The notes below the pieces were generated by a model. The model searched no databases and had not been told where the DNA came from. It was given only the letters and a program-made list of their open reading frames with translations. The translations under genes were made by a program, and so were the position numbers. Of a stretch of DNA of 64,000 nt, positions 1 to 64,000 are shown one piece after another (position 1 is the first letter of the stretch; every line of letters begins with the position of its first letter). This DNA is from Asterochloris sp. CNOR1 (lineage: Eukaryota > Chlorophyta > Trebouxiophyceae > Trebouxiales > Trebouxiaceae). The DNA is taken from contig OZ017758.1 in the NCBI GenBank assembly GCA_963969365.1, forward strand, positions 124,001-188,000. Reading direction: 5' to 3'.

Positions 1-285
1 CCTCCACCAAGCGGAGGCGCGGCGGAAGGCTGATTCTCGGAGTCAGGGCCGTCAGCAGATCTAGATGTGCGCGCCTACCGTCAATCAGGCTTGGCAGGTA
101 CGTTGGTTGGTTTGTGCTTACTTACCCATTTGGTCAGCCAGGTATCCCCCCGACCCAAATGGGAGCTAGACTGGCATTGAAACGCTGCATATAAGCATGT
201 GAGAGAGAGCAAGATTTTCAGTCCCAAAGTAGTGGGCTGCCGCTTCAGTCAATATTTGACTGACATTGTATGGCTCTGTTTGCAG

Positions 286-1793
286 GCGCCTGCAACATGG
301 AATGAGCCAACTAAGCTGACGCAAGAGCAGGCTGCAGCCTTTTTCAGTAACAAAGGCCTCAGCGAAAGCCGTCATGCATGGCAAGCAATATTCATCAGCT
401 GCATGGCGAACCTGGCCGTCTTCAGCTTGTGCCGCTACATACATCCGGCCAGCCGCCTGGGGGTGCCAGAAAACAGGGCACTGCACTGGAGCCAGCGCGC
501 AATGAAGGCGACATGGCATCATGACAGCTTCAGGTGGGCAGTCCCAGCTGTAGCTGTGGGTCATGCGGCGCCCTGACTTGACGACCTGAGGCGTGTACAA
601 GCGGCTGCCATGCAGGCTGCTGCCAATGCATAAAGCGCATAACCAGGCTATACTATACTATACTATTCTATAGTATAAAGTGGCAGCTTCAGGAGATGGA
701 TGTGCACATGGCATGCCCAGTGCAATGCCCAGCTCCAATGGACATGGGCATGCCCACCAAGGCAACATGAAATATTGACCAGACAGCCTTCTCCTGTCGC
801 ATCTGCAGGCTGCTTGTTGTGCCTGACATACGCTCGGCCCGCATCAGCCCAGTGGCATTTTGGCTACACCCTTATCGATGAGGTCGCTCCCTCGGTGCTG
901 CTGGGCTTCCTGGTCTCGGACACCCTGCTCATGGCCGCTTTGCGCCCCCTGCGATGCGCTTTCAACCTGGTCCACCACCTGATTTTGGGAGCTCTCATCA
1001 CCTTCCACCTTTGCAATGGCTGTGTCTTTAAGTTACACTACCTCTGGCTTTCTCTGGGGGACATTGTGGTGCCATTTCTACAGCTCAGGTGAGCATTCTG
1101 AAAACATGGTTGAGGCAGAGTTGGTGCCATTTGCCCTGCAATGCTACCCCATGATGTCTCCCCTTGCACTATGCGCTTCTGCTGGCATGCTACAGCGTCA
1201 GCATTATGAGGTACTGCAGCTGTGCCCCATCCGCTTGTGACGAGAACATTTTTGGATGCTTGCAGGTGGCACCTCGCCGTGACCAACAACAAGGGCACAA
1301 TTCTTCACGACCTGACTCTGGTGGCCCTCTGGATTGCGTTTGGCATTTCTCGCCCGATCACCATGTTGCTGGGCCTCAAGTCCACCTGGAGTCTGCTTTG
1401 GTAAGATTGTGGCTTGCAATACACCCTCAGCACACCAGCAGTCAAGCACAAATTTGCCCTGACGCTGGCAGCTGACAGTGTCGTTCAGTTGCAAACCATG
1501 TGTACACTTGACATGTCAAGTCTCAACCTGAGGTTGCTGGCCACAATGTGCTGCGCGCTTTGCTTGCCATTGTGATGTTGTGCTCATGTTGTATCTGCAG
1601 GCAAGTCCACATTCCCGCTGTGCCAATCAACCACTTGTCCCAGTGTGTCATGTGGTGTGTCCTGGTGGCTGGCTATGTTCTCAACCTCTTCTGGTTTTGG
1701 AAGATTTCAGGCCTTGCCTGGTGTGCTGCATGCAAGCTGCTCAAACCAGTCCTGGACTCAAACAATGTTGGCATACTTGCCCAGATCACTTAG
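286..1793 (+). CDS. TLC-domain (TRAM/LAG1/CLN8-like) membrane protein
   Basis: Multi-spanning membrane protein of the TLC family, whose members act in ceramide/lipid synthesis or lipid sensing in the ER; the exact role here is unknown. Proposed exons: 286-533, 783-1088, 1266-1400, 1601-1793 (stop 1791-1793). The last three junctions keep phase exactly. Family hallmarks in order: a GFLVSD segment, the FNLVHHLI double-histidine segment, VVPFLQLRWHLAV, which matches the conserved 'E/D-x-x-x-P-F-x-x-x-R-W' stretch of TLC domains, and the terminal NLFWFWKISG helix. The first exon (from APATWNEPTKL) is less certain; joining it to the next exon needs the weaker acceptor at 782 rather than the TGCAG at 808, which would be out of phase. 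The start codon was not found and may lie upstream or outside the window; a strong donor (GTACGT) at 98 suggests a 5' exon ending at 97. The TLC assignment is fairly sure, the N-terminus is not. Confidence 0.75.
648..677. repeat. Short CTATA/TATAC simple repeat in an intron
   Basis: A run of CTATACTATAC units followed by an imperfect inverted half (CTATAGTATA). It lies in the intron between the first two proposed exons of the TLC gene. No function is evident. Confidence 0.8.
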
Positions 1794-3316
1794 TCTGGCT
1801 GCCTGGATTTATTTGTCTATCCAGCATTTGCTTTCTGCTTGCTGTGGCATTTCAGTCCCAATATCCCCCCCCCTGACATGTGCCTGAGTTACCTCTAGTA
1901 CCACAAAGCGCACCCCCTCACCGCCAGCACAGTCCGCTACCAGAGCGTCAGGAAACTTCCAACCCAGTCTCCAGACTTGCAATCTGCAGCCTTATGGCCC
2001 AATATTGACCCATTCCAGGATGCAGTTCAACTTGTCAAATACATCATCTGAGTTTTGTGTGAAACCTCTTAGCATCATCACTGTCTTTTGCAGCCTTACT
2101 TTCAGCAATCCTATGCTGTGCTGTCGCTCATCTGCCGCATTTTACATAAGCACTGCCCTGTCTCCTCGTGACTTTTGTTCATGAATTGGCATCGAATAAA
2201 AGACATCATCTACAAAGACGCGCCTCTGCCAGTAGGAGGCTGCCATTGCTGATGTCCTCAGTCAGCAGGCCAAAAGCACAGGCTCTACTGTGTTGCCAAT
2301 AACAGCCTTCCACTCTGTGTCACATCACAATGCAAGGAAAGTACATTGAGACCCAGAATAATGCTGGTGGCACTGAGCAGGGTGGGAGAGCCTGAGGCAT
2401 GAGCACAGGAGGGCTTGGCACCACCGACATCAGTAAGTGAATTAGACAAAGTGACTCACTTCAGCTGAGCTCATGAGTCTGCAGGCCCAGACGAGGTGAC
2501 TTGATGAGCTCCATCCCCAGTGTCAAACTCTTTCCAGCCATCAGAAGGCTGCAGGTCTGGCCAAATCGCAGGCGCCATGACAGAGCTCAAGGACCTCTTG
2601 GATGCAGGGAGCTGCGCATCAGTCTGCTAATGCGTTCATGAGCTCTGGCATTGACTTCTGCGCCTCGACAGATGCCTGCCTACCCTTTTAAAAGAGCTAC
2701 AAAATCTTGTAGCTCGAAAGTGGCTGCCTTTCAGACTTCACACCCTGCCACTGCAGATGAGAACTGTAGACAATGACCCCTCCCCATCACACAATCAGCA
2801 CTACTTAGGATTTGGCAGCTGCATCACCATTGGCCGCAATCACTATTGGCGGTATACCTGTCTGACTAGTAAAGATCTCATTGCTTATGGCAGTTGCTGG
2901 CAGTGTCCCTCCGCCACAGCTCATGAGCATGTGACTCCTGAGTCACATCCGTACTAGCTCACTCCTGTGATTCCAACCAGTTTGCAGCTGCGACAAATTT
3001 GCAAGTCTGTGGCTTTACAAGAATCATCTGATGTGTCCTTTGCCTCGCTCTACATGAATGCAAACAGAATTTGAGGAGCTTCATATGGCTGATAACGTGT
3101 AGACAGCAGGTAGCTACATAGCTACATAGCTACATAGCTATAGCCCTTAGTCTTGTAATGGAGATACTATGCAGGCTAAGGGCAAGGGGCAATGCAGCAA
3201 GACAGAATGGACACACAAAGATCTTTGTTGTTGCATGCCCTCTAGAGGGAAGGGTGACAAGGATTAGGGAAAGTCACGACGTTGACGTAGCAGACTGGGC
3301 GCACAGCTTATAAGTC
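1794..3316. other. Intergenic region, convergent 3' ends
   Basis: About 1.5 kb between the stop of the TLC gene (+) and the stop of the ABCB gene (-). No open frame here resembles a known protein; the longest sensible one (2757-2957, 66 codons) has no recognisable features. It presumably holds both 3' UTRs. Confidence 0.6.
3111..3142. repeat. 8-bp tandem repeat (TAGCTACA)n
   Basis: Four consecutive copies of TAGCTACA with a short tail, in the convergent intergenic region about 170 bp beyond the ABCB stop codon. Plain simple repeat. Confidence 0.85.
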
Positions 3317-6300
3317 TCAGATAATTTGTTGATGTCTCACAAGGTTGGCATAGACCCCATCTTTGCTGACCAGCTCCTCATGGCTACCTTTCTCCACAAC
3401 TTTGCCTTCTTGCAGCACTGCAGCAGCAAAGCCTCTGGGCCATTCAGTTTAGTGACCTTGCCTCACAAAAGCAACACCCATTGGTGAAGTGACAGGACAC
3501 TACAGCTGAAGTAAGCGCGCAGGCATTGGTGTGTGTCATGTGCAAATGAACCAGCACACCACTCAAGGTGACGACATGCCTCTTGATCCCACGCAAGGGC
3601 CCCTCCAGATGGATTTCGTATGAATCTTGGCTCAGCTCACCAGCGATTGTGTCTGCGTGCATCACAGTGTTCAGCCGATGTGCCACGACCACAGTAGTCC
3701 TGCCCTGCATCAGCCGGTCCAGGGCCTGCTGCACAAGCTGCTCTGATTCAGCATCAAGCGCTGATGTGGCCTCGTCCAGCAGAAGAACCTGTAGGGCATG
3801 CAGTGGCACGTGTACCATTGCAGCCACTCAGGCATGACAGCACTGCGGGACCCAGATGCTGCGCATAGGTGCACTAACTTGAGACAACACTCCCTTTCCA
3901 CAAACGGTGGTACGTTTCAGTACCTGTGCAGAGAGGAAAACAATGCCCTTCAGGACCTGGCCGCTACTCATCAAGCTCGGGGCAGGACAAGTGCACACCT
4001 TTGGGTCCTTGATGATGGCTCGAGCAATGGCCACACGCTGCTTCTGGCCCCCGGACAAAAGAATCTCACCACTGCCAACCTGCAGCACTTCCAAAACTGA
4101 TTGGGCGGGCAGGTACAGGAGCCAGCAGCACCAATCAGTAGGCAGCGCAAGGCCACATGCACTTCCACTCCACATCTGCTCAGTTGGTAAGGTGCACTTG
4201 AGTTGCAAGCCATAATTCCTGTGATACTGTCGTGCTTGATGCACATGCACTGACTGAAGAGGAGCCAGTTGCAAAGCAGATTGCGTAGTCGGCAGAAGAT
4301 ACCATTTGACAGTGTGGGGAGCTGGGCAGCCAACTGAAGCTGTTAGGGGCTTGCCTTTGTGTTGTAGCCTTGTGGCAGGGCCGAAATGAAAGTGTGGGCA
4401 TTGGCCTGCCTGGCAGCTGCCTCCACTGCTGCAGAGGTGGCGTCAGGGCGGCCATAGGCAATGTTTTTGGCAATGCTGCAGGCAGCAGCAGGAAACATAA
4501 GTCAACTGCTGCAGGCGACGGGTGAGCTGCTGCAGGGATGACATGCTCGTTGCCCCCCACAAGTCCAGTATGGGTGATGGGCACATGCGAGAGACACAGG
4601 AAGGCAGCTTCAGCACACCTGCATACATTCAGGACTGAGCTGCTTGCAGTGGCAATGACAGTTCAAGCCTGGTGCTTTGAAGATTAGGGAATGCTGGCCG
4701 GTTGGCACATGAGGGGCTCATGCAGCATCTTTCTCTCCAAAAGCGGAGACTTGCTGACCAGATGGAACATTGTGATGGCTGGAATGTCACCTGCCAGAAA
4801 ACAGGACTGGCTCCTGGCTGACAAGCCCTATCTGATCCCGCACATGCTTGATGTCCAGCTCATCGATGTCTGTGCCGTCAAACAGCACCTGCATGGGCAC
4901 ACATAATGCTGAGCCTTCAGCTCAGGCCCCAGCTCAGGGCACTTCCTGCTCAAAGCATGAGCTGAGAACATACCCTCCAAAGCTGCCCTTGCGGTGCGCC
5001 TGCCAGGAGGTCTTTTGCCATAGCTTTGTGCATGCAGGCTCTGATTCCACACCCAGCCAGCCCTGAACATGTGGCAGAAGCCCGCAAGAGGCCGACAACG
5101 TGCCAAGGCAGGTTGTAGCGTCCTGTGTTGATTCACGCTACACAGGTGCACTCCTTTTTGCCCCACCCTCCCTTCCTCCTCTGGGCTGTGCATGCTGTGA
5201 CAATGCCGCCACGTTCAAGTGGCCCTCCTCTGATGTGCAACCACCCAGTAGGAGACCCATGCTGTGCAGGTGGAGGTGTGACAAGCCATCAGATCGTCAC
5301 CCTCTGCCCGCGTGACAACCCTGCATGAGGGCTATGCTGTGCAGATGCAGCTGCATCATCTCCCCACCTGGCAGCCCTCCTCTGCACTGTGACATCTCTG
5401 CGCTGGGCATGCTGGGCCAAAGCAGCTGCAACAGTGCCCCAATTAGGTCGCCCCATGAATCTCGTGCATGAGGGCCCTGCTGTGCAAATGAAGCTACATC
5501 ATCCCCCCACAAGTGCAGCTGCATATCCCCCCCCCCCCCCCCCCCCCCACCTGCCCCCCCTCCTCTGCCCTGTAGAAGCCGAGCAGGAGTGCGATGATGG
5601 TGGACTTGCCACTGCCAGACTGCCCGACCAGTGCCAGAACCCGCCCAGGCTCAATGCTCAGGTTGAATTCCCTGCAGGAGCAGCGAGATCATCATTATCA
5701 CTGTTGTCTCAAGGGCTGCGGGGGCAGTCCTAAAGCTATTGCAGCCTCACACCTCAGCTTTGAGTTGCTGCAGGGGCAGCCAAGGCATATCAACAGGCAG
5801 CTTGAAGTTTACATTTTGAGCTCTGCCGCATTTACACCAGCAGCCGAACTTGTGGCAGCTGCGTCAGCGTGGTGACTGGAGGCATATCCAAACAACGCAC
5901 GCATGTTGTATGCAGCGCATCGTAAATTCATGGGCAACTCAAGGGTCCAAACAGCGCGTCACCTGAAGACCTGCACCTCTGGCCTGGCAGGATAATGGAA
6001 GCTGACATTGCGCAGCTCGACCCTGCCCTCCAGCTGTGGCTGCTTGCCAGAGCCTCCTGCAGTTTGACCAGACATCAGGCACCCAATGCTCAGCAATGCG
6101 CAAAGCTGCCGCGCAGCTAGCACCGCACAGCTCCTGTAGCAGATGCTGCCACTCACCACAATGTCCTGCACCCTCAGCAGGGAACCTTTCACACTGGCTG
6201 GATTGAAACTCAGATGGTGGTAAGTTTCTATCATTGCAGAAAACAGCGGGTGCCAGCCTGCTGAGACAGCAGGCCAGACTGCTCAACTCCCACACCAGCC

Positions 6301-9300
6301 TGAGCACCTATGTTCCCCTGGGCCAGCAGGTGTAAGACAAGCATGCCTGATCAGTGTGTTGCTGGTGCCACAACAGCCACTCACCCGTCTGTGAGGCGGC
6401 AGGACGGGCGTCCAGGATGCCAAACACGCTCTTCATGGCGCTGCCTGCCTTGGCAACGTCAGGAAACGACATCTGGGCCCGACCTGCGCCCATCGCCGCA
6501 AGGACTATGGAAAAGAATACCTGCAGAACAGAAGAAGGGAGATGAAGGTGACACCAGGCATTGTGCATTATGCAGTGCTGCATGCTGCCCCATGTGATGC
6601 TGCCCTGTTGGCAGCATACAACACAAATACCACGATTGTGCACAAGCTGCAGCAGGGTTCAGCAACAGTACGGTCATTCATCAAGCCCAGCATCTGCCTC
6701 TGGAGGGCTCTTCGTTGTTGCCACCAAGCAGGGCAGCACCTGAGCTGCTTCTCAATCATGGCCACCCCTCACCTTGAGCATGTCAGTAAGGCTCATGCGA
6801 CCGCTGGCCACCTGATGCCCCCCGTACCAGAAGGCCAAGGCGTTGACTGCATAGGTCACGCAGTTGGCAACGCCAAAGGCAACGCCGGCAGAGATGGCTG
6901 AGCTTTGAATGCGCTTGGATGGCGCCTTTAGGTGCTGAGCATACAGGGCACATATGTCGGGCTGCAGGCCGAAGGCGGCTATGGTGCGGATGCTGCTGAT
7001 GGCCCGGGCCGCCACCCGCGTTGGCAACCTGGAAGTGCTGCTCAGCCTGCAGCAGCAGAAGGCTGGTGGTGAGGCCAGGGGGAGTGCTGTGACTTTGCAA
7101 GCGCCTGTGTGCCAGTGGCAGGAGCAGGGTGCTGTGACTCATCAGGTGCCTGCCTGCCATTGGCAGGGAAATGGGTGTAACCCATGGGAGGGACAAATGC
7201 ACATTGGTCTGCAGCAGTAGGAGGGCTCTCTGTGGTAACGTGGGGCGCTGTGACCATGAGATAGTGGTTGTCGGCCTGCAGCAGGAGGGGAAAGTTCTTG
7301 TGGCCACGAGGGCAGCTGTGAGCCTGTGCATGCTTCTGAGCTCATTGCAGGGAGAGCATGCCCTTGAGAACGATGTCAAAAGTGTGGGCCAGGACATGCC
7401 TGTCAGCCTGCAGAAGCAGGGGGACATGTTTGTGGCAGGGGAAGGCTGGTCACCAGTCTTGCCCTGCAGCATGACGAGAGGGTGCTCAATGAAGGCAGGG
7501 CTGCTAGGCACCTGCAGCATTGTTGTGGCCGCAAACAGAACATGGCAGCCAACCCAAAAAAGCATGTGACTAAGTGAACATGCCCAGAGCTGGGCTCCAG
7601 CAGAGGGGAGGCAGCAGGTGGACAGTGTTTGACGGTATGGCCACTAGCGGGCAAGCCCTGCCATGTGCTGCCATTGCTAGAAGGGCATGGCCGTCAGGAA
7701 TCTGCCGTGTGGTCTATACAGGGTGTCAGTGGCTGTGTCTGGCAGTGCTGGCGGCGGGGAAGGCATGCTGCCCAATGTCAGTGTCAGACAGGAGTCTGGC
7801 AGCATGTACCTGCAGCACTGAGCTGCAGCTGAAGCATGTGAAACTGACCTGAGCTGAAAACCCAATGAGGAATCTGGACTGGACTCCATAGGCTGCGACT
7901 GTCAGCGGCAGAGTCGCCAGCACCACTAGCGTCATGCGCCATCCAGCAGTGAACGCGATGATCTGCACCAGGCAGCACATGGCACCTGATCTGTGTTCTG
8001 AGGACTAGAAGGCATGAAATGGTTGCAGCAGCAGTTGGCACAGCTGGCAGCCATGGCTCAATGGCAGTGATGATGTGAAATCAGTCCCGTCTGGTCACCA
8101 GAATGCATTGATGAGCAAGCCTTGCACGCACTGAGTAGCTGTCAGGCAGTCTGGGAGATGCACCATGCACGCTCAAGGGTGGACTGTGCAGACTCACAAA
8201 GGCTGCAAGCACAGTTACGAAGTTCTGGGAGATCAGCCCCAGCACATCTCCCATAGCGCCTCTGATGTGCAGTGTGTCGGTGGCCAGCCTCCCAGCAATT
8301 GTGCCGCTGCTGTTCTCCGGCTGGTCAAACCATGCAATCTCCTGCGGGTGGGTAGAGGACAAGGTGCCGGTGAGCTAAAGAGCTTAGGCTGCGGGGTGCC
8401 AATAGCAAAGCAGTGACAGCAGGCAGCCAGTCAAGCCCTGGTCAGCAAGCCACAGCAAGACAGCCTCCAGTGTGAAGCACTTGCCTGCTGCAGCGGCTCC
8501 AAAAGTGTGTCAGCTGTTGCCATTGATGCATCACCTATCTTAGGCCACAATCAAGCAAGTCAGCGCAAGACTGCTGTCCCTGTGGGGCTTGCAACCTGCC
8601 TGCACTGGGCCTGCCCATTGCGGCCACATGAGGCAGGGCAACAAACAGTGGGCTACACCTGCAGCCCATCTACAGTCAACCTGCATCATACAGTAACACC
8701 ATTAGAGGCAGCTCACCTGGGACTTGGGCCGCTGTAGTGGGCTTCACCCGCACACCCGGCTCAGCTGGGAAAGGTGGCAGACAGGGTGCTATACCTGCAG
8801 CCCGTCCCCAGCCTGCTGGAATGGGCTGCACCTGCACCTCTGGCTCACCTATAGCAGATCAGATGCTATACCTGCAGCCCATCCACGGTCAACCTGCTGC
8901 ATGTTGCAGCCGCATTGAGGGCATTCCACCTGGGACAAGCTGGCTGACATGCACCGCACCCACAAACAAGGCAGCTCACCTGGCTTAGGCAGGTGTCGGG
9001 TTCTTATTGCAGCCCACTTGCCGTACTTGTGCCCAGATTGCTGCACACAACAGCCCTGGCCCTGGCAGCCCACCTGAGATAACAGGGCTGGCCTTGAGGT
9101 GATACTTCACCCCTGCTGCACCTGACAGCCCGCCAGGAAGAGGTGACAGACATGAGGGATGTACAGACGCTGCGCCAGCTTCTGAGGTCTGCCTGCTGTA
9201 CCCGACAACCCACCTGGGACGGGATGGCAGACATGAAGTGAATGCCCAGCTGCTGTGCCAGCTTCTGAGGTCTGCCTGCTGTACCCGATAGCCCACCTGG

Positions 9301-12300
9301 GACGGGATGGCAGACATGAAGTGATGCCCAGCTGCTGTGCCAGCTTCTGAGGCACGTGACAGCCCACCTGGGACAGGATGGCTGACATGAGGGTAATGCG
9401 CAGCCGCCGCGCCAGCTTCTGCCCCATGATGGCAAAGCAGCCCTGCTGCAGGGCACCGCAGACAAGCGCTGCCCCGCCCACACTCGCAGAGATGGCGCAG
9501 TACTTCCTGATCTGGGCCTGCAGGGGGGAAGAAAACATCGTAATATCAAATCCGCAAATGCCAAAAGAAGTGGGATAGAGGCTGCAAGCAATCTGGTCAC
9601 AGGCCAGGACTATTTCATTGGCCAGCTGCCCACCTTGGCTCATCAGGCTGCAAAGGGCATGCCACCACATGCATCTATATTGATTAGCCACACCTTTCTG
9701 CAGCACAGGCTAGAACGGCAACCCAAACCTGTTCATGAAGGCACTTGTGAGCAGGCACTGGCTGCTGTGCAGCAACATTAGCTTGTCCTGGGCAATGCCC
9801 TGAAGGCATGCAGTTCCTGCCTTCATAACAGTTGGGCTTGGATTGAAGTAGGCTCCCGCTAGCTCTGACAGCACCAGAGCTAGCACAGGCATCATCACCC
9901 CAATGCCTGCAGGAATAAAAGATGGTAGTGACAATCAGGCACAGCACTGCTGTCGTTACTGCAACCTCAGGCCAATGTTGGAGTGGCACTGCCATCAAGA
10001 TGCGATGCCGGCAGCTGCAGGGTGCCTGGTGCCCCATGAATGCTGAGGCACTGCTCTTCCTCGACCCCCAGCAGTGCAACAGGAGAACTCGTGGAGCATT
10101 TGACATGTTTGGAGCAGCACGCAGTAGCAGCTTCAATTACCTGCGCTGCCAAGACATCCTAACACTGTGATGGGCCAGGGACACTCCTTCCAATTCAGCT
10201 TCAGCAGTCTCAAATACCCAGTGTCATCCTGCAAGGCATTGCACAGCTCAATGTTTGTCAACGAGAGTATCAAGGGGCAGACAAGTTCAAATGAGGCTCA
10301 GAAGAGACATACACAAGCGAGACACAGAGCAGGCTGCAGACAAACTATACTCATGCACAGCTTTGACAATGATGTGGATCGGTGAATCCAGGCTTCAACC
10401 AGCCAACTGCCAGCAGAGCTGTAGCCTCAATCAGCCCAATGCCAGCAATACTGCACCCACAAACAGCTCAACGCCAGCATCGCTGCACCGCAAAGGGATG
10501 CCGGAGGTTGATGAAGCATGCACTCTGACAGCACTGCGCATGACCATCCTTCGACTCATTCCATCCTTGTACTGCGTCTGACAGCAAGATGCAGGACATC
10601 CTGAAACAGCACAGCAGAGGGCAGCAGGCAAAGGCGTCAGCTGTGCACCTGTTGCTGCTTGGCAGCCTGCGGCTTTGAGACACGCCTGGGCCTGTCGCGT
10701 CTGCACACCCTCCCAGGCAGCTCTGTGCGCAGTGCAGTGGGAGCGACTGCCGCCCCTACGGCAGCTGGCACTGGCTGAATCAGCTCAGGTGCAGATTGCA
10801 GCAGGTCGACCTGCAGGGCAGCAACTGGGACACTGACTTGTGCAGCTTGCCTGCATGTAGCTTGGGCACACAAGATAGAAAGGTTGGCAGAGAATGGGAG
10901 AATGGGAGACAAGCAGCCAGGTGTGCCGCAGTTTGGGCAAGGTCACCGTGTGAGGTCAATGCAGTGTCCTAGGCCGGTTGCACAGTCTTTGTTGCAGCTG
11001 GTGGGACTGGAGGAGGCAGAGCGTGAAGCTGGAGTCCTGACCTGGGAGTCAAGAACGCAAGAGTCCAAAACGTGCTGATTTACAACGAAGCTCTGACTTG
11101 GTCTGCTGGTGTGGCACCTGTCACTCTGCACTGATGACTGGGGACGATCGACTGCCACTGGTACAGGCGGCTGTGAGATATTGAGAGCATGGGATTCTGA
11201 TTTCGCTGGCGGGGCAGCATCGTCTATTACCTGCATGAAGATCGATTACGCTGTGAAAAGTTTGTGCCAGCTGACTTGCACACTCAAAAGGGCCCAGGTG
11301 CACAACACTGGGCGAGCAGCACTTTGACTGCAGGTCCAGGCGGACGGCACTTTGAGTGCAGGGACCAGGCGGACGGCAATTTTGACTGCAGAGACCAGGC
11401 GGACGGCACTTTGAATGCAGGGACCAGGCGGACAGCAATTTTGGGTGCGGGGACCAGGCGGACGGCACTTTGAGTGCAGGGACCAGGCTTACTGGAAGGT
11501 GTGCAGAGTGTCATGCAGAGCAGGTAGCTGTGCCAACCACTGCAAGGGGCTGTCCACAGCAACCAGTGAGCCAACCTGAGAGTTCAGAAGCTTGGTGTCC
11601 AGCACAGCGGAGGACAGCACATCCTCCAGCCGCTCAGGGACGCTGAGCTGGATCTGGTGGGAATTGGGTTGGCTGACCTTGTGTGACATCTGGTGTGGAC
11701 TGTCGTCTTCTGGCTCTACAAAGGCAGCCTGCATTGCAAAGCCACTTATTATGCAAGATTCTTCACAGGTTGTGAGTTGCGGCTCACATCACGTTTTGAC
11801 AACTGAGTAATGCAGGCTGGGCATGCTTGCAGATGCTGCGCTCTGGGCACGCTTGCAGCTGCCATGCTCCGGGGAGCAACACAGCATAGTATAGCCCAAC
11901 AGTCAAAGAGCGTGAATGATACACACCTGATTGTCGCCTCGCCGGGCTGCTGCCTGCAGCTTGATCAGCGCTGCGTAAGCGCCCCCAGGACGGCGCATCA
12001 GCTCAGCATGGCTGCCCTGCTCCACGACCTGGCCGTGCTTCATCACTGCAGCAACGCTGCAGCGGATGACCGCGCCACTGTTACCCAGCAGGCACTCTTG
12101 ACTGGGCCAGCACCAGTTATCATGTGCATACATGTGAAGGACTAAGACCAGGATACCACGCGACAGGACTGTAAAGACGCTGATGAACTTGAGGACACTG
12201 TGCAAGTCCCAGCCTGAGGGATACAGCGGCTGTGCACGGGCTTGAGCACACTGCAGTGGTGCAAGTGGAAGCATGGCGCCGCTGCTGTGAAGGTCAGATT

Positions 12301-15300
12301 TGATTGCGCAGCACAGTTGTGCATGTCCAGGTCTACTAGAGCACTTCGACTGCGTGGGCCCAACCTCGACAATGCACTGCGGCTGTGCAAGGCCAAGCGT
12401 GGCAGCGCACTGCTGCCATGAAGGTGCCAGCGTCTGCATCAAACAACAGGTTTGCACTGACCTGCAATGATATCAGCGTTCATGATAGTGCTAAGGCGGT
12501 GTGCCACCACGATGGTCGTCCGGTGGCGGGCAGCCATCAGAGCATCCAGAGCCTGCAGCACAGCAGAGAGCTCTTGAAGCCCTGCCAGCCTGAAGTGCAG
12601 CAGGAATTGCTCACAGCCCTGCTAGCCTGCAGCGATACAGAGGCATGGGTGCACTTTCGCAGCCCTGCTAGCCTGCAGCAAGACAGAGGCATGGGTGCAT
12701 ACGGAAGGCGGCAGGCAGCCGCTTTGCAAAAGCAATTGGGAAGCAGCCGCCTCTTGCGCCGCTATGCCACTGGGTAGGCAGCAAGTCACTGCAACGCATG
12801 ATAATAAGAAGGCATGTTCATCCAGCTCAGCCCCGCACCTGCTGCACTAGCCGCTCTGAGTTGCTGTCCAGGGCAGCTGTGGCCTCATCAAGGAGCAGGA
12901 TCTGCAGCATCAGAGATCTTAGCAGCGCACGACAAGCTTTTGATTGCTCATGTTTCGTGCAGGGGACTTGTGGGCAGGCCTTGGGACTCGAGAAGGCACT
13001 GATACACCCTTGCAGCAGAGTTTCCATGCTGTCATTAGTGCTGAACATAAGCTAAGCTGCAGAAACAGAATGCCTGACAGGGCAGCATGCACTGCTGACC
13101 TGGGGATTTCTCAGGATTGCACGGGCGATGGCAATGCGTTGCTTCTGCCCGCCCGAGAGTTGTACACCATCCTCCCCAACCTGTAGGGCAGCCTAAACCT
13201 GGTGAGATGCAGTCAGCAAGGCTGCTGGCGTCGTGCAGCGAGAGTCCAGGTGAGCAGATAGCCCACAGGCACGCGCGCAAACTTTTGTTTTGAGCTTGTG
13301 GCTGCACCTAGCTGCCAGCCAAGGCACCACCCTCAGTCTGCAGGGGCAGCTCAGATCAGGCCCATGACTTCTCGACCTCTGGTCGTTGGTGTGTGAGGCA
13401 CAGAACAAAAACAAGCTGACCTGCAGGATTTGGCCCTCCTCACAGCCAGGTGCCTTATTGGGCATGATGCCATCACCCAAAACAGGTAGCCCAAAGGGTT
13501 CCTCTCAAAGCCAGCACTGCTGGTTGGGGATCATGTCACCACCAGGAGACCCGAATGCAGGCAGCTAGAACCCGCCTTACAGCCCAAAAGCTGGTTGCAA
13601 AGGTACCATTACATTAAGGTCCCAAAGTAGGCAGCCATGAGAGCTCAGCTCGCAGGCAGCAGCCTGACTGAACACAACACCAGCGCCAGATAGCATGAAG
13701 AGCAAGCAGCTGTAAGAGCTCACTGCTCACCCAACAGCCCCGCTTGGGGGTGTTGCCGCCTCTTTAGTGTCCTCAAGCAGGCAGCTTGCAGGCCTCCCAG
13801 CAACCCTGACTGTGACAGCACCACATCAGTCATCAAAGCAGGAGGGCTTTCCCTGCAGCCAGTAGCCTGGATGAGGACAGCCCCGCCACCAGAGAACTAT
13901 GGTTTACGCACCAAGCAGTCCCTGCAATGGGTTCACCGCTGTCTTTGCAGACAACTGGGTTGCATCTCTATGATCTGGCACCCTCAGATCATCTCACCGT
14001 GCAACTGATGCAAATACTGTGTGGAGAAGCCACCATCAAGAAGAGGGGAACACCAACATCAGGCAGCCAGGAGCAAAGGTGACTTGTTTGCCATAGGTCA
14101 GAGTTACTGCAAGCCACACTCGCTTTGCAGTATTTTCCAACCTAAACGGGTGTGTTGTTGAGACAAAACAAACATAACACAAGCAATGAGTTGCCTCTCA
14201 CACTGGTGTCGTAGGCCAGGGGCAGGGCTGTGATGAACCCGTGAGCGCTGGCCGCCTCAGCCGCCGCCTCGACGTCAGCCTGGGAGGCGCCCTCACGGCC
14301 CTGGCGGATGTTGTCGGCAATGGTGCTGCCAAACAGCACAGGCTCCTGGGCCACCAGGCCCATCTGCTGCCGGAGCCAGCCCCGGGGCAGCTTGCGAATG
14401 TCTGTGCCATCCAGCAACACCTGCACAAGCATGTGCAGTAAAAAGGAATGGCTCCTCCCAATAAGCCCATTCAGATTGCACCAAAATTGGCAGCATAGTG
14501 CAGCCGCTTTCTGCACATACGCTGCTGTGCACACCTGCAAGAGAGTGGCCACCTGCCATTGTGATTGGACGCAGTTGCTGCAAGTGCTGACCACCAAGCC
14601 TACCCCACAGCTTACGCAGGCCATCTGTACGTATGCATCTTGCTGCGCCTGTGGGGTCTCATGGGAAAGAGTGTTGCTAAGTATGCAAGCATGTATGGCA
14701 TTCAAGCGCAGCCTGAAGCAGTACATGCTTGCAGAGTTAGAATGCCCAGAGCCTGCACTGAATTTGAAAAGCAGTGTTGTCTCACCTGGCCAGCTTGTAC
14801 ATCATAGAACCTCTCGATGAGGGACACAATGGTGGACTTCCCGCTGCCAGACTGGCCGACCAGGGCCACCATCTTGCCAGCTGGCATGCTGAGGCTGAAG
14901 TCGCGCAGCACTGGCTGGTCAAGGGCGCTTGGGTAGGCAAAGGTGACGCCTTGCAGCACCAGAGAGCCCTGGCACACTACTGGAGCTGCTGTAGGGCTGC
15001 TGGCAGCAGCAGTGTGCAAGGTGGCTGGCTGCCGATGGATGACTGCAAACACTCTGTTGCCCGCTGCCTTACCTACAGAGCAGCCGCTGAGGCATGGATG
15101 CCACGCAGTGACATGATGACTTGGCACAGACAGGTGTCTTCGTAGCAGTGTGATGTGGGGCGTCAGCACCTCTTTCGGCCAGGGTGAGATGTACACACAC
15201 AGCACAGCAGGCAGCAGTTGCCTGTGTGGCTGTGCAGAGCAAAGTTGCAAGAATACAAGAATACAACATAGAGCTGCTGGGCAGTCCACCTGCTGTGCCT

Positions 15301-18300
15301 GTTGGTCAGAGCAAAATTTCCATCAACAGCAGGATCAAGTGTCAAGTTGCTGGGCAGGCCACCTGTCCCAATCATTTCAAGATTTCTATTAACAGCAGGA
15401 GCAGGCATATAGTTGCTGGGCAATTCACCTGCCACAAAAAACTGAATGATTGGAGAGGCCTGCCCCAAGGCAAAGCCTGCCAGCAACGAAGCAAATAGGG
15501 CTGTGATCACATTGCCCCCTGCAGGCAGCACCACAGAACCTGTCTCAGTGTAGCGCAGGCAACAAAGCTGCAGTCTGTCAAACGTGTGCAGACGCCAATG
15601 CCTATGATGCAGGCAATATCATAGACCAGTGGATTGAGCACATGCTAAGGCTGCATGAGAAATGCTTTGTGATGTCTGGAGTTTGGCCAACATCAGTGTC
15701 AGAGGGTGTTAACTAAATTGCCAGCTCACCTTGATATGCATGATCCCGGACACGCACGCCGCCATACCACAGTGCCAACGCAAAGCTGCCCAGCACAACA
15801 AGCCACAGAAGCCCAATGCGATGCCCTGATAGAAGCCAGCAACAATGCCTGCATGCAAAGGAAAAAGTGTGGGCCAAGCCCAGATGCTCAAACGCCAGCT
15901 GTGCTCACACCAAAGACCATGGAACATGCATGCTCCGGTAGTGGGGCCACTTGGCATGTAACAGCAGTTTTGCTGCACTGGCCAAAATAGATCTGAAGGA
16001 CATGCACAGACTTTTTACCAACCATTATGAAACTACCCCACCAAACACCCATGAACGAGGTTCGCATGGACTTCCTAGCACGGACAATGTTGTGCTTAGC
16101 TCAACCCAACCTAGCAACAGCCCTCATTGCCCTCACCTGCACGCAGGGGCTGCTTGAGCAGGCCTTGGTAGCGCTGCACGATGCGTCCCTCGCCATTGAA
16201 GCTGTACACCGTCCTGACAGCTGCAAAGGCCTCAGTGGCCACGCCGTTGCACTCTGCACCAGACAGGGCTTCCCTCAGTTGCACATCTTCTGGGCATGCA
16301 CCACCGCTGCTGCAGTCTGCTGAACCGCAGGCACCTGACTGCAGAGCTCCTGTGTGCGCAGCATGCAGTGTTGCTGGACACACAATATGGCTAATCCTGC
16401 CCACGGCGTGCAGCAGTTCGGGTGCCGTGGTGCCGCCCAAATGCAAATCTGGTACCAGGCATGTGGCAAAGTTTGTGCAAAGTTTGTGCAAAGTTCATGC
16501 AAAGTTCATGCAAAGTCCTGAAGCCATGTATGTCTCACCTGCATAGGCTTTGTTGGCCTGCCTGTTAAGCCTGCCAGCCAGAACCGCAAAGGCTGCTGTG
16601 ACGGCGGCCAGTAGCGGAATGAGCGCAATGACCACAAGCGTCAGGTCCCAGGCGTACACACAGGCTGCACAGCACAGCAGTGCAGTGTCACAAATGGACG
16701 AGACATGTGTTGAGGGCCTTGGTGCATGTGATGATTTGTCTGGCTTCTGCCATGCCAGGCACAGACGTGTCAATGGAAGCCTCAGGTCTTTCGCTTCTTA
16801 GATATCTGATGAAGCTGGCAAACCTGATTACCACGTTGCAAAGCTGTGCAGAATTTCATGGTGTAGCACATGGTGCCTGGCTCTGCCAGGATGACACTGG
16901 CCAATGCGCGCTGCACACCAGCTTGATGTTGGCACGTCCATCATGAGCTGGCACTGACACGGCAATCAGCTGTTTTAGTGGATTGGCTCCACTGCTAGAC
17001 TGTGTTAATCAGCCTCTTGCCAACAGATTTCTGCCAGGCACAGCCCTTTTGACACAGGTAGATTGAGCTGCTCAGCTCTGACAGCCAGAGCGTTTTCTAC
17101 ATAGGCGGGCAGGCAGGTGCCAAAGTGCGATGTAGAGCAGCACAGCTGTCCTCTCAGCAGGCATCACGGCCATGCAGCAGCAGCTGCCCACCAGCATGAT
17201 GCAGCAGCATGACCCCTGCCACCTGCCTTGCACAGGGGAACCCCCTTCAGGAAAATATGCTGGAGTCTTCCAAAGCAGGTCCCTTCAAGACCTCCACATG
17301 CAGTCATTTCCTTGCCCAGGTTATGCATGATCACCCCCAAATACATGTACTGTAGCATTGTTCAACTCTTCTCCCACAGCGCGTCTTCAACGAAGCCCCT
17401 TTCAGGCCTGCACATGCAGAGCCCAGCTTACCTACGGCCACCCCCGACACGAAGTTGGACAGGTAGTGCAGCATCGTGCCGTTCTTCTCCCCCATCGCAT
17501 TCTGAAGGGCCACCATGTCCTCATTGAGGGCATGCATAAGTGCGCCTCCAGGCTGGCCATCGAAGAAGGGGATGTCCTGGGACAGGACTGCGGCAGGTAA
17601 CGGGCGCGCACCCTGTTGGCCTGACGTGTCCCTGCAGCGTCAAGCAGGTGGATGGTGGTGTTGGTCTTGGTGGGGGTGGCAGTGGGTGGTGGGTGGCGGC
17701 CACTACCTCAAGCCCAGAAGTCTGCCCTGCAGGTGTAGTGCAGCCATACAGCACCTGGCTAGGCCCTTGCAGGGCATGATGGCATTTTTGGCACACAGCT
17801 CAGAAGCTTGTTTGGCAGCAGGCATGCAGTGTCTGGCCTTCTAGGGCCCTGCAGGCGCACAGCCCAGTGGCCTGCCCTGCAGGTCCAGTGCAGCCATACA
17901 GCATCTGGCGAGGCCCTTGCAGGGCATGAAAGCAGTTGTGGCACACAGCTGAGCAGCTTGTTTTGCAGCAGGCATGCAGTGTCTGGCCTTCTAGCGCTCT
18001 GCAGGCGCACAGCCTGCAAGCCCAGTGGTCTGCCCTGCAGGTCTAGTGCACCCATACAGCATCTGGCTGGGCCCTTGCAGGCAATAACACTTTTGGCACA
18101 CAGCTGAGAAGCTTGCTTTGCAGCAGGTATGCAGTGTCTGGCCTCCTGGATCCCTGAAGGCGCACAGCACCCAAGCCCAGAGGTCTCAAATTCATCAGGA
18201 CCGTTGACCCTGATAATCGAGATGGAAGCGGCATAACGATGAATCATAGCGCTCCCTGCATGTCTAGCGCAGCCATGCAGCATCTGGCCCTCCCTGCAGA

Positions 18301-19296
18301 CCCACAGGTCGTCTTGCATGAAGCCCAGAAGCTTGACCCTCCCCCAGCACAGGGCTCCAAGGCTCAAGGGTGCCCCAGACAGCGCACAGGATTGTCCACG
18401 TGTCCTGAGCCCCAATCTGCAGCCCTGAGGGTATCTGGGTCACTGCCGGAGCAGCGGTGCACTCACCAGTCACCATCCAGGGGATCACTTCCAAGGAGCT
18501 GGCAAAGATGGCCACGATGGCCAGGTACACCATGAACAGGCATGCCTGCAGGAGAGGGGAGCTTCTGTTGTAGTGCTGGCAAAGATAGCCACAGTGGCTG
18601 GCCGCACAATGAACAGGCACGCCTGCAGGAGTAGGGAGCTCTCTTTGTTGTGCTGGCAGCGGGCCAGCAAGCAGCAGAGGCAGGCTGATCAGGGCCAGAG
18701 GGGTGAAGCTTTCCAAAGCAGGCGGCAGGCCAGGCAGCGGGAGGCAAACTGGCAGAGGCAGGCACTTGGGTTTTGCTGGAGTACACTGCCTGGACGGAGT
18801 TTCACAGCCCGCTGAGGCTGCTGCATGCAGGTGGCACTGACCTGGTCCACCCGGTCTATCAGCCTCTGTGTGTCAGTAGGGTTGCTGCCCACAGAGTTGA
18901 TGACACGACCAGTGAGCACAAAGGACACTGGCATGACGGCACCTGCACTCCACAACGGCAGAGGATTCCATGGACATGTAGCATCTGCGGGCAAAAGCAC
19001 AGTCCTGATACTGACTCAGCACTATCACTCAGCTTGACGCACTGGGCCCTGCTGCTGGCTGCATGCATACCTTGCACCAGTGCTCCACAGGTGCCCACCG
19101 CCATGAGGAAGAGATGAATGCCATCCGCCGTGCTGCAGCAGATTGTAACGAGTGACAGAGTTGAATCTTTGCTGCCCTGTGACTGAACCAGACAGCAGAG
19201 AGGTGGAGGCCAGAGCAATATAGCGTAGGTTGAAAACCTGAAGATCTTGTGATAGCGCATGGAAGAAGCCGGCACATCGTTGGCAGGCTCCGCCAT
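3317..19296 (-). CDS. ABCB: Full-length ABCB (P-glycoprotein/MDR-type) ABC transporter, frame broken in three exons
   Basis: ATP-driven exporter with the order TMD1-NBD1-linker-TMD2-NBD2. About 32 exons, ~1350 codons. First exon 19238-19296 (start [12 protein letters not shown]), then 19071-19132, 18842-18942, 18467-18545, 17432-17631, 16539-16664, 16137-16253, 15730-15848, 15429-15518, 14786-15072, 14202-14420, 13100-13180, 12839-12901, 12462-12552, 11927-12045; linker exons 11576-11728, 11042-11230, 10649-10810; then about 9932-10015 (tentative), 9821-9906, 9368-9517, 8198-8341, 7849-7962, 6773-7046, 6385-6520, 5963-6056, 5551-5671, 4791-4888, 4355-4475, 3999-4079, 3641-3788, 3317-3417. Both NBDs are complete: Walker [11 protein letters not shown]-loop LVAQEPVLF / LVSQEPVLF, signature LSGGQKQR, Walker [13 protein letters not shown] / [13 protein letters not shown]-loop VVAHRLSTI / VVAHRLNTV. 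Exons 17432-17631 and 15730-15848 each lack one base and 6773-7046 has one extra relative to the frame of their neighbours; all other firm exons close. Either a young pseudogene or local assembly errors. The 10649/9906 junction is unresolved. Confidence 0.93.
5527..5548. repeat. 22-nt C homopolymer (G22 on the transcribed strand) just inside a 5' splice site
   Basis: An uninterrupted run of 22 C on the + strand. On the ABCB coding (-) strand it is G22 beginning three nucleotides into the intron after exon 5551-5671 (donor CAG|GTGGGG). It could fold as a G-quadruplex or act as a length-variable splice modifier. Homopolymer length is also prone to sequencing error. Confidence 0.9.
9131..9370 (-). 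repeat. Tandem copies of an ABCB exon 3' end with its donor
   Basis: On the - strand, exon 9368-9517 ends in [13 protein letters not shown] followed by GTGGGC. The downstream intron repeats this junction, with the preceding GCCAGCTTCTG-type block (read on +), at donor-equivalent positions 9297, 9214 and about 9131, spaced 71, 83 and 83 nt. The copies still read like CATGTCTGCCATCCCGTCCC then AG|GTGG. More diverged CACCTGGGAC-containing units continue back to about 8640. Confidence 0.8.
11318..11490. repeat. 29-30 bp minisatellite, two alternating unit types
   Basis: Five to six copies of a 29-30 bp unit (core GGACCAGGCGGACGGCA) at 11342, 11371, 11401, 11430 and 11460. Units alternate between a CACTTTGAGTGC form and a CAATTTTG form, suggesting expansion as a dimer. 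It lies in the ABCB linker-region intron between exons 11576-11728 and 11042-11230. Confidence 0.85.
15285..15435 (-). repeat. Three tandem copies of an ABCB donor junction
   Basis: The donor of exon 15429-15518 (GTGGCAG|GTGAATTGCCCAGCA on -) is echoed at 15363 and 15290 within the downstream intron, each with the same TTGCTGGGCAG block and an intervening AAxATTTCxATxAACAGCAGGA block. Spacing is 66 and 73 nt. Confidence 0.8.
17700..18300. repeat. About 150-bp tandem repeat, four copies
   Basis: Four diverged copies of a unit containing CTGCCCTGCAGGT, GTGCAGCCATACAGCATCTGG and GCACACAGCTGAG start near 17721, 17871, 18029 and 18249. It fills most of the ABCB intron between exons 18467-18545 and 17432-17631. 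I could not tie it to an exon edge. Confidence 0.8.
18546..18630 (-). repeat. Decayed copy of an ABCB exon start and acceptor
   Basis: Exon 18467-18545 begins (on -) CTGCAG|GCATGCCTGTTCATGG. 77 nt upstream, at 18622, is CTGCAG|GCGTGCCTGTTCATTG, followed by a copy of the next 40 or so coding nucleotides (ACLFxVxxAxVAIFAS), ending in the real acceptor. It is a tandem duplication spanning the 3' splice site. Confidence 0.8.
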
Positions 19297-19955
19297 CTCT
19301 GGATCCCTGATGTTCGCCAAGGAACCGTCACATCTTGCTGAGCGACTTTAACTGCCGGGGACACTTCGAGGTGTTGATCTATCTAAGCCATTCATTGCTT
19401 GCTTGCTTCAGACCTCAACGTGGCCAATGGCCCCAGACAGCAGCCTGCCAGTATTCAACAAGTGCTCAGTGTCAGGTGGGCTTGGTTGAGGAGACAGCAG
19501 GGCGCGGGAGCAAGCCCCAGGGCTGTCTGCTCTGCAACGAGCTCTGTGCAGCTCGATAAAGGAGCTACAACCAAGTTGTAGAAGGAGCCAGCCTACTGGG
19601 GTGTAATCTTTCTTTGAGGGATCCACCCCTCAAAAAGTCTACCTTGCCCCAGGCAAGGTGCAGCCATGGTGAGTCTCAACAACTCCAGAACATGTCAAAT
19701 GTGCAAGAATTCACCATGAACCACACCACCTGCAGAAGGGCCGCCAATCTCGCAACATTGCAATGCCAGCCCCGCATGATGCACAGTGGTCATTTGCAGG
19801 TCAGTGATTGGTGGCCATCCTGGCAGGCATTTAGATCATGCCGGCTTGCAGCATTTGAGCTCACCATGCTTTGCAAGTGTTCCTGTGTACCAAGAACTGC
19901 TGCGCTCAACCATTCGTGATGTGTACCACTCAATCTTCCAAAGATCCCTGACGGC
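19297..19955. other. Divergent intergenic region (ABCB / F-box-like gene)
   Basis: About 660 bp between the ABCB start (-) and the next start (+). It must contain both 5' regions unless an upstream ABCB exon was missed. I see no clear core promoter element or open frame of interest. Confidence 0.5.
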
Positions 19956-20965
19956 ATGGTGTCCTTTGCAGTCACATTGCCCTTGGAGCTACTCACCATA
20001 GTGCTGAGCTTTTGTGGTCTTCGAATCATAGCAGTCTGCGCCTGTGTCTCAAGGCAGTGGAGGAGGGCTGCAGCACAAGCAGTGCCCAGGGATGTGAGGT
20101 TGACCAGAAGCTACATGGATCCAAATGAGGGCCTGGAGATGGAGATTCTCCAGCTGCTCAGAAAGCCATGCAGACTGAGCTCTGTGAAGGCAATGTCCGT
20201 GGCAGCGTACTCTCAAGTGTGCGAAGAGTTTGCCATGGGTGCCCTGTTTGCTCGTGTATGCGCTGAGGCTACAGCCCTCGAGACTGTCTCCATGTGAGCC
20301 TGATACTGACGGCCGCTGCATGCTTATGCACAGTGCATTGCACCATGCTGCAGAGCCTCACACAAGTGTACATTCTATGCAGGTGGGGAACGCATTACTA
20401 CATGGTGGTGCCCCTACTGCCAGTTAACCTCAAGTGTCTTGCCTGTGACATACCTGACAGAACGAGTTGGGATCTAGCTCTGCTGACCAGACTGACGCAG
20501 CTTAAGCAACTCAAGCTGCGTTGTGAGCTCACCCAGCCACTCCCCAAGCTGCCAGCTCTCTCGTCTTTGCGTGTGTGCACATCAGACCTGCAGAACCTGT
20601 CCTCTGTCACAGCAACAGTGCAGGAACTTGACCTGACGGCATCCCACAGCATTGACTTCAAGCAGCCTACTACCCTGGCTCATTTCACATGCATGCACAC
20701 CCTTTCCATAACAGCTACTATGATCCGCAACTTCATTCCCAAAGTGCTGCCCCCAACTCTGGGTTCCATCAAAATAAGGTTTAGGGCTACACCTCCTGCT
20801 AGGAGCCGCTTTGAACCCTTGCCTCATCTAGCTGCACAGTCTGCAGACCACCAAAAGATATGTTTTCCTGCTGGTGGCCACCTTGTCAAGGATGGGCGAC
20901 CTGGGCGCTATGAATGGACCCGCCATTGTACACCACATTCTAGACATCAGGATGGCGACTGGTGA
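19956..20965 (+). CDS. Small F-box-like / leucine-rich protein
   Basis: Two exons, 19956-20293 and 20383 to about 20965, join in phase (TCC AT|G TGG) across a GTGAGC...TGCAG intron. The N-terminal stretch LPLELLTIVLSFCGLR followed by ACVSRQWRRAA fits an F-box (Skp1-binding) motif at about residues 8-45. The second exon carries irregular leucine-rich segments (LTRLTQLKQLKLR, LPALSSLRVCTS, VQELDLTAS). Such proteins usually select substrates for SCF ubiquitin ligases; the substrate here is unknown. The last 50 or so residues (after KIRF) lose LRR character, and another frame is open over 20853-20999, so the true 3' end may be spliced differently. A similar but distinct gene lies on the other strand at 26.0-27.1 kb beyond the MFS gene. 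Confidence 0.6.
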
Positions 20966-21971
20966 ATCAAATGAAGTGGTGGCAATCCATATATTGTCGC
21001 AGGTGTCAGACTCCTGCTGCCTTACAGCCTTTGCCCCTCCACTCTTTTGAAAATTCTCCTTCCCCAGATGGGTGACGACAGGGCGGGCGCAGCGTGCTGC
21101 TAGGCGTGCCCTTGCGCACTTTGGGCCTCTTGTCCCCCGAGCTTGCGTGCTAGGCGCCAGCTGGGTAGCAATGCACAATATGCGTAATGCTTGTACATTA
21201 TCAGTGTCACTGAGCCATCCATACATTGCACCAGTCTCTCTGGCAGATGACATGCTAAGAGCTGAAAAACGTAGATTCCCAGACAGCTTCATGCCAACAA
21301 ACATGGGCTAGGTTGAGCCCAACACATACTTTACAAAGGCCCTCAAGTTGCAGATGTGGCCTGCATGGAACAAGTTGCAGCCATACCATGTAGCGGAGTG
21401 GCCTCACCTGGAAGGCTGTGAACACTACTTCATCATATGCACGCCAGCAGCGGGCTTTATTTGGCTGCCAGGCATGTGTTGTGCCTTCGCCTGGGCCTGA
21501 AGGAGCAGAATTTAGAGTGCACCTGTACTTCCTTGAGCCAAGCAAATCGTTGCTGCAATTTTTTGTTAGAGGTCATCAGGGACTGTACTCTTGGTCAACA
21601 TGCTTGTGGCAGAAGTGGTACCGCCGCTAAGCCTGGTTATCAGCTGATCGGGTGTTGGCTCAGAAAGCATTCGAACAGATCCTGTGCTGCATCCTTTGAG
21701 TCCTGCATCTGAGCTGATCTCTGCTTGGCTTTCTGCTGCATGACCAGAGCACCTGATCAGCAGTATGCTGAACCCTCAACAAGGCCATTCCCCAAGAAGC
21801 AGGCGTATGCAATCTGGTGAGCTGTGAGCCTCTGCAACTTTCCTGCACCAGCTCCAGGACTGAAGGACTCCTCCCTGTTGACGCAGGGTCAACCAGCTAT
21901 CACAGGCAAGCAGGAAGCTTATGCAAGCACATGCTGGTTGTCTAGTATGACATGCACATTGCGTGTTGCAG
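20966..21971. other. Region before the first recognised MFS exon
   Basis: About 1 kb that probably holds the 5' end of the MFS gene. A possible start is the ATG at 21767 (MLNPQQGHSPRSRR), whose frame runs to a GTGAGC donor at 21819, but I could not connect it in phase to the first secure exon at 21972. Confidence 0.35.
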
Positions 21972-24900
21972 GGCGTCTTTCTCACAATTCCATTCACTCT
22001 GGCAGGTACACGTCATCAAGCGGCGGTCAGATCTGAGCACCTTATATTGCCACGCATGCTTCATCATCCAGCGCAATGCTTCCTGTTTCTGCAGTGTTCA
22101 TGGTTCGCTACTTTCATGGAGAGGATGGCAACGAGGGCATCATTGGACGTCAGACTGGGCTGCTGGTGCGCCCAAAACTGCACCATTGCAGATTACAGCA
22201 ACTTGTTCTGCCTGGTGTTCAGTCTGAAGCTGCATCTGGTCTGCTACAGGTGGCAACCGCATCTGCAGCCCAGGCCATCTCGGCATTCTGTTGGGGACTG
22301 ATGAGCGATCGCATCGGCCGCAAGGTCAGCAATCTTTTCCATGCACTAAGCTGTCTTTGCTGTGGTGGATTGCCATAGAAGCTCTGCCACCAAGGTCTCT
22401 GTGCTGCCCTGCAGCCTGTCCTACTGGTGGGCAACATGTCTGCTGGCTTCAGCATCCTGGCGCTCGGCGTGTCGCCCAACTTTGCTGCTGCTTTTGTCAG
22501 TCGGTTCGTTGGCGGCCTGCTGACCTCCAGCACAGGCGTGTGAGTCTGCCTGACCTCGAAAGCGAGTTGTCTCCTGCTGTGGTCAGCCACACTCGTGGCC
22601 AAATTGACTCAGCACAGGTATGTGAGGCTCCCTTCAGCATGGCTGACCTGAAAAGCATGGTGTTGCACCTGGTGATGAGGAGCAGCGCTGAGCTGCTTGG
22701 GACTGACACACATCTTTTACTGCAGGGCTGTCAAGACGCTCATTGCTGAGAGTTGTGACGGCGCAGTCCAGGCCACAGCAATGGGAGTCATGACCTTTGG
22801 CTGGGGGATGGGGACGGTGAGTGACAAGTGTTGTCTTGGGCCCTGCCCACACCTGAGCAGCATGTCCTTTGCAGTTGACAGCTGCAGAGAGGTGGCGCCA
22901 TCTGACTGTTGTGCAGCAAGCCTTGCAGGGGCCCAGGTGGGCCCGACCAGCCAATGTGAGCTGGTTAGCAGGATTGCTTGCCTGTGCTGAAGTTTGCTGA
23001 CATGCAGGTCTTGGGCCCCGTCCTTGGCACCCTTCTCGCCCAGCCCTGTGATCAATGGCAGGGCATGCCAGGCTGTCAGCCTGGGCAACTACTCAGTGTC
23101 AGGTGAGAGTGGCTGCAGCAGCAGGCTCCAGCGGCTTGGTGACTCACCACGTCCTGGTCCTGCTGGCCTGGCGGCGTCTATCCCCTGCAGCGCTGCCAGC
23201 AGGCTGCTCTGCATAGAAACTGTGCTGCAGCAGTGCTGGGCATGCTGCTGTCCTGCAGAGCAGGTGTTGCAGCAGCGCCTCCTCTGGGCTGGCAAGTCTC
23301 TCTGCAGGCCATGCAACCGGAAGCCAAGTAGCTCCACCTTGTATGGAAATAGGAATACCTGCTCTGCGAATGCTTGGTGTCTCATGCTGCTCTGGGGCAA
23401 GAGGGGAAGGCGCAGGTGCTGTAAAGGGCATCACTGGTGACCAAACTTTGGTGCTGTACCAGGCACCCCTTGCAGCGCTGCTGATCCCTGGGTGGGGTGT
23501 GTAGTGAGAGAAAGGTGATGCACTGCTCTCCACAGAGGGCCTTCCAAGTGCCAACCTGACCTGCCACTCCCCTGCCTGCAGGCCCTTTCTGCTGCCCTGC
23601 CTCGTCTCAGCCTTCCTGGCCTGTGTGGCCACCATCAACAACATCCTGCAGCTCAGTGAAACCCACCCTCGGCTTGTACAGTCCCAGCACAGGGCCGTCA
23701 ATACCACGGACGACGTTGAGGCCTCCACACATGGTCGATGCAGCAGCAGTGAAAACCCGCGGTGGACAGAGTCTAAGGATGCGCACTCAGCAGCCAGTGT
23801 GTCCACCGAGACTGGGGAACAGCCTGCAACCTCACAGAGCCACCAGCAGGAGGTGGAGCTGCTGAAGCTGCCGAGCAGCCAGCACTCTGCAGACGCTGGC
23901 AAGGATGCGCTCGAGCAGCAGCAGCAGGGGCAACAGCAGGAGCCACACCAGGAGCACCAGGTCCCGGCGCCGCCTGGCCGGCAGCTGCCAGCTGCTGGCA
24001 GTGGTGATGGACCTACCCCTTCTGCTGGACCACCAGGGCTGATGGGGGAGTTCAGCGGAGACAGCGCCTCGTCGGTGAGTGCACACGATGCCCTGGCCTC
24101 ACCTGCTGCAGACCCTCAGGTTTGGGGCGGCCGCCTCATGCGCCGACAGCTGCTGCCACAGCAGGCAACGCTGGCAGGCCGCAGCAGCAAGCCCAGCTAC
24201 GCCCAGCAGCTGGCGGGCACCTGCCAGGCAGCCCAGTGGCGACGAGGGGTTGAAGGGAGCAGGACAGCTTGCTTCAGCGAGCCGCTCTGAGCACCTGCTG
24301 CTTGACATGGAGGGAGTGCTGCTGGCGCATTTCGGGGCAATGTCTGTGGTGCACAGCGGTGCTAGCACCCTGCCAGTGCCCTCACTGCTGGGACACGGCG
24401 ACAACCCTGTGTCCCAGTCAGTCAGTGACCCGTCCTCAGCTGCACTTGCATCGCTTTGCACCCCTCAGCTGCAGGCATGCCTGGCAGCAGGGCTTCTGCC
24501 CTGCCGAATCCCTTGGCAACCGTGTGTTGGTCAGGGCCCTACTCCTGTCAGAGCTGAAGATAGGGCGGCCGTACAGGGCCTGGGGTCACACTGGCAAACG
24601 CTCGCTGCTGCAGGCCTCTACAGTGCCGGGTCAAGTCGCGCATCAGCTTCAGGCAGCTGGGTCTGAACCAGAGGACGAGGGGCAGACCCTACTGCCTGCC
24701 AGTGGCACAGAGCCAGCTGTGCCCCAGCGGAAGTGGTTCAGGGACAGGCAGATCCTGCTGTGCCTGGCTGGTACGGGCCTCATCACGCTGGTGAGCTCCA
24801 GGCTTTTAACGTCCTGGATTTGTGCCCAAGTTTCAGCTTTGTGTCCTCACTGTCGGCGTCCTGCCGCTCTTATGTAGGAGCAACACGTCTGCACCAGTCC

Positions 24901-25595
24901 AGTGCAGGGGTGTAAGGATGTCTGACAGGTGGTGGTCCTTGGGGTTGTGCCAGGGCCTTGATTCCTCCAAAAGTGCAGTACCTGGCTGCAACTCGCTTCC
25001 TCTGCTGCAGATGTACAACCTGCTGGCTGAGCTGGGGCCCCTCATGGCCAGTGCCCCCCGCAGCAAGGGGGGCCTACAGATGCGTGCTCAGGTCTTCTCC
25101 CTGCCGCTCATCTTTGGCGGGGTCGTGCTCATGGTCTTCAGCCTGTACGTCTACCCAGGCGTGCAGAAACGCTGGGGCCAGATGTCGACCTGCCTCATGG
25201 GCCTCACAGGAGGCGTCCCAGCAGCCCTGCTCGTGCCTGCAGCCACACTGGTCGCAGGCAGCAGAGTACGGGAGCAGACAGTGCTTTTTGTGGCCATGGG
25301 GGTGCAGGCCGTTGCCAGAATCATGAGCCTGGCGTCAAGCACCATCCTCTTTAATTCGGCCACCCTGAGTCTGCCTGACCGATCCCAGATTGGGGCAGTC
25401 AATGGGGCATCTTGGACGGTGTCCGCACTGGCAAGAGCCATCGGGCCAGGCCTCGGCGGCATGCTCTACGCGACCTTTGCCAGCTCTGACTTGTTTGCGC
25501 CTGTATGGTGGCCTTTCATCGTGTGCGGTGCAGGCATGCTGCTGACCTTTGTTCTTTATGCAGCCTGCGTACGCCCACCCAGCCCTGCATCATGA
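21972..25595 (+). CDS. Major facilitator superfamily transporter (ZIFL/tetracycline-resistance-like) with giant central loop
   Basis: Twelve-helix proton-coupled carrier; its closest resemblance from memory is to plant zinc-induced-facilitator-like proteins. Secure exons: 21972-22005, 22095-22165, 22250-22324, 22415-22539, 22726-22816, 23008-23102, 23582-24074, 24614-24790, 25011-25595; all junctions except 24075-24613 close in phase. The MFS motif A is clear (GLMSDRIGRKPVLLVG), as are the helix-4/5 region (FVSRFVGGLLTSSTG, ESCDGAVQATAMG) and GPVLGTLL. The C-terminal six helices sit in one 195-codon exon ending CVRPPSPAS. The loop between helices 6 and 7 is unusually long (about 300 residues), polar and Gln-rich (LEQQQQGQQQ), ending at KWFRDRQILL. 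The region 24075-24613 is open in competing frames and I could not settle it. The N-terminal exon(s) were not identified. The substrate cannot be read from the sequence. Confidence 0.88.
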
Positions 25596-26015
25596 GCTCT
25601 GAAGCGCTGCTGAGCACCAATGCAGTGCAGGACCCGTCTCAAGTATGCCCCCTAAGGTCAGGGCTGTCCAGAATCTAAAGCTGTCGTTGCCTGCCTTCTG
25701 AAGCGACACCAGTTGTGAGGCGGAGGTGATGCACATTTTCACACCTCAAGCATGTCAGGAGCCTTGCCATATCTGACAGAGTACCTGTCCTCCATCAGAT
25801 TTGTCACAGTGTCAGTCAGTGTCAAGTACCTCTCATAAGCCTCAAGATGACTGCTCACTGTGCTGCAAACCCTTGCCTGAACAATGTGTGGCATTTGTCA
25901 TCAATTTTGTGCTCAGGTTGAAATTTTCTGCGCAGCCAAACATGGATGAGTGGTCACAGAGTTCACAAAGCTGCCCTACTAAAGACTTGTCACACCTTTG
26001 CCTCACTTCAAAGTA
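25596..26015. other. Convergent intergenic region
   Basis: 420 bp between the stop of the MFS gene (+) and the stop of the F-box/LRR gene (-). No gene seen; presumably 3' UTRs. Confidence 0.6.
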
Positions 26016-27116
26016 TCACGTTTCATCCTCCAGTTCAGGAACGCTCTCAAACATAATAGCAATGTCTTCAGGCAGCTCAACAGCAGGCACACACTTGTGA
26101 AAGTGCCACAGGACAAGCTTCGTGACACAGGGTGGCAGTAAGAGCAGGGTGGTAGTGCGCAGCAGATTTGCTGGGGGGCAACCTTCATAGCCGTCAAAGT
26201 TCAGCTCAAGGATCTTGAGGTGGGGCAAGGAAGCCAGGGTAGCAAGCTCCTCGTGCGGTGCTACCATGTTACCCAAAGCAAAGTGAACTTCTGTGAGGAG
26301 TGGTGTTGCAGTTGCTAGGCCAAGAGCACGGGGCCCTGGGTCTATAGACATGCCCTGCTGAGACAGGCAGTGTCCACTTGCATCGAGAAAACGTAGGGCA
26401 GGCAGATGGGGCAGAGGGAGTCCAGTAATCACTGTGTCATTGAAACAAAGCTCTGTCAGGGCTGTCAGGTGTCCAAGGTCTGGCAGCGATACTTTGCCAC
26501 CGGCCCAATGGTCCAGGGCTCGTAGCGAGGTTGGCAGCATGGCGCTGAAGATCCCAAAATCCCTTGGCTGCCATATCATCAAGCAGCAACGTGCATGCTC
26601 ACGTCAGGTCTGCAGATCACGTCAGGCATCAGCTGTGCAACCTACCTGGGACCAGTCTTCATCTGGTTCAAACGGTTCATTCCATTTAAGCTCGAGCCGC
26701 TGCAGCCTTGGCAGGCTGCGAGAGACGAAGGCGAGGGTCATGACGCTGGCAGTGGCAGACTGCGGGTCAATGCCATAGAAGCCCATGTGTACCTCCCTGA
26801 CAGCTGCCAACTGGATGGGTGTGAGAGTGATCAGCTGATCAAGCCCGGCATGGTCAAACAGCGAGTGCAAGACCTGTGGCACAGGCTGGAAAGCTTTGGA
26901 CTCTCCACTCCTCCACGCCTTGCACACACACGCGCATGCCAGCAGATCCCTGGGGTGGCGTAGGCTGTTGAAAACAGAGACCAGCAGGCCCTCTGGGAGG
27001 TTTGCCCATCCTGTCAAGCGCACAGCCTGCACCACTCGTTTGCTGTCAGGCTTGGGAGCAAGAGGCACCATGAGCAGCCCTGCTGTGGCATCAGGAACCT
27101 GAAGTCCTACCTCCAT
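26016..27116 (-). CDS. F-box/leucine-rich-repeat protein
   Basis: Two exons, 26646-27116 and 26016-26567, joined in phase 0 (EDWSQ|PRDFG) across a 78-nt GTAGGT...GGCAG intron; 340 residues. The start is the first in-frame ATG (MEVGLQVPD). Residues about 35-70 form an F-box (NLPEGLLVSVFNSLRHPRD, then ACVCKAW). Leucine-rich segments follow: SLPRLQRLELKW, LTALTELCFND, LPALRFLDASG, LPHLKILELNF, CVTKLVLWHF. Predicted role: substrate-recognition subunit of an SCF E3 ligase; the target is unknown. Very acidic C-terminus (ESVPELEDET). It shares architecture with the F-box-like gene at 20 kb, so the two may be diverged paralogues flanking the MFS gene. Confidence 0.75.
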
Positions 27117-27530
27117 GCTCTGTCTGAATGTCTGAGAGGATGTGCACAGCGCTCTCTGTAACCTTTCAGAAAGACTGGGCTGCAGCACGCAATGTAACCT
27201 GTGATCAGTGCAGCTGGGCCACGAATAAAAGGTCGCATATTCTAGGTCTCAAACAACGCTCGCTTGATGATTCTCCACTGGGGCCTCTGGTGAAAAGTCT
27301 GCTGACCCCCACCACCTCAAAGCAGTTGAGTTGAAGCTTCTCTGACAATTGAGTCCTTCCCTTGGCTAACGGGCTCTGATTAAGAGCACCCAGTGGCTTC
27401 ACGGTGAGCAGGACAGCCTTGACTGCTGGCAGGCTGCATTCAAAAAGAGTGGACAACACTAGACTGCCTCCCAGCTGATTCAGCGGTGACCACCACTGCC
27501 ATTCCATGCATGAGGCGACCACTGAAGGTA
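27117..27530. other. Gap between F-box/LRR gene and MFS pseudogene
   Basis: About 410 bp upstream of the F-box/LRR start. No open frame with recognisable content; presumably its 5' region. Confidence 0.5.
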
Positions 27531-28400
27531 CGATGCTGCACTGGTCTCCACAGAGGGCTTTCACATTCCGACCTGACTTGCGCATGCAGTGCGCAGATTT
27601 GCACTGCTCTCTCCACACAGGGCTTTCAAGTACCGAGCTGACTTGCCACGCCCCTGCCTGCAGGCCCTTCTTGCTGCCCTGCCTCATCTCAGTCCTCCTG
27701 GCCTGTGTGGCCACCATCAACATCATCCTGCAGCTCAGCGAGACCCACTCTCAACTTCTGAGGTCCCAGCACAGGGCCGTCAACACAGCAAACGATGTTG
27801 CGGCCTCCGCCCATGGCCTCTGCAGCAGCAGTGGCAAACCCCGGTGCATGGAGGCCAACAAAGCGCACTCAGTGGCCAGTGCGTCCACTGAGACTGGGGA
27901 GCAGCCCACAATCTCACACAGCCACCAGCAGGGAGGGGAGCTACTGAAGCTGCCAAGCAATCAGCGCTCGGCAGACGCTTGCAAGTTGCATGTGAGCAGC
28001 TGCTGCAGCGGCGGCAAGAGCAACAACAGGAGCACCAGGTCCCAGTGCTGTCTGGCCGGCACCTGGTAGTGAGGATGGAACTATATCTTGTTCTGGGCCA
28101 CCAGGGCTGATGGGGATGAGCGGAGACAGCGCCTCGTCGGTGAGTGCAAACCGTGCCCTGGCCTCATGAGTGATCACCTGCTGCAGACCCCCAGGTGTGG
28201 GGCAGCCGCCTAGGGAAGGCAGCTGCCACCCCAGCACAAAGCGTTGGCAGGCCGCAGCTGCAAGCCCAGCTTTGCCTAGCAGGTGGCAGGCACCTGCCAA
28301 GTAGCCCAGTCACAGCCGAGCAGCACAGGGAGCAGGAAAGCTTGCTTCAGCGAGTGCCTTCTGAGCAGTTGCTTGTCATGGAGGGACATGCTGCGCATAG
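27531..28400 (+). pseudogene. Partial, decayed duplicate of the MFS transporter gene
   Basis: Matches the MFS gene from the intron before exon 23582 through the loop region to about 24320, including the acceptor CCCCTGCCTGCAGGCCCTT and the peptide runs LLACVATIN, ILQLSETH, QHRAVNT and STETGEQP. Because the flanking intron is also copied, this is a segmental DNA duplication, not a retrocopy. The copy is shorter in the Gln-rich part and its frame is lost there; no upstream or downstream transporter exons accompany it. An extra partial copy of the intron block (TCCACAGAGGGCTTTCA) sits at about 27548. It is about 4 kb from its source with the F-box/LRR gene between. Confidence 0.85.
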
Positions 28401-28876
28401 AGACTGTGTCGAACAATTGCTTGACCATGTCACACTTCGCTGCCGGTTGGAGGTGGTTGTCTTTTGCCACAGTTCAAATGACATGATTTGACAGCTACCC
28501 ATGCCACATCTACACGCAAACAAGCACCAGTGGAACAAAAGTTGCATTTCTGTGATAGGGGTTTTCATTAGGGAAAATCTCTTTAACACTGAAGGTATGC
28601 ATTCAAGGTACGCATCAGCAAGACAACTGAGTCTCCATGTCAAAATTTGGCGGCATTCCTGATGGATCACTTGCCTGCTGCTGCAACAGTGCTCAGAGAC
28701 AAAGTTCCAGGACCTGTGGAGCCACCTGTGGGAGTGGATACCTGCAGTACAGCAGTTGCGCAATCATTCTGGCTGGAGTGGCAGCAGCAATGTGCTCGAC
28801 AGGCAAAGCAAACAAAAGCCCCTGAGAAGAACCTTGTGACTGCTCACAGAACTGCCAGATATGCACAAAAGAGGGT
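28401..28876. other. Gap with an unassigned open frame
   Basis: Lies between the MFS pseudogene and the 3' end of the desiccation gene. An 85-codon + strand frame (28647-28904) ends in a Gln/Arg/Lys-rich stretch (WLEWQQQCARQ, then HRTARYAQKRVQAAQ) that could be a coding or element remnant. It overlaps the 3' end of the opposite gene and matches nothing I know. Confidence 0.3.
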
Positions 28877-31800
28877 TCAGGCAGCACAAGCAATTGAGCC
28901 ATAGCCCAAGCAGCAAACACAACCACCAGCGTCAGGACGCACCGTTACGGTTGGCGTGGTGCTGAGCAGCGGCTGCTGGGGAGCCACTGTGATCAATCCC
29001 CGCGTTGCTGCAGTTGAATCCTCTAGCGGGCCACCAGTTGCTTGTGTCAAGTCTGTCTCGCCAACTACGGAACTTGGACCTGCGGCTGTGATTGGGGGAG
29101 GAATTGCACCAAGCGCCGACACACTTTCCTGCAATGGCAGTGGTCAAAAAATCAGCTCTGACAGAAGTGATGTAGCAAGCTCCTGTCAGGAGGGCTACCC
29201 CTTTAGGAGAACTTCCACCAGCCTCAGCTAACCCAGCTGTGCATTGGGACAAGGCTTCCCAGAGCAGCACACCCATGTGTAATGCAGGCATGCTTGCAAG
29301 TGTAGAGGTGCCAGTTGTCAAAATAGTCAAACGCACCAGTCCCAGGTCCTTCTACTGCTTTTTGGACTATGCTAGGCCCACAGGGAGATGCCCTGGCAGG
29401 TCTGCCGCCTTGATTCAGGTGTCCAGCTTACCACCCTTCATTGATTCAGCTGAGCTCACCTGACCCGCAATGAGGGTACCAGCAGGAATGTCCTGGTCAG
29501 CAGGAGATATGACGTCGTAGCCACTTGGAGTTGTGATGGGCCCAACCAGACCATTGGGGAAGAATACTCCCACACCCTGCAAAGAATCTCAAAATCATTG
29601 CACAAGAAAGCACATGTGCAGATACAACGACACTGAGGGCCACACATGACTTGCAAGTGAGTATAGTGCAGAGGCCGTGGGGTGGAAGGGCCCAAGGAGC
29701 ATACCTGAGGGTTGCCAAGGGTGTAAAAGTTGATGGCCTGTGCGGGGGTCCTGGAGAAAGTCAGCCCGTGGATGTCAGTTGGGAACCTGCAGACACAAAG
29801 GTGTGCAGGTGAGAGCACAGAGCAGGAGGCTGTAGCACAGGGACGCAAATTTGCAGTGAATTATGTACACAGGCAACACATCACCAGCCTGCACAGCTGG
29901 CAGCGTCTGTGCGCACCGTCTCTACATGGACTATGCTGCCATGCAACATGTGCAAAGCAATACAAACACTTGACTGCTGTGGACATGCACCAGGCCAGTG
30001 CAGCATGCAAGCAGATGCCAGCCTTGCGTCTGTCAGTGCTCCATGCTGATAACACACCCCACCATACAGCCAAAATACAGGCAAGGACATGGACCACAGC
30101 TTTGACAGTCACACTCACAAGTTGATGTACTGATCTGGGACAGCAATTGTGCGTGGATCTGTGTTGACAAGGCCTTGGTCATCAAACTGAGGCCCGTCCA
30201 GAGAATCCCGCAGGGCACTGATGCGGGAGAAAACCTGCTTCACAGTCTCATTGGTGGGCGGGACGGTGTTGTTCAGTATTGTGAACAGCAGAAGCCGCTG
30301 CAGAAACAGGGGGAGGATCAGTCCAGCAGTTGTGCTACACTGCACCACCCAGACATGCCACATTTGATGGAATGCAACGATTGGGACCGTGCAACAGCCA
30401 TGCAGGCGATTAGGGGCCAGGTCCTGGGCTGCAGAGCAGGCAACTGTCTTCTTTCCGCGAGGAAGGCAGCAACAAACTGGCGGCGCTCCCGGACCCTGGC
30501 GCTCCTGCTCCCAAGAAGCGTGGCACTTCACTGACATCACAACAACACCACACACAAACATGCTGCCTTGGCAATGGCTAGACGCGCCCACACCAGCAGC
30601 ATAGGCGCATCCACAGAGTAAGTAAGTATCCACATAGTGCAAGGACAGCACCAGTGTGAACCTGGTGACAGGTGCCCAGCCTCCAGGTGGCCTGTCGCTA
30701 TTGCTCTTTGCAGCAGTTGTTTCAGCTCATTGCAGACCCTTCACTGGATCGCAATTGGCACCCTCCACCACCCACCTCAGCAGCAGCAAAGGCAGTTGCA
30801 CTGGCGGCCAGGCCTCCAAGAATGTCCTGGTTTACAGGGTTGGTCATCACGGAAGCGAGGCCCTTGTTGCCAGTGGCGCCCAACTCCTCCAGGGTGAGCA
30901 CCGACACCATGTAGGTCTCGTCCGACAGGAAGGGGTCTGCACACACATAAACCCTGAGTGAAGACCTGTCAGACAAGCAGGCCTGGGCCTGACCCACCAG
31001 ATGTGGCAGTGACTGTGGCCTCTGCTGAGGGGCACATTGCAGCATTTTTGGAACACCCCGCTGGCAGGCATCTGCAAAATGAGGAAGATAAGCAACTTAC
31101 TGTAGCATGCAGGCTCAATGTACACAGTGACTATTGTACACCACAGTGGCTATTACTTCTTGCATATAACACTTTGAAGTTGATGGCCTTACCTGACAGC
31201 CTAACACAGCCGTCTACAATGCAGAATTTGAGAGACCACCTGGACTCACTGAAGGGGGTGCCAAAAATCTCTGCCAGAGAGCTCCCAGCTGGTAGCCCAT
31301 ATGCGGCTGCCAGCACTTGGTCAAATGCTGTGAAGTTGACCAGGGGGCAGGGCAGGGCACTGCCACCATGGCGAGTGGTCAACACATGCCCCTGCAAGGC
31401 AGCAGGGTCAACATGAGCAGGTGTGCAGAGACCCTGAGTGGCGGCACATTGAGCCGGTAGGCTCAGCTGATGGTAAAGACAACCAGTGATTCTCAGTGAG
31501 GGCAAATATGCCCTTAATCTGAAGTCACTGCAGTGTGTTGCAGCAAAAGCTTGCCATTGGGACGTGCCAAAACCAGGGCAGCATCATGCAGGACCTCAGC
31601 CTCATGTTTGAACTCCCACCAAGAGCAACCACAGCAACCTGCTGCGAAGCAAGGTTGATCAAGAACATGGAGGCAGCCTAGTGTGCTGATTGATGCATGA
31701 TAAGACAAAATTTGCTTACTGCAGGTGGACTGAACAGGTGGAAAGCTCAGACTGACCTGCTCGCTGAGGGCAACCTCCTCCATCACAGCCTGGAAGGGCT

Positions 31801-33611
31801 CTGACAGGTTGGCTTTCTGTGCACCAATGGGTGTCGGTCCTGCAAAACTGAACCAGCTAGTACGCAAGGGCCAATGCAAAGGCGAATGCAAGGGCAACGT
31901 GGCACATCTGACCATCGGTATATGAGCACTACCTGTGGAAAAGCTTCATAAGCTCATAAGCTTCAAGTGCAGAAGTGCACTAAAAGTCCCACCTCCCAGC
32001 GTCAGGTCATCATTGAATCCCACGCCAAAGGCACCATAGGTATCAAACTGGCCTGCAGACAAAGGCTTGACTGTCAAAGAGCAGCACAGTATCAGAAACA
32101 CGCACTGCAGGGTTGTGCCACATAAACAGATAGTGCAGGTGTGGGAGCAAAGAAGTTGGTATAGCTCCCCTCACACCTTCGAGACATTCCACGCTGCAGT
32201 GCAAATATGGTAATGATGAGTACAGTGTCATGCCTAAAAGTTGCCTTGTCTTGAGCAGATTGGCGTGTTGCACAGGACAATTGGCAGACATGACACGTCC
32301 AGTGCACCTCGCCCTGCACTGACAGGGTATAGTACAATGCCAGGCTGTGTGTGAGACAACACACCCACTGCAAGTGCAGAACATCAAGTGCACACAGGGC
32401 ACCCGCTCACTTTGTCAGGAACTCAAAGATGTCGTGGTCAGTAAAGTTCATTTTTGCCGCTGTTGCAGCTGCAAAGCACAGGATGAACACTGGGGACAAG
32501 CAATGTGGGAGCTGTGCAAGCAACACAAAGCCCACAGACTCAAGCTGAAGCTGGCCTATGACACCACACATTTGCAGCAGTAGCCTGCTGAATGGCACCC
32601 ATGCTAAATGTGGCAGGTGTTAGCAGACGCCCACTGCTGAATGGCACCCATGCTAAATGTGGCAGATGTTAGAAGCAGACACCCACATGGTGCAACGCAC
32701 TGCTATGCATGTCTGCCAACAAGCTCTGGGCCCACAGATCCACACAGCAGCCAGAGCCATGCTCACCTTGGATTTCGAAGACCTGTGTGGGGAAGAGGCT
32801 GAAATCATAACCTGGCTCATAGTTGTCCACCGTGCGTAGGTTGCCTGCAGGGCGCCAAACAGATTGCTACGATTGGAACTACATCTCAGACGAACCACAT
32901 GGTGCACATGTATCTTTCTGGCGAGGAGCTGCTCGACAGGCAGCACAGGGCACTGTGCTTCTAACACAGGTGCAGTCATACTGCCGCACCACGCCCCTGA
33001 TGCAGTGAGAGTGAGCCAAGCCAGAAACTCATGTTGCTAGGTGACCCCAGACAGCAGCAGACTGCATCTGCTGGAGACCTGCCATGAACTAATGCGGCCA
33101 GTGCTCTCAGATGCTGCTGAAATGCTGCATGCAAGGTACAGGCCACAGGAGCGATGTGGCAACCCATTGGCAGAGCCAAGTGCCTTGGTGTCCTTCAGAA
33201 TGTGCTGGCAAGCTTACACACAGCACCATGACACACTCAGCACTGCCAAAGACTGCAACTCACCCAGGGGCAGCAGGCCCTGATTGGGCAGGAATGCGCC
33301 GCTTGCAACAGCTGCCAGAGCAGTGATCAGCACAACCTACATGCACTGAGGCAGCTCAGACATGGCTCAACGCAAGTGCAAGAGGTGTGGGATGTGGCAT
33401 ATTTCTACACATGCAGCTGCATGTGTACTGCATATGTTATTGCCAGACTGGCACACTGCCAATGGACGCCCAACCAGCTTCCCAGAGCAAAACCAAACAT
33501 GAACAATATGGCAGTATGGGAACAGATAATTTCAAGATGCCAAAATCAGGCTGCATACCCCTGTGATGTCAACAGCTAGGGTGCCATGGCACCCACCTTT
33601 GACATCATCAT
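28877..33611 (-). CDS. Desiccation-related protein, PCC13-62 type (ferritin-like), secreted
   Basis: Thirteen exons close perfectly in phase (1308 nt, 435 residues): 33597-33611, 33264-33336, 32767-32844, 32411-32459, 32177-32193 (17 nt), 31993-32052, 31757-31839, 31250-31391, 30776-30936, 30119-30297, 29705-29786, 29460-29576, 28877-29128. The start MMMSK leads a hydrophobic signal peptide (VVLITALAAVASG). The ferritin-like domain follows: DHDIFEFLTNVECLEGQFD (first helix with E and E residues), GGPTPIGAQKANL (diagnostic of the PCC13-62 family), VALSEQGHV (second helix E-x-x-H), TLEELGATGNK, then FSRTPAQAINFYTLGNP and GVFFPNG near the end. A roughly 80-residue Pro/Thr-rich tail ending in a Cys cluster (GGCVCCLG) follows the domain. 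The family is induced by drying in resurrection plants and is, as I recall, expanded in lichen algae; the biochemical function is unsettled. No frame breaks. Confidence 0.93.
32586..32671. repeat. 48-bp direct tandem duplication
   Basis: The block GCTGAATGGCACCCATGCTA with the following AATGTGGCAG(G/A)TGTTAG occurs twice, 48 nt apart, nearly identical. It is in the desiccation-gene intron between exons 32767-32844 and 32411-32459. A recent duplication, not next to an exon edge. Confidence 0.85.
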
Positions 33612-34660
33612 GGCCTGCAAGTCCTTATGATGAGGACCGATGCCTGTGTGTGGTTTGAGGGAATGTGCAACAACAAGGTTTGTTAGGTTTGCACAAAAGC
33701 ACTAGTGTTGACTAAACATTCAGCAAAGCACAAGCCTGAGCTCAGCTGATGTGGAGGCCTCACAGACATGATTGCATAATCCTGCATGAGTGTACCTGCC
33801 TGGTTATGCCTTGGCAACTGGTGTGTGTGGTGCCTGCTGTCTGCAGCAATTGGATGTTGCACTGCTAGGTGCGCATCATCATTGAGGCAGTACACATTGG
33901 CAAGTGGCCGCACCAGCGCTGCACAGCACTGTCGTGGCTGATCGGCATGAGCAGCATGCATGACAGGCAGGGCTGAACACGCCCCGGGCGGCAAGCAGCT
34001 CAGCGCTGTAGGGAGTGGCGTGCGGCCTGCTGGCAGGAAACACATGTACGCAAGGTAATGACCCTGGCCTTAAGAGAACAGAGCTGCAGAGTGCGCTGCA
34101 AGAAGCTGTCACCTGTCACTTTCAGCGCTGCCAGTCTCAGATGTCCATCTGATGGCTCCCTGCCACTGTCAGGAGTGCTGACACTTCTTCCTGCTGGGGT
34201 GTAAGAATGGCCCCATCCTCCAACTTGTCAAGGGGTTTCTCAGGGGCTTGCTCAGCTCTGAGAGAGACATGTGGACCGTGCATTCTGACTGGCCTGCACG
34301 GGTCTCGTCCATGCCATTACACGCAGCTGCGGTTGGACTGGGCAGCCAGCAGGGAGCTCAGCATCAAACAATAAATGCTGCTTCTCCGGCCTGCACCCAG
34401 GTGGGATGCTTGCGAAGGCAGCAAATGCATTGTGAGGTCAAGACCTTCCATTGCAGATGCGTCCGCTGTCAGCGGGGAGAGCTAATGACCTGTGCTGAAG
34501 CAGGGCAACTGCCAGCACGGCAGCAGCAAGCAGCTGCCCACACAGCACAGCTCAGTGCCCCATGGGATTTGACAGCCGGGGCACCAGCGTAGCATCAGCT
34601 GGAACCCCTGAGCAACTCTAAAGCAGCAAGGCTCACAAGTGGGCGGCAGCGGCTGGCAGT
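33612..34660. other. Intergenic region upstream of the desiccation gene
   Basis: No convincing gene. It should contain the desiccation gene promoter on the - strand. Several short open frames on both strands show no family features. A possible acceptor plus short exon (TTGCAG|ATGCGTCCGC at about 34457) may belong to the RING-like unit that follows. Confidence 0.4.
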
Positions 34661-34828
34661 GCAGCAATTGTGTTGTCTGCGGCAACGCAAGGCTACGCCT
34701 TTCCTGAACGATGCCCCTTTGTCTACAATCAGCCGAGCGGGCACCAATGGACCCACCTCCAGTGCTGCCTCTGCAATTCCTTGCTACACGGCCCAATGCA
34801 GCTTGACTGCGGCAACAGCTTCTGCAGG
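34661..34828 (+). other. Possible RING-type zinc-finger exon
   Basis: An open stretch reading PFVYNQPSGHQWTHLQ then CCLCNSLLHGPMQLDCGN and SFCR, ending at a plausible donor (TTCTGCAG|GTGCGC). The spacing C-x2-C-x(10)-C-x3-F-C fits the first half of a RING or related cross-brace zinc finger (with N where H is common). I could not find the exon carrying the remaining Cys pairs, so this may be one exon of an unresolved E3-ligase-like gene or a fragment. Confidence 0.3.
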
Positions 34829-35648
34829 TGCGCCAGCTGTCCTTTGCAGCACCTGCGGCTGGCGTCGCCACGCTCCCGGGAGTGTTGCAACAGGTTCTGC
34901 CATGGCGGCCACTGCTCGACCCCTGCTCTGCAAACTGCATCAGGAATAGATTCAGTGGTGCAGCGCAGCAGCAGAGGTTGCTTGTGGAGCATTGCTTGTC
35001 TTGCAGACAGCCTGCCAAGCAAAGCAGCTTAGGAACATGCATTTGGGCCTGACCAGTGCAGCAAGAATAGGACGTCGCAGCACTCATCACTTGCCACACT
35101 GCATGACACATAGGGTGACACGCAAAGCTGCTGCGCTGCTGGCGCAGGCTGCTGCCATGTCAGCAGGCCCTGCTGCAGTCGTGGGTTACGGCGTGCTGAC
35201 CCCAATGCCACACAGGTTTTGCTTCTGCAGGTGGGCATATACTGCAGTTGCGGCTTGGCCTGTTGACATGCTGTGCCTCCCCCGCTGGCACCTCTGACCT
35301 GTAGCAGGGGGCCAGGCTCAGCCTGCTGCTTTGCCAACCAGGGCCCATGCGTCCCTGCAACAGGCGCTCTGCTTCGTGCTTGTGAACTCCTCATCGCCCC
35401 CAACTGGTGAGACTGACATGTGGAGAAAGTGCCACAAAGTAGCCGCTGCAAACAGTTGAAAGCGAAGCAGAGTGGAATAGCACCTTATAAGGTAAGGTAA
35501 TTACTCAAGTGAGGGCCACAAGTAAGGGGTATCAAATTCACAAACAGCAACCACTGAGGCAAGCAAGAAGAGTGAATGTTGCCACTGGGATGTCTGAGAA
35601 ATCTGAGAGCGCCACACAGAATATGATGCATGCTGGTGCAGATTGGCA
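34829..35648. other. Gap before the BAHD 3' end
   Basis: About 800 bp with no gene I can support. Open frames exist on both strands but show only repetitive Cys/Ala/Gln content typical of translated TGCTGCA-rich sequence. Confidence 0.4.
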
Positions 35649-38600
35649 TCACAACTCTTTCATGCCTGTGCACAGGCGCTGCAGCCAGCCGCCAGCAGTG
35701 GCTGCCTCCCAGGCTGTCTCATGAATTGTCAAGTCTAGAAGGCTGCCATCAGAGTAGGGCCTGTTTGTCACAAAGGCCATGTTGCGCACCCTGCAATATG
35801 CAGGGCAAGGATGCAATGTAGAACAGATGATGGCACAAAGTGTTGCTCTGGCAAGCAATACATCAATAGCAATCACAGTGTCAATTTTTTTCCTTCTTGC
35901 ATTTGGCAGCTGCCTCACACAAAAGTTACCAAAATTAGAGCAGTCATCAATACTGCAGGCTTGACAATGATAGGTGCAGGTGCTCACCAGGGCTGCACGC
36001 TGGGCAAACCCAGGATTGCTGGGCCTGCAGCAGGCCAGGTGTCAGCATGTCTCAACACATGGATGCTCACACAGCACCTGATGTTTCCTCAGAGGCAGAC
36101 CCCAGCAGGGGTGGGCAGCAAGCCAGGTGTCAACATGACATGGCAGGTGGATGCAGTGCCCACACAACACCTGAGTTGTCCTCAGAGGCATGACCCCAGC
36201 AAGGCTGTGCAGCTCTGAAGCTCCATGCTGCACCCCGGACTGCACCTTTGCCACAATCTGCGCGCTCCAGAACTGACTGAGTTCCTGGTACCTTGCCAAC
36301 ACAGTCAGCAAAGCCAACCTGCGAGGATGTGGCACCACCTTCTCTCTGGCCTCCAGGCACTAACAACTCCAGATGACACATGACATGATTTTGGCATTGT
36401 GAGGACAGTTTCTTGATTGACAGTAGTGGCCCCCATTGCATGGAACCGGAGTTGCACAGTGCTGCAGAGCCATAGGCAGCAGCAGCTTACCGACAACGCT
36501 TTCTGCATCTTGTTGATGTATTTGAGGCGCTGCATGCAGATGGACAGACGTGTTAAGCACACTGTGCGGTCAGCTTGGCATCAGACCTCTGTCCTCGCAC
36601 AGTGTGCTTGACCAACATAGGACAAGGCTGGATGCGGTGACCATACTCACCAGCGCACTCACTGCCTCCACAGCCCAGATGGTGCACTGAACTATCTTGT
36701 CTGGCCTCTGCAGTCAGCACAACTGTCAGGCAGCAGCCTGACCAGGAAGCACATGGGTTGCAGACAATGTTGAATTTGAGACAGGTTTCCTACCAGGAAC
36801 GATCAGTTTTGTGGGCATATGCTGGCGCATTTGTGCTGTGCCAATAACACATCTGCTCAAAGTTTGCATGGGCCAGCTTAAGCACCATCAGAGACACCAC
36901 ATTGCCCACCGCTCTAAAACCAAGGACTGTCAGCCTCAGCGCTCCTGCCGCCTTGCTCAGCTTCTCCTCCAGCTCTTCCACACTGTCCTCCCTGCACCAG
37001 AGAGCGCTACTGCGCTTCTCATGTGTGCGCTTGGCCCGCAGTGTGCTGAAGACAGATGAGGCAGCATCACAGTGCATGCAGCTGTGCTCAGTACGCTTGT
37101 GGACGCCCAGCTCACCCTTTTGACTGCAACCACCCTGCCACTCTAGAATGGCAAGCTCAGCCACCTCAACAAATTCAGCAGAGGGAAAAACTGAATGGGC
37201 CACACACTCAGCAGGGAAGGGCCAGAAACATGCCAGTGACTCCTTTCATCCTGCATCCCGATGCTTGACCAGTAAAAAGGTTGCGTAATGTTTGCTCAGG
37301 CCTTGTTGGGATTTGCAAATCCTGTTGTAAGTGGCCAGCTCTCTGCTGCAGAATGCACTGCAGCGGCCCAACCCCCCTGAACCCTGAACTCACCGTGGGC
37401 CAGGGCAGTGGGTGGCCTTGCCGTCCGGGCCAGGCAGCTTGCTGCTGACGGGGATCCAGGCCACCAGATTGCCCGAGGAGCGCGGTGGGGTCACCGATGG
37501 GGGCAGGCCATTCGCTACCAGGTCCAGCACCATGCTGAATGAGCTGTAGTTGCCCTCCTCAAATGGGAAAGGCATGCCCTGCAGGGGCATCCATCACACT
37601 CATCAAGACACACTTGCCAACAAGAGGCTTTCTGGCTTGAAGCCTTTGCTGCTCATCTTAGGCCATAAGTGGAGTCAAGAGGTCCTGACTGCTGCTTCTG
37701 GTGCGGATGTTGCTGGCTTGTGTGCTGCATGCTCTCACTGCAGTGAGCAGCTGCTGCTTGCACCACACCAACTGCCAGCATGTAGGGAACATTCAACACA
37801 GAGCACATGGCTGGCTGGACCACACCATGTGAGTCTCACCAATGCCCGTGATCGAAGCATCCACACGAGGGCTGTGATGACGTCGTTGCCTGACAGTCTG
37901 ACTGGGGCCCCCTTGGTGTACTTCTGCGTCTCAGGCATGGCCTCCACGCACTTGATGACAATGGCCTTCAAGCGTTCCATCTCTGCTTCAGGAAAGTGTA
38001 GCAGCTTTGTCACAAACCGCCCAGGTGGGGGCTTGTCTCTGCGGGGCACCAGGCCTGCAGCATGCACAGCATTTGTCCAGGCTTGTCGCTTTTTGCACAG
38101 CTCAGTGCAAACCTTACAGGCTGTGAGCCTGTGCTGCCATGCACAGCGCTGTGCATCTGCTGGATGTGAGGCGCGCCGCCTGCCTACAGAGTGCACCACA
38201 TGCACAGGGTCAGGGCAAAGCTGAGCGCCTGCTGAGGCGTAGGCAGCATAAGGAATGCTGCACACGCCCCCTGACGGTGTTGCGTCTCCGGTGATTCTGG
38301 CGAGCGTTGCTGCAGCTTGTCCTGCCCAGGGCTGCACCTGCACACTGCAGTTTGCCAAATTGACATTGTCACAAATTTGCCTTTAAAGGCAACCTGGGCA
38401 CGCCTGTCAGCGAGGCTCTGCACTTTTGCTAAGCCAAACCACGGCAGGCCTTCTAGGGTGCTGCTTTGTACAATCTTGCCTTTTTGATACAGCCAACTTA
38501 CCACCATGACTGTAAAAGCTCCTGGCAACCTAGCCATGTGGGTAGGGTTGATTGGTGCACCAAAGCCAGCAACCCACCAGCCCACCTGCATAGAGCGCAG

Positions 38601-41600
38601 CAGGGTGCGTCCTCAAGGAGGATTTGCCTACCCATACAGGGCAGATCCCCACCAAGACAGATGCTCAGCAGCCTGCTCTACAATGGAGGGATGACGGCAT
38701 ATGTGCAGGTGGTACTTCAGGCCAGCATTTGCCGTCATTCCTCCATTGAAGTACCACCTGCACAAGTGCTGGGCAGCCTCCCTGCCCATGCACATGCAGG
38801 GCTGGGTTCGCACCTGCACATCGTTCCGGCTGGCTGCGCTCTCAGGGTGACCTTGCGCCACATGCAGGCTGAGGCCTGGCATGCATGATCGCTTTCAGCA
38901 GCCGCCGACACCACCAGAGGTGTGGGAGGCCCACCTGCATGGGTGCTCGGCAGCCAGGGCTAGGCACACACATGCACAGCTTTCCAGCAGAGTGTGTTCT
39001 CATGGTGAGCTTGCTGCCCTTGCAGCCTGAGGGTCCACCTGCATAAGCGCTCAGCAGCCAGCCCTGAACCTTAAAATTGATTCCCCACCAAGAAAATTAA
39101 AGGCCCACCTGCATAGGCACTAAGCAGCTGGCGACCCCACCAGAGATTTGGCAGGCCCACATGCACGGGTGTTTCCCCCATGCAGAGGTGTGCGAGGCTC
39201 ACCTGCATAAGTGCTCAGCAGGCGGCGACCCCAGGGAGAGGTGTTGGAGTTGGCGCGCCCGCCCCACTGGGGTCCTCGTCTTCAGCGCTGCCCTGCCGCA
39301 CAGCCTTGCTGCTTTGGGTCCGTGCCGGCATTAGGCTGCACAGCCGACCGGAGAGCAAGGGCTTCAGGGGTTTTGACGAGGGCTTGGCTGCAGCATCCAG
39401 CAGAATGGGCGGAACAGGCTTCTTGGCTGTGGGAGAGACCTGCAGGCGTCAGTGTGAGGACTGAGCTGGTCCAGCAGGGCTGTCTCTGTGTGGTCTGCTG
39501 CGGCACACAGCAGTCGGACAGGATTTCCCAACAGAAAGAGGCGCTGCACTGGAGAAGTAGTCATGCACAGTGTGCCCAGCCATACAAAAACTTGGCCACA
39601 CCTTACATCACACTGAAGCATGCGCAGAAACAGTTGTTGCAAGGGAACTGCCTGCCTTGGCATCTAGATGAGGCTGTGCAGCACATGTAGTCTGCAGATC
39701 TCATGCGCCAGCCCCCTCAGCGCACCACCATTAGGACAGCCACATAGTCAGCAGAGCAGTGCACGCTCCGCACTGCACTGCAGCACTTTGTACTCCCCTG
39801 CCCACCTTGAGGCGGTCTCTCAATGGCTTGCCCTCATGGTCAGTGGCCCGCTCCAGAATAGCTTGGGGCCACATGGGCAGCCTGTGGGACCAGCACTGGA
39901 CAGTGGTCTGATTGCCAGCCAAGCAATGCCTGCTTCTGCCAAGCAATGCTGCAGTTACTGAGCCAGCAGCCCAGGTGGCCCACAGCTTTGTGGTGTGCCC
40001 CGTTGATGTCAGAGGAGCAGTCTACAGGCTGGAGTGCAGTGACAGGCTGGCTGCCAGTGAGGGTGCAACCTCAAGAGTCCCGCAGGCAGCGGGTGCAGCA
40101 TACATTTCATGTGCACATGGGAAGGAGTCATGCAGCAAAGAGGACCAGAGTGTGCAGGCCTGCAACATGCTGAAGAAGCAAAACTGCCAGCACTGCAGGG
40201 AGCATGGCTGCCCTTGCATCAGGCAATGCCCACGTATTGACCACACATGGCTCTGCCATGTCAGATGGACCCTTTGTGGACCCCCCGCCAGCTGTCTAGG
40301 TTGCCTCGCTCAGGCTCACCTGTCGTTGTGCGTTGGGGCTACCTCCTTCCCATTCATTAGATCGACCAGGTCCATGACACACAGCGCAACTCGCATGCCG
40401 TCCTCCACCGCATGGGCCATGCTCATCGACAAAACGCCGCCGTCCTCCAGGTGGGTGAGGCGCACCCTGTGCAGCGGATGAGCCACCTCAAACAGAACGA
40501 CACTGGATCAGCCTCATCAAATGAGTCCATGGGCCCTGTGGCGATCACTGGTTGGATACAGTCCAAAAATCGCAGAGCAGGTGGGGACATGCTCCCTCAT
40601 TCCGTGTTGGAAAAAAGCGTTGTCATGCGCCCCTGGAGGGGCACAGCAGAGTGCTGGCAGCACTGACCCAGACTGTGCAAGTCCAGCTCAACAGTGCACT
40701 TAGCGCTGCCCCTTCCTTCTCTGCCGCAGAGGAAGACCCGCTTTGCCAGCAGGCTGTGAATGATGCACTCTGTGGCCTGAATCCTGTCAGGGCAGATCCC
40801 GACTTTCGAATCTGCTCACCTGAACAGTGCGTCTTTGCCGGCGTGCATGTCTTCAAGGTTGATTGTGTCATAGTAAAGAGGCGCGCTGGTGAAGCATGGC
40901 ATGAGTTCTGTAGGCAAAGAGGTGGGTAAGCGTTGGGGTGTGTATGCAGGTGATCGGTGGGGCAACCGGGCTGGCCCATGGATTAGGTGCAATGCTGTGC
41001 AAGCCTTCCAGTCCGGCAAAAGCATGCCGGCGTGCTGGACTCCATGCTGCCAGTCTGCCTCAAAGCTGAAGGAGCAGCCACCAGCAGTCCTGTAATGCGT
41101 CCCGTGATGGATGCAGGATGAGTCACCTGACTGGCGATGCCATTTGTGCAGCTCCAGGATGTCTGCCACCCTGCAGGCGCAGCTGTGCTCAAGCGGCAGC
41201 TTCTGTTGGTCCAGGCAAGCAGGGCTGCTGATGGGACAGTCTGACACTTGCATCCTGAACTGCTGGCGGCTCTCCCGGCAGAGCTCAGAGCTAGCAATGT
41301 AGAAGTCAGCACAGGGCAAGTACAAAAAGGAGTTTAGGAGACTGTAGTAAGACACAGCCTGGACACAGTGCGTGAGCCTCACCGTCCGCCCTGCCATCTG
41401 ATCTCCGACAGGGGCACCCCTTGGTTGCTGCAGTCCACCCAACACAAGTCCCCGCATCTGGCCAGCCTGTACAGCAGCATACGTGCCTCTAAATCATCTG
41501 AAATTGATTAACTAGAGCGCATCAAGGCCCAAGACCTCTGCCCCACCGGCCAGCAAGGTACGGGCGCAGCTGGAGCAGCTTGCCAAGGGCATCCTCGAGG

Positions 41601-41869
41601 CGTTCAAGATCAGGTGCTGCAGGATAGACGAAAATGAAATTGATCAGGCTGTGCTGCGTCACCCAGTTCAAGTCACCCTGCACAGCACAGTAGTCACAGC
41701 GTGGAGCTTCAAGGACTTATTGAGTCGAGATCCTCCCAAATTCAGGTAGAGTTGAACTGCAGCACGAGCTCACAGGGCTGAGGACAAATTTGGTGGATGT
41801 CGCCCCTTCTCTGAGTTTGACACATCGTTGCGTGACCAGCTGGCAGTCTGCAGCTGTCTTGAACACCAT
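35649..41869 (-). CDS. BAHD-family acyl-CoA-dependent acyltransferase
   Basis: Transfers an acyl group from acyl-CoA to an alcohol or amine acceptor; substrates not predictable. Exons that close in phase: 41774-41869 (start MVFKTAAD), 41547-41677, 41383-41457, 41127-41170, 40820-40907, 40320-40502, 39806-39881, 39268-39439, 37840-38054, 37394-37578, 36910-37045, 36491-36529; then an unresolved stretch and a last exon 35649-35790 (VRNMAFVTNRPYSDG ... stop). Landmarks: CVKLREGATSTKFVLSPGDL (the usual N-terminal LS-x-x-D region), LQLRPYLAGR, GDLCWVDCSNQGV, LTHLEDGGVLSMSMAHAVEDG with the catalytic HxxxDG (HAVEDG), and LSGNDVITALVWMLRSRAL. A Lys/Pro/Ser-rich insertion of about 60 residues (VSPTAKKPVPP...) splits the two halves, making the protein longer than the usual ~450 residues. 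The structural DFGWG motif expected near the C-terminus was not found; it may lie in the unresolved 35791-36490 part or be degenerate. Confidence 0.85.
38586..39210 (-). repeat. Six degenerate copies of a donor-like block in a BAHD intron
   Basis: Read on -, the block G(G)TCGCCxxCTGCTGAGC followed by ACTTATGCAG|GTGRGCC recurs with the GT after 39203, 39109, 39039, 38935, 38758 and 38586 (spacing 94, 70, 104, 177, 172). Every copy ends in a consensus-like 5' splice site. The coding exon most likely ends earlier, at 39268, because reading on to 39203 meets an in-frame stop. The whole array therefore lies in the intron before exon 37840-38054. Confidence 0.8.
38681..38763. repeat. Interleaved inverted repeats (A-B-A'-B')
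   Basis: A = 38681-38699 (CAATGGAGGGATGACGGCA) is the reverse complement (one mismatch) of A' = 38730-38748. B = 38703-38718 (GTGCAGGTGGTACTTC) is the exact reverse complement of B' = 38748-38763. The order A-B-A'-B' rather than A-B-B'-A' means the two hairpins are mutually exclusive or form a pseudoknot. It lies in the BAHD intron repeat array. Confidence 0.9.
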
Positions 41870-43729
41870 GATCGCTGGCGTAGGCTTTTTCGGAATGCTA
41901 CTATCAGTGCTTATGCCTGTGGCACCGTAAGAACTGAACATGAAGAGAGTGTGGCGTTGAGATCTGACTGGACGCCCATGATAATCGAAACATCCATGTA
42001 ACGTCGCAGGCCCCAGCTGTGGTAATAATTTCCTAAGCAACCGTTGAATTCACGGCCTCGTCATGGCCAGATCTCTTTATCTTCCTTATATTGGGCGAGC
42101 AGAAAAATGCAGCTCCCTCTGAGCAGGCATCCCGTCACCCTTATGTCCCTGCAGCAGAGCAATGAAATATGCTTTGTCATAAGCAGCTTCAGCATGCCTG
42201 AGATGCATACACTGCGCAGTTGGCAGAGACCTGTCAGCAGCACCTTGTCTCTGCAGGCCTGCCCATCACATCAGGAAATGGCTCACCACTAGAACACAGG
42301 CTTTTTAGATGGTGAGCCACTTGAGGTGGGTGCATTGTGGGGGCAGTGCTGTGATAGTGCCAGACTGGGTGCAGGTTGTCAGTGACAGGCACTTTTGACA
42401 GGGAGGCAGAGCAGCCCTTCCTGCTCGCCCAGCTCAGAAAATCAATTTGACAATACGCTGCTGATCCTCGGCCCCTGCAGCAGCAGCAAAATCTGTGCTG
42501 CTGTGTGAACTCCTGGCGCATGACAGGCTGGACACCCAGCGTGATGGCGCAGCGGCCACACAAGCACAAGCTGTGGGATGCCAGCATGATGGGTCAAAAA
42601 GGTGATTGTGGCTAATCTGCAAGGCCCAGGGCTTTGTACTGTGCATCATTTGCATGTCAGCCTGCCGGTACATGGCAACTCTGGCGCTTCCGACCCTCAC
42701 ATATTCTCAATGAGACTGCTGTGGCAATGCTCAGCTTTGTGGGCCAGGCACTGGTCCCTTTATACACTCCTCAGAGGTCGCACACCTACACGGGCTGCAC
42801 TTTCCAGGCTGTGACATTGCATGATGCCGTGGCGCAGCTGCAGGGTGGCACTCCTGCTTGAAGCAGGTTGCGGGCATCTATACGGTCTGAAGGTTGCGTG
42901 CTGATTTGGTCCAACAGGTCCGCCTCCAGGGCACTGGGTTAAAACTCAACCAAACCTCTTGAGTGTCCCCTTTGTGAATCGTGAGATCTGTCATTACAGC
43001 CTGCAAGCACCCCAACAGAGTGTGGGGGGCCTAGAGTCCACATCTGAGGAGCTCTCAATGCCTGCCTGAAAGCAGCGGAGGCGCTTCTATGCTCATATGC
43101 CTCCTGCAAGTCACTTCTGCAGCTGGGCCACTAATTTTTGCAAGGCAGCCCATTCACTGCAGCAACGCAGAGATCGATGTCAAGACCTGGTTTTGTAAAG
43201 CAGACTGTGCAGGACAGAGCCTGCCAGCACTGATAGACAAGCTTGACAACATAAACAAGATAGCATGTTGTCACCACAGACCACGATCAAGCCTGTCAGG
43301 GCTCCTAGAGGACTGCAGCCTGGCAAGCCAACAGGCACTGAGAATCGAGCCAGGTCGTCACAGTGATGAATGCCTCCAAAACGCCCCAGCACCAGGACAG
43401 TGCCATGCCCAAAGCTGCACAAGTAGGCCTGACAGGCTGAGCCTGCCACCAGGCTTGAACAATTCCTGTGGGAGACAGGGCACAGAAGTGCTATGCGGCC
43501 ACCAACAGCCCTTCCTACAGGAATATTGGTCTGCAAGCACCTTCCTGGACCTCTGCTGGTGCCATGACTGAGGATCCAGGCGGCCACGAACCAGCACAGA
43601 CAGCCAACCCAGCGTGGTGCACCCTCGCATCTGCTGCCTTGTGATCTGCTGCCCAAAGGCCGACTTTGCCAGGTTTATGACCCTGCCTCAACTGCCTTCT
43701 TTCTTTGCACGTGCCAGATCCAGGCAGCC
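41870..43729. other. Divergent intergenic region (BAHD / oxalyl-CoA synthetase)
   Basis: About 1.9 kb between two divergently transcribed starts. One + strand stretch (about 42700-42860, NETAVAMLSFVGQ ... QLQGGTPA) looks mildly protein-like, and both strands are open over 43089-43656, but nothing matches a family. Promoters of both genes are expected here. Confidence 0.4.
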
Positions 43730-46700
43730 ATGGCTCCACTGACCACCCTGGCTGACGTACTGAGAAGTAACGGCCAGGGTCCAGCAGTTATCTGTGCAGG
43801 AAATGGGCCTCGCCTTACTCGGTCTCAACTTGAAAATGAGATCAAGTTAGTTGCCAACCTGCTTCGAAACAGCGGCATCAAGCCAGGGGACGCCGTTAGC
43901 ATCGCTGATGCCAACACGGTGTGTGCTTGTCAGGCTATCAGCATGCAATGCTCATGCATGTGGTGACAATGATGCCCCTGCCATGTTCAGGTGGACTTCA
44001 TTATTGGCTTCCTGGGCGTGACATATGCACGCGCCGTGGCCGCGCCCCTTAACCCCAACTACCGCCCGGTATGTCTGCTGTTGTCAATGTTGTTGCTAAC
44101 GCCGTCCCTCAGGGCTGAGCTTTCAGGGGCTGACGCAGGCCAGCAGCTTCAGGCTCTTTGCAAACATGTGCAGGCTCTGCAGATGGCACAAGCCAGCATG
44201 AAGTGGTCTGCAGGCTTTGTCAGCCGCTGTCACTGCGGCGTGGGGCCAACGGAGGTCGAGGTCACACTTGACAACCTTTGCTGACGGGGCCTCCAATGTG
44301 CAGGATGAATTCAAGTTCTACATGGAGGATGCAAAGTCGAAGCTGCTCCTGGTGCCAACCTCTGGCAATCAGAATGCAGAGCAGGCTGCAAAGGAGCTTG
44401 GGGTGCCAGTGGCAGTCTTGGCTTTCAAGCAATCTGGAGGTGCGCTGGGCTGCATGGCTACGGGCAGGGACTTCTCCGTTGCTGGCAGCCATGCCCCAAG
44501 ACTAAAGCTCTACGCGAACATTGATGTTGCCCTTCTGCCTTGAGGGTCCTCATGCTTTGTAATCAACAACAGAGGTCGCAAGACACATGCTGTCAGGTCT
44601 GCATCAGGCACAGTGCGGCTTCAATGCTGTGGTTGGCTACCTTTGTATGCAACTCGAACAAGACCTACATCAGGCCAACAGGGCACTAGCATCTCCCCAT
44701 TGCTTCGCTTGTTGGCCGCTCCAGGTTGCTTGTTGCTGGATGCACCCATGGGAAGAGAGTGCAATGCACGGGTATAAGGGGTTGCTAAAAGCTCAAGCTT
44801 TGTACTGGCTGTGTCAGAAGGACAGTGGACTGCCCCGCTGTGTGGGTTTAGATGTGATTCACAACCTTAGTTCCAACCCTCCTGCTTAGGATGCTGCCCA
44901 CCAGGACTGCTGTGCTCAGCCGGCAGCAGATATGCAGCAGGGCCAGGTCCGCCAAGCTGTCGTGCTGCCTGGCTGCAGTGGAGATCAGGCCCAAGACACA
45001 GGGTCTGCAGCTGAAGCAGGGCTCCCCGCAGCTGGTGGACGCCCCTCAGAAGGACGATGTGGCGCTGTTTCTGCACACCAGCGGGACCACAAGCCGCCCC
45101 AAGGTACATGTGCTCAAAAACAGGCTTACAGTGCATGGAGATGGTCTGGTATGTTGTGCCGGCAGCAACGAGGGCTGTCAAAGACACTACTGCTCTGTCA
45201 AGCATTCTCCTACAGCACAAGTTGGCTCAGGTGACTGATCTGATTCCCGCGTGCAGCATGACAGGAGGTTGTCCCAATGTCAGCGGCAGCAGGATGCCAG
45301 CTGCACCCTGCAAAGCGCATCACATACATGCCAGAGATAAAGTAACTTGGCACAGCCTTCAGCACTGCCCCACCCTGGCACAAACGGAGTTGCAGAGCAT
45401 GACCGCGAGGATGGGTGCGGGCTTAGCCATAGGGTTGTCTCCTGTGAGGGCAGCCGACTTCTCAGCGCTTCAGCTGACTGCTGTCTGTTACCCCAGGGAT
45501 GTCAAGAAGCTGGTTGGCGGTCTGCTTTCAGAAAAAGCTGCATTCAGGCTGTCACGTTGGCGCTTCAGTTGACTGCCAACTGCACCATGTGTCTGCAGGG
45601 TGTGCCACTGAACCAGGGCAACCTGGCAGCCAGCCTGGGCAACATCATTGCCACCTACGAGCTGACACCCAAGGACAAGTCCCTGGTGGTCATGCCTCTG
45701 TTCCACGTGCACGGCCTCATGGCAGGTAAGGTTCAACCTGAATTGCGCTGCATTGCTCTGTACTCACCCAAGCTGCCCTTCGTGAGTGGCAGGGGCCTGC
45801 TGGTCCAGCCCCTGTGTAGAGTCCACCACTGCAAGCCAGGTGGGGCTGCCAACTGCACTGGCTGCGCTGCAATGTACTGCACTCAGCTAACCAACTTCAT
45901 AGGCTGCTGGTCATGGTTCCTTGATTGGCAGATGCTGCCTCCGGCCAGTTTGAAGTGACCTGTAGCTACAGCTGCTGGCTGCAGAGCCTGCACATCAATG
46001 GCACTGTCTGGCTTCACTTCAACCACCTTGCACCAGCACGTAGTTGCAAGTAGCATGCTTTGCAGGAGGCATGCCGGCTGGACACCCTTGCTGCAGCTCT
46101 GCACAGCTGTGGGCAGTGACTGGGGTGGTGGCACTAAAGAGTGCTCAGCTGAGCAACGTTGACAACTGTGCAGCAGAGCCTGAAGAGGGTTCAGTGTTCT
46201 GCTGCAGGTCTGCTGGCCCCGCTGGCAGCTGGGGGCACAGTCATCATCCCAGCAGGGGGCAAGTTCTCTGCTGGAACCTTCTGGAGGGATGCCACTGAGC
46301 ATGGAGCGACCTATTACACTGCAGTGCCCACCATGCACCAGGTGAGCGGTGGCCTGTGTCAGGTAGAGCCCTGCACCTTGATTGGACCTGGTAATGGACT
46401 GCACAGCATGTTGTGCACCAGAGATGCAGCAGCTGAGACAGCTGGGGACCTACACGCAATGTGTGCCCCACAAGACTATGTAGCTGCCTCAGCCTTTCAG
46501 GCAGTTGTGTCAAAGGTGGCAGTTGTGTCGCAAGAACAGCTGGCAGGACGCTGTGCTGCCATAGCAGACAGGCTGTTCCAGGCAGCTTTCACATGTTGTG
46601 TGTTGAGCACTGTTCTGTAGCATCTATCCTGAGCTGTAAAGCAACGGCCGTGTCCCTGTCCTATTGCAGTAGATGTTCACGCACTTGCAGTCAATTCCTT

Positions 46701-49700
46701 TCATGACCGACCTGATGCTGCCCTTGCAGCCTTGACCTCAATGGCCACTGTTCAGTGCTGATGATGATCTTGTCTTGATCTGGCAGTCAGCCTCCTGCCC
46801 ACATCTGTCTTTCAGGTGCTGCTGTCACGAGCAGCCAAGGACTACCCCAAGGACAATCCCCCTCCCCTGCGCTTCATCCGCAGCTGCAGCAGCAGCCTGG
46901 CGGCACCCACGCTGCACAAGCTGGAGGCAGCCTTCAAGGTCCCCGTGCTGGAGGTGAGCTGAGTTCACCGCCTGGCTGAGCATGCAATTTTGGTTGACTC
47001 CAATGCCTGGCTGGGCATGCTGTTTGGCTAACATCAGCGCGTGGCTGGGCGTGCTGTTTGGCTGAGTTCAGTGCCTGACTGGGCCTGGTGTTTGGCTGAG
47101 CAGGGTGGGGGGAGACTGGCAGTCATGTGCTCAGATTGCTGTCAAACGCTGATGCTGTGTGCCAGGCAGAGAGGTGTGCACTCTGCTTGCAGCTCCCGAC
47201 CTGCCAGCTGCCTTGCGGCCTTAGAGGGACGTCCAAGGTCTCCCTGCCTGTCTGCTGTTACAAAGTAATACTTTTCTTATTGCAAATCACGATGATTCCA
47301 ACTAACCTCAGCCCACCCTGCATGATGGGCTGCCATGTCCAGACAAGCCCCTGCAGCACAGGCCCTGGCTGCAAAATACAACTGTGAGTGCGCAGGGCCT
47401 GTGCACCTGCAGGCGTACGCTATGACAGAGGCGTCCCACCAGATGACCTCAAACCCGCTGCCCAAGCATGGCCCCCACAAGCCAGGCACCGTCGGGCGGG
47501 CGCAGGGCTCTGTGCAGGCAAGCAGCCGCTGACTTAAGGGCCTACAGCTGCATGCACGCGTCTCTTTTGGTGACCCTCTTGTGGTGCAAGATACATGCAT
47601 GACAGCCAGGCAAGGGATAGGCATCACCGTCGCTTTCCGGCTGCTAACAAAAATCAAACAGTGTCAACCTCATTGGTGCAGCCGTCGGCAGGGCACCTGC
47701 ATCCCCTGCAGCTACAGTCCGTCAGCCTAAAGCCAGGCCTTGAGGGTAATCTGATCCCTAAATCTTTAATGCAGCCTGCAGGGTGCCATGCTGCAGGGCT
47801 GGCTGTTGACCACAACAGCCATCCAGGGTTACCCTAATGTTGTTAGCAGCAATCTGTGACCTACACCCTCATCAGTGCAAGTCGCCATGCTGACGCTTGC
47901 TGCCTGCAAGCAGCAAGCAGTGAGCGCCACCTGTGCCCCTTCAGGTGGCCGTTTTGGACCAGCAGAACCACAAGCTGCCCACTGGCAAGATCGGCGAGGT
48001 CTGCATCAATGGCCCGAATGTGACCAAGGGGTACCTCAACCGTCCAGAGGCCAACCAGGAGGCTTTTGCAGGTGCATTTGCGCACCGCATCGCTGCGCCT
48101 CTGCTCCTTGTTGCTGCATGGCTGCAACATCAAGTGCTCAATGGATGCAACCGCCGTCTGAGTGTGCAAGGGTGCCACCACTCCCTAAAGGCGTGTGTCA
48201 GTGTGCGCAGAGGCCTTTTCAGGTGCCAACTAGTGCTGGGATTCCTCAACAGCCTGCCGACAGTCTGGCCTGAGCGATATGCTGATGAAGAGCAGGCAGC
48301 CCTGCATGACATACACCTGACCTTGCTGCACTTGCTGCAGGAATTTTGGGTGTAGCTCCTTGCACCCATGCCGTGCTGGTGTCACAGCTGTGTTGGGCTG
48401 CCTATGTGTCCCACATGCTGGTGCGCTGTGTGGAGCACTGCGCTCTGCTCCTGTCCACAGTTTGTCAGAGGGGCACCCTGCCTGCACTGCCATCAGCCCT
48501 GCAGATGTGGTTGACTGCACTGCATGTATCCTTCTGAGTTTGTTACCTGGGCCCTCAGGGGACCCTGAAATATAACAAGCTACACCCCTGCAGATAACTA
48601 AATTGCTGCACAGGCAGGGTTTCCAGGTGCACCGCTGGAGCTTCAAAGACCCTCAGACCCTCCCGTTGGTGACGCCGCAGGTGGCAGGTGCCTGTGCAGG
48701 GACCCGCCTGCTCTGAGCAGCATCTTGACTCCTCTACTGTCCCTTGCAGGCGGCTGGTTCCACACGGGGGACCAGGGCTTCCTGGATGAGGAGGGTTTCC
48801 TGACCCTGACAGGGAGGATAAAGGAGCTCATCAACCGGGGCGGGGAGAAGATCTCACCAATTGAGGTGAGGTGCATGTGAATGGGACCACACCTGTGAAG
48901 GAAGGCTCATGGGCAGCAGCTTGCAGCAAGGCAGCACCACAGAGCAAGTTACCCGAGGGCGGCCCCTTGACAGGAGGGCTTGAACGGCACTGCCCTGAGG
49001 CACATCCTGAATGATCGCAACTGCTGCGCTCACAACAGATGGTACTCTGCAGGTGCAGAGTGTTCTGTGCTGTGGCCTGCCTGTAGGTGCTCATTGTGCA
49101 GGGTTGAACTGTAGATCAAGCAAGCATTTCTTCACTTCAAGTGCCTGCAGGGGAACAACATGCTGTTGTCATGTACCAGTCCTGGTACAGGCAGTGTGGC
49201 GTGGTTTCATTCAGCAAGGCAGTCAGGTCTCACAAGGCAGCACGCCGAGCCTCTGACGCAGACAAGCTGCCACACTCCAGACCACATGTCCTACTCTGTA
49301 GACACCACAATGATTCACTGGAGGTTTTGTGTCTGTAATCATGCATGTGCAATGCCTGCAGGTGGGCAGCGTGCTGCTGTCCCGCCCACATGTGGCAGAG
49401 GCACCATGACACCCCGTGAACGACACATTTCATCTACTGGATGGACTGCCTGCAGCCAACATGTAAGCCCATGCCTGCAGGTGGACAGCGTGCTGCTGTC
49501 CCATCCTGACGTGGCAGAGGCAGTAGCCTTTGGCACCCCGGATGAGAAGTACGGCGAGATTGTGGCAGCTGCAGTGGTGCTCAGCAAGCCTACGCAGGAC
49601 ACGGCAGCCTTTGCGCAGGACCTGCGCAAGCACGCAGGCAGCAAGATGTCCAGTTTCAAGGTGGGGCCATTTCGGTGTAGCATCGCTTGCAGGGCTGGCC

Positions 49701-50586
49701 TGTCTGAAGCAGGGAGGCAGTGAATGAGCACTTCCAATCACTGGCAGGCTCTGCCCTGCCCACCTGCAGTCTGGTGGGCTTGTTTGGGAAGTCCCCGTGC
49801 TACAGTGAGTGGATGTATGCATTTTGCTGGAGGGCAGGTCTGCCTTGCAGCACAGTTGGAATAGCTTGCGCAGCATGCAAGATACTGCTGTGTGCAGAGG
49901 CGTGCTTGTTGCATGCACTAGTGCGCATGAACATGCTTGCACGGGTCGGTGTTGCCTGAAAGACAGCAGCAATGGGTGGTGCAGCATGCAAGAGATGGCT
50001 GCACGGGTCTTGCCTGTGCCCCAACAGGGTGCTGTACCAAGGGACAGCTGTGGCAGACTCTGCTTGTGTCATACATGCTTGACGCAAGGCAGGAGGCAGT
50101 GAGGATGCAGGCAGCATGGTGCTGCATGAAGGTGACATTCAAGGATGGAAAATCCGTCTGGCATGCCTGCAGCAGGGATCGAGCAGCGAGTGCAACTGGC
50201 AGCTGGGGCTGCCATCGCCCTCTCGCCCTACAAGGGTGCAAGAGCAACGGCAGTCACTGAGCTGTTGAATACAGTAGACCTTGTGGGTGCTGATGCGTTG
50301 CGCTGATGCCCCCACACTTGGTGCCTGCGCTGCTGCATGTGACACCTGTGCTGCCGCCTTGCCAAGCTGCAAAGGCATTGGTCTGCAGCAGCTTGTCGCT
50401 GCTTTGTCCATGCTTGTTTGGCTCCTGCAGGTGCCTGTCCGCATCTTCGTGACTCAACAGCTGCCCAAGACAGCAACAGGCAAGATCCAGCGCCGCATGA
50501 TGGTGGAGCACTTCATCAAGGGCCCCGGGCAGAAGGAGGAGGCAGGCGCTTCAGGCAAGCCCAGCCAGCCCAGGTCCAAGCTGTGA
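43730..50586 (+). CDS. AAE3: Oxalyl-CoA synthetase (acyl-activating enzyme 3 type), peroxisomal
   Basis: Activates oxalate with ATP and CoA to oxalyl-CoA, first step of CoA-dependent oxalate breakdown. Twelve exons close exactly (1611 nt, 536 residues): 43730-43918, 43991-44068, 44304-44439, 44979-45103, 45599-45725, 46208-46341, 46816-46953, 47413-47517, 47945-48071, 48750-48865, 49481-49660, 50431-50586. Start [11 protein letters not shown] in a good context (GCAGCCATGGC). ANL-superfamily motifs: P-loop [59 protein letters not shown] and the C-terminal [11 protein letters not shown] with the catalytic Lys. Its similarity is to plant AAE3/yeast Pcs60 rather than 4-coumarate ligase ([23 protein letters not shown]). 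It ends in SKL, a canonical PTS1. The intron after 47517 starts with GC (CAG|GCAAGC). A further GC donor inside the last exon at 50555 could bypass the stop and fuse it to the next gene. Confidence 0.95.
46958..47094 (+). repeat. 34-bp tandem repeat starting at a donor
   Basis: Four copies of a 34-35 bp unit (GCTGAGTTCAxxGCCTGGCT, GGGCxTGCTGTTTG) begin four nucleotides inside the intron after exon 46816-46953 at 46958, 46993, 47027 and 47061. It has expanded directly from the 5' splice site. Confidence 0.8.
49053..49520 (+). repeat. Serial copies of an oxalyl-CoA synthetase exon start with acceptor
   Basis: The real exon starts at 49481 (GCCTGCAG|GTGGACAGCGTGCTG). The same acceptor and first ~45 coding nt occur at 49362 (GCCTGCAG|GTGGGCAGCGTGCTG, running on to GTGGCAGAGGCA), and more diverged at 49151 (TGCCTGCAG|GGGAACAACATGC) and 49053 (CTCTGCAG|GTGCAGAGTGTTC). 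Splicing into the 49362 copy would hit TGA after 15 codons, so use of the decoy would be non-productive. Confidence 0.85.
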
Positions 50587-50934
50587 CATGACGACCCCTA
50601 ATAGGCAGCCAGAGACATGCCCCCTCGTGTTGTTTTTCCTGAGACTTCATCACTCCTGAGGCTCAGCATGCCACATGTGCGTCTGCCAATCTGCAGTCTG
50701 CAAGCTTCTGCTGCTCTTGAAGCGCCATTGTTGACCATGAGAGACATTGAACCACCCCTTTATCACTGTTTACTGAAGAGTTTGCAGGATGTAACACATA
50801 CTGTTTCTTGCTTTCACACAGAGAGCTTCCAATTGTGTAGCTTGCTGAGGGCCTATCACATCTTTGCCTCGCTATGCAATTTGCTGTGCACTGTCTGGGG
50901 GCCTGCCTCACACTGCGCTTGTGCTGTGCTTCAG
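50555..50934 (+). other. Candidate GC-AG intron joining the two oxalate genes in frame
   Basis: Donor TCAG|GCAAGC inside the last oxalyl-CoA synthetase exon (124 nt, i.e. one base past a codon) and acceptor TGTGCTTCAG|GCAGCAGC before the first decarboxylase exon (which needs one preceding base). Joining them gives ...[18 protein letters not shown]..., removing the stop and SKL. A TGTAA sequence at 50790-50794 inside the interval could be the algal poly(A) signal of an unspliced, short form. GC donors with GCAAGC are used elsewhere in the window. Confidence 0.5.
50790..50794 (+). promoter_or_regulatory. Possible TGTAA polyadenylation signal
   Basis: TGTAA is the common green-algal poly(A) signal. 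This copy lies about 200 nt after the oxalyl-CoA synthetase stop and before the decarboxylase exon, where a separate 3' end would be expected. A pentamer is weak evidence alone. Confidence 0.3.
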
Positions 50935-53900
50935 GCAGCAGCAGCAGCTCTGGCAAGCCCCACAGCAAGCAGGAAGAGTCAAAGCAGGCCAGCGATGCTG
51001 GCAGCAGCAGCAACAAGCCGGCAGCGCTGCCTGCCAATGGGTACACCCTGGTCTCACAGGCGCTGTACAGGATGGGTATCAGGAACATGTACGGCGTGGT
51101 GGGGATCCCAGTCACAGAGCTGGCCTCTGCAGCGCAGGTGGGTGGATCTGCTAAAAGCTGAGCTGCACTATTGTGGGGCAGCGCTCGGCGTCCCTTCAAA
51201 GCAGCGACTGGACCAAGTGCATGCCTGGAGGCCTCAGTTGCGTCTGAAGGGTCCCCAGCTGTCAGCTGGTCCCACACAAAGGCCTGCTCGCAACAGAGCC
51301 ACAGCTCTCTTCCGACTGCTGGCAGAGAGTGTATCCCTTTGACCTGCAGCTTGGCTGCTCTGCCTTGCGCTTTGACGGGGAGTGCACAGCTCAGCTGCGC
51401 CCGCACAACCTCTGGAATTTAGGGCTGCAACCGTGTGCACTTTAATATTGAACTTGTGCATCCGCAGGGTAGCAGCCACAGGAATGTGCTTCATTGGCTC
51501 CAACAGCGTGCTTGCAGCTGCGCCTGCCCAACGTCTGAAACCGTGACCTGCAACATGTGCATCCAAGTACCTGACCTTGTGCACAATGTGGCTGCAAGCG
51601 GCAGGCAACCACCTCATGAGCTTCAGAAGTGAGCAGGCTGATGCGCCGTCAGCCTGTGGAGCCTAGAGCTGCAGGTTTGTGCTTCCCAATAAGTGAATCT
51701 GCCCTTTCACATGGCTGCAGGCGGCAGGCATCCGCTTCATCGGCTTCAGGAATGAGCAGGCTGCTGGGTACGCGGCAGCAGCCTGCGGCTTCCTGACAGG
51801 CGTCCCCGGCGTGCTGCTGACCGTGTCGGGGCCAGGGGCGGTGCACGGCATTGCCGGGCTGTCCCACGCCTCTGTCAACCGGTGGCCCATGATCATGGTC
51901 TCAGGCTCGGCTGAGCAGGTGTGCCAGGCTGAACCAGCAGCTGCCATTGCAAGGAATCAAATAAGCGAGCTTTTTTGAACCTGACAGTATGCCGAGCTCG
52001 GTTGAGGCAGCATTTCGTTGGACTTTATTGAGCTGCCTGCAGGGGGCAGCGGGATGCCTGACAAGTATGTGCAATGACCCTAAGTTCAGTCGTGCACCAG
52101 GTCTCACCCCTGAGATTCATTGCTGACCGAGCCGGTGCTGCGCAGTGCCGGCTATAGCAGTGTCTACCTGGATAGCCATGTCTCATGCTGTCAGTACATG
52201 GCTGCACCGAGAATGCCAAGCGGACAAAGCTGGTGCTGCGCAGTTTCAACCACAGCAGTGTCCTCCTGGACGCGCTGAGCACCTGCTTCCACTGCTCTGA
52301 TGCATGCGTCCATTGCTGGGAGGACAGTGCTGCCGCTGCGCAGCGCCAATCACTGCTATATTGACCTAGATGACCCTGCCTGGCTGTAGGGTGAGATAGG
52401 CAAGGGGGCCTTCCAGGAGCTGGACCAGGTGGCAGCTGTGCAGCAGTTCTGCAAGTACGCTGGCCGCGCCAACAGCCCGGGGGAGATTGCTGCTGTGGTC
52501 ACAGCAGCTGTCAAGGTGCACCCAGCCAATGATCTGCTTTTACGTCTGATCCCTCGATCAGTTGGTGCTGGCAAGATGAGCTGTGATGCCAGCCCATGCT
52601 TCAGTGCTGAGCTGTTCGGTTGCTGCAGCGCCTGACCAGCAATCACAGTACCTGTGGATGCCTGCCAGAAGCCGCCAAAGCTGCTGTTTGATCAGCCACA
52701 AACAGAGGCTTGTGGCTGGCTTTGACACAGTGCAGACACCCAGCCCACACTGGCTACAGCACTTTGGGGTTGGTCCTCCAACAGAGCTCCCAAGCGCTGC
52801 AGGCCGCCACCTCAATTGTGTGACATCTATGCAAGTACAGCCTGCCCTCTGACAAACAAGCTGTGCTAGAGGCTGCCACGCCAGGATGCCCAGGCACAGC
52901 CTCTGGGTGATGTTGTCCTCCAACTGAGTCCTCTGAGCTGCAGATTGCGGTCTCAAGCTGCCCATGCGCAGCCTGTATGCAATTGCCTCTGACAAAACAT
53001 GCCGTGCGTGCCATCCCGACACAACTTAAATTCGACACTGGCAAAGATTGCGGTGCTGCAGGGCCATCACTTCAGGCTGCCCATGCACCACCTGCCTGAG
53101 ATGCTCTCAACAGATAGTGCTGTGCTGCAGCTCGCTCACCTGAGTCACCCTGCCGCAGTTCAGCTGCCACTGTTGCAGAAAGTGCTGCGCTCAGGACCAC
53201 CACCTCAGGCTGCCCCCCGATGTTGTCATCCGAAAGAGGTCCGTGTGCGCCAGGACGACCACCTCTTGACTGCCTGTGATGCTGTCCTCAACAGGGTTGC
53301 CTGTGTTGCAGGCCGCCACCTCTGGCTGCCCGGGCGCAGCCTATGTGGACCTGCCCTCCAATGTGCTCATGGCGCCAGCTGAGGGCGCCGAGGGCCATGC
53401 CTCCCTGCTTCACGTGCCAGAGCCAGGGGAGGAGCCGGCAGGGGGCCTCTCTGGCAGGCCGCAGGCAGACGGCACTGATGTGGCCAGGGCCATGCAGCTG
53501 CTCAGCAAGGCCAAGCGGTGAGAGCTGTTCACAGGCTGTGGCTGCGCCTCACACCTGCATTGTAATTTACAACTTTTTACAAGGACCCTCAAGCATGTTG
53601 TCGACGAAGCTGGTCGTCCATCGTAGCACACAGCCTGACACTTGATGAATGCCACTTGAATGAGATGTGTCAGCATCAACCTTTGGAGATGCTACACTTT
53701 CTTACTAAACAACACCTTGGACGCTTCTGTCTGTTCCCCGCTTTCCCTGACACCAGGGCAGAATAATGCGTTTGCTTCAACGACGCTGTGCAGGCGCCTG
53801 TTTGAGGCTGGGGGCAGTCTCACTAATGCTGAGCGCTGCCCCCAGTACTTATAGCCTGTACTGTCTCATGGGGCTAGGCACTTGGGCTGCCCCAGTGCCG

Positions 53901-56900
53901 ACTTCCACTCGCCTGGTGTGAAACACACGGCAGCACCTCCCCTCATCCAACTCAGGCCCTCTTGCAACCTTGTCGCTGCACCAGCCCTGCTGCAGCACTC
54001 CCCAACAGGAGCCAGAACACAGCCACACCCCATGTCAGCTCTGTCAGCCCCAAGAGCGCAATCGACTGCCACCTGATCGCGCTACCTTTGCGCCTGCAGG
54101 CCCCTGATTGTCATTGGCAAGGGGGCAGCCCAGTCTCAGGCAGACGCTCAGCTCCGTAAGTTGGTGGAGGCCACAGGCATCCCCTTCCTGGCCACTGCCA
54201 TGGGGAGAGGGGTGGTACCAGACAACCACCCCCAGAATGTAAACGCGGCGCGATCCCTGGCCCTGGCCAAGGCAGACGTGGCCCTCATTGTCGGCGCCAG
54301 GTAGGCTGCTGCATCTGCGAGGGTGCTTTCTGCAATGCTGCCTCTTGAAGTGCCCATCTGAACACAGAGTCACCGGCGCCTGCCATTCTGCCCTCACTGG
54401 TCAAGCAGCCAGTGCTCATTTGTCAAGGCATCATACAGGCGGTGTTCGCAGCTTTGCTGTTTGAATGTATGTTCATGGCTGCTGCGGTGTCAGGCACTCC
54501 TCAAACTTGATCGAGGTTTCAAGTTTGTTTCCCTCATGTGGCAAACGGCTGTGGCGTGCTCTGTGCTTCATGGAGGCTGAGCTAGGCCGCTGAGACCTTA
54601 GCCACCATGCACAGGTGGCTGTGCCCCCTTACATGCAGAGAACCCATGTCAAGCTCAATTTCTTGCACCTTACAACTGCATTGCCTGCAGGCTCAATTGG
54701 CAGCTGCACTTTGGCGAGACCCCCAAATGGAGCAGCGAGGTCAAGTTCCTGCTGGCAGACATCTCCCCTGTGGCCAGAGATAGCGACAGGTCTGAGGTGG
54801 TGCTCACTGGAGATGCAGCTGCAGTGGCACAGCAGCTGACGGCTGAGGCAGCCCATGTGGACCATGGGCAGTATGAGGGCTGGGTCAGGCAGCTGAGGCA
54901 GAAGGTGCGTGACCTGGTTCAGCTGTAGGGATGGCTACCCCTGCTGGCTGGTCCCTGGTTGCGAGGGCTGGGTTAGAGCAGCTGCTGAGGCAGGAGGTGG
55001 GCACCCCTGCAATGCAGGCTGCTGGCATGGTTGCCTGGCATATGTCTGCTGACAGCTTTGGCCAAATTCAAGCCAAATTGCAGGCTAGCATGGGCAAGGT
55101 GCCAAATGCCCTGGACAACCAGACAGTGGTGCGAGCACCGAGGGACTGCCTTGCTGTCATCTGACAGGAGCCTGCTCTGCTCACTCCTTGCTCCTCTGGC
55201 TGTGTTGCAGGTGGCCACCTCCAAGCAGAAGCTGCAGGCCAGCATGGTCAAGGACGCGTACCCCCTGGACTACCAGACGGTGATGCGGGTGCTAAGGGAC
55301 GCCCTGGCGGTTGTCAAACCGGAGCCTGTTGTGGTGTCAGAGGGAGCCAACACCATGGACAACGCCAGGTGAGCTCCGCCGTGTATCTTGTGCAGGCTAA
55401 CCCTAGCCCCTCACCCCTAGGCTGGACATTGTTGCCATGCTGCATGTGAGCAGCTGTGGGGCGGGTCCCTGGAATTTCACAGCCCCATGGAATTTGCTGC
55501 CGCCAGGTGTGACTGGACCCCTGTGATAACGCAGCTGCTTGGCAGGACACAAGATGACGGTTGCAGCTTGCTGTGCTTCTGCCGTGCTGTGCTCCAGGCT
55601 GCTGAGCCTCACCTCCTCACTCAGGCGTAGGCCATCAAGCTGCAGTGTCACCAATTGTTTTGCTGCTGCAGGACCCTATTGACCACATTGGGTGGCCGAG
55701 GGCTTGCTTTGCCATTGCCAGAGACTCCTGCCAGATCCCAAGAGTGATTTACGGGAGGTTGTTGTGTCTCCTCTGTTGCCTCAGCCGCCGGCAGACCATT
55801 CTGGGCTCTGGGGCATAGGGCAAATGCCGGAAGCAATCACCAGGAGTGTCACCTGCAGGAAGCTTCAGTGAATGGAATGACAGTAACATATTACGCGTGG
55901 CCTGCAGGGTGATGCTAGAGCCGGTGACCGAGGGGCGCCTGCGCCTGGACGCTGGCACCTGGGGAACCATGGGGGTGGGCCTAGGGTACGCCATCGCAGC
56001 CGCCACAGCCACAGACCGACTGGTGGTGGCTGTGGAGGGGGACAGCGCCTTTGGCTTCTCAGGGATGGAGTGCGAGACTATTGCCAGGTGAGGCTGGACA
56101 CTGAACAGTGAACAAGAACAAGGACTTGGATGCAGCAGGCCTTGCAGGGTGCAGCCATACTAGCCTGACAGGTGGTAGCATGGCAAGCTGAGTGACTGTA
56201 AATTGTTGACTGCGGTGTGCCAGCACCTCTCACAGGCAGATTCTAGGTCTGCATAGCTGGGGCTCCAGCTTTGCTGCATTCCTCTGTGCGGTGAACAGCT
56301 TAGGGCTCGGTGGTGCTTGACTGCACGAGGAAGGCGGCAGCATGAGGGGGCTGGCTGCCTCCTGAGACCATGCAGACTGCTGTGGGCTGCAGCAGATGTG
56401 GGCCTGTTCCTGGCCGCCTGCCTGGGTTTCAAGCAGCAGTTTGGGAGCTGCAAGAGAGCCAAGCACAGGTGGTAGCTGCCAAGCAGCAGTTCAAGCACTG
56501 TCAGAGGGAGGAGCGCAGGGTGTTGCTGTCAGGACACTCCACTCAAAAGACCTCTGTGGCTCCGTATGCTGCTGTCATCTTCCATGCTAGGCAGTGCCCT
56601 TGCTGCACAGGGTTTGACAGTCTTCAGTGGCCCTACAGAGGCTCTCGCAATGCAACAGCACCTGTCTTGGGCAAGCCACACGGCGCAGCCAAAGCCCTTC
56701 CAATACTCCTTGCAGGTACCGCCTCCCAATTGTAGTCGTTGTGATCAACAACAACGGCATCTATGGTGGCGACCGGCGCCCTCAGCTGCTACAGGAGGCT
56801 GCCCAGAAGGGGGCAGAGCAGGGAGGGTTCAAGCAGGACCCTATTCCCACAGAATTTGTGCGGGACGCCAAGTGAGCCTGCTTGGGCTGCCACGGCCTGC

Positions 56901-57628
56901 TTGCATCAGGACCATGGCAACATCTCAGCACCATGGTGTCCAGTACTGGTGCTGCAGCTTCGCACCAATCTGCTCAGCCAATCTTGCCATGCCACCACTG
57001 CCTTGCGCTGACAGGCTTGTGTTAGGCAACATCTCAGCACCGTATCACCTACTTTGCGACGTTTCTCCAAGCACAATCTGACCTTGCACCCTCTTAGCAC
57101 CCTTGCAGCACCTGCACAGCACCTTGGCTTACTGGCACAGCACAGTCTCAGCACCTTCTCCTGCAAAAATGTTCCTGCCTGGTGCTGGTGGCTGCTGCTG
57201 CGTTTGTGATAATGTCGCCAGCAATAGCAAGTCCCAGCCGAATTCTGCAAAAGCTCTGCACTAGGCACCGGCCCTGCCCTGACAGTCTACCTGAGAACCA
57301 GTCTGGCATGTAGCAGTAAGCCAGGCAGCTGGACTCAACCAGCTGGGCAGTCACAGGGTGCCCTGTTGCCAGCCCCAGGGCTGCACTGCTCTGCTAGCTT
57401 GAGGGCCCGTCTCAAACCTCACGGCTCCCTTTGTGCAGGTATGAAATGATCATGGAGGCTTTTGGCGGCAACGCCTATGGAGTGGTAAACGCTGGGCAGC
57501 TGGCTTCAGCCTGCAGGGCAGCCTTCCACGGCAGGCAGCCGACCCTGATCAACGTCAACATCGACCCCTTTGCAGGGGTGGAGAGCGGCAATGTGCACGC
57601 ATTCAATGCGCCCAAGTCCAAAATGTAG
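50874..57628 (+). CDS. OXC: Oxalyl-CoA decarboxylase (ThDP-dependent, HACL/OXC family), peroxisomal
   Basis: Converts oxalyl-CoA to formyl-CoA and CO2 with thiamine diphosphate. Exons: 50935-51137 (or from ATG 50874), 51721-51918, 52390-52515, 53312-53517, 54100-54300, 54691-54904, 55211-55368, 55908-56087, 56716-56871, 57439-57628; all junctions close. Domains: PYR domain with the cofactor-activating Glu in [13 protein letters not shown] and [11 protein letters not shown]; central domain [16 protein letters not shown] domain with [19 protein letters not shown] and INNNGIYGG (the GDx...NN ThDP/Mg motif). Closest to plant OXC ([57 protein letters not shown]). It ends SKM, a plant-type PTS1 variant. 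The N-terminus before ANGYTLV is a ~40-residue Ser/Gly/Lys-rich linker. The only upstream ATG (50874, [12 protein letters not shown]) gives an odd hydrophobic start in poor context, so a standalone start is doubtful. Confidence 0.94.
51468..51765 (+). repeat. Copies of decarboxylase exon 2 start
   Basis: The true exon begins at 51721 (GGCTGCAG|GCGGCAGGCATCCGC, then TTCATCGGCTTCAGGAATGA). Decayed copies lie at about 51598 (GGCTGCAAGCGGCAGGCAAC, then TCATGAGCTTCAGAAGTGAG) and 51468 (GGTAGCAGCCACAGGAATGT, then GCTTCATTGGCTCCAACAG). Spacing is 123-130 nt. Confidence 0.85.
52803..53340 (+). repeat. Array of copies of decarboxylase exon 4 start
   Basis: The real exon starts at 53312 (TTGCAG|GCCGCCACCTCTGGC, then TGCCCGGGCGCAGCC). 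Diverged copies of this edge start near 52803 (CTGCAG|GCCGCCACCTC), 52872, 52944, 53062 (CTGCAG|GGCCATCACTTCAGG), 53195 (CTCAG|GACCACCACCTCAGG) and about 53252. The intron before exon 4 is made largely of them. Confidence 0.8.
54963..55161 (+). repeat. Copies of both exon edges inside one decarboxylase intron
   Basis: 54963-54996 repeats the end of exon 54691-54904 (GAGGGCTGGGT...GAGGCAG|GTG) 88 nt downstream of the original. 55069-55160 repeats the first ~90 nt of exon 55211-55368 (peptide [19 protein letters not shown] against [19 protein letters not shown]) 153 nt upstream of it. The copy ends in a stop and is decayed. Confidence 0.88.
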
Positions 57629-59676
57629 TTGCTGCAGCTGCTTGTTCTGCTCGACAGTGGGCTGGCATAGCAGCAGGTGCACAGTCCCATGAAATCGAGC
57701 TTGTGATTCATAAGTGGCCTGCTTCCCGGCTGGGCCCAACGGAGAGATCTCCTGCAGGGTGGCACAGGCTGCATATAATTGAATCAGTCTGCACAGCATC
57801 ATCTTATGTAGCTCGAAGGCTGCTTATCGAAGTCTGGGTGCAACTTTCAGGACAGGACCAGCAAAATGTGTCAAGTATAAAGAGTGGCATAGTGCATGAC
57901 AGCGATGCAGAGCTGGCCTACCCCTAGCATGTGAGTACTGAAAGGCATTGTGACACCAGGTGGGGGAGATGCTGCTCATACAGGAGCACACTTTGGAGAG
58001 CATTATGGGACGCTGCGCCCAATTGCATGTTGTGGCAGACCAAAGCGATGCCTGAGCTTGCAGCACAGGGCCCACAGAGCAGTTGCATACCAGTTGTTCC
58101 TGAAATAAATCTGCCCCATCACAGGATGGTTTCTGTGCACATGGTGAAGGACCCACAGCGTTGAATTCGACAGGCTCTGCTGATAAACCCTGGGGTGCAC
58201 TGGGCGGTAATGGTTCTGCCAATCAAGAACACTTCCTGCAACCCATGAGAGCGGGCGAGGCACCACATCCAGACACGATGTGAGAAGAAGCGGCTGCAGG
58301 CGTCAATACAAAATAATCTATAACCATAACATCAGGCCCACATAGCACAGCAAGACTTGGCCGTCAGCCAGCACATCTCCACACACACAAAGTGGGATCT
58401 TGAGTGACCTCAGGTCACTCTGCATTGTACCTATTGCTGCGCAGCAATCCTTGACCCCAGCTCCCTGGCACCTGTTCCTTGATCCTCCACCAACTTGGTG
58501 CGTGCACACCTTCTTCTCTTACTACCTGGCATAAGCTGCCCTCACCTGCGCATCTTCTGCAGCACAGGTGCCTGCCTTGCCAGGCGCTGTTCAGCAGAGA
58601 CCTTTTAAGTGGTGAGCTTTTGCTACAGCTGCTTAAGACCTCTGGTGCCTGCTGCTCCTCCTCAGCCTGCTGCTGCAGGGCATGCAGCTCTGCAGGAAAG
58701 ACATCGATGGGCTACCACCATAGCCTCCTAGATAATGCCATACCTGGGCAACTGCAGGCTTTGATACAGGCTAATCATGTCTAGGGTTCAGGAAATCCAG
58801 GCACTGAAAGTGGAGTGGCATGCTTGGCTCATGCAACAAAAGCCTCTGGAGAGACATTGGTGCACAGCTGACCGAGGCTTTGTGCCAGGGGTGGACGAGA
58901 AAGCAGAGGAGCGTGACACTCGTCTACAAGCACTGGAGAATGCCTTGTCACGCTTACTAGAGATTGTTGCCAAACCACCTGAATCGTCAGTTGCCTTTGG
59001 TGGCCCTCGCAGCATTGATTGATCTGGTTGGATGACGGTCACCATGGTAAGTAGAGTCCTAGGCTTGCACTCCCAGGCTGTCATAGCCCCAGACTAAAGC
59101 AGTGCACAGAGCGATGCACCAAGCAGCAAGACCACAAAGAGCTAATCGAAGCTGCAGATGACCAGCAATATGCGACGCGTGCACTGGAGAAGTGGCAACA
59201 TAGCGAGCTGCACAGCCCCGCATGAAGGCTGAACTGACCTGCAGCACTCCTCTTGGCTGTGACAGCTGCCGCCTAAGGGTGGCAAGCTTCCGCTGCACCT
59301 TCCTCTGCTGTGCGCCTGTCTCAGGCAGCCCAGAGAGCCCGCCCAGCCAGTTGCATGGGCTGACGATCCACATACCTGTGGGTGATGCATTACGTTTACC
59401 CTTACCAGTGGCTGAGCCTTGGCAAGAAAAGCAAAGTGACCATAAATACAGTGCTCTGCACATGGTCCACGTTGTGAATTCACATGTGCTCAATCTGAAT
59501 GGGCAGCTTCAGAGAAAGAACACCATCAAAAACCAGAGCCCAGAATGAACAGGCATGGGATCAACAATTGATGAATTTCGAAGTTCAGAACGGAATCTCA
59601 ACGATAGTCAAGCTTTCGTGTCATGCAAGCAGTTGCTTGTCTGCTTTGTATTGCCTGGTCGCTCTGACCTGCAGCC
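57629..59676. other. Intergenic region between decarboxylase and RtcB genes
   Basis: About 2 kb without an assignable gene. One 81-codon + frame at 58777-59022 (MSRVQEIQALKVEWHAWL ... LQALENALSRLLEIV) looks like a short amphipathic/coiled-coil peptide, but it has no family match and no paired exons. A CTGACCTGCAG just before the RtcB ATG suggests a 5' UTR intron. Confidence 0.4.
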
Positions 59677-62600
59677 ATGACCCCTCTGCTGGCCATGTCT
59701 CTCTCACGAGTCAGTGTGGGACGAGCCCTGCTTGCTCGCCCCAACTCACATCAGCAGCTGTTCCGCAACACACTGAATGGGATTGATAGAGCTGGGCTTC
59801 AGCACAGAGTGCAATCAGCAAGAACAGCAGTCTCACAGGCTGCTGCTGTAGCAGAGGCTGCCCCTCAGGACAGTACAGGCTCCAGTACACTCCCAGTGGT
59901 CATTGAAACTAGGGGCGTTCCTGTGAGTTTTGGGGGCTTGTTCCGTGCTTGCCTGTTGCAGCTGAGCTTCTGAGGAGGTCTGCACAGCGGTGTTTCTGAG
60001 GAGGCCTGCACTGCTGTGCAGATCCTGCTCTATGCCAAACAGGAGGAGGTGGAGGTTGAAGCCCTGGCTCAGCTGAGAAAGCTGGCTGAGAGTCCCCTCC
60101 CAGTGAGCACAGCAAGCTATTGACTTGGCTGCCTGCGTGCACACCCAAGCCATGCCTACTCATCAGAGGCATGGCTGGAGTAGGAAGAAGGAGAAGGAGT
60201 TGCATTCAAGCCGTGCTGCCAAGTGCCTGCTGCAAAGCGGCTGGCTGAATTCAAAAAACAATTGTTGTTTTTGGTGCAGGTCGGCTATGTCTCAGCCATG
60301 CCTGATGTGCATCTTGGCAAAGGCGTCACGGTGAGCAGCTGCCTCCTTGTCGAGGTGCCCAATCTGCTGAATCCAGAGTTTCAGGCTTTTCGAATTGACA
60401 CACAGGCTCTCCCCAGGTGGAGAGCAGCAGCGTTCAGCTGCCTGCCGTTACATGTCTGCTAGTACATGCCTGACTTCAGCACATGGAGCAGTGGTGCCTA
60501 GCTGCGCAGTGCGTATTGCCTGCAGATTGGCACCGTCTTTGCCTCCGAGTCCTATGTCTGCCCAAACGCTGTTGGAGTCGACATAGGTGAGCCCGGTCTG
60601 CCTGAAAGGCCTGCTGCCAATGTGCCCTGCTGCACTCTGATGCTGTGTTGCGGCCGTCTCCTGTGCTGCAATGCCCCTTTCTGCCCGAGGGGCCTGCTGC
60701 AGATGTGCCCTACTGCACTCTCATGCTGTGGTACGGCCGTCTCCTGGGCTGCACTGAGCTGCACACTGCCAGGCCTTGCCGCAGGCTGGCCATGCGGTAG
60801 TGCTTCTCCCGTCGTTGCTGCAGCTTGACCTTGCCTCACACCTCCACGGCCATCATGCGCGCCGTGCTGGCGCGGGCATGCCTTGCTGTGCAGCAGAACA
60901 TGGTGTCGTCAAAATGTGGCTGTGCAGGCAACGACGTGCCTGGTTTGCCCTGGATGAGCTACAATAATAGCGGCGATATCCCACTGCTGGGCAGCACTTG
61001 CCGGGCCCCATGCCTGGGCTCTAGGCTGGACTCTTGCTTCCTTCTGCTATCTGTGACCTGACTGTAGTGGCAATGGATGCTGCTCTCTGATCTGCTCTGA
61101 AAGGTGCAGGCTGCGGCCAGAGACCGGCCACATATTCTGAGGCAGCCATCCCATGCTGTGCAATGAGTATCTTGTCTCACTCTGAAGAGTGCAGGCATTC
61201 TTGAGAGAGGACGAGGTGCAAAGCTCCTGTACCCACCAGTTCAGCTGCAGCAGGTGCCTGGAGCCACCCATGGAGCCAGCGGATTGCATTGCCGATGGTG
61301 CTGGTGTCCCCTTCGTGCTGCAGGCTGCGGCACATGTGCAGTCTTGATCACGATGCCACATGCCGGCCAACACAGGCTACCTTGTGCTGCTCATTGAGCC
61401 AGAAGCCCAGATCTGCCAGGCAGGCAGAGGCCTGAAGATAAGGCCTGACAGCGTTCCTCTTGTGGTGCTGCAGGCTGCGGCATGTGCTGCGTGCTGCATG
61501 GGAGAGCCTTAGTCTTCTGCAGCATGTGGCGCGCACCACCAGATGAGCTGCACTGGTCATATACTTGCCCTGCCAATGCTCACAGCGTCCCCTCTCATGG
61601 CGCAGGCTGCGGCATGTGTGCAGTCCCTGTGGATGGGCTCCACAAGGATGACGTGTCCATGGAGCAGCTGCTGAAGCTGCAGAGCCTGATCAAGCGGCGC
61701 ATCCCCACAGGCTTTGAGCAGCACAAGGCAGCCCTGCCCACAGCCCAGCAAGCAATGGAGGAGTGGTCCAATGTCAAGCCTCCCAGCGAGTGAGTCCACT
61801 GAAACGTCTGCTCACAAGGCCGCTGATGGGCTCAAAACAGCCTCATCTTACTAGCTTGCTGTTTTCTGCTCTTGCTGGCTTGCTGTTTTCTGCTCTCGGT
61901 TTTCCAGGTCCACTCTGGGTTCCGCTTGCAGGGGTGGGGGGGTTCCTGCAGCCGCGCTCTTCCGCTCCTGTTCTTGATTGTGATGACATTCAGTCATTGT
62001 GGGCTTGTGCTGCAAACACGCTCTCCAGCGCCCTCTCATGCTGTTGCTCTTCCAGGGCTTGTCACATTGTTCAGCTGATGCTCCTGTGTCACAGCAGCAG
62101 ACTCCTAGTCCTCGACTTGACATCCATCTGCACATCAACATGCAGTATACAGCGGTGCGCTCAGCGTCACTGCCTGCGCCTGCAGGTGGCTGGAGCAGCA
62201 GGTCTTCTCGGGGGCCAACAATGAGAAGGCAGCCAAGCAATTGGGCACCCTGGGTGAGCTGCGCACTTTGTGCAGCAGACAGCCTATGGTACTTTGCTAG
62301 CTAGCCCACAGAGCACAGGCTACTGGCCTGCAGTCACACAGGAGCCCACCTTCCCTGCATCAGCACCTGCTCAGAGCAGCCCTACCTCCTGTCAGCCTGT
62401 TAATGCTCAGCACGACACCACCTCTACAGCTGTGGCCCCACTCGCAGAGGCACAGCACTCTGAGCTTTTCCTGGGTTTGGACATGCACAATGGGGTTGTC
62501 CTTCTGTGCCGGCTGGTCAAATGCAGAATTCCACATTGCCTGCTTGGGCATTTGTCCAGAGCAGCCGGTCAAAGCCTGCGCATGAGACTACGTCAGCTGT

Positions 62601-64000
62601 TGTCCACCTGCAGAGGCACAGCCATTCTGGCGCATCCTGTGTTCAGACATGCACAGTGGAGCTTGGCCTCATGCCGGCTTGTTGATGCTTCAGTGCAAGG
62701 GCCCCTCAATGCAGCTGCCATGCTGGCAACTGGCATCAAGTTCTGTCACCTTGGCTGTCCCTGTCTTCCCAGTTCCTGTCTCAACTCTTTCTGCAGGACC
62801 TGCAAACCTTTCCGACCAGCACAGCCCTGCTCTGCAGGCGGTGGCAACCACTTCCTGGAGTTGGTGTATGACGAGACTGGCCGCGTCTGGGTCATGCTGC
62901 ACTCTGGCAGCAGGAACATCGGCAACATCACTGCACAGCTGTATGACGGCAAGGCAGCCCAGGAGCTGGAGCAGCAGGGCATCACCGTGCCTGGCGGCCT
63001 GAACTACCTCGAGATTGACTCCACCGATGGGCGTGCTTATCTGGGGGACATGGACTGGTGTCAGGTGGGAAAGGGCGCTTCCCTGCCTGCTCCTCTCCTG
63101 CTAGCAGCAGCCAGTCAGCTGAAGCTCCAGCGGGGGCTACCTTCCACTTCTAGAGGCTCCCAGTCCTTTCTGCTGGTGGCACAGCTCCTGTTAGGTCAGT
63201 GGGGCCACAGGTTGGCCACAGGTCCCAGTGTTGGGCCCCTGGCCTCCCCGCTCGCGGGCGCCCCTGTAGGTCCACCTCTCGCTGCTGGCCTTAGTGCATG
63301 ACACCCATTGCCCTGCACAAAAATTGCCACAGCCCTCAAAATGAGTTCGTATGCTGACCTTGTCATTGGCCTGCACAAACAGGGAAAACACGACTGGCAC
63401 CCCATCTGCTTCTTCAAGTTTCCCATCGCCTGCTGCGACTCCACATCACCTGCTGCCCACCACCATGCCTCACCTTGCCCTCACCTGCAGGTGATGGTTC
63501 TCACTACTACCCACTGTGCTGCAACAACCCTGTGCTGAACTGATTGCCCCTCTCAGCCGCTCGCGCAGGACTCCAGTCTGGCGCTTGAACCGCCTGCACA
63601 AGCTACTGCAATTTAGTGTCCCCATTCAGTGTCCCCACGTGCTTCCCCCGTAGGACCAAGTCCGTCACTGCACATGCTCTGTGCCTGCTGCCAACACCAA
63701 GATACCCACCTGCAAAGCTGGGCAATCGCACCTTTGCCCTTCAGCTTCCTGAAAGTGCGCAACTGCCCCCCCAATTGTCCCCTTACAGGATTATGCCCAC
63801 CACAACCGGCGCTTCATGCTGGAGCGCATGGTGGACTCCCTCAACGAGGTCACTGGGGCCACCCCCAACATGGACAAGGCTGTCAACATCCACCACAACT
63901 ACTGCGAATGCACCGCCTGCAAGTACAGGGTGAGCACCGCTGCCCTGCACCCAGCACTTGAGGTTTGCAGCACTATCTGGTAAGGGGCAATGCTGCTGAG
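59677..64000 (+). CDS. RTCB: RtcB-family RNA ligase (3'-phosphate/5'-OH), 3' end beyond window
   Basis: GTP- and metal-dependent ligase that seals 3'-phosphate to 5'-hydroxyl RNA ends (tRNA splicing, RNA repair). Exons: 59677-59922, 60022-60102, 60280-60330, 60526-60586, 61606-61789, 62186-62253, 62838-63064, 63789-63929; all close in phase and the gene continues past 64000. Motifs in order: AMPDVHLGKGVTIGTV, NAVGVDIGCGMCAV (metal-binding Asp and Cys), LGTLGGGNHFLEL (His), VMLHSGSRNIG (His), DYAHHNRRFMLERM and VNIHHNYCEC. Residues 1-70 (MTPLLAMSLSRVSVGRALLA...) lie before the conserved core, are rich in Arg, Ser and Ala with few acids, and look like an organellar presequence. The start is the first ATG of the open exon, after a TGCAG. 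The GTP-guanylylated His region lies outside the window. Confidence 0.95.
60608..60775 (+). repeat. 82-bp tandem duplication in an RtcB intron
   Basis: Two copies, starting at 60608 and 60691, of GGCCTGCTGCxxATGTGCCC ... CGGCCGTCTCCTGxGCTGCA, about 85% alike by eye. They begin about 20 nt inside the intron after exon 60526-60586. Confidence 0.8.
61109..61640 (+). repeat. Four serial copies of the RtcB GCGM exon start with acceptor
   Basis: The real exon starts at 61606 (GCGCAG|GCTGCGGCATGTGTG, then CAGTCCC). The same CAG|GCTGCGGC edge occurs at 61474 (GCATGTGCTGCG), 61324 (GCACATGTGCAGTC) and 61109 (GCCAGAGACC), with decay increasing with distance (spacing 132, 150, 215). Confidence 0.87.

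Follow-up and report, generated by a model that had tools for sequence, protein, structure and literature searches.

We asked whether two neighbouring genes whose predicted products act one after the other in oxalate degradation in Asterochloris sp. CNOR1 are expressed apart, or whether splicing can join them into a single enzyme. The window, the whole 64-kb stretch of contig OZ017758.1 that was analysed, carries an oxalate-CoA ligase gene (AAE3, 43730..50586) followed on the same strand by an oxalyl-CoA decarboxylase coding region (OXC, 50935..57628); these and all features below lie on the plus strand. The AAE3 gene model has 12 exons and encodes 536 aa with the PTS1-like C-terminus RSKL, and the OXC coding region has 10 exons and ends in SKM. 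Outside the AAE3-OXC junction, 20 of 20 exon joins in the two models are in frame. The 20 introns of both genes, placed by homology and frame, supplied the splice matrices, and 1,092 of their codons supplied the coding model.

Comparison with solved structures places AAE3, over almost its entire chain, closest to oxalate-CoA ligases. Its best match, 5ie0 (PDB 'Oxalate--CoA ligase'), scores 560 bits over residues 28-517, followed by 6qjz (552 bits), 8aff (444) and 8atd (319), with the next match at 211. Among NCBIfam models the best was NF004511 (FadD7 family; 504.4 against a cutoff of 650); none of the 25 models listed reaches its cutoff, and no oxalate-CoA ligase model is among them. OXC exceeds the cutoff of the equivalog NF006721 (603.9 bits against 557) and falls below those of the equivalog TIGR03254 (566.6 against 739.4) and of the 2-hydroxyacyl-CoA lyase model NF058623 (231.7 against 600). 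Its structural matches include 2q27 (473 bits) and 8vzd (436 bits); in alignment A1 it is 46% identical to E. coli OXC (2q27) and 44% to TbHACS (8vzd). Read by eye through the alignment, GAFQELDQ in OXC exon 3 holds the plant-type active-site Phe/Gln (AtOXC 120/121). We designate AAE3 a predicted oxalate-CoA ligase and OXC a predicted oxalyl-CoA decarboxylase, with 2-hydroxyacyl-CoA lyase activity as the alternative for the latter.

The two genes are separated by 287-348 nt, and 2,048 nt lie between OXC and the next gene. A preprint on Auxenochlorella protothecoides gives a median spacing of 2,518 nt for colinear monocistronic genes (PMC11291117), and set against that median the short AAE3-OXC gap favours one transcription unit. 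A genome search for paralogues showing the ancestral state found no second close copy of AAE3 or OXC, and elsewhere in the genome only distant matches (C14 for OXC; C5 and C1 for AAE3). Between 50300 and 51200, a search for known RNAs and riboswitches returned four matches; none reached its gathering threshold, the best scoring 22.2 bits where 56 was required.

The earlier note had proposed that a GC-AG intron at 50555..50934 joins the two coding regions in phase, and the anatomy of such an intron is present. Its donor would lie within AAE3 exon 12 (50431..50586), which gene modelling and splice scoring mark as a candidate composite terminal exon. Splicing out the 380-nt, phase 1 segment would remove the final 32 coding nt of AAE3, including SKL and the stop, and would join AAE3 to OXC in frame as a chain of 1136 aa with a Ser/Gly/Lys linker and a single stop at its end. 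The termini foreseen in that note, SKM for the fusion and SKL for the ligase, are both found in the gene models.

The candidate 9-mer donor at 50552-50560 (CAG/GCAAGC, the slash marking the exon boundary) is identical to that of AAE3 intron 8 (47518..47944), a GC-AG intron placed by homology on both sides; a GCAAG donor does occur elsewhere here, as had been claimed. With the full matrix the donor scores 7.36, the highest in 50500-50930, and no other position within the exons (3,443 nt) reaches 7.0. With the real GC intron omitted from the matrix the score is 5.44, which ranks among the lowest of the 20 model introns and falls below an out-of-phase GT at 50677 (6.19, from the full matrix), and two decoys in 3,443 exonic nt score at least as high. 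This AG/GCAAG donor is paired with a strong acceptor, TTCAG ending at 50934, which scores 10.01, outscores 12 of the 20 model introns and is the sole acceptor of 8 or more in 50587-51060; in 10,436 nt of non-exonic sequence 12 acceptors reach 10.0, that is, 11 besides the candidate. The intron differs in composition from others at the locus, with a GC content of 0.518 against a mean of 0.564 (sd 0.019); among the 20 model introns only the 72-nt one is lower. The gap as a whole (GC 0.506) is poorer in GC than any 348-nt stretch of the 20 introns: of 3,596 overlapping windows, 0 are as low.

By chance, we would expect about 0.045 donors in the final 77 coding nt of AAE3 and 0.21 acceptors in the 195-nt OXC entry zone, which with a phase factor of 1/3 gives about 0.003 jointly. 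The exact phase match by itself is a one-in-three event. GC donors make up 1 of 20 introns here and 0.83% in human coding genes; in human data, GC-AG introns have also been linked to the use of alternative 5' sites and to alternative polyadenylation (PMC7242645). Because such donors are rare, finding one is hardly more probable under fusion than by chance. The 8-mer CAGGCAAG also occurs as a decoy at 50477..50484, 75 nt upstream of the candidate, where exon 12 encodes the conserved motif ATGKIQRR; the AAE3 model does not splice there. This sequence occurs nine times on each strand of the 64-kb window, the candidate and intron 8 included. An in-phase GT-AG alternative at 50574-50938, scored by hand, was rejected (donor 2.28, acceptor -2.08).

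If OXC were expressed by itself, it would need a start. Ahead of the conserved OXC domain a single ATG is in frame without splicing, at 50874..50876, in a frame that opens at 50841. Codons 50874-50936 score -0.88 bits/codon, lower than all 2,000 sampled coding windows, which are themselves training data because the coding model uses codons of the same two genes; the view that OXC lacks a convincing start of its own is thereby upheld. The codon score is intron-like to 50936 and coding-like beyond, and in an unsupervised coding map the best coding segment begins at 50952. The Ser/Gly/Lys linker, a low-complexity stretch at 50937..51035 with no Met in frame, precedes the conserved OXC start NGYTLV; its coding score exceeds that of 99.8% of intron windows, yet ranks low (3.7%) among coding windows. 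In most top matches, OXC homology starts at about residue 33-35.

A spliced start was sought in 49661-50900, where 22 in-phase exons running from an ATG to a donor of score 1 or more could join 50934. None of the 22 lies inside the AAE3-OXC gap; all are in AAE3 exon 12, in intron 11 or span both. A first coding exon ending at the donor 50677 (6.19) was rejected, being out of phase with 50934. A first exon without coding sequence, spliced from 50676 to 50935, was also set aside: its next in-frame ATG, 51072, comes after two out-of-frame ATGs (50995 and 51037) and inside the conserved OXC start, which makes this arrangement unlikely.

The AAE3 end, for its part, looks real, with its SKL, a coding-like tail and a TGTAAC. 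The tail kept only when the intron is retained (50554..50586) consists of ten codons and a stop; 10 of 10 codons end in G or C, and exon 12 codons on either side of the GC donor (11 before, 10 after) score as coding-like. A PTS1-like tripeptide precedes only 1 of 259 intronic stops. Downstream lies TGTAAC (50790..50795), a candidate poly(A) signal for an AAE3-only transcript and one of seven on the plus strand of the 64 kb; in chlorophytes, UGUAA is reported to peak near -17 from the cleavage site (PMC1868727). The TGTAA announced in the earlier note is thus in place without being decisive, as the plus strand of the window holds 28 and none follows OXC. Read-through of the AAE3 TGA was rejected, a TAA being the fifth codon past it. 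The segment has the anatomy of a composite terminal exon: an internal donor, an in-frame join, and its own stop and candidate poly(A) signal within the intron.

This DNA layout fits well with a splicing choice between the ligase alone and both enzymes in one chain. In the proposed mechanism, a GC 5' splice site, weak by nature, would lie inside AAE3 exon 12. Were the donor skipped, ten more codons would lead to the RSKL stop and the RNA would be cleaved after TGTAAC (~50807), giving a ligase alone with a peroxisomal tag. Were it used, the 380-nt segment would be removed with tail, stop and poly(A) signal, and the RNA would run on into the OXC exons, yielding a 1136-residue ligase-decarboxylase with the peroxisomal tag SKM at its new end. 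On this reading both RNAs would exist, the two processing events would compete and both products would go to the peroxisome; oxalyl-CoA might be channelled, and the linker might serve as the inter-domain tether suggested in the earlier note.

Counted for the fusion were the in-frame join, the strong acceptor, a coding onset just downstream, the coding-like ligase tail with its SKL and TGTAAC, the lack of a first exon in the gap, the shortness of that gap, the human data on GC-AG introns and the bacterial ligase genes near oxc described below; the rare GC donor, its lower score once the real GC intron is omitted, the unused CAGGCAAG 75 nt upstream, the GC-poor gap, the low-scoring linker, a possible OXC promoter within AAE3 and the negative search for fusions in abutting bacterial loci and in the literature searched were counted against it. 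On this balance a fusion transcript, predicted from sequence features, falls slightly short of an even chance, and we take the same near-even view of AAE3 and OXC as a single transcription unit whose terminal exon is composite. That the fusion is the sole form of the decarboxylase can be put forward only tentatively; the gene would then yield either a peroxisomal ligase or a 1136-residue enzyme taking oxalate to formyl-CoA and CO2 in one chain, with the GC splice site set against intronic polyadenylation. If true, this would be a natural fusion of two CoA-dependent oxalate-degrading steps switched by splicing versus polyadenylation; no natural AAE3-OXC fusion was found in the literature searched. 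It would also offer a clean test of a weak GC donor competing with an algal UGUAA signal. Lichen-type partners could expose this trebouxiophyte alga to fungal oxalate.

Several other readings of the locus were weighed. Two ordinary tandem genes are rather unlikely: AAE3 would end at 50586 with poly(A) near 50807, and OXC would have a short promoter in the AAE3 3' UTR, an intronless start at ATG 50874 and a poorly conserved N-terminal extension. That ATG is indeed in frame and open into OXC, TGTAAC at 50790 suits an AAE3 3' end, the gap is GC-poor, unlike introns, and AAE3 has its own PTS1. However, codons 50874-50936 are intron-like, at a level seen in 0 of 2,000 sampled coding windows; about 67 nt would separate the predicted poly(A) site from the ATG; a strong acceptor near the coding onset would be left without use; and the 6 ATGs in the gap, where 3.8 would be expected, show no depletion as in algal 5' UTRs. 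Overlapping genes would account for both acceptor and coding onset without a fusion, by way of an OXC promoter within intron 11 or exon 12 of AAE3 and of a first exon joined to the acceptor 50934 to give a stand-alone OXC, for example from M50497/M50500 in exon 12 through the same GC-AG splice. In-phase first exons are available with donors at 50555 (from ATG 50497/50500), 49838, 49900 and 50132, and ATG 50500 is flanked by A (-3) and G (+4), but the three candidates in intron 11 are short, at 5-8 codons; we consider this arrangement unlikely.

A bicistronic mRNA of the green-algal type, with OXC as ORF 2 reached by leaky scanning, would suit the shared strand and short inter-ORF distance, and the same preprint describes such transcripts as prevalent in green algae, with an ORF 1 median of 291-357 nt and a median ATG ratio of 0.43-0.49 before ORF 2 (PMC11291117). 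Here ORF 1 is neither short nor ATG-depleted: it spans 1,611 nt and contains 25 ATGs where 21.3 would be expected. Positions -3 and +4 of the AAE3 start GCAGCCATGG are both G, and this reading is very improbable. An error of sequence or assembly, in which the OXC first exon was lost or two genes were mis-joined, would explain why OXC has no clean start; with the other 20 exon joins in frame and the segment matching only itself in the genome, we give it hardly any credence.

The edges of the candidate intron resemble each other. A 10-bp direct repeat, GCTTCAGGCA, lies at 50548..50557 and 50928..50937, its spacing of 380 equal to the intron length, and GGCAAGCCC occurs at 50554 and 50952; edge repeat runs longer than 7 are found in 0 of 20 model introns. 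The likeness that the earlier note reported is there, reached by 0.3% of random pairs as against 17% of codon-shuffled linkers. It mostly reflects shared composition and is weak as evidence. The further idea that the junction itself was duplicated was not supported: the best gapped score is 32.4, while the highest among the 20 model introns is 29.6, and the same 17% of shuffled linkers attain it. Template switching by reverse transcriptase at the 10-bp repeat could mimic a fusion product.

The secreted/membrane switch of the immunoglobulin mu heavy chain is a composite terminal exon with intronic polyadenylation. The algal locus would resemble it in a weak 5' splice site in the last coding exon set against a downstream poly(A) site, with two C-termini from one gene; it differs in that an entire second enzyme would form the alternative C-terminus and that site use in the alga is predicted. 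The GC-AG introns of let-2 and ING4 are reported to have regulated weak donors that were tested, the choice in ING4 altering a localisation signal (PMC7242645); the GC donor is shared, whereas the algal switch from SKL to OXC-SKM is a prediction only. Plant AtAAE3 and AtOXC are described as separate proteins placed in the cytosol, with Phe120 and Gln121 in the AtOXC active site (PMC8004701). They are the same two consecutive enzymes and the AtOXC pair matches the algal GAFQELDQ, whereas the algal genes are adjacent and both protein ends are PTS1-like. Judged by its title and matched range, the 4CL-resveratrol synthase fusion 3tsy, one of the structural matches of AAE3, likewise joins an ANL ligase to an enzyme that uses its CoA thioester. 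We take that fusion to be engineered and man-made, unlike the natural one proposed for the alga.

Bacterial relatives were also compared. A first contig scan confirmed none; a scan with alignment A1 gave at least 574, of which the best 80 were kept and all 80 used. No AAE3-OXC fusion was seen in the three loci with abutting genes among these best 80 of at least 574 relatives; in contrast to the alga, the three have separate reading frames or a stop between the genes, and one (L035) has them in the opposite order. In 17 of the same 80 loci an AAE3-like ligase gene is found close to oxc. In the other two abutting pairs, L033 and L043, the ligase comes first as in the alga, and oxc begins 14 and 18 nt past the ligase stop.

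The exons of two adjacent plus-strand genes were placed by reading frame and homology. The oxalate-CoA ligase gene AAE3 (43730-50586) has 12 exons and encodes 536 residues ending in PRSKL, and the oxalyl-CoA decarboxylase coding region OXC (50935-57628) has 10 exons and ends in PKSKM. Residues 28-517 of AAE3 match solved oxalate-CoA ligases (5ie0, 560 bits; 6qjz, 552 bits), against 211 bits for the next kind of ligase; among the matches listed, none of 25 NCBIfam models reached its cutoff. OXC matches oxalyl-CoA decarboxylases (2q27, 473 bits), exceeds the cutoff of NF006721 (603.9 against 557 bits), falls below that of TIGR03254 (566.6 against 739.4 bits), and carries the Phe/Gln pair described in plant OXC (PMC8004701). 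A search of the 56.4-Mb genome found only distant matches to either gene elsewhere. Each of the two enzymes has a PTS1-like tripeptide at its C-terminus, SKL (50586) in AAE3 and SKM (57628) in OXC, which suggests a peroxisomal oxalate pathway; Arabidopsis OXC is reported to be cytosolic (PMC8004701).

The earlier note had proposed that an alternative GC-AG intron (50555-50934) fuses AAE3 to OXC. Its removal joins the two frames into 1136 residues with no internal stop. Scored with matrices trained on the 20 AAE3 and OXC introns, the donor CAG/GCAAGC at 50555 reaches 7.36, the top score within 50500-50930. A real GC-AG intron (47518-47944, +) has an identical donor, and with that intron taken out of the matrix the score drops to 5.44, close to the bottom of the 20 model introns and below the 6.19 of an out-of-phase GT at 50677. 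Other donor-type sites in the 3,443 nt of AAE3 and OXC exons number none at 7.0 or above and two at 5.44 or above. The acceptor at 50934 scores 10.0, outscoring 12 of the 20 model introns; 12 acceptors of at least 10.0, itself included, occur in 10,436 non-exonic nt. By our arithmetic, such a donor, acceptor and phase would coincide by chance with a probability of about 0.003. That figure makes the case look stronger than it is, since genuine GC donors are rare (1 of 20 introns in AAE3 and OXC; 0.83% for human coding genes, PMC7242645) and since CAGGCAAG recurs at 50477, in the same exon, inside the conserved ATGKIQRR motif.

A codon model trained on 1,092 codons, its scores compared with those of 2,000 sampled coding windows, distinguishes the two sides of acceptor 50934. 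The low-complexity Ser/Gly/Lys linker (50937-51038) outscores 99.8% of intron windows but sits low in the coding range, with just 3.7% of coding windows at or below its score. Upstream, 50844-50936 is not coding-like, nor is the stretch from the ATG at 50874 to 50936, whose low score is equalled by none of the 2,000 coding windows; none of the three frames of the gap between the AAE3 stop and OXC is coding-like in the codon model. The best coding segment of an unsupervised map begins at 50952, so that, taken with the codon scores, coding signal starts just 3′ of the strong acceptor, within ~17 nt. Within 49661-50900, 22 ATG-to-donor exons (donor score at least 1) reach 50934 in phase; they sit in exon 12 of AAE3 or its intron 11, or extend from one into the other, and none lies in the gap. 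Coding onset and this enumeration therefore make it likely that OXC has an upstream exon joining 50934, with AAE3 exon 12 as the strongest candidate. A transcript with that splice could start either at the AAE3 promoter, giving the fusion, or inside AAE3, giving a stand-alone OXC.

The end of AAE3 itself looks real. Its codons are coding-like on either side of donor 50555 (11 before, 10 after), all 10 after it carry G or C at the third position, and a PTS1-like tripeptide precedes just 1 of 259 stops in intron sequence. TGTAAC, a common variant of the chlorophyte poly(A) signal (PMC1868727), lies 204 nt 3′ of this end, a modest signal because the window's plus strand holds seven; no TGTAA follows OXC within the window. 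The GC content of the gap, 0.506, is under that of all 3,596 overlapping 348-nt intron windows (0.526 in the 348 nt after OXC, 0.583 in the 300 nt before AAE3) and is more in keeping with a 3′ UTR than with a constitutive intron. If the terminal exon is composite, the real-looking AAE3 end and the upstream-exon evidence for OXC are no longer in conflict.

The two reading frames lie 287-348 nt apart, far under the 2,518-nt median reported for colinear monocistronic genes of A. protothecoides, in which bicistronic spacings have medians of 40 and 183 nt (PMC11291117). A bicistronic mRNA yielding OXC by leaky scanning fits poorly because its first ORF, AAE3, is long and not depleted in ATGs. Ordinary tandem genes are somewhat unlikely, and overlapping genes, in which an OXC transcript starting inside AAE3 could use the same splice as the fusion, are unlikely. 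The arrangement described in the earlier note is sound as an observation, and the fusion transcript, judged from genomic DNA only, is plausible, if tentative, with stronger support than that note could offer.

Pairing of a ligase gene with oxc is recurrent among bacterial loci. Among the best 80 of at least 574 relatives, at least 19 oxc loci have an AMP-ligase match of any kind and at least 17 have one above 300 bits, both lower bounds, with flanks short at some loci. Of these 17 ligase genes, 12 are oriented divergently to oxc and the other five share its strand. Three of the same-strand genes abut oxc, two of them (loci L033 and L043) in the algal order. The three abutting pairs have separate reading frames or a stop between, and none is a fusion. 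The AAE3-like ligases abutting oxc in L033, L043 and L035 may offer a route in which a ligase takes the place of formyl-CoA transferase.

A 10-bp direct repeat, GCTTCAGGCA, occurs at both edges of the proposed intron, 380 nt apart; no model intron of AAE3 and OXC has an edge-repeat run longer than 7, and none of 380 cross-pairings of intron edges reaches a 10-bp run. The wider likeness of the edges is matched by only 0.3% of random pairs but by 17% of codon-shuffled linkers, so composition mostly explains what had been taken for a duplicated junction. Reverse-transcriptase template switching across direct repeats is an artefact that yields false splice junctions, and at GCTTCAGGCA it would artificially produce the predicted AAE3-OXC junction.

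Four of 19 testable introns (48866-49480, 51138-51720, 52516-53311 and 54905-55210) contain two to five decayed direct copies, up to ~70 nt long, of the next exon's start, including its CTGCAG-type acceptor in three of the four. The best copy in each (49352-49416, 51589-51659, 52861-52923 and 55059-55124, respectively) has a score of 42-65, where controls reach at most 28-32; the weakest listed, at 30-32, are near chance. These copies look like tandem duplications of exon edges and would act as decoy acceptors. Intron 54905-55210 additionally resembles, near 54933, the end of the exon before it, and thus may be a decayed copy of an entire exon-intron-exon junction. AAE3 intron 7 holds a tandem array (46958-47099; period 34, 4.1 copies, 76% matches). 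The next plus-strand gene, from 59677 onward, lies 2,048 nt 3′ of OXC and presumably encodes an RtcB-type RNA ligase, going by its motif.
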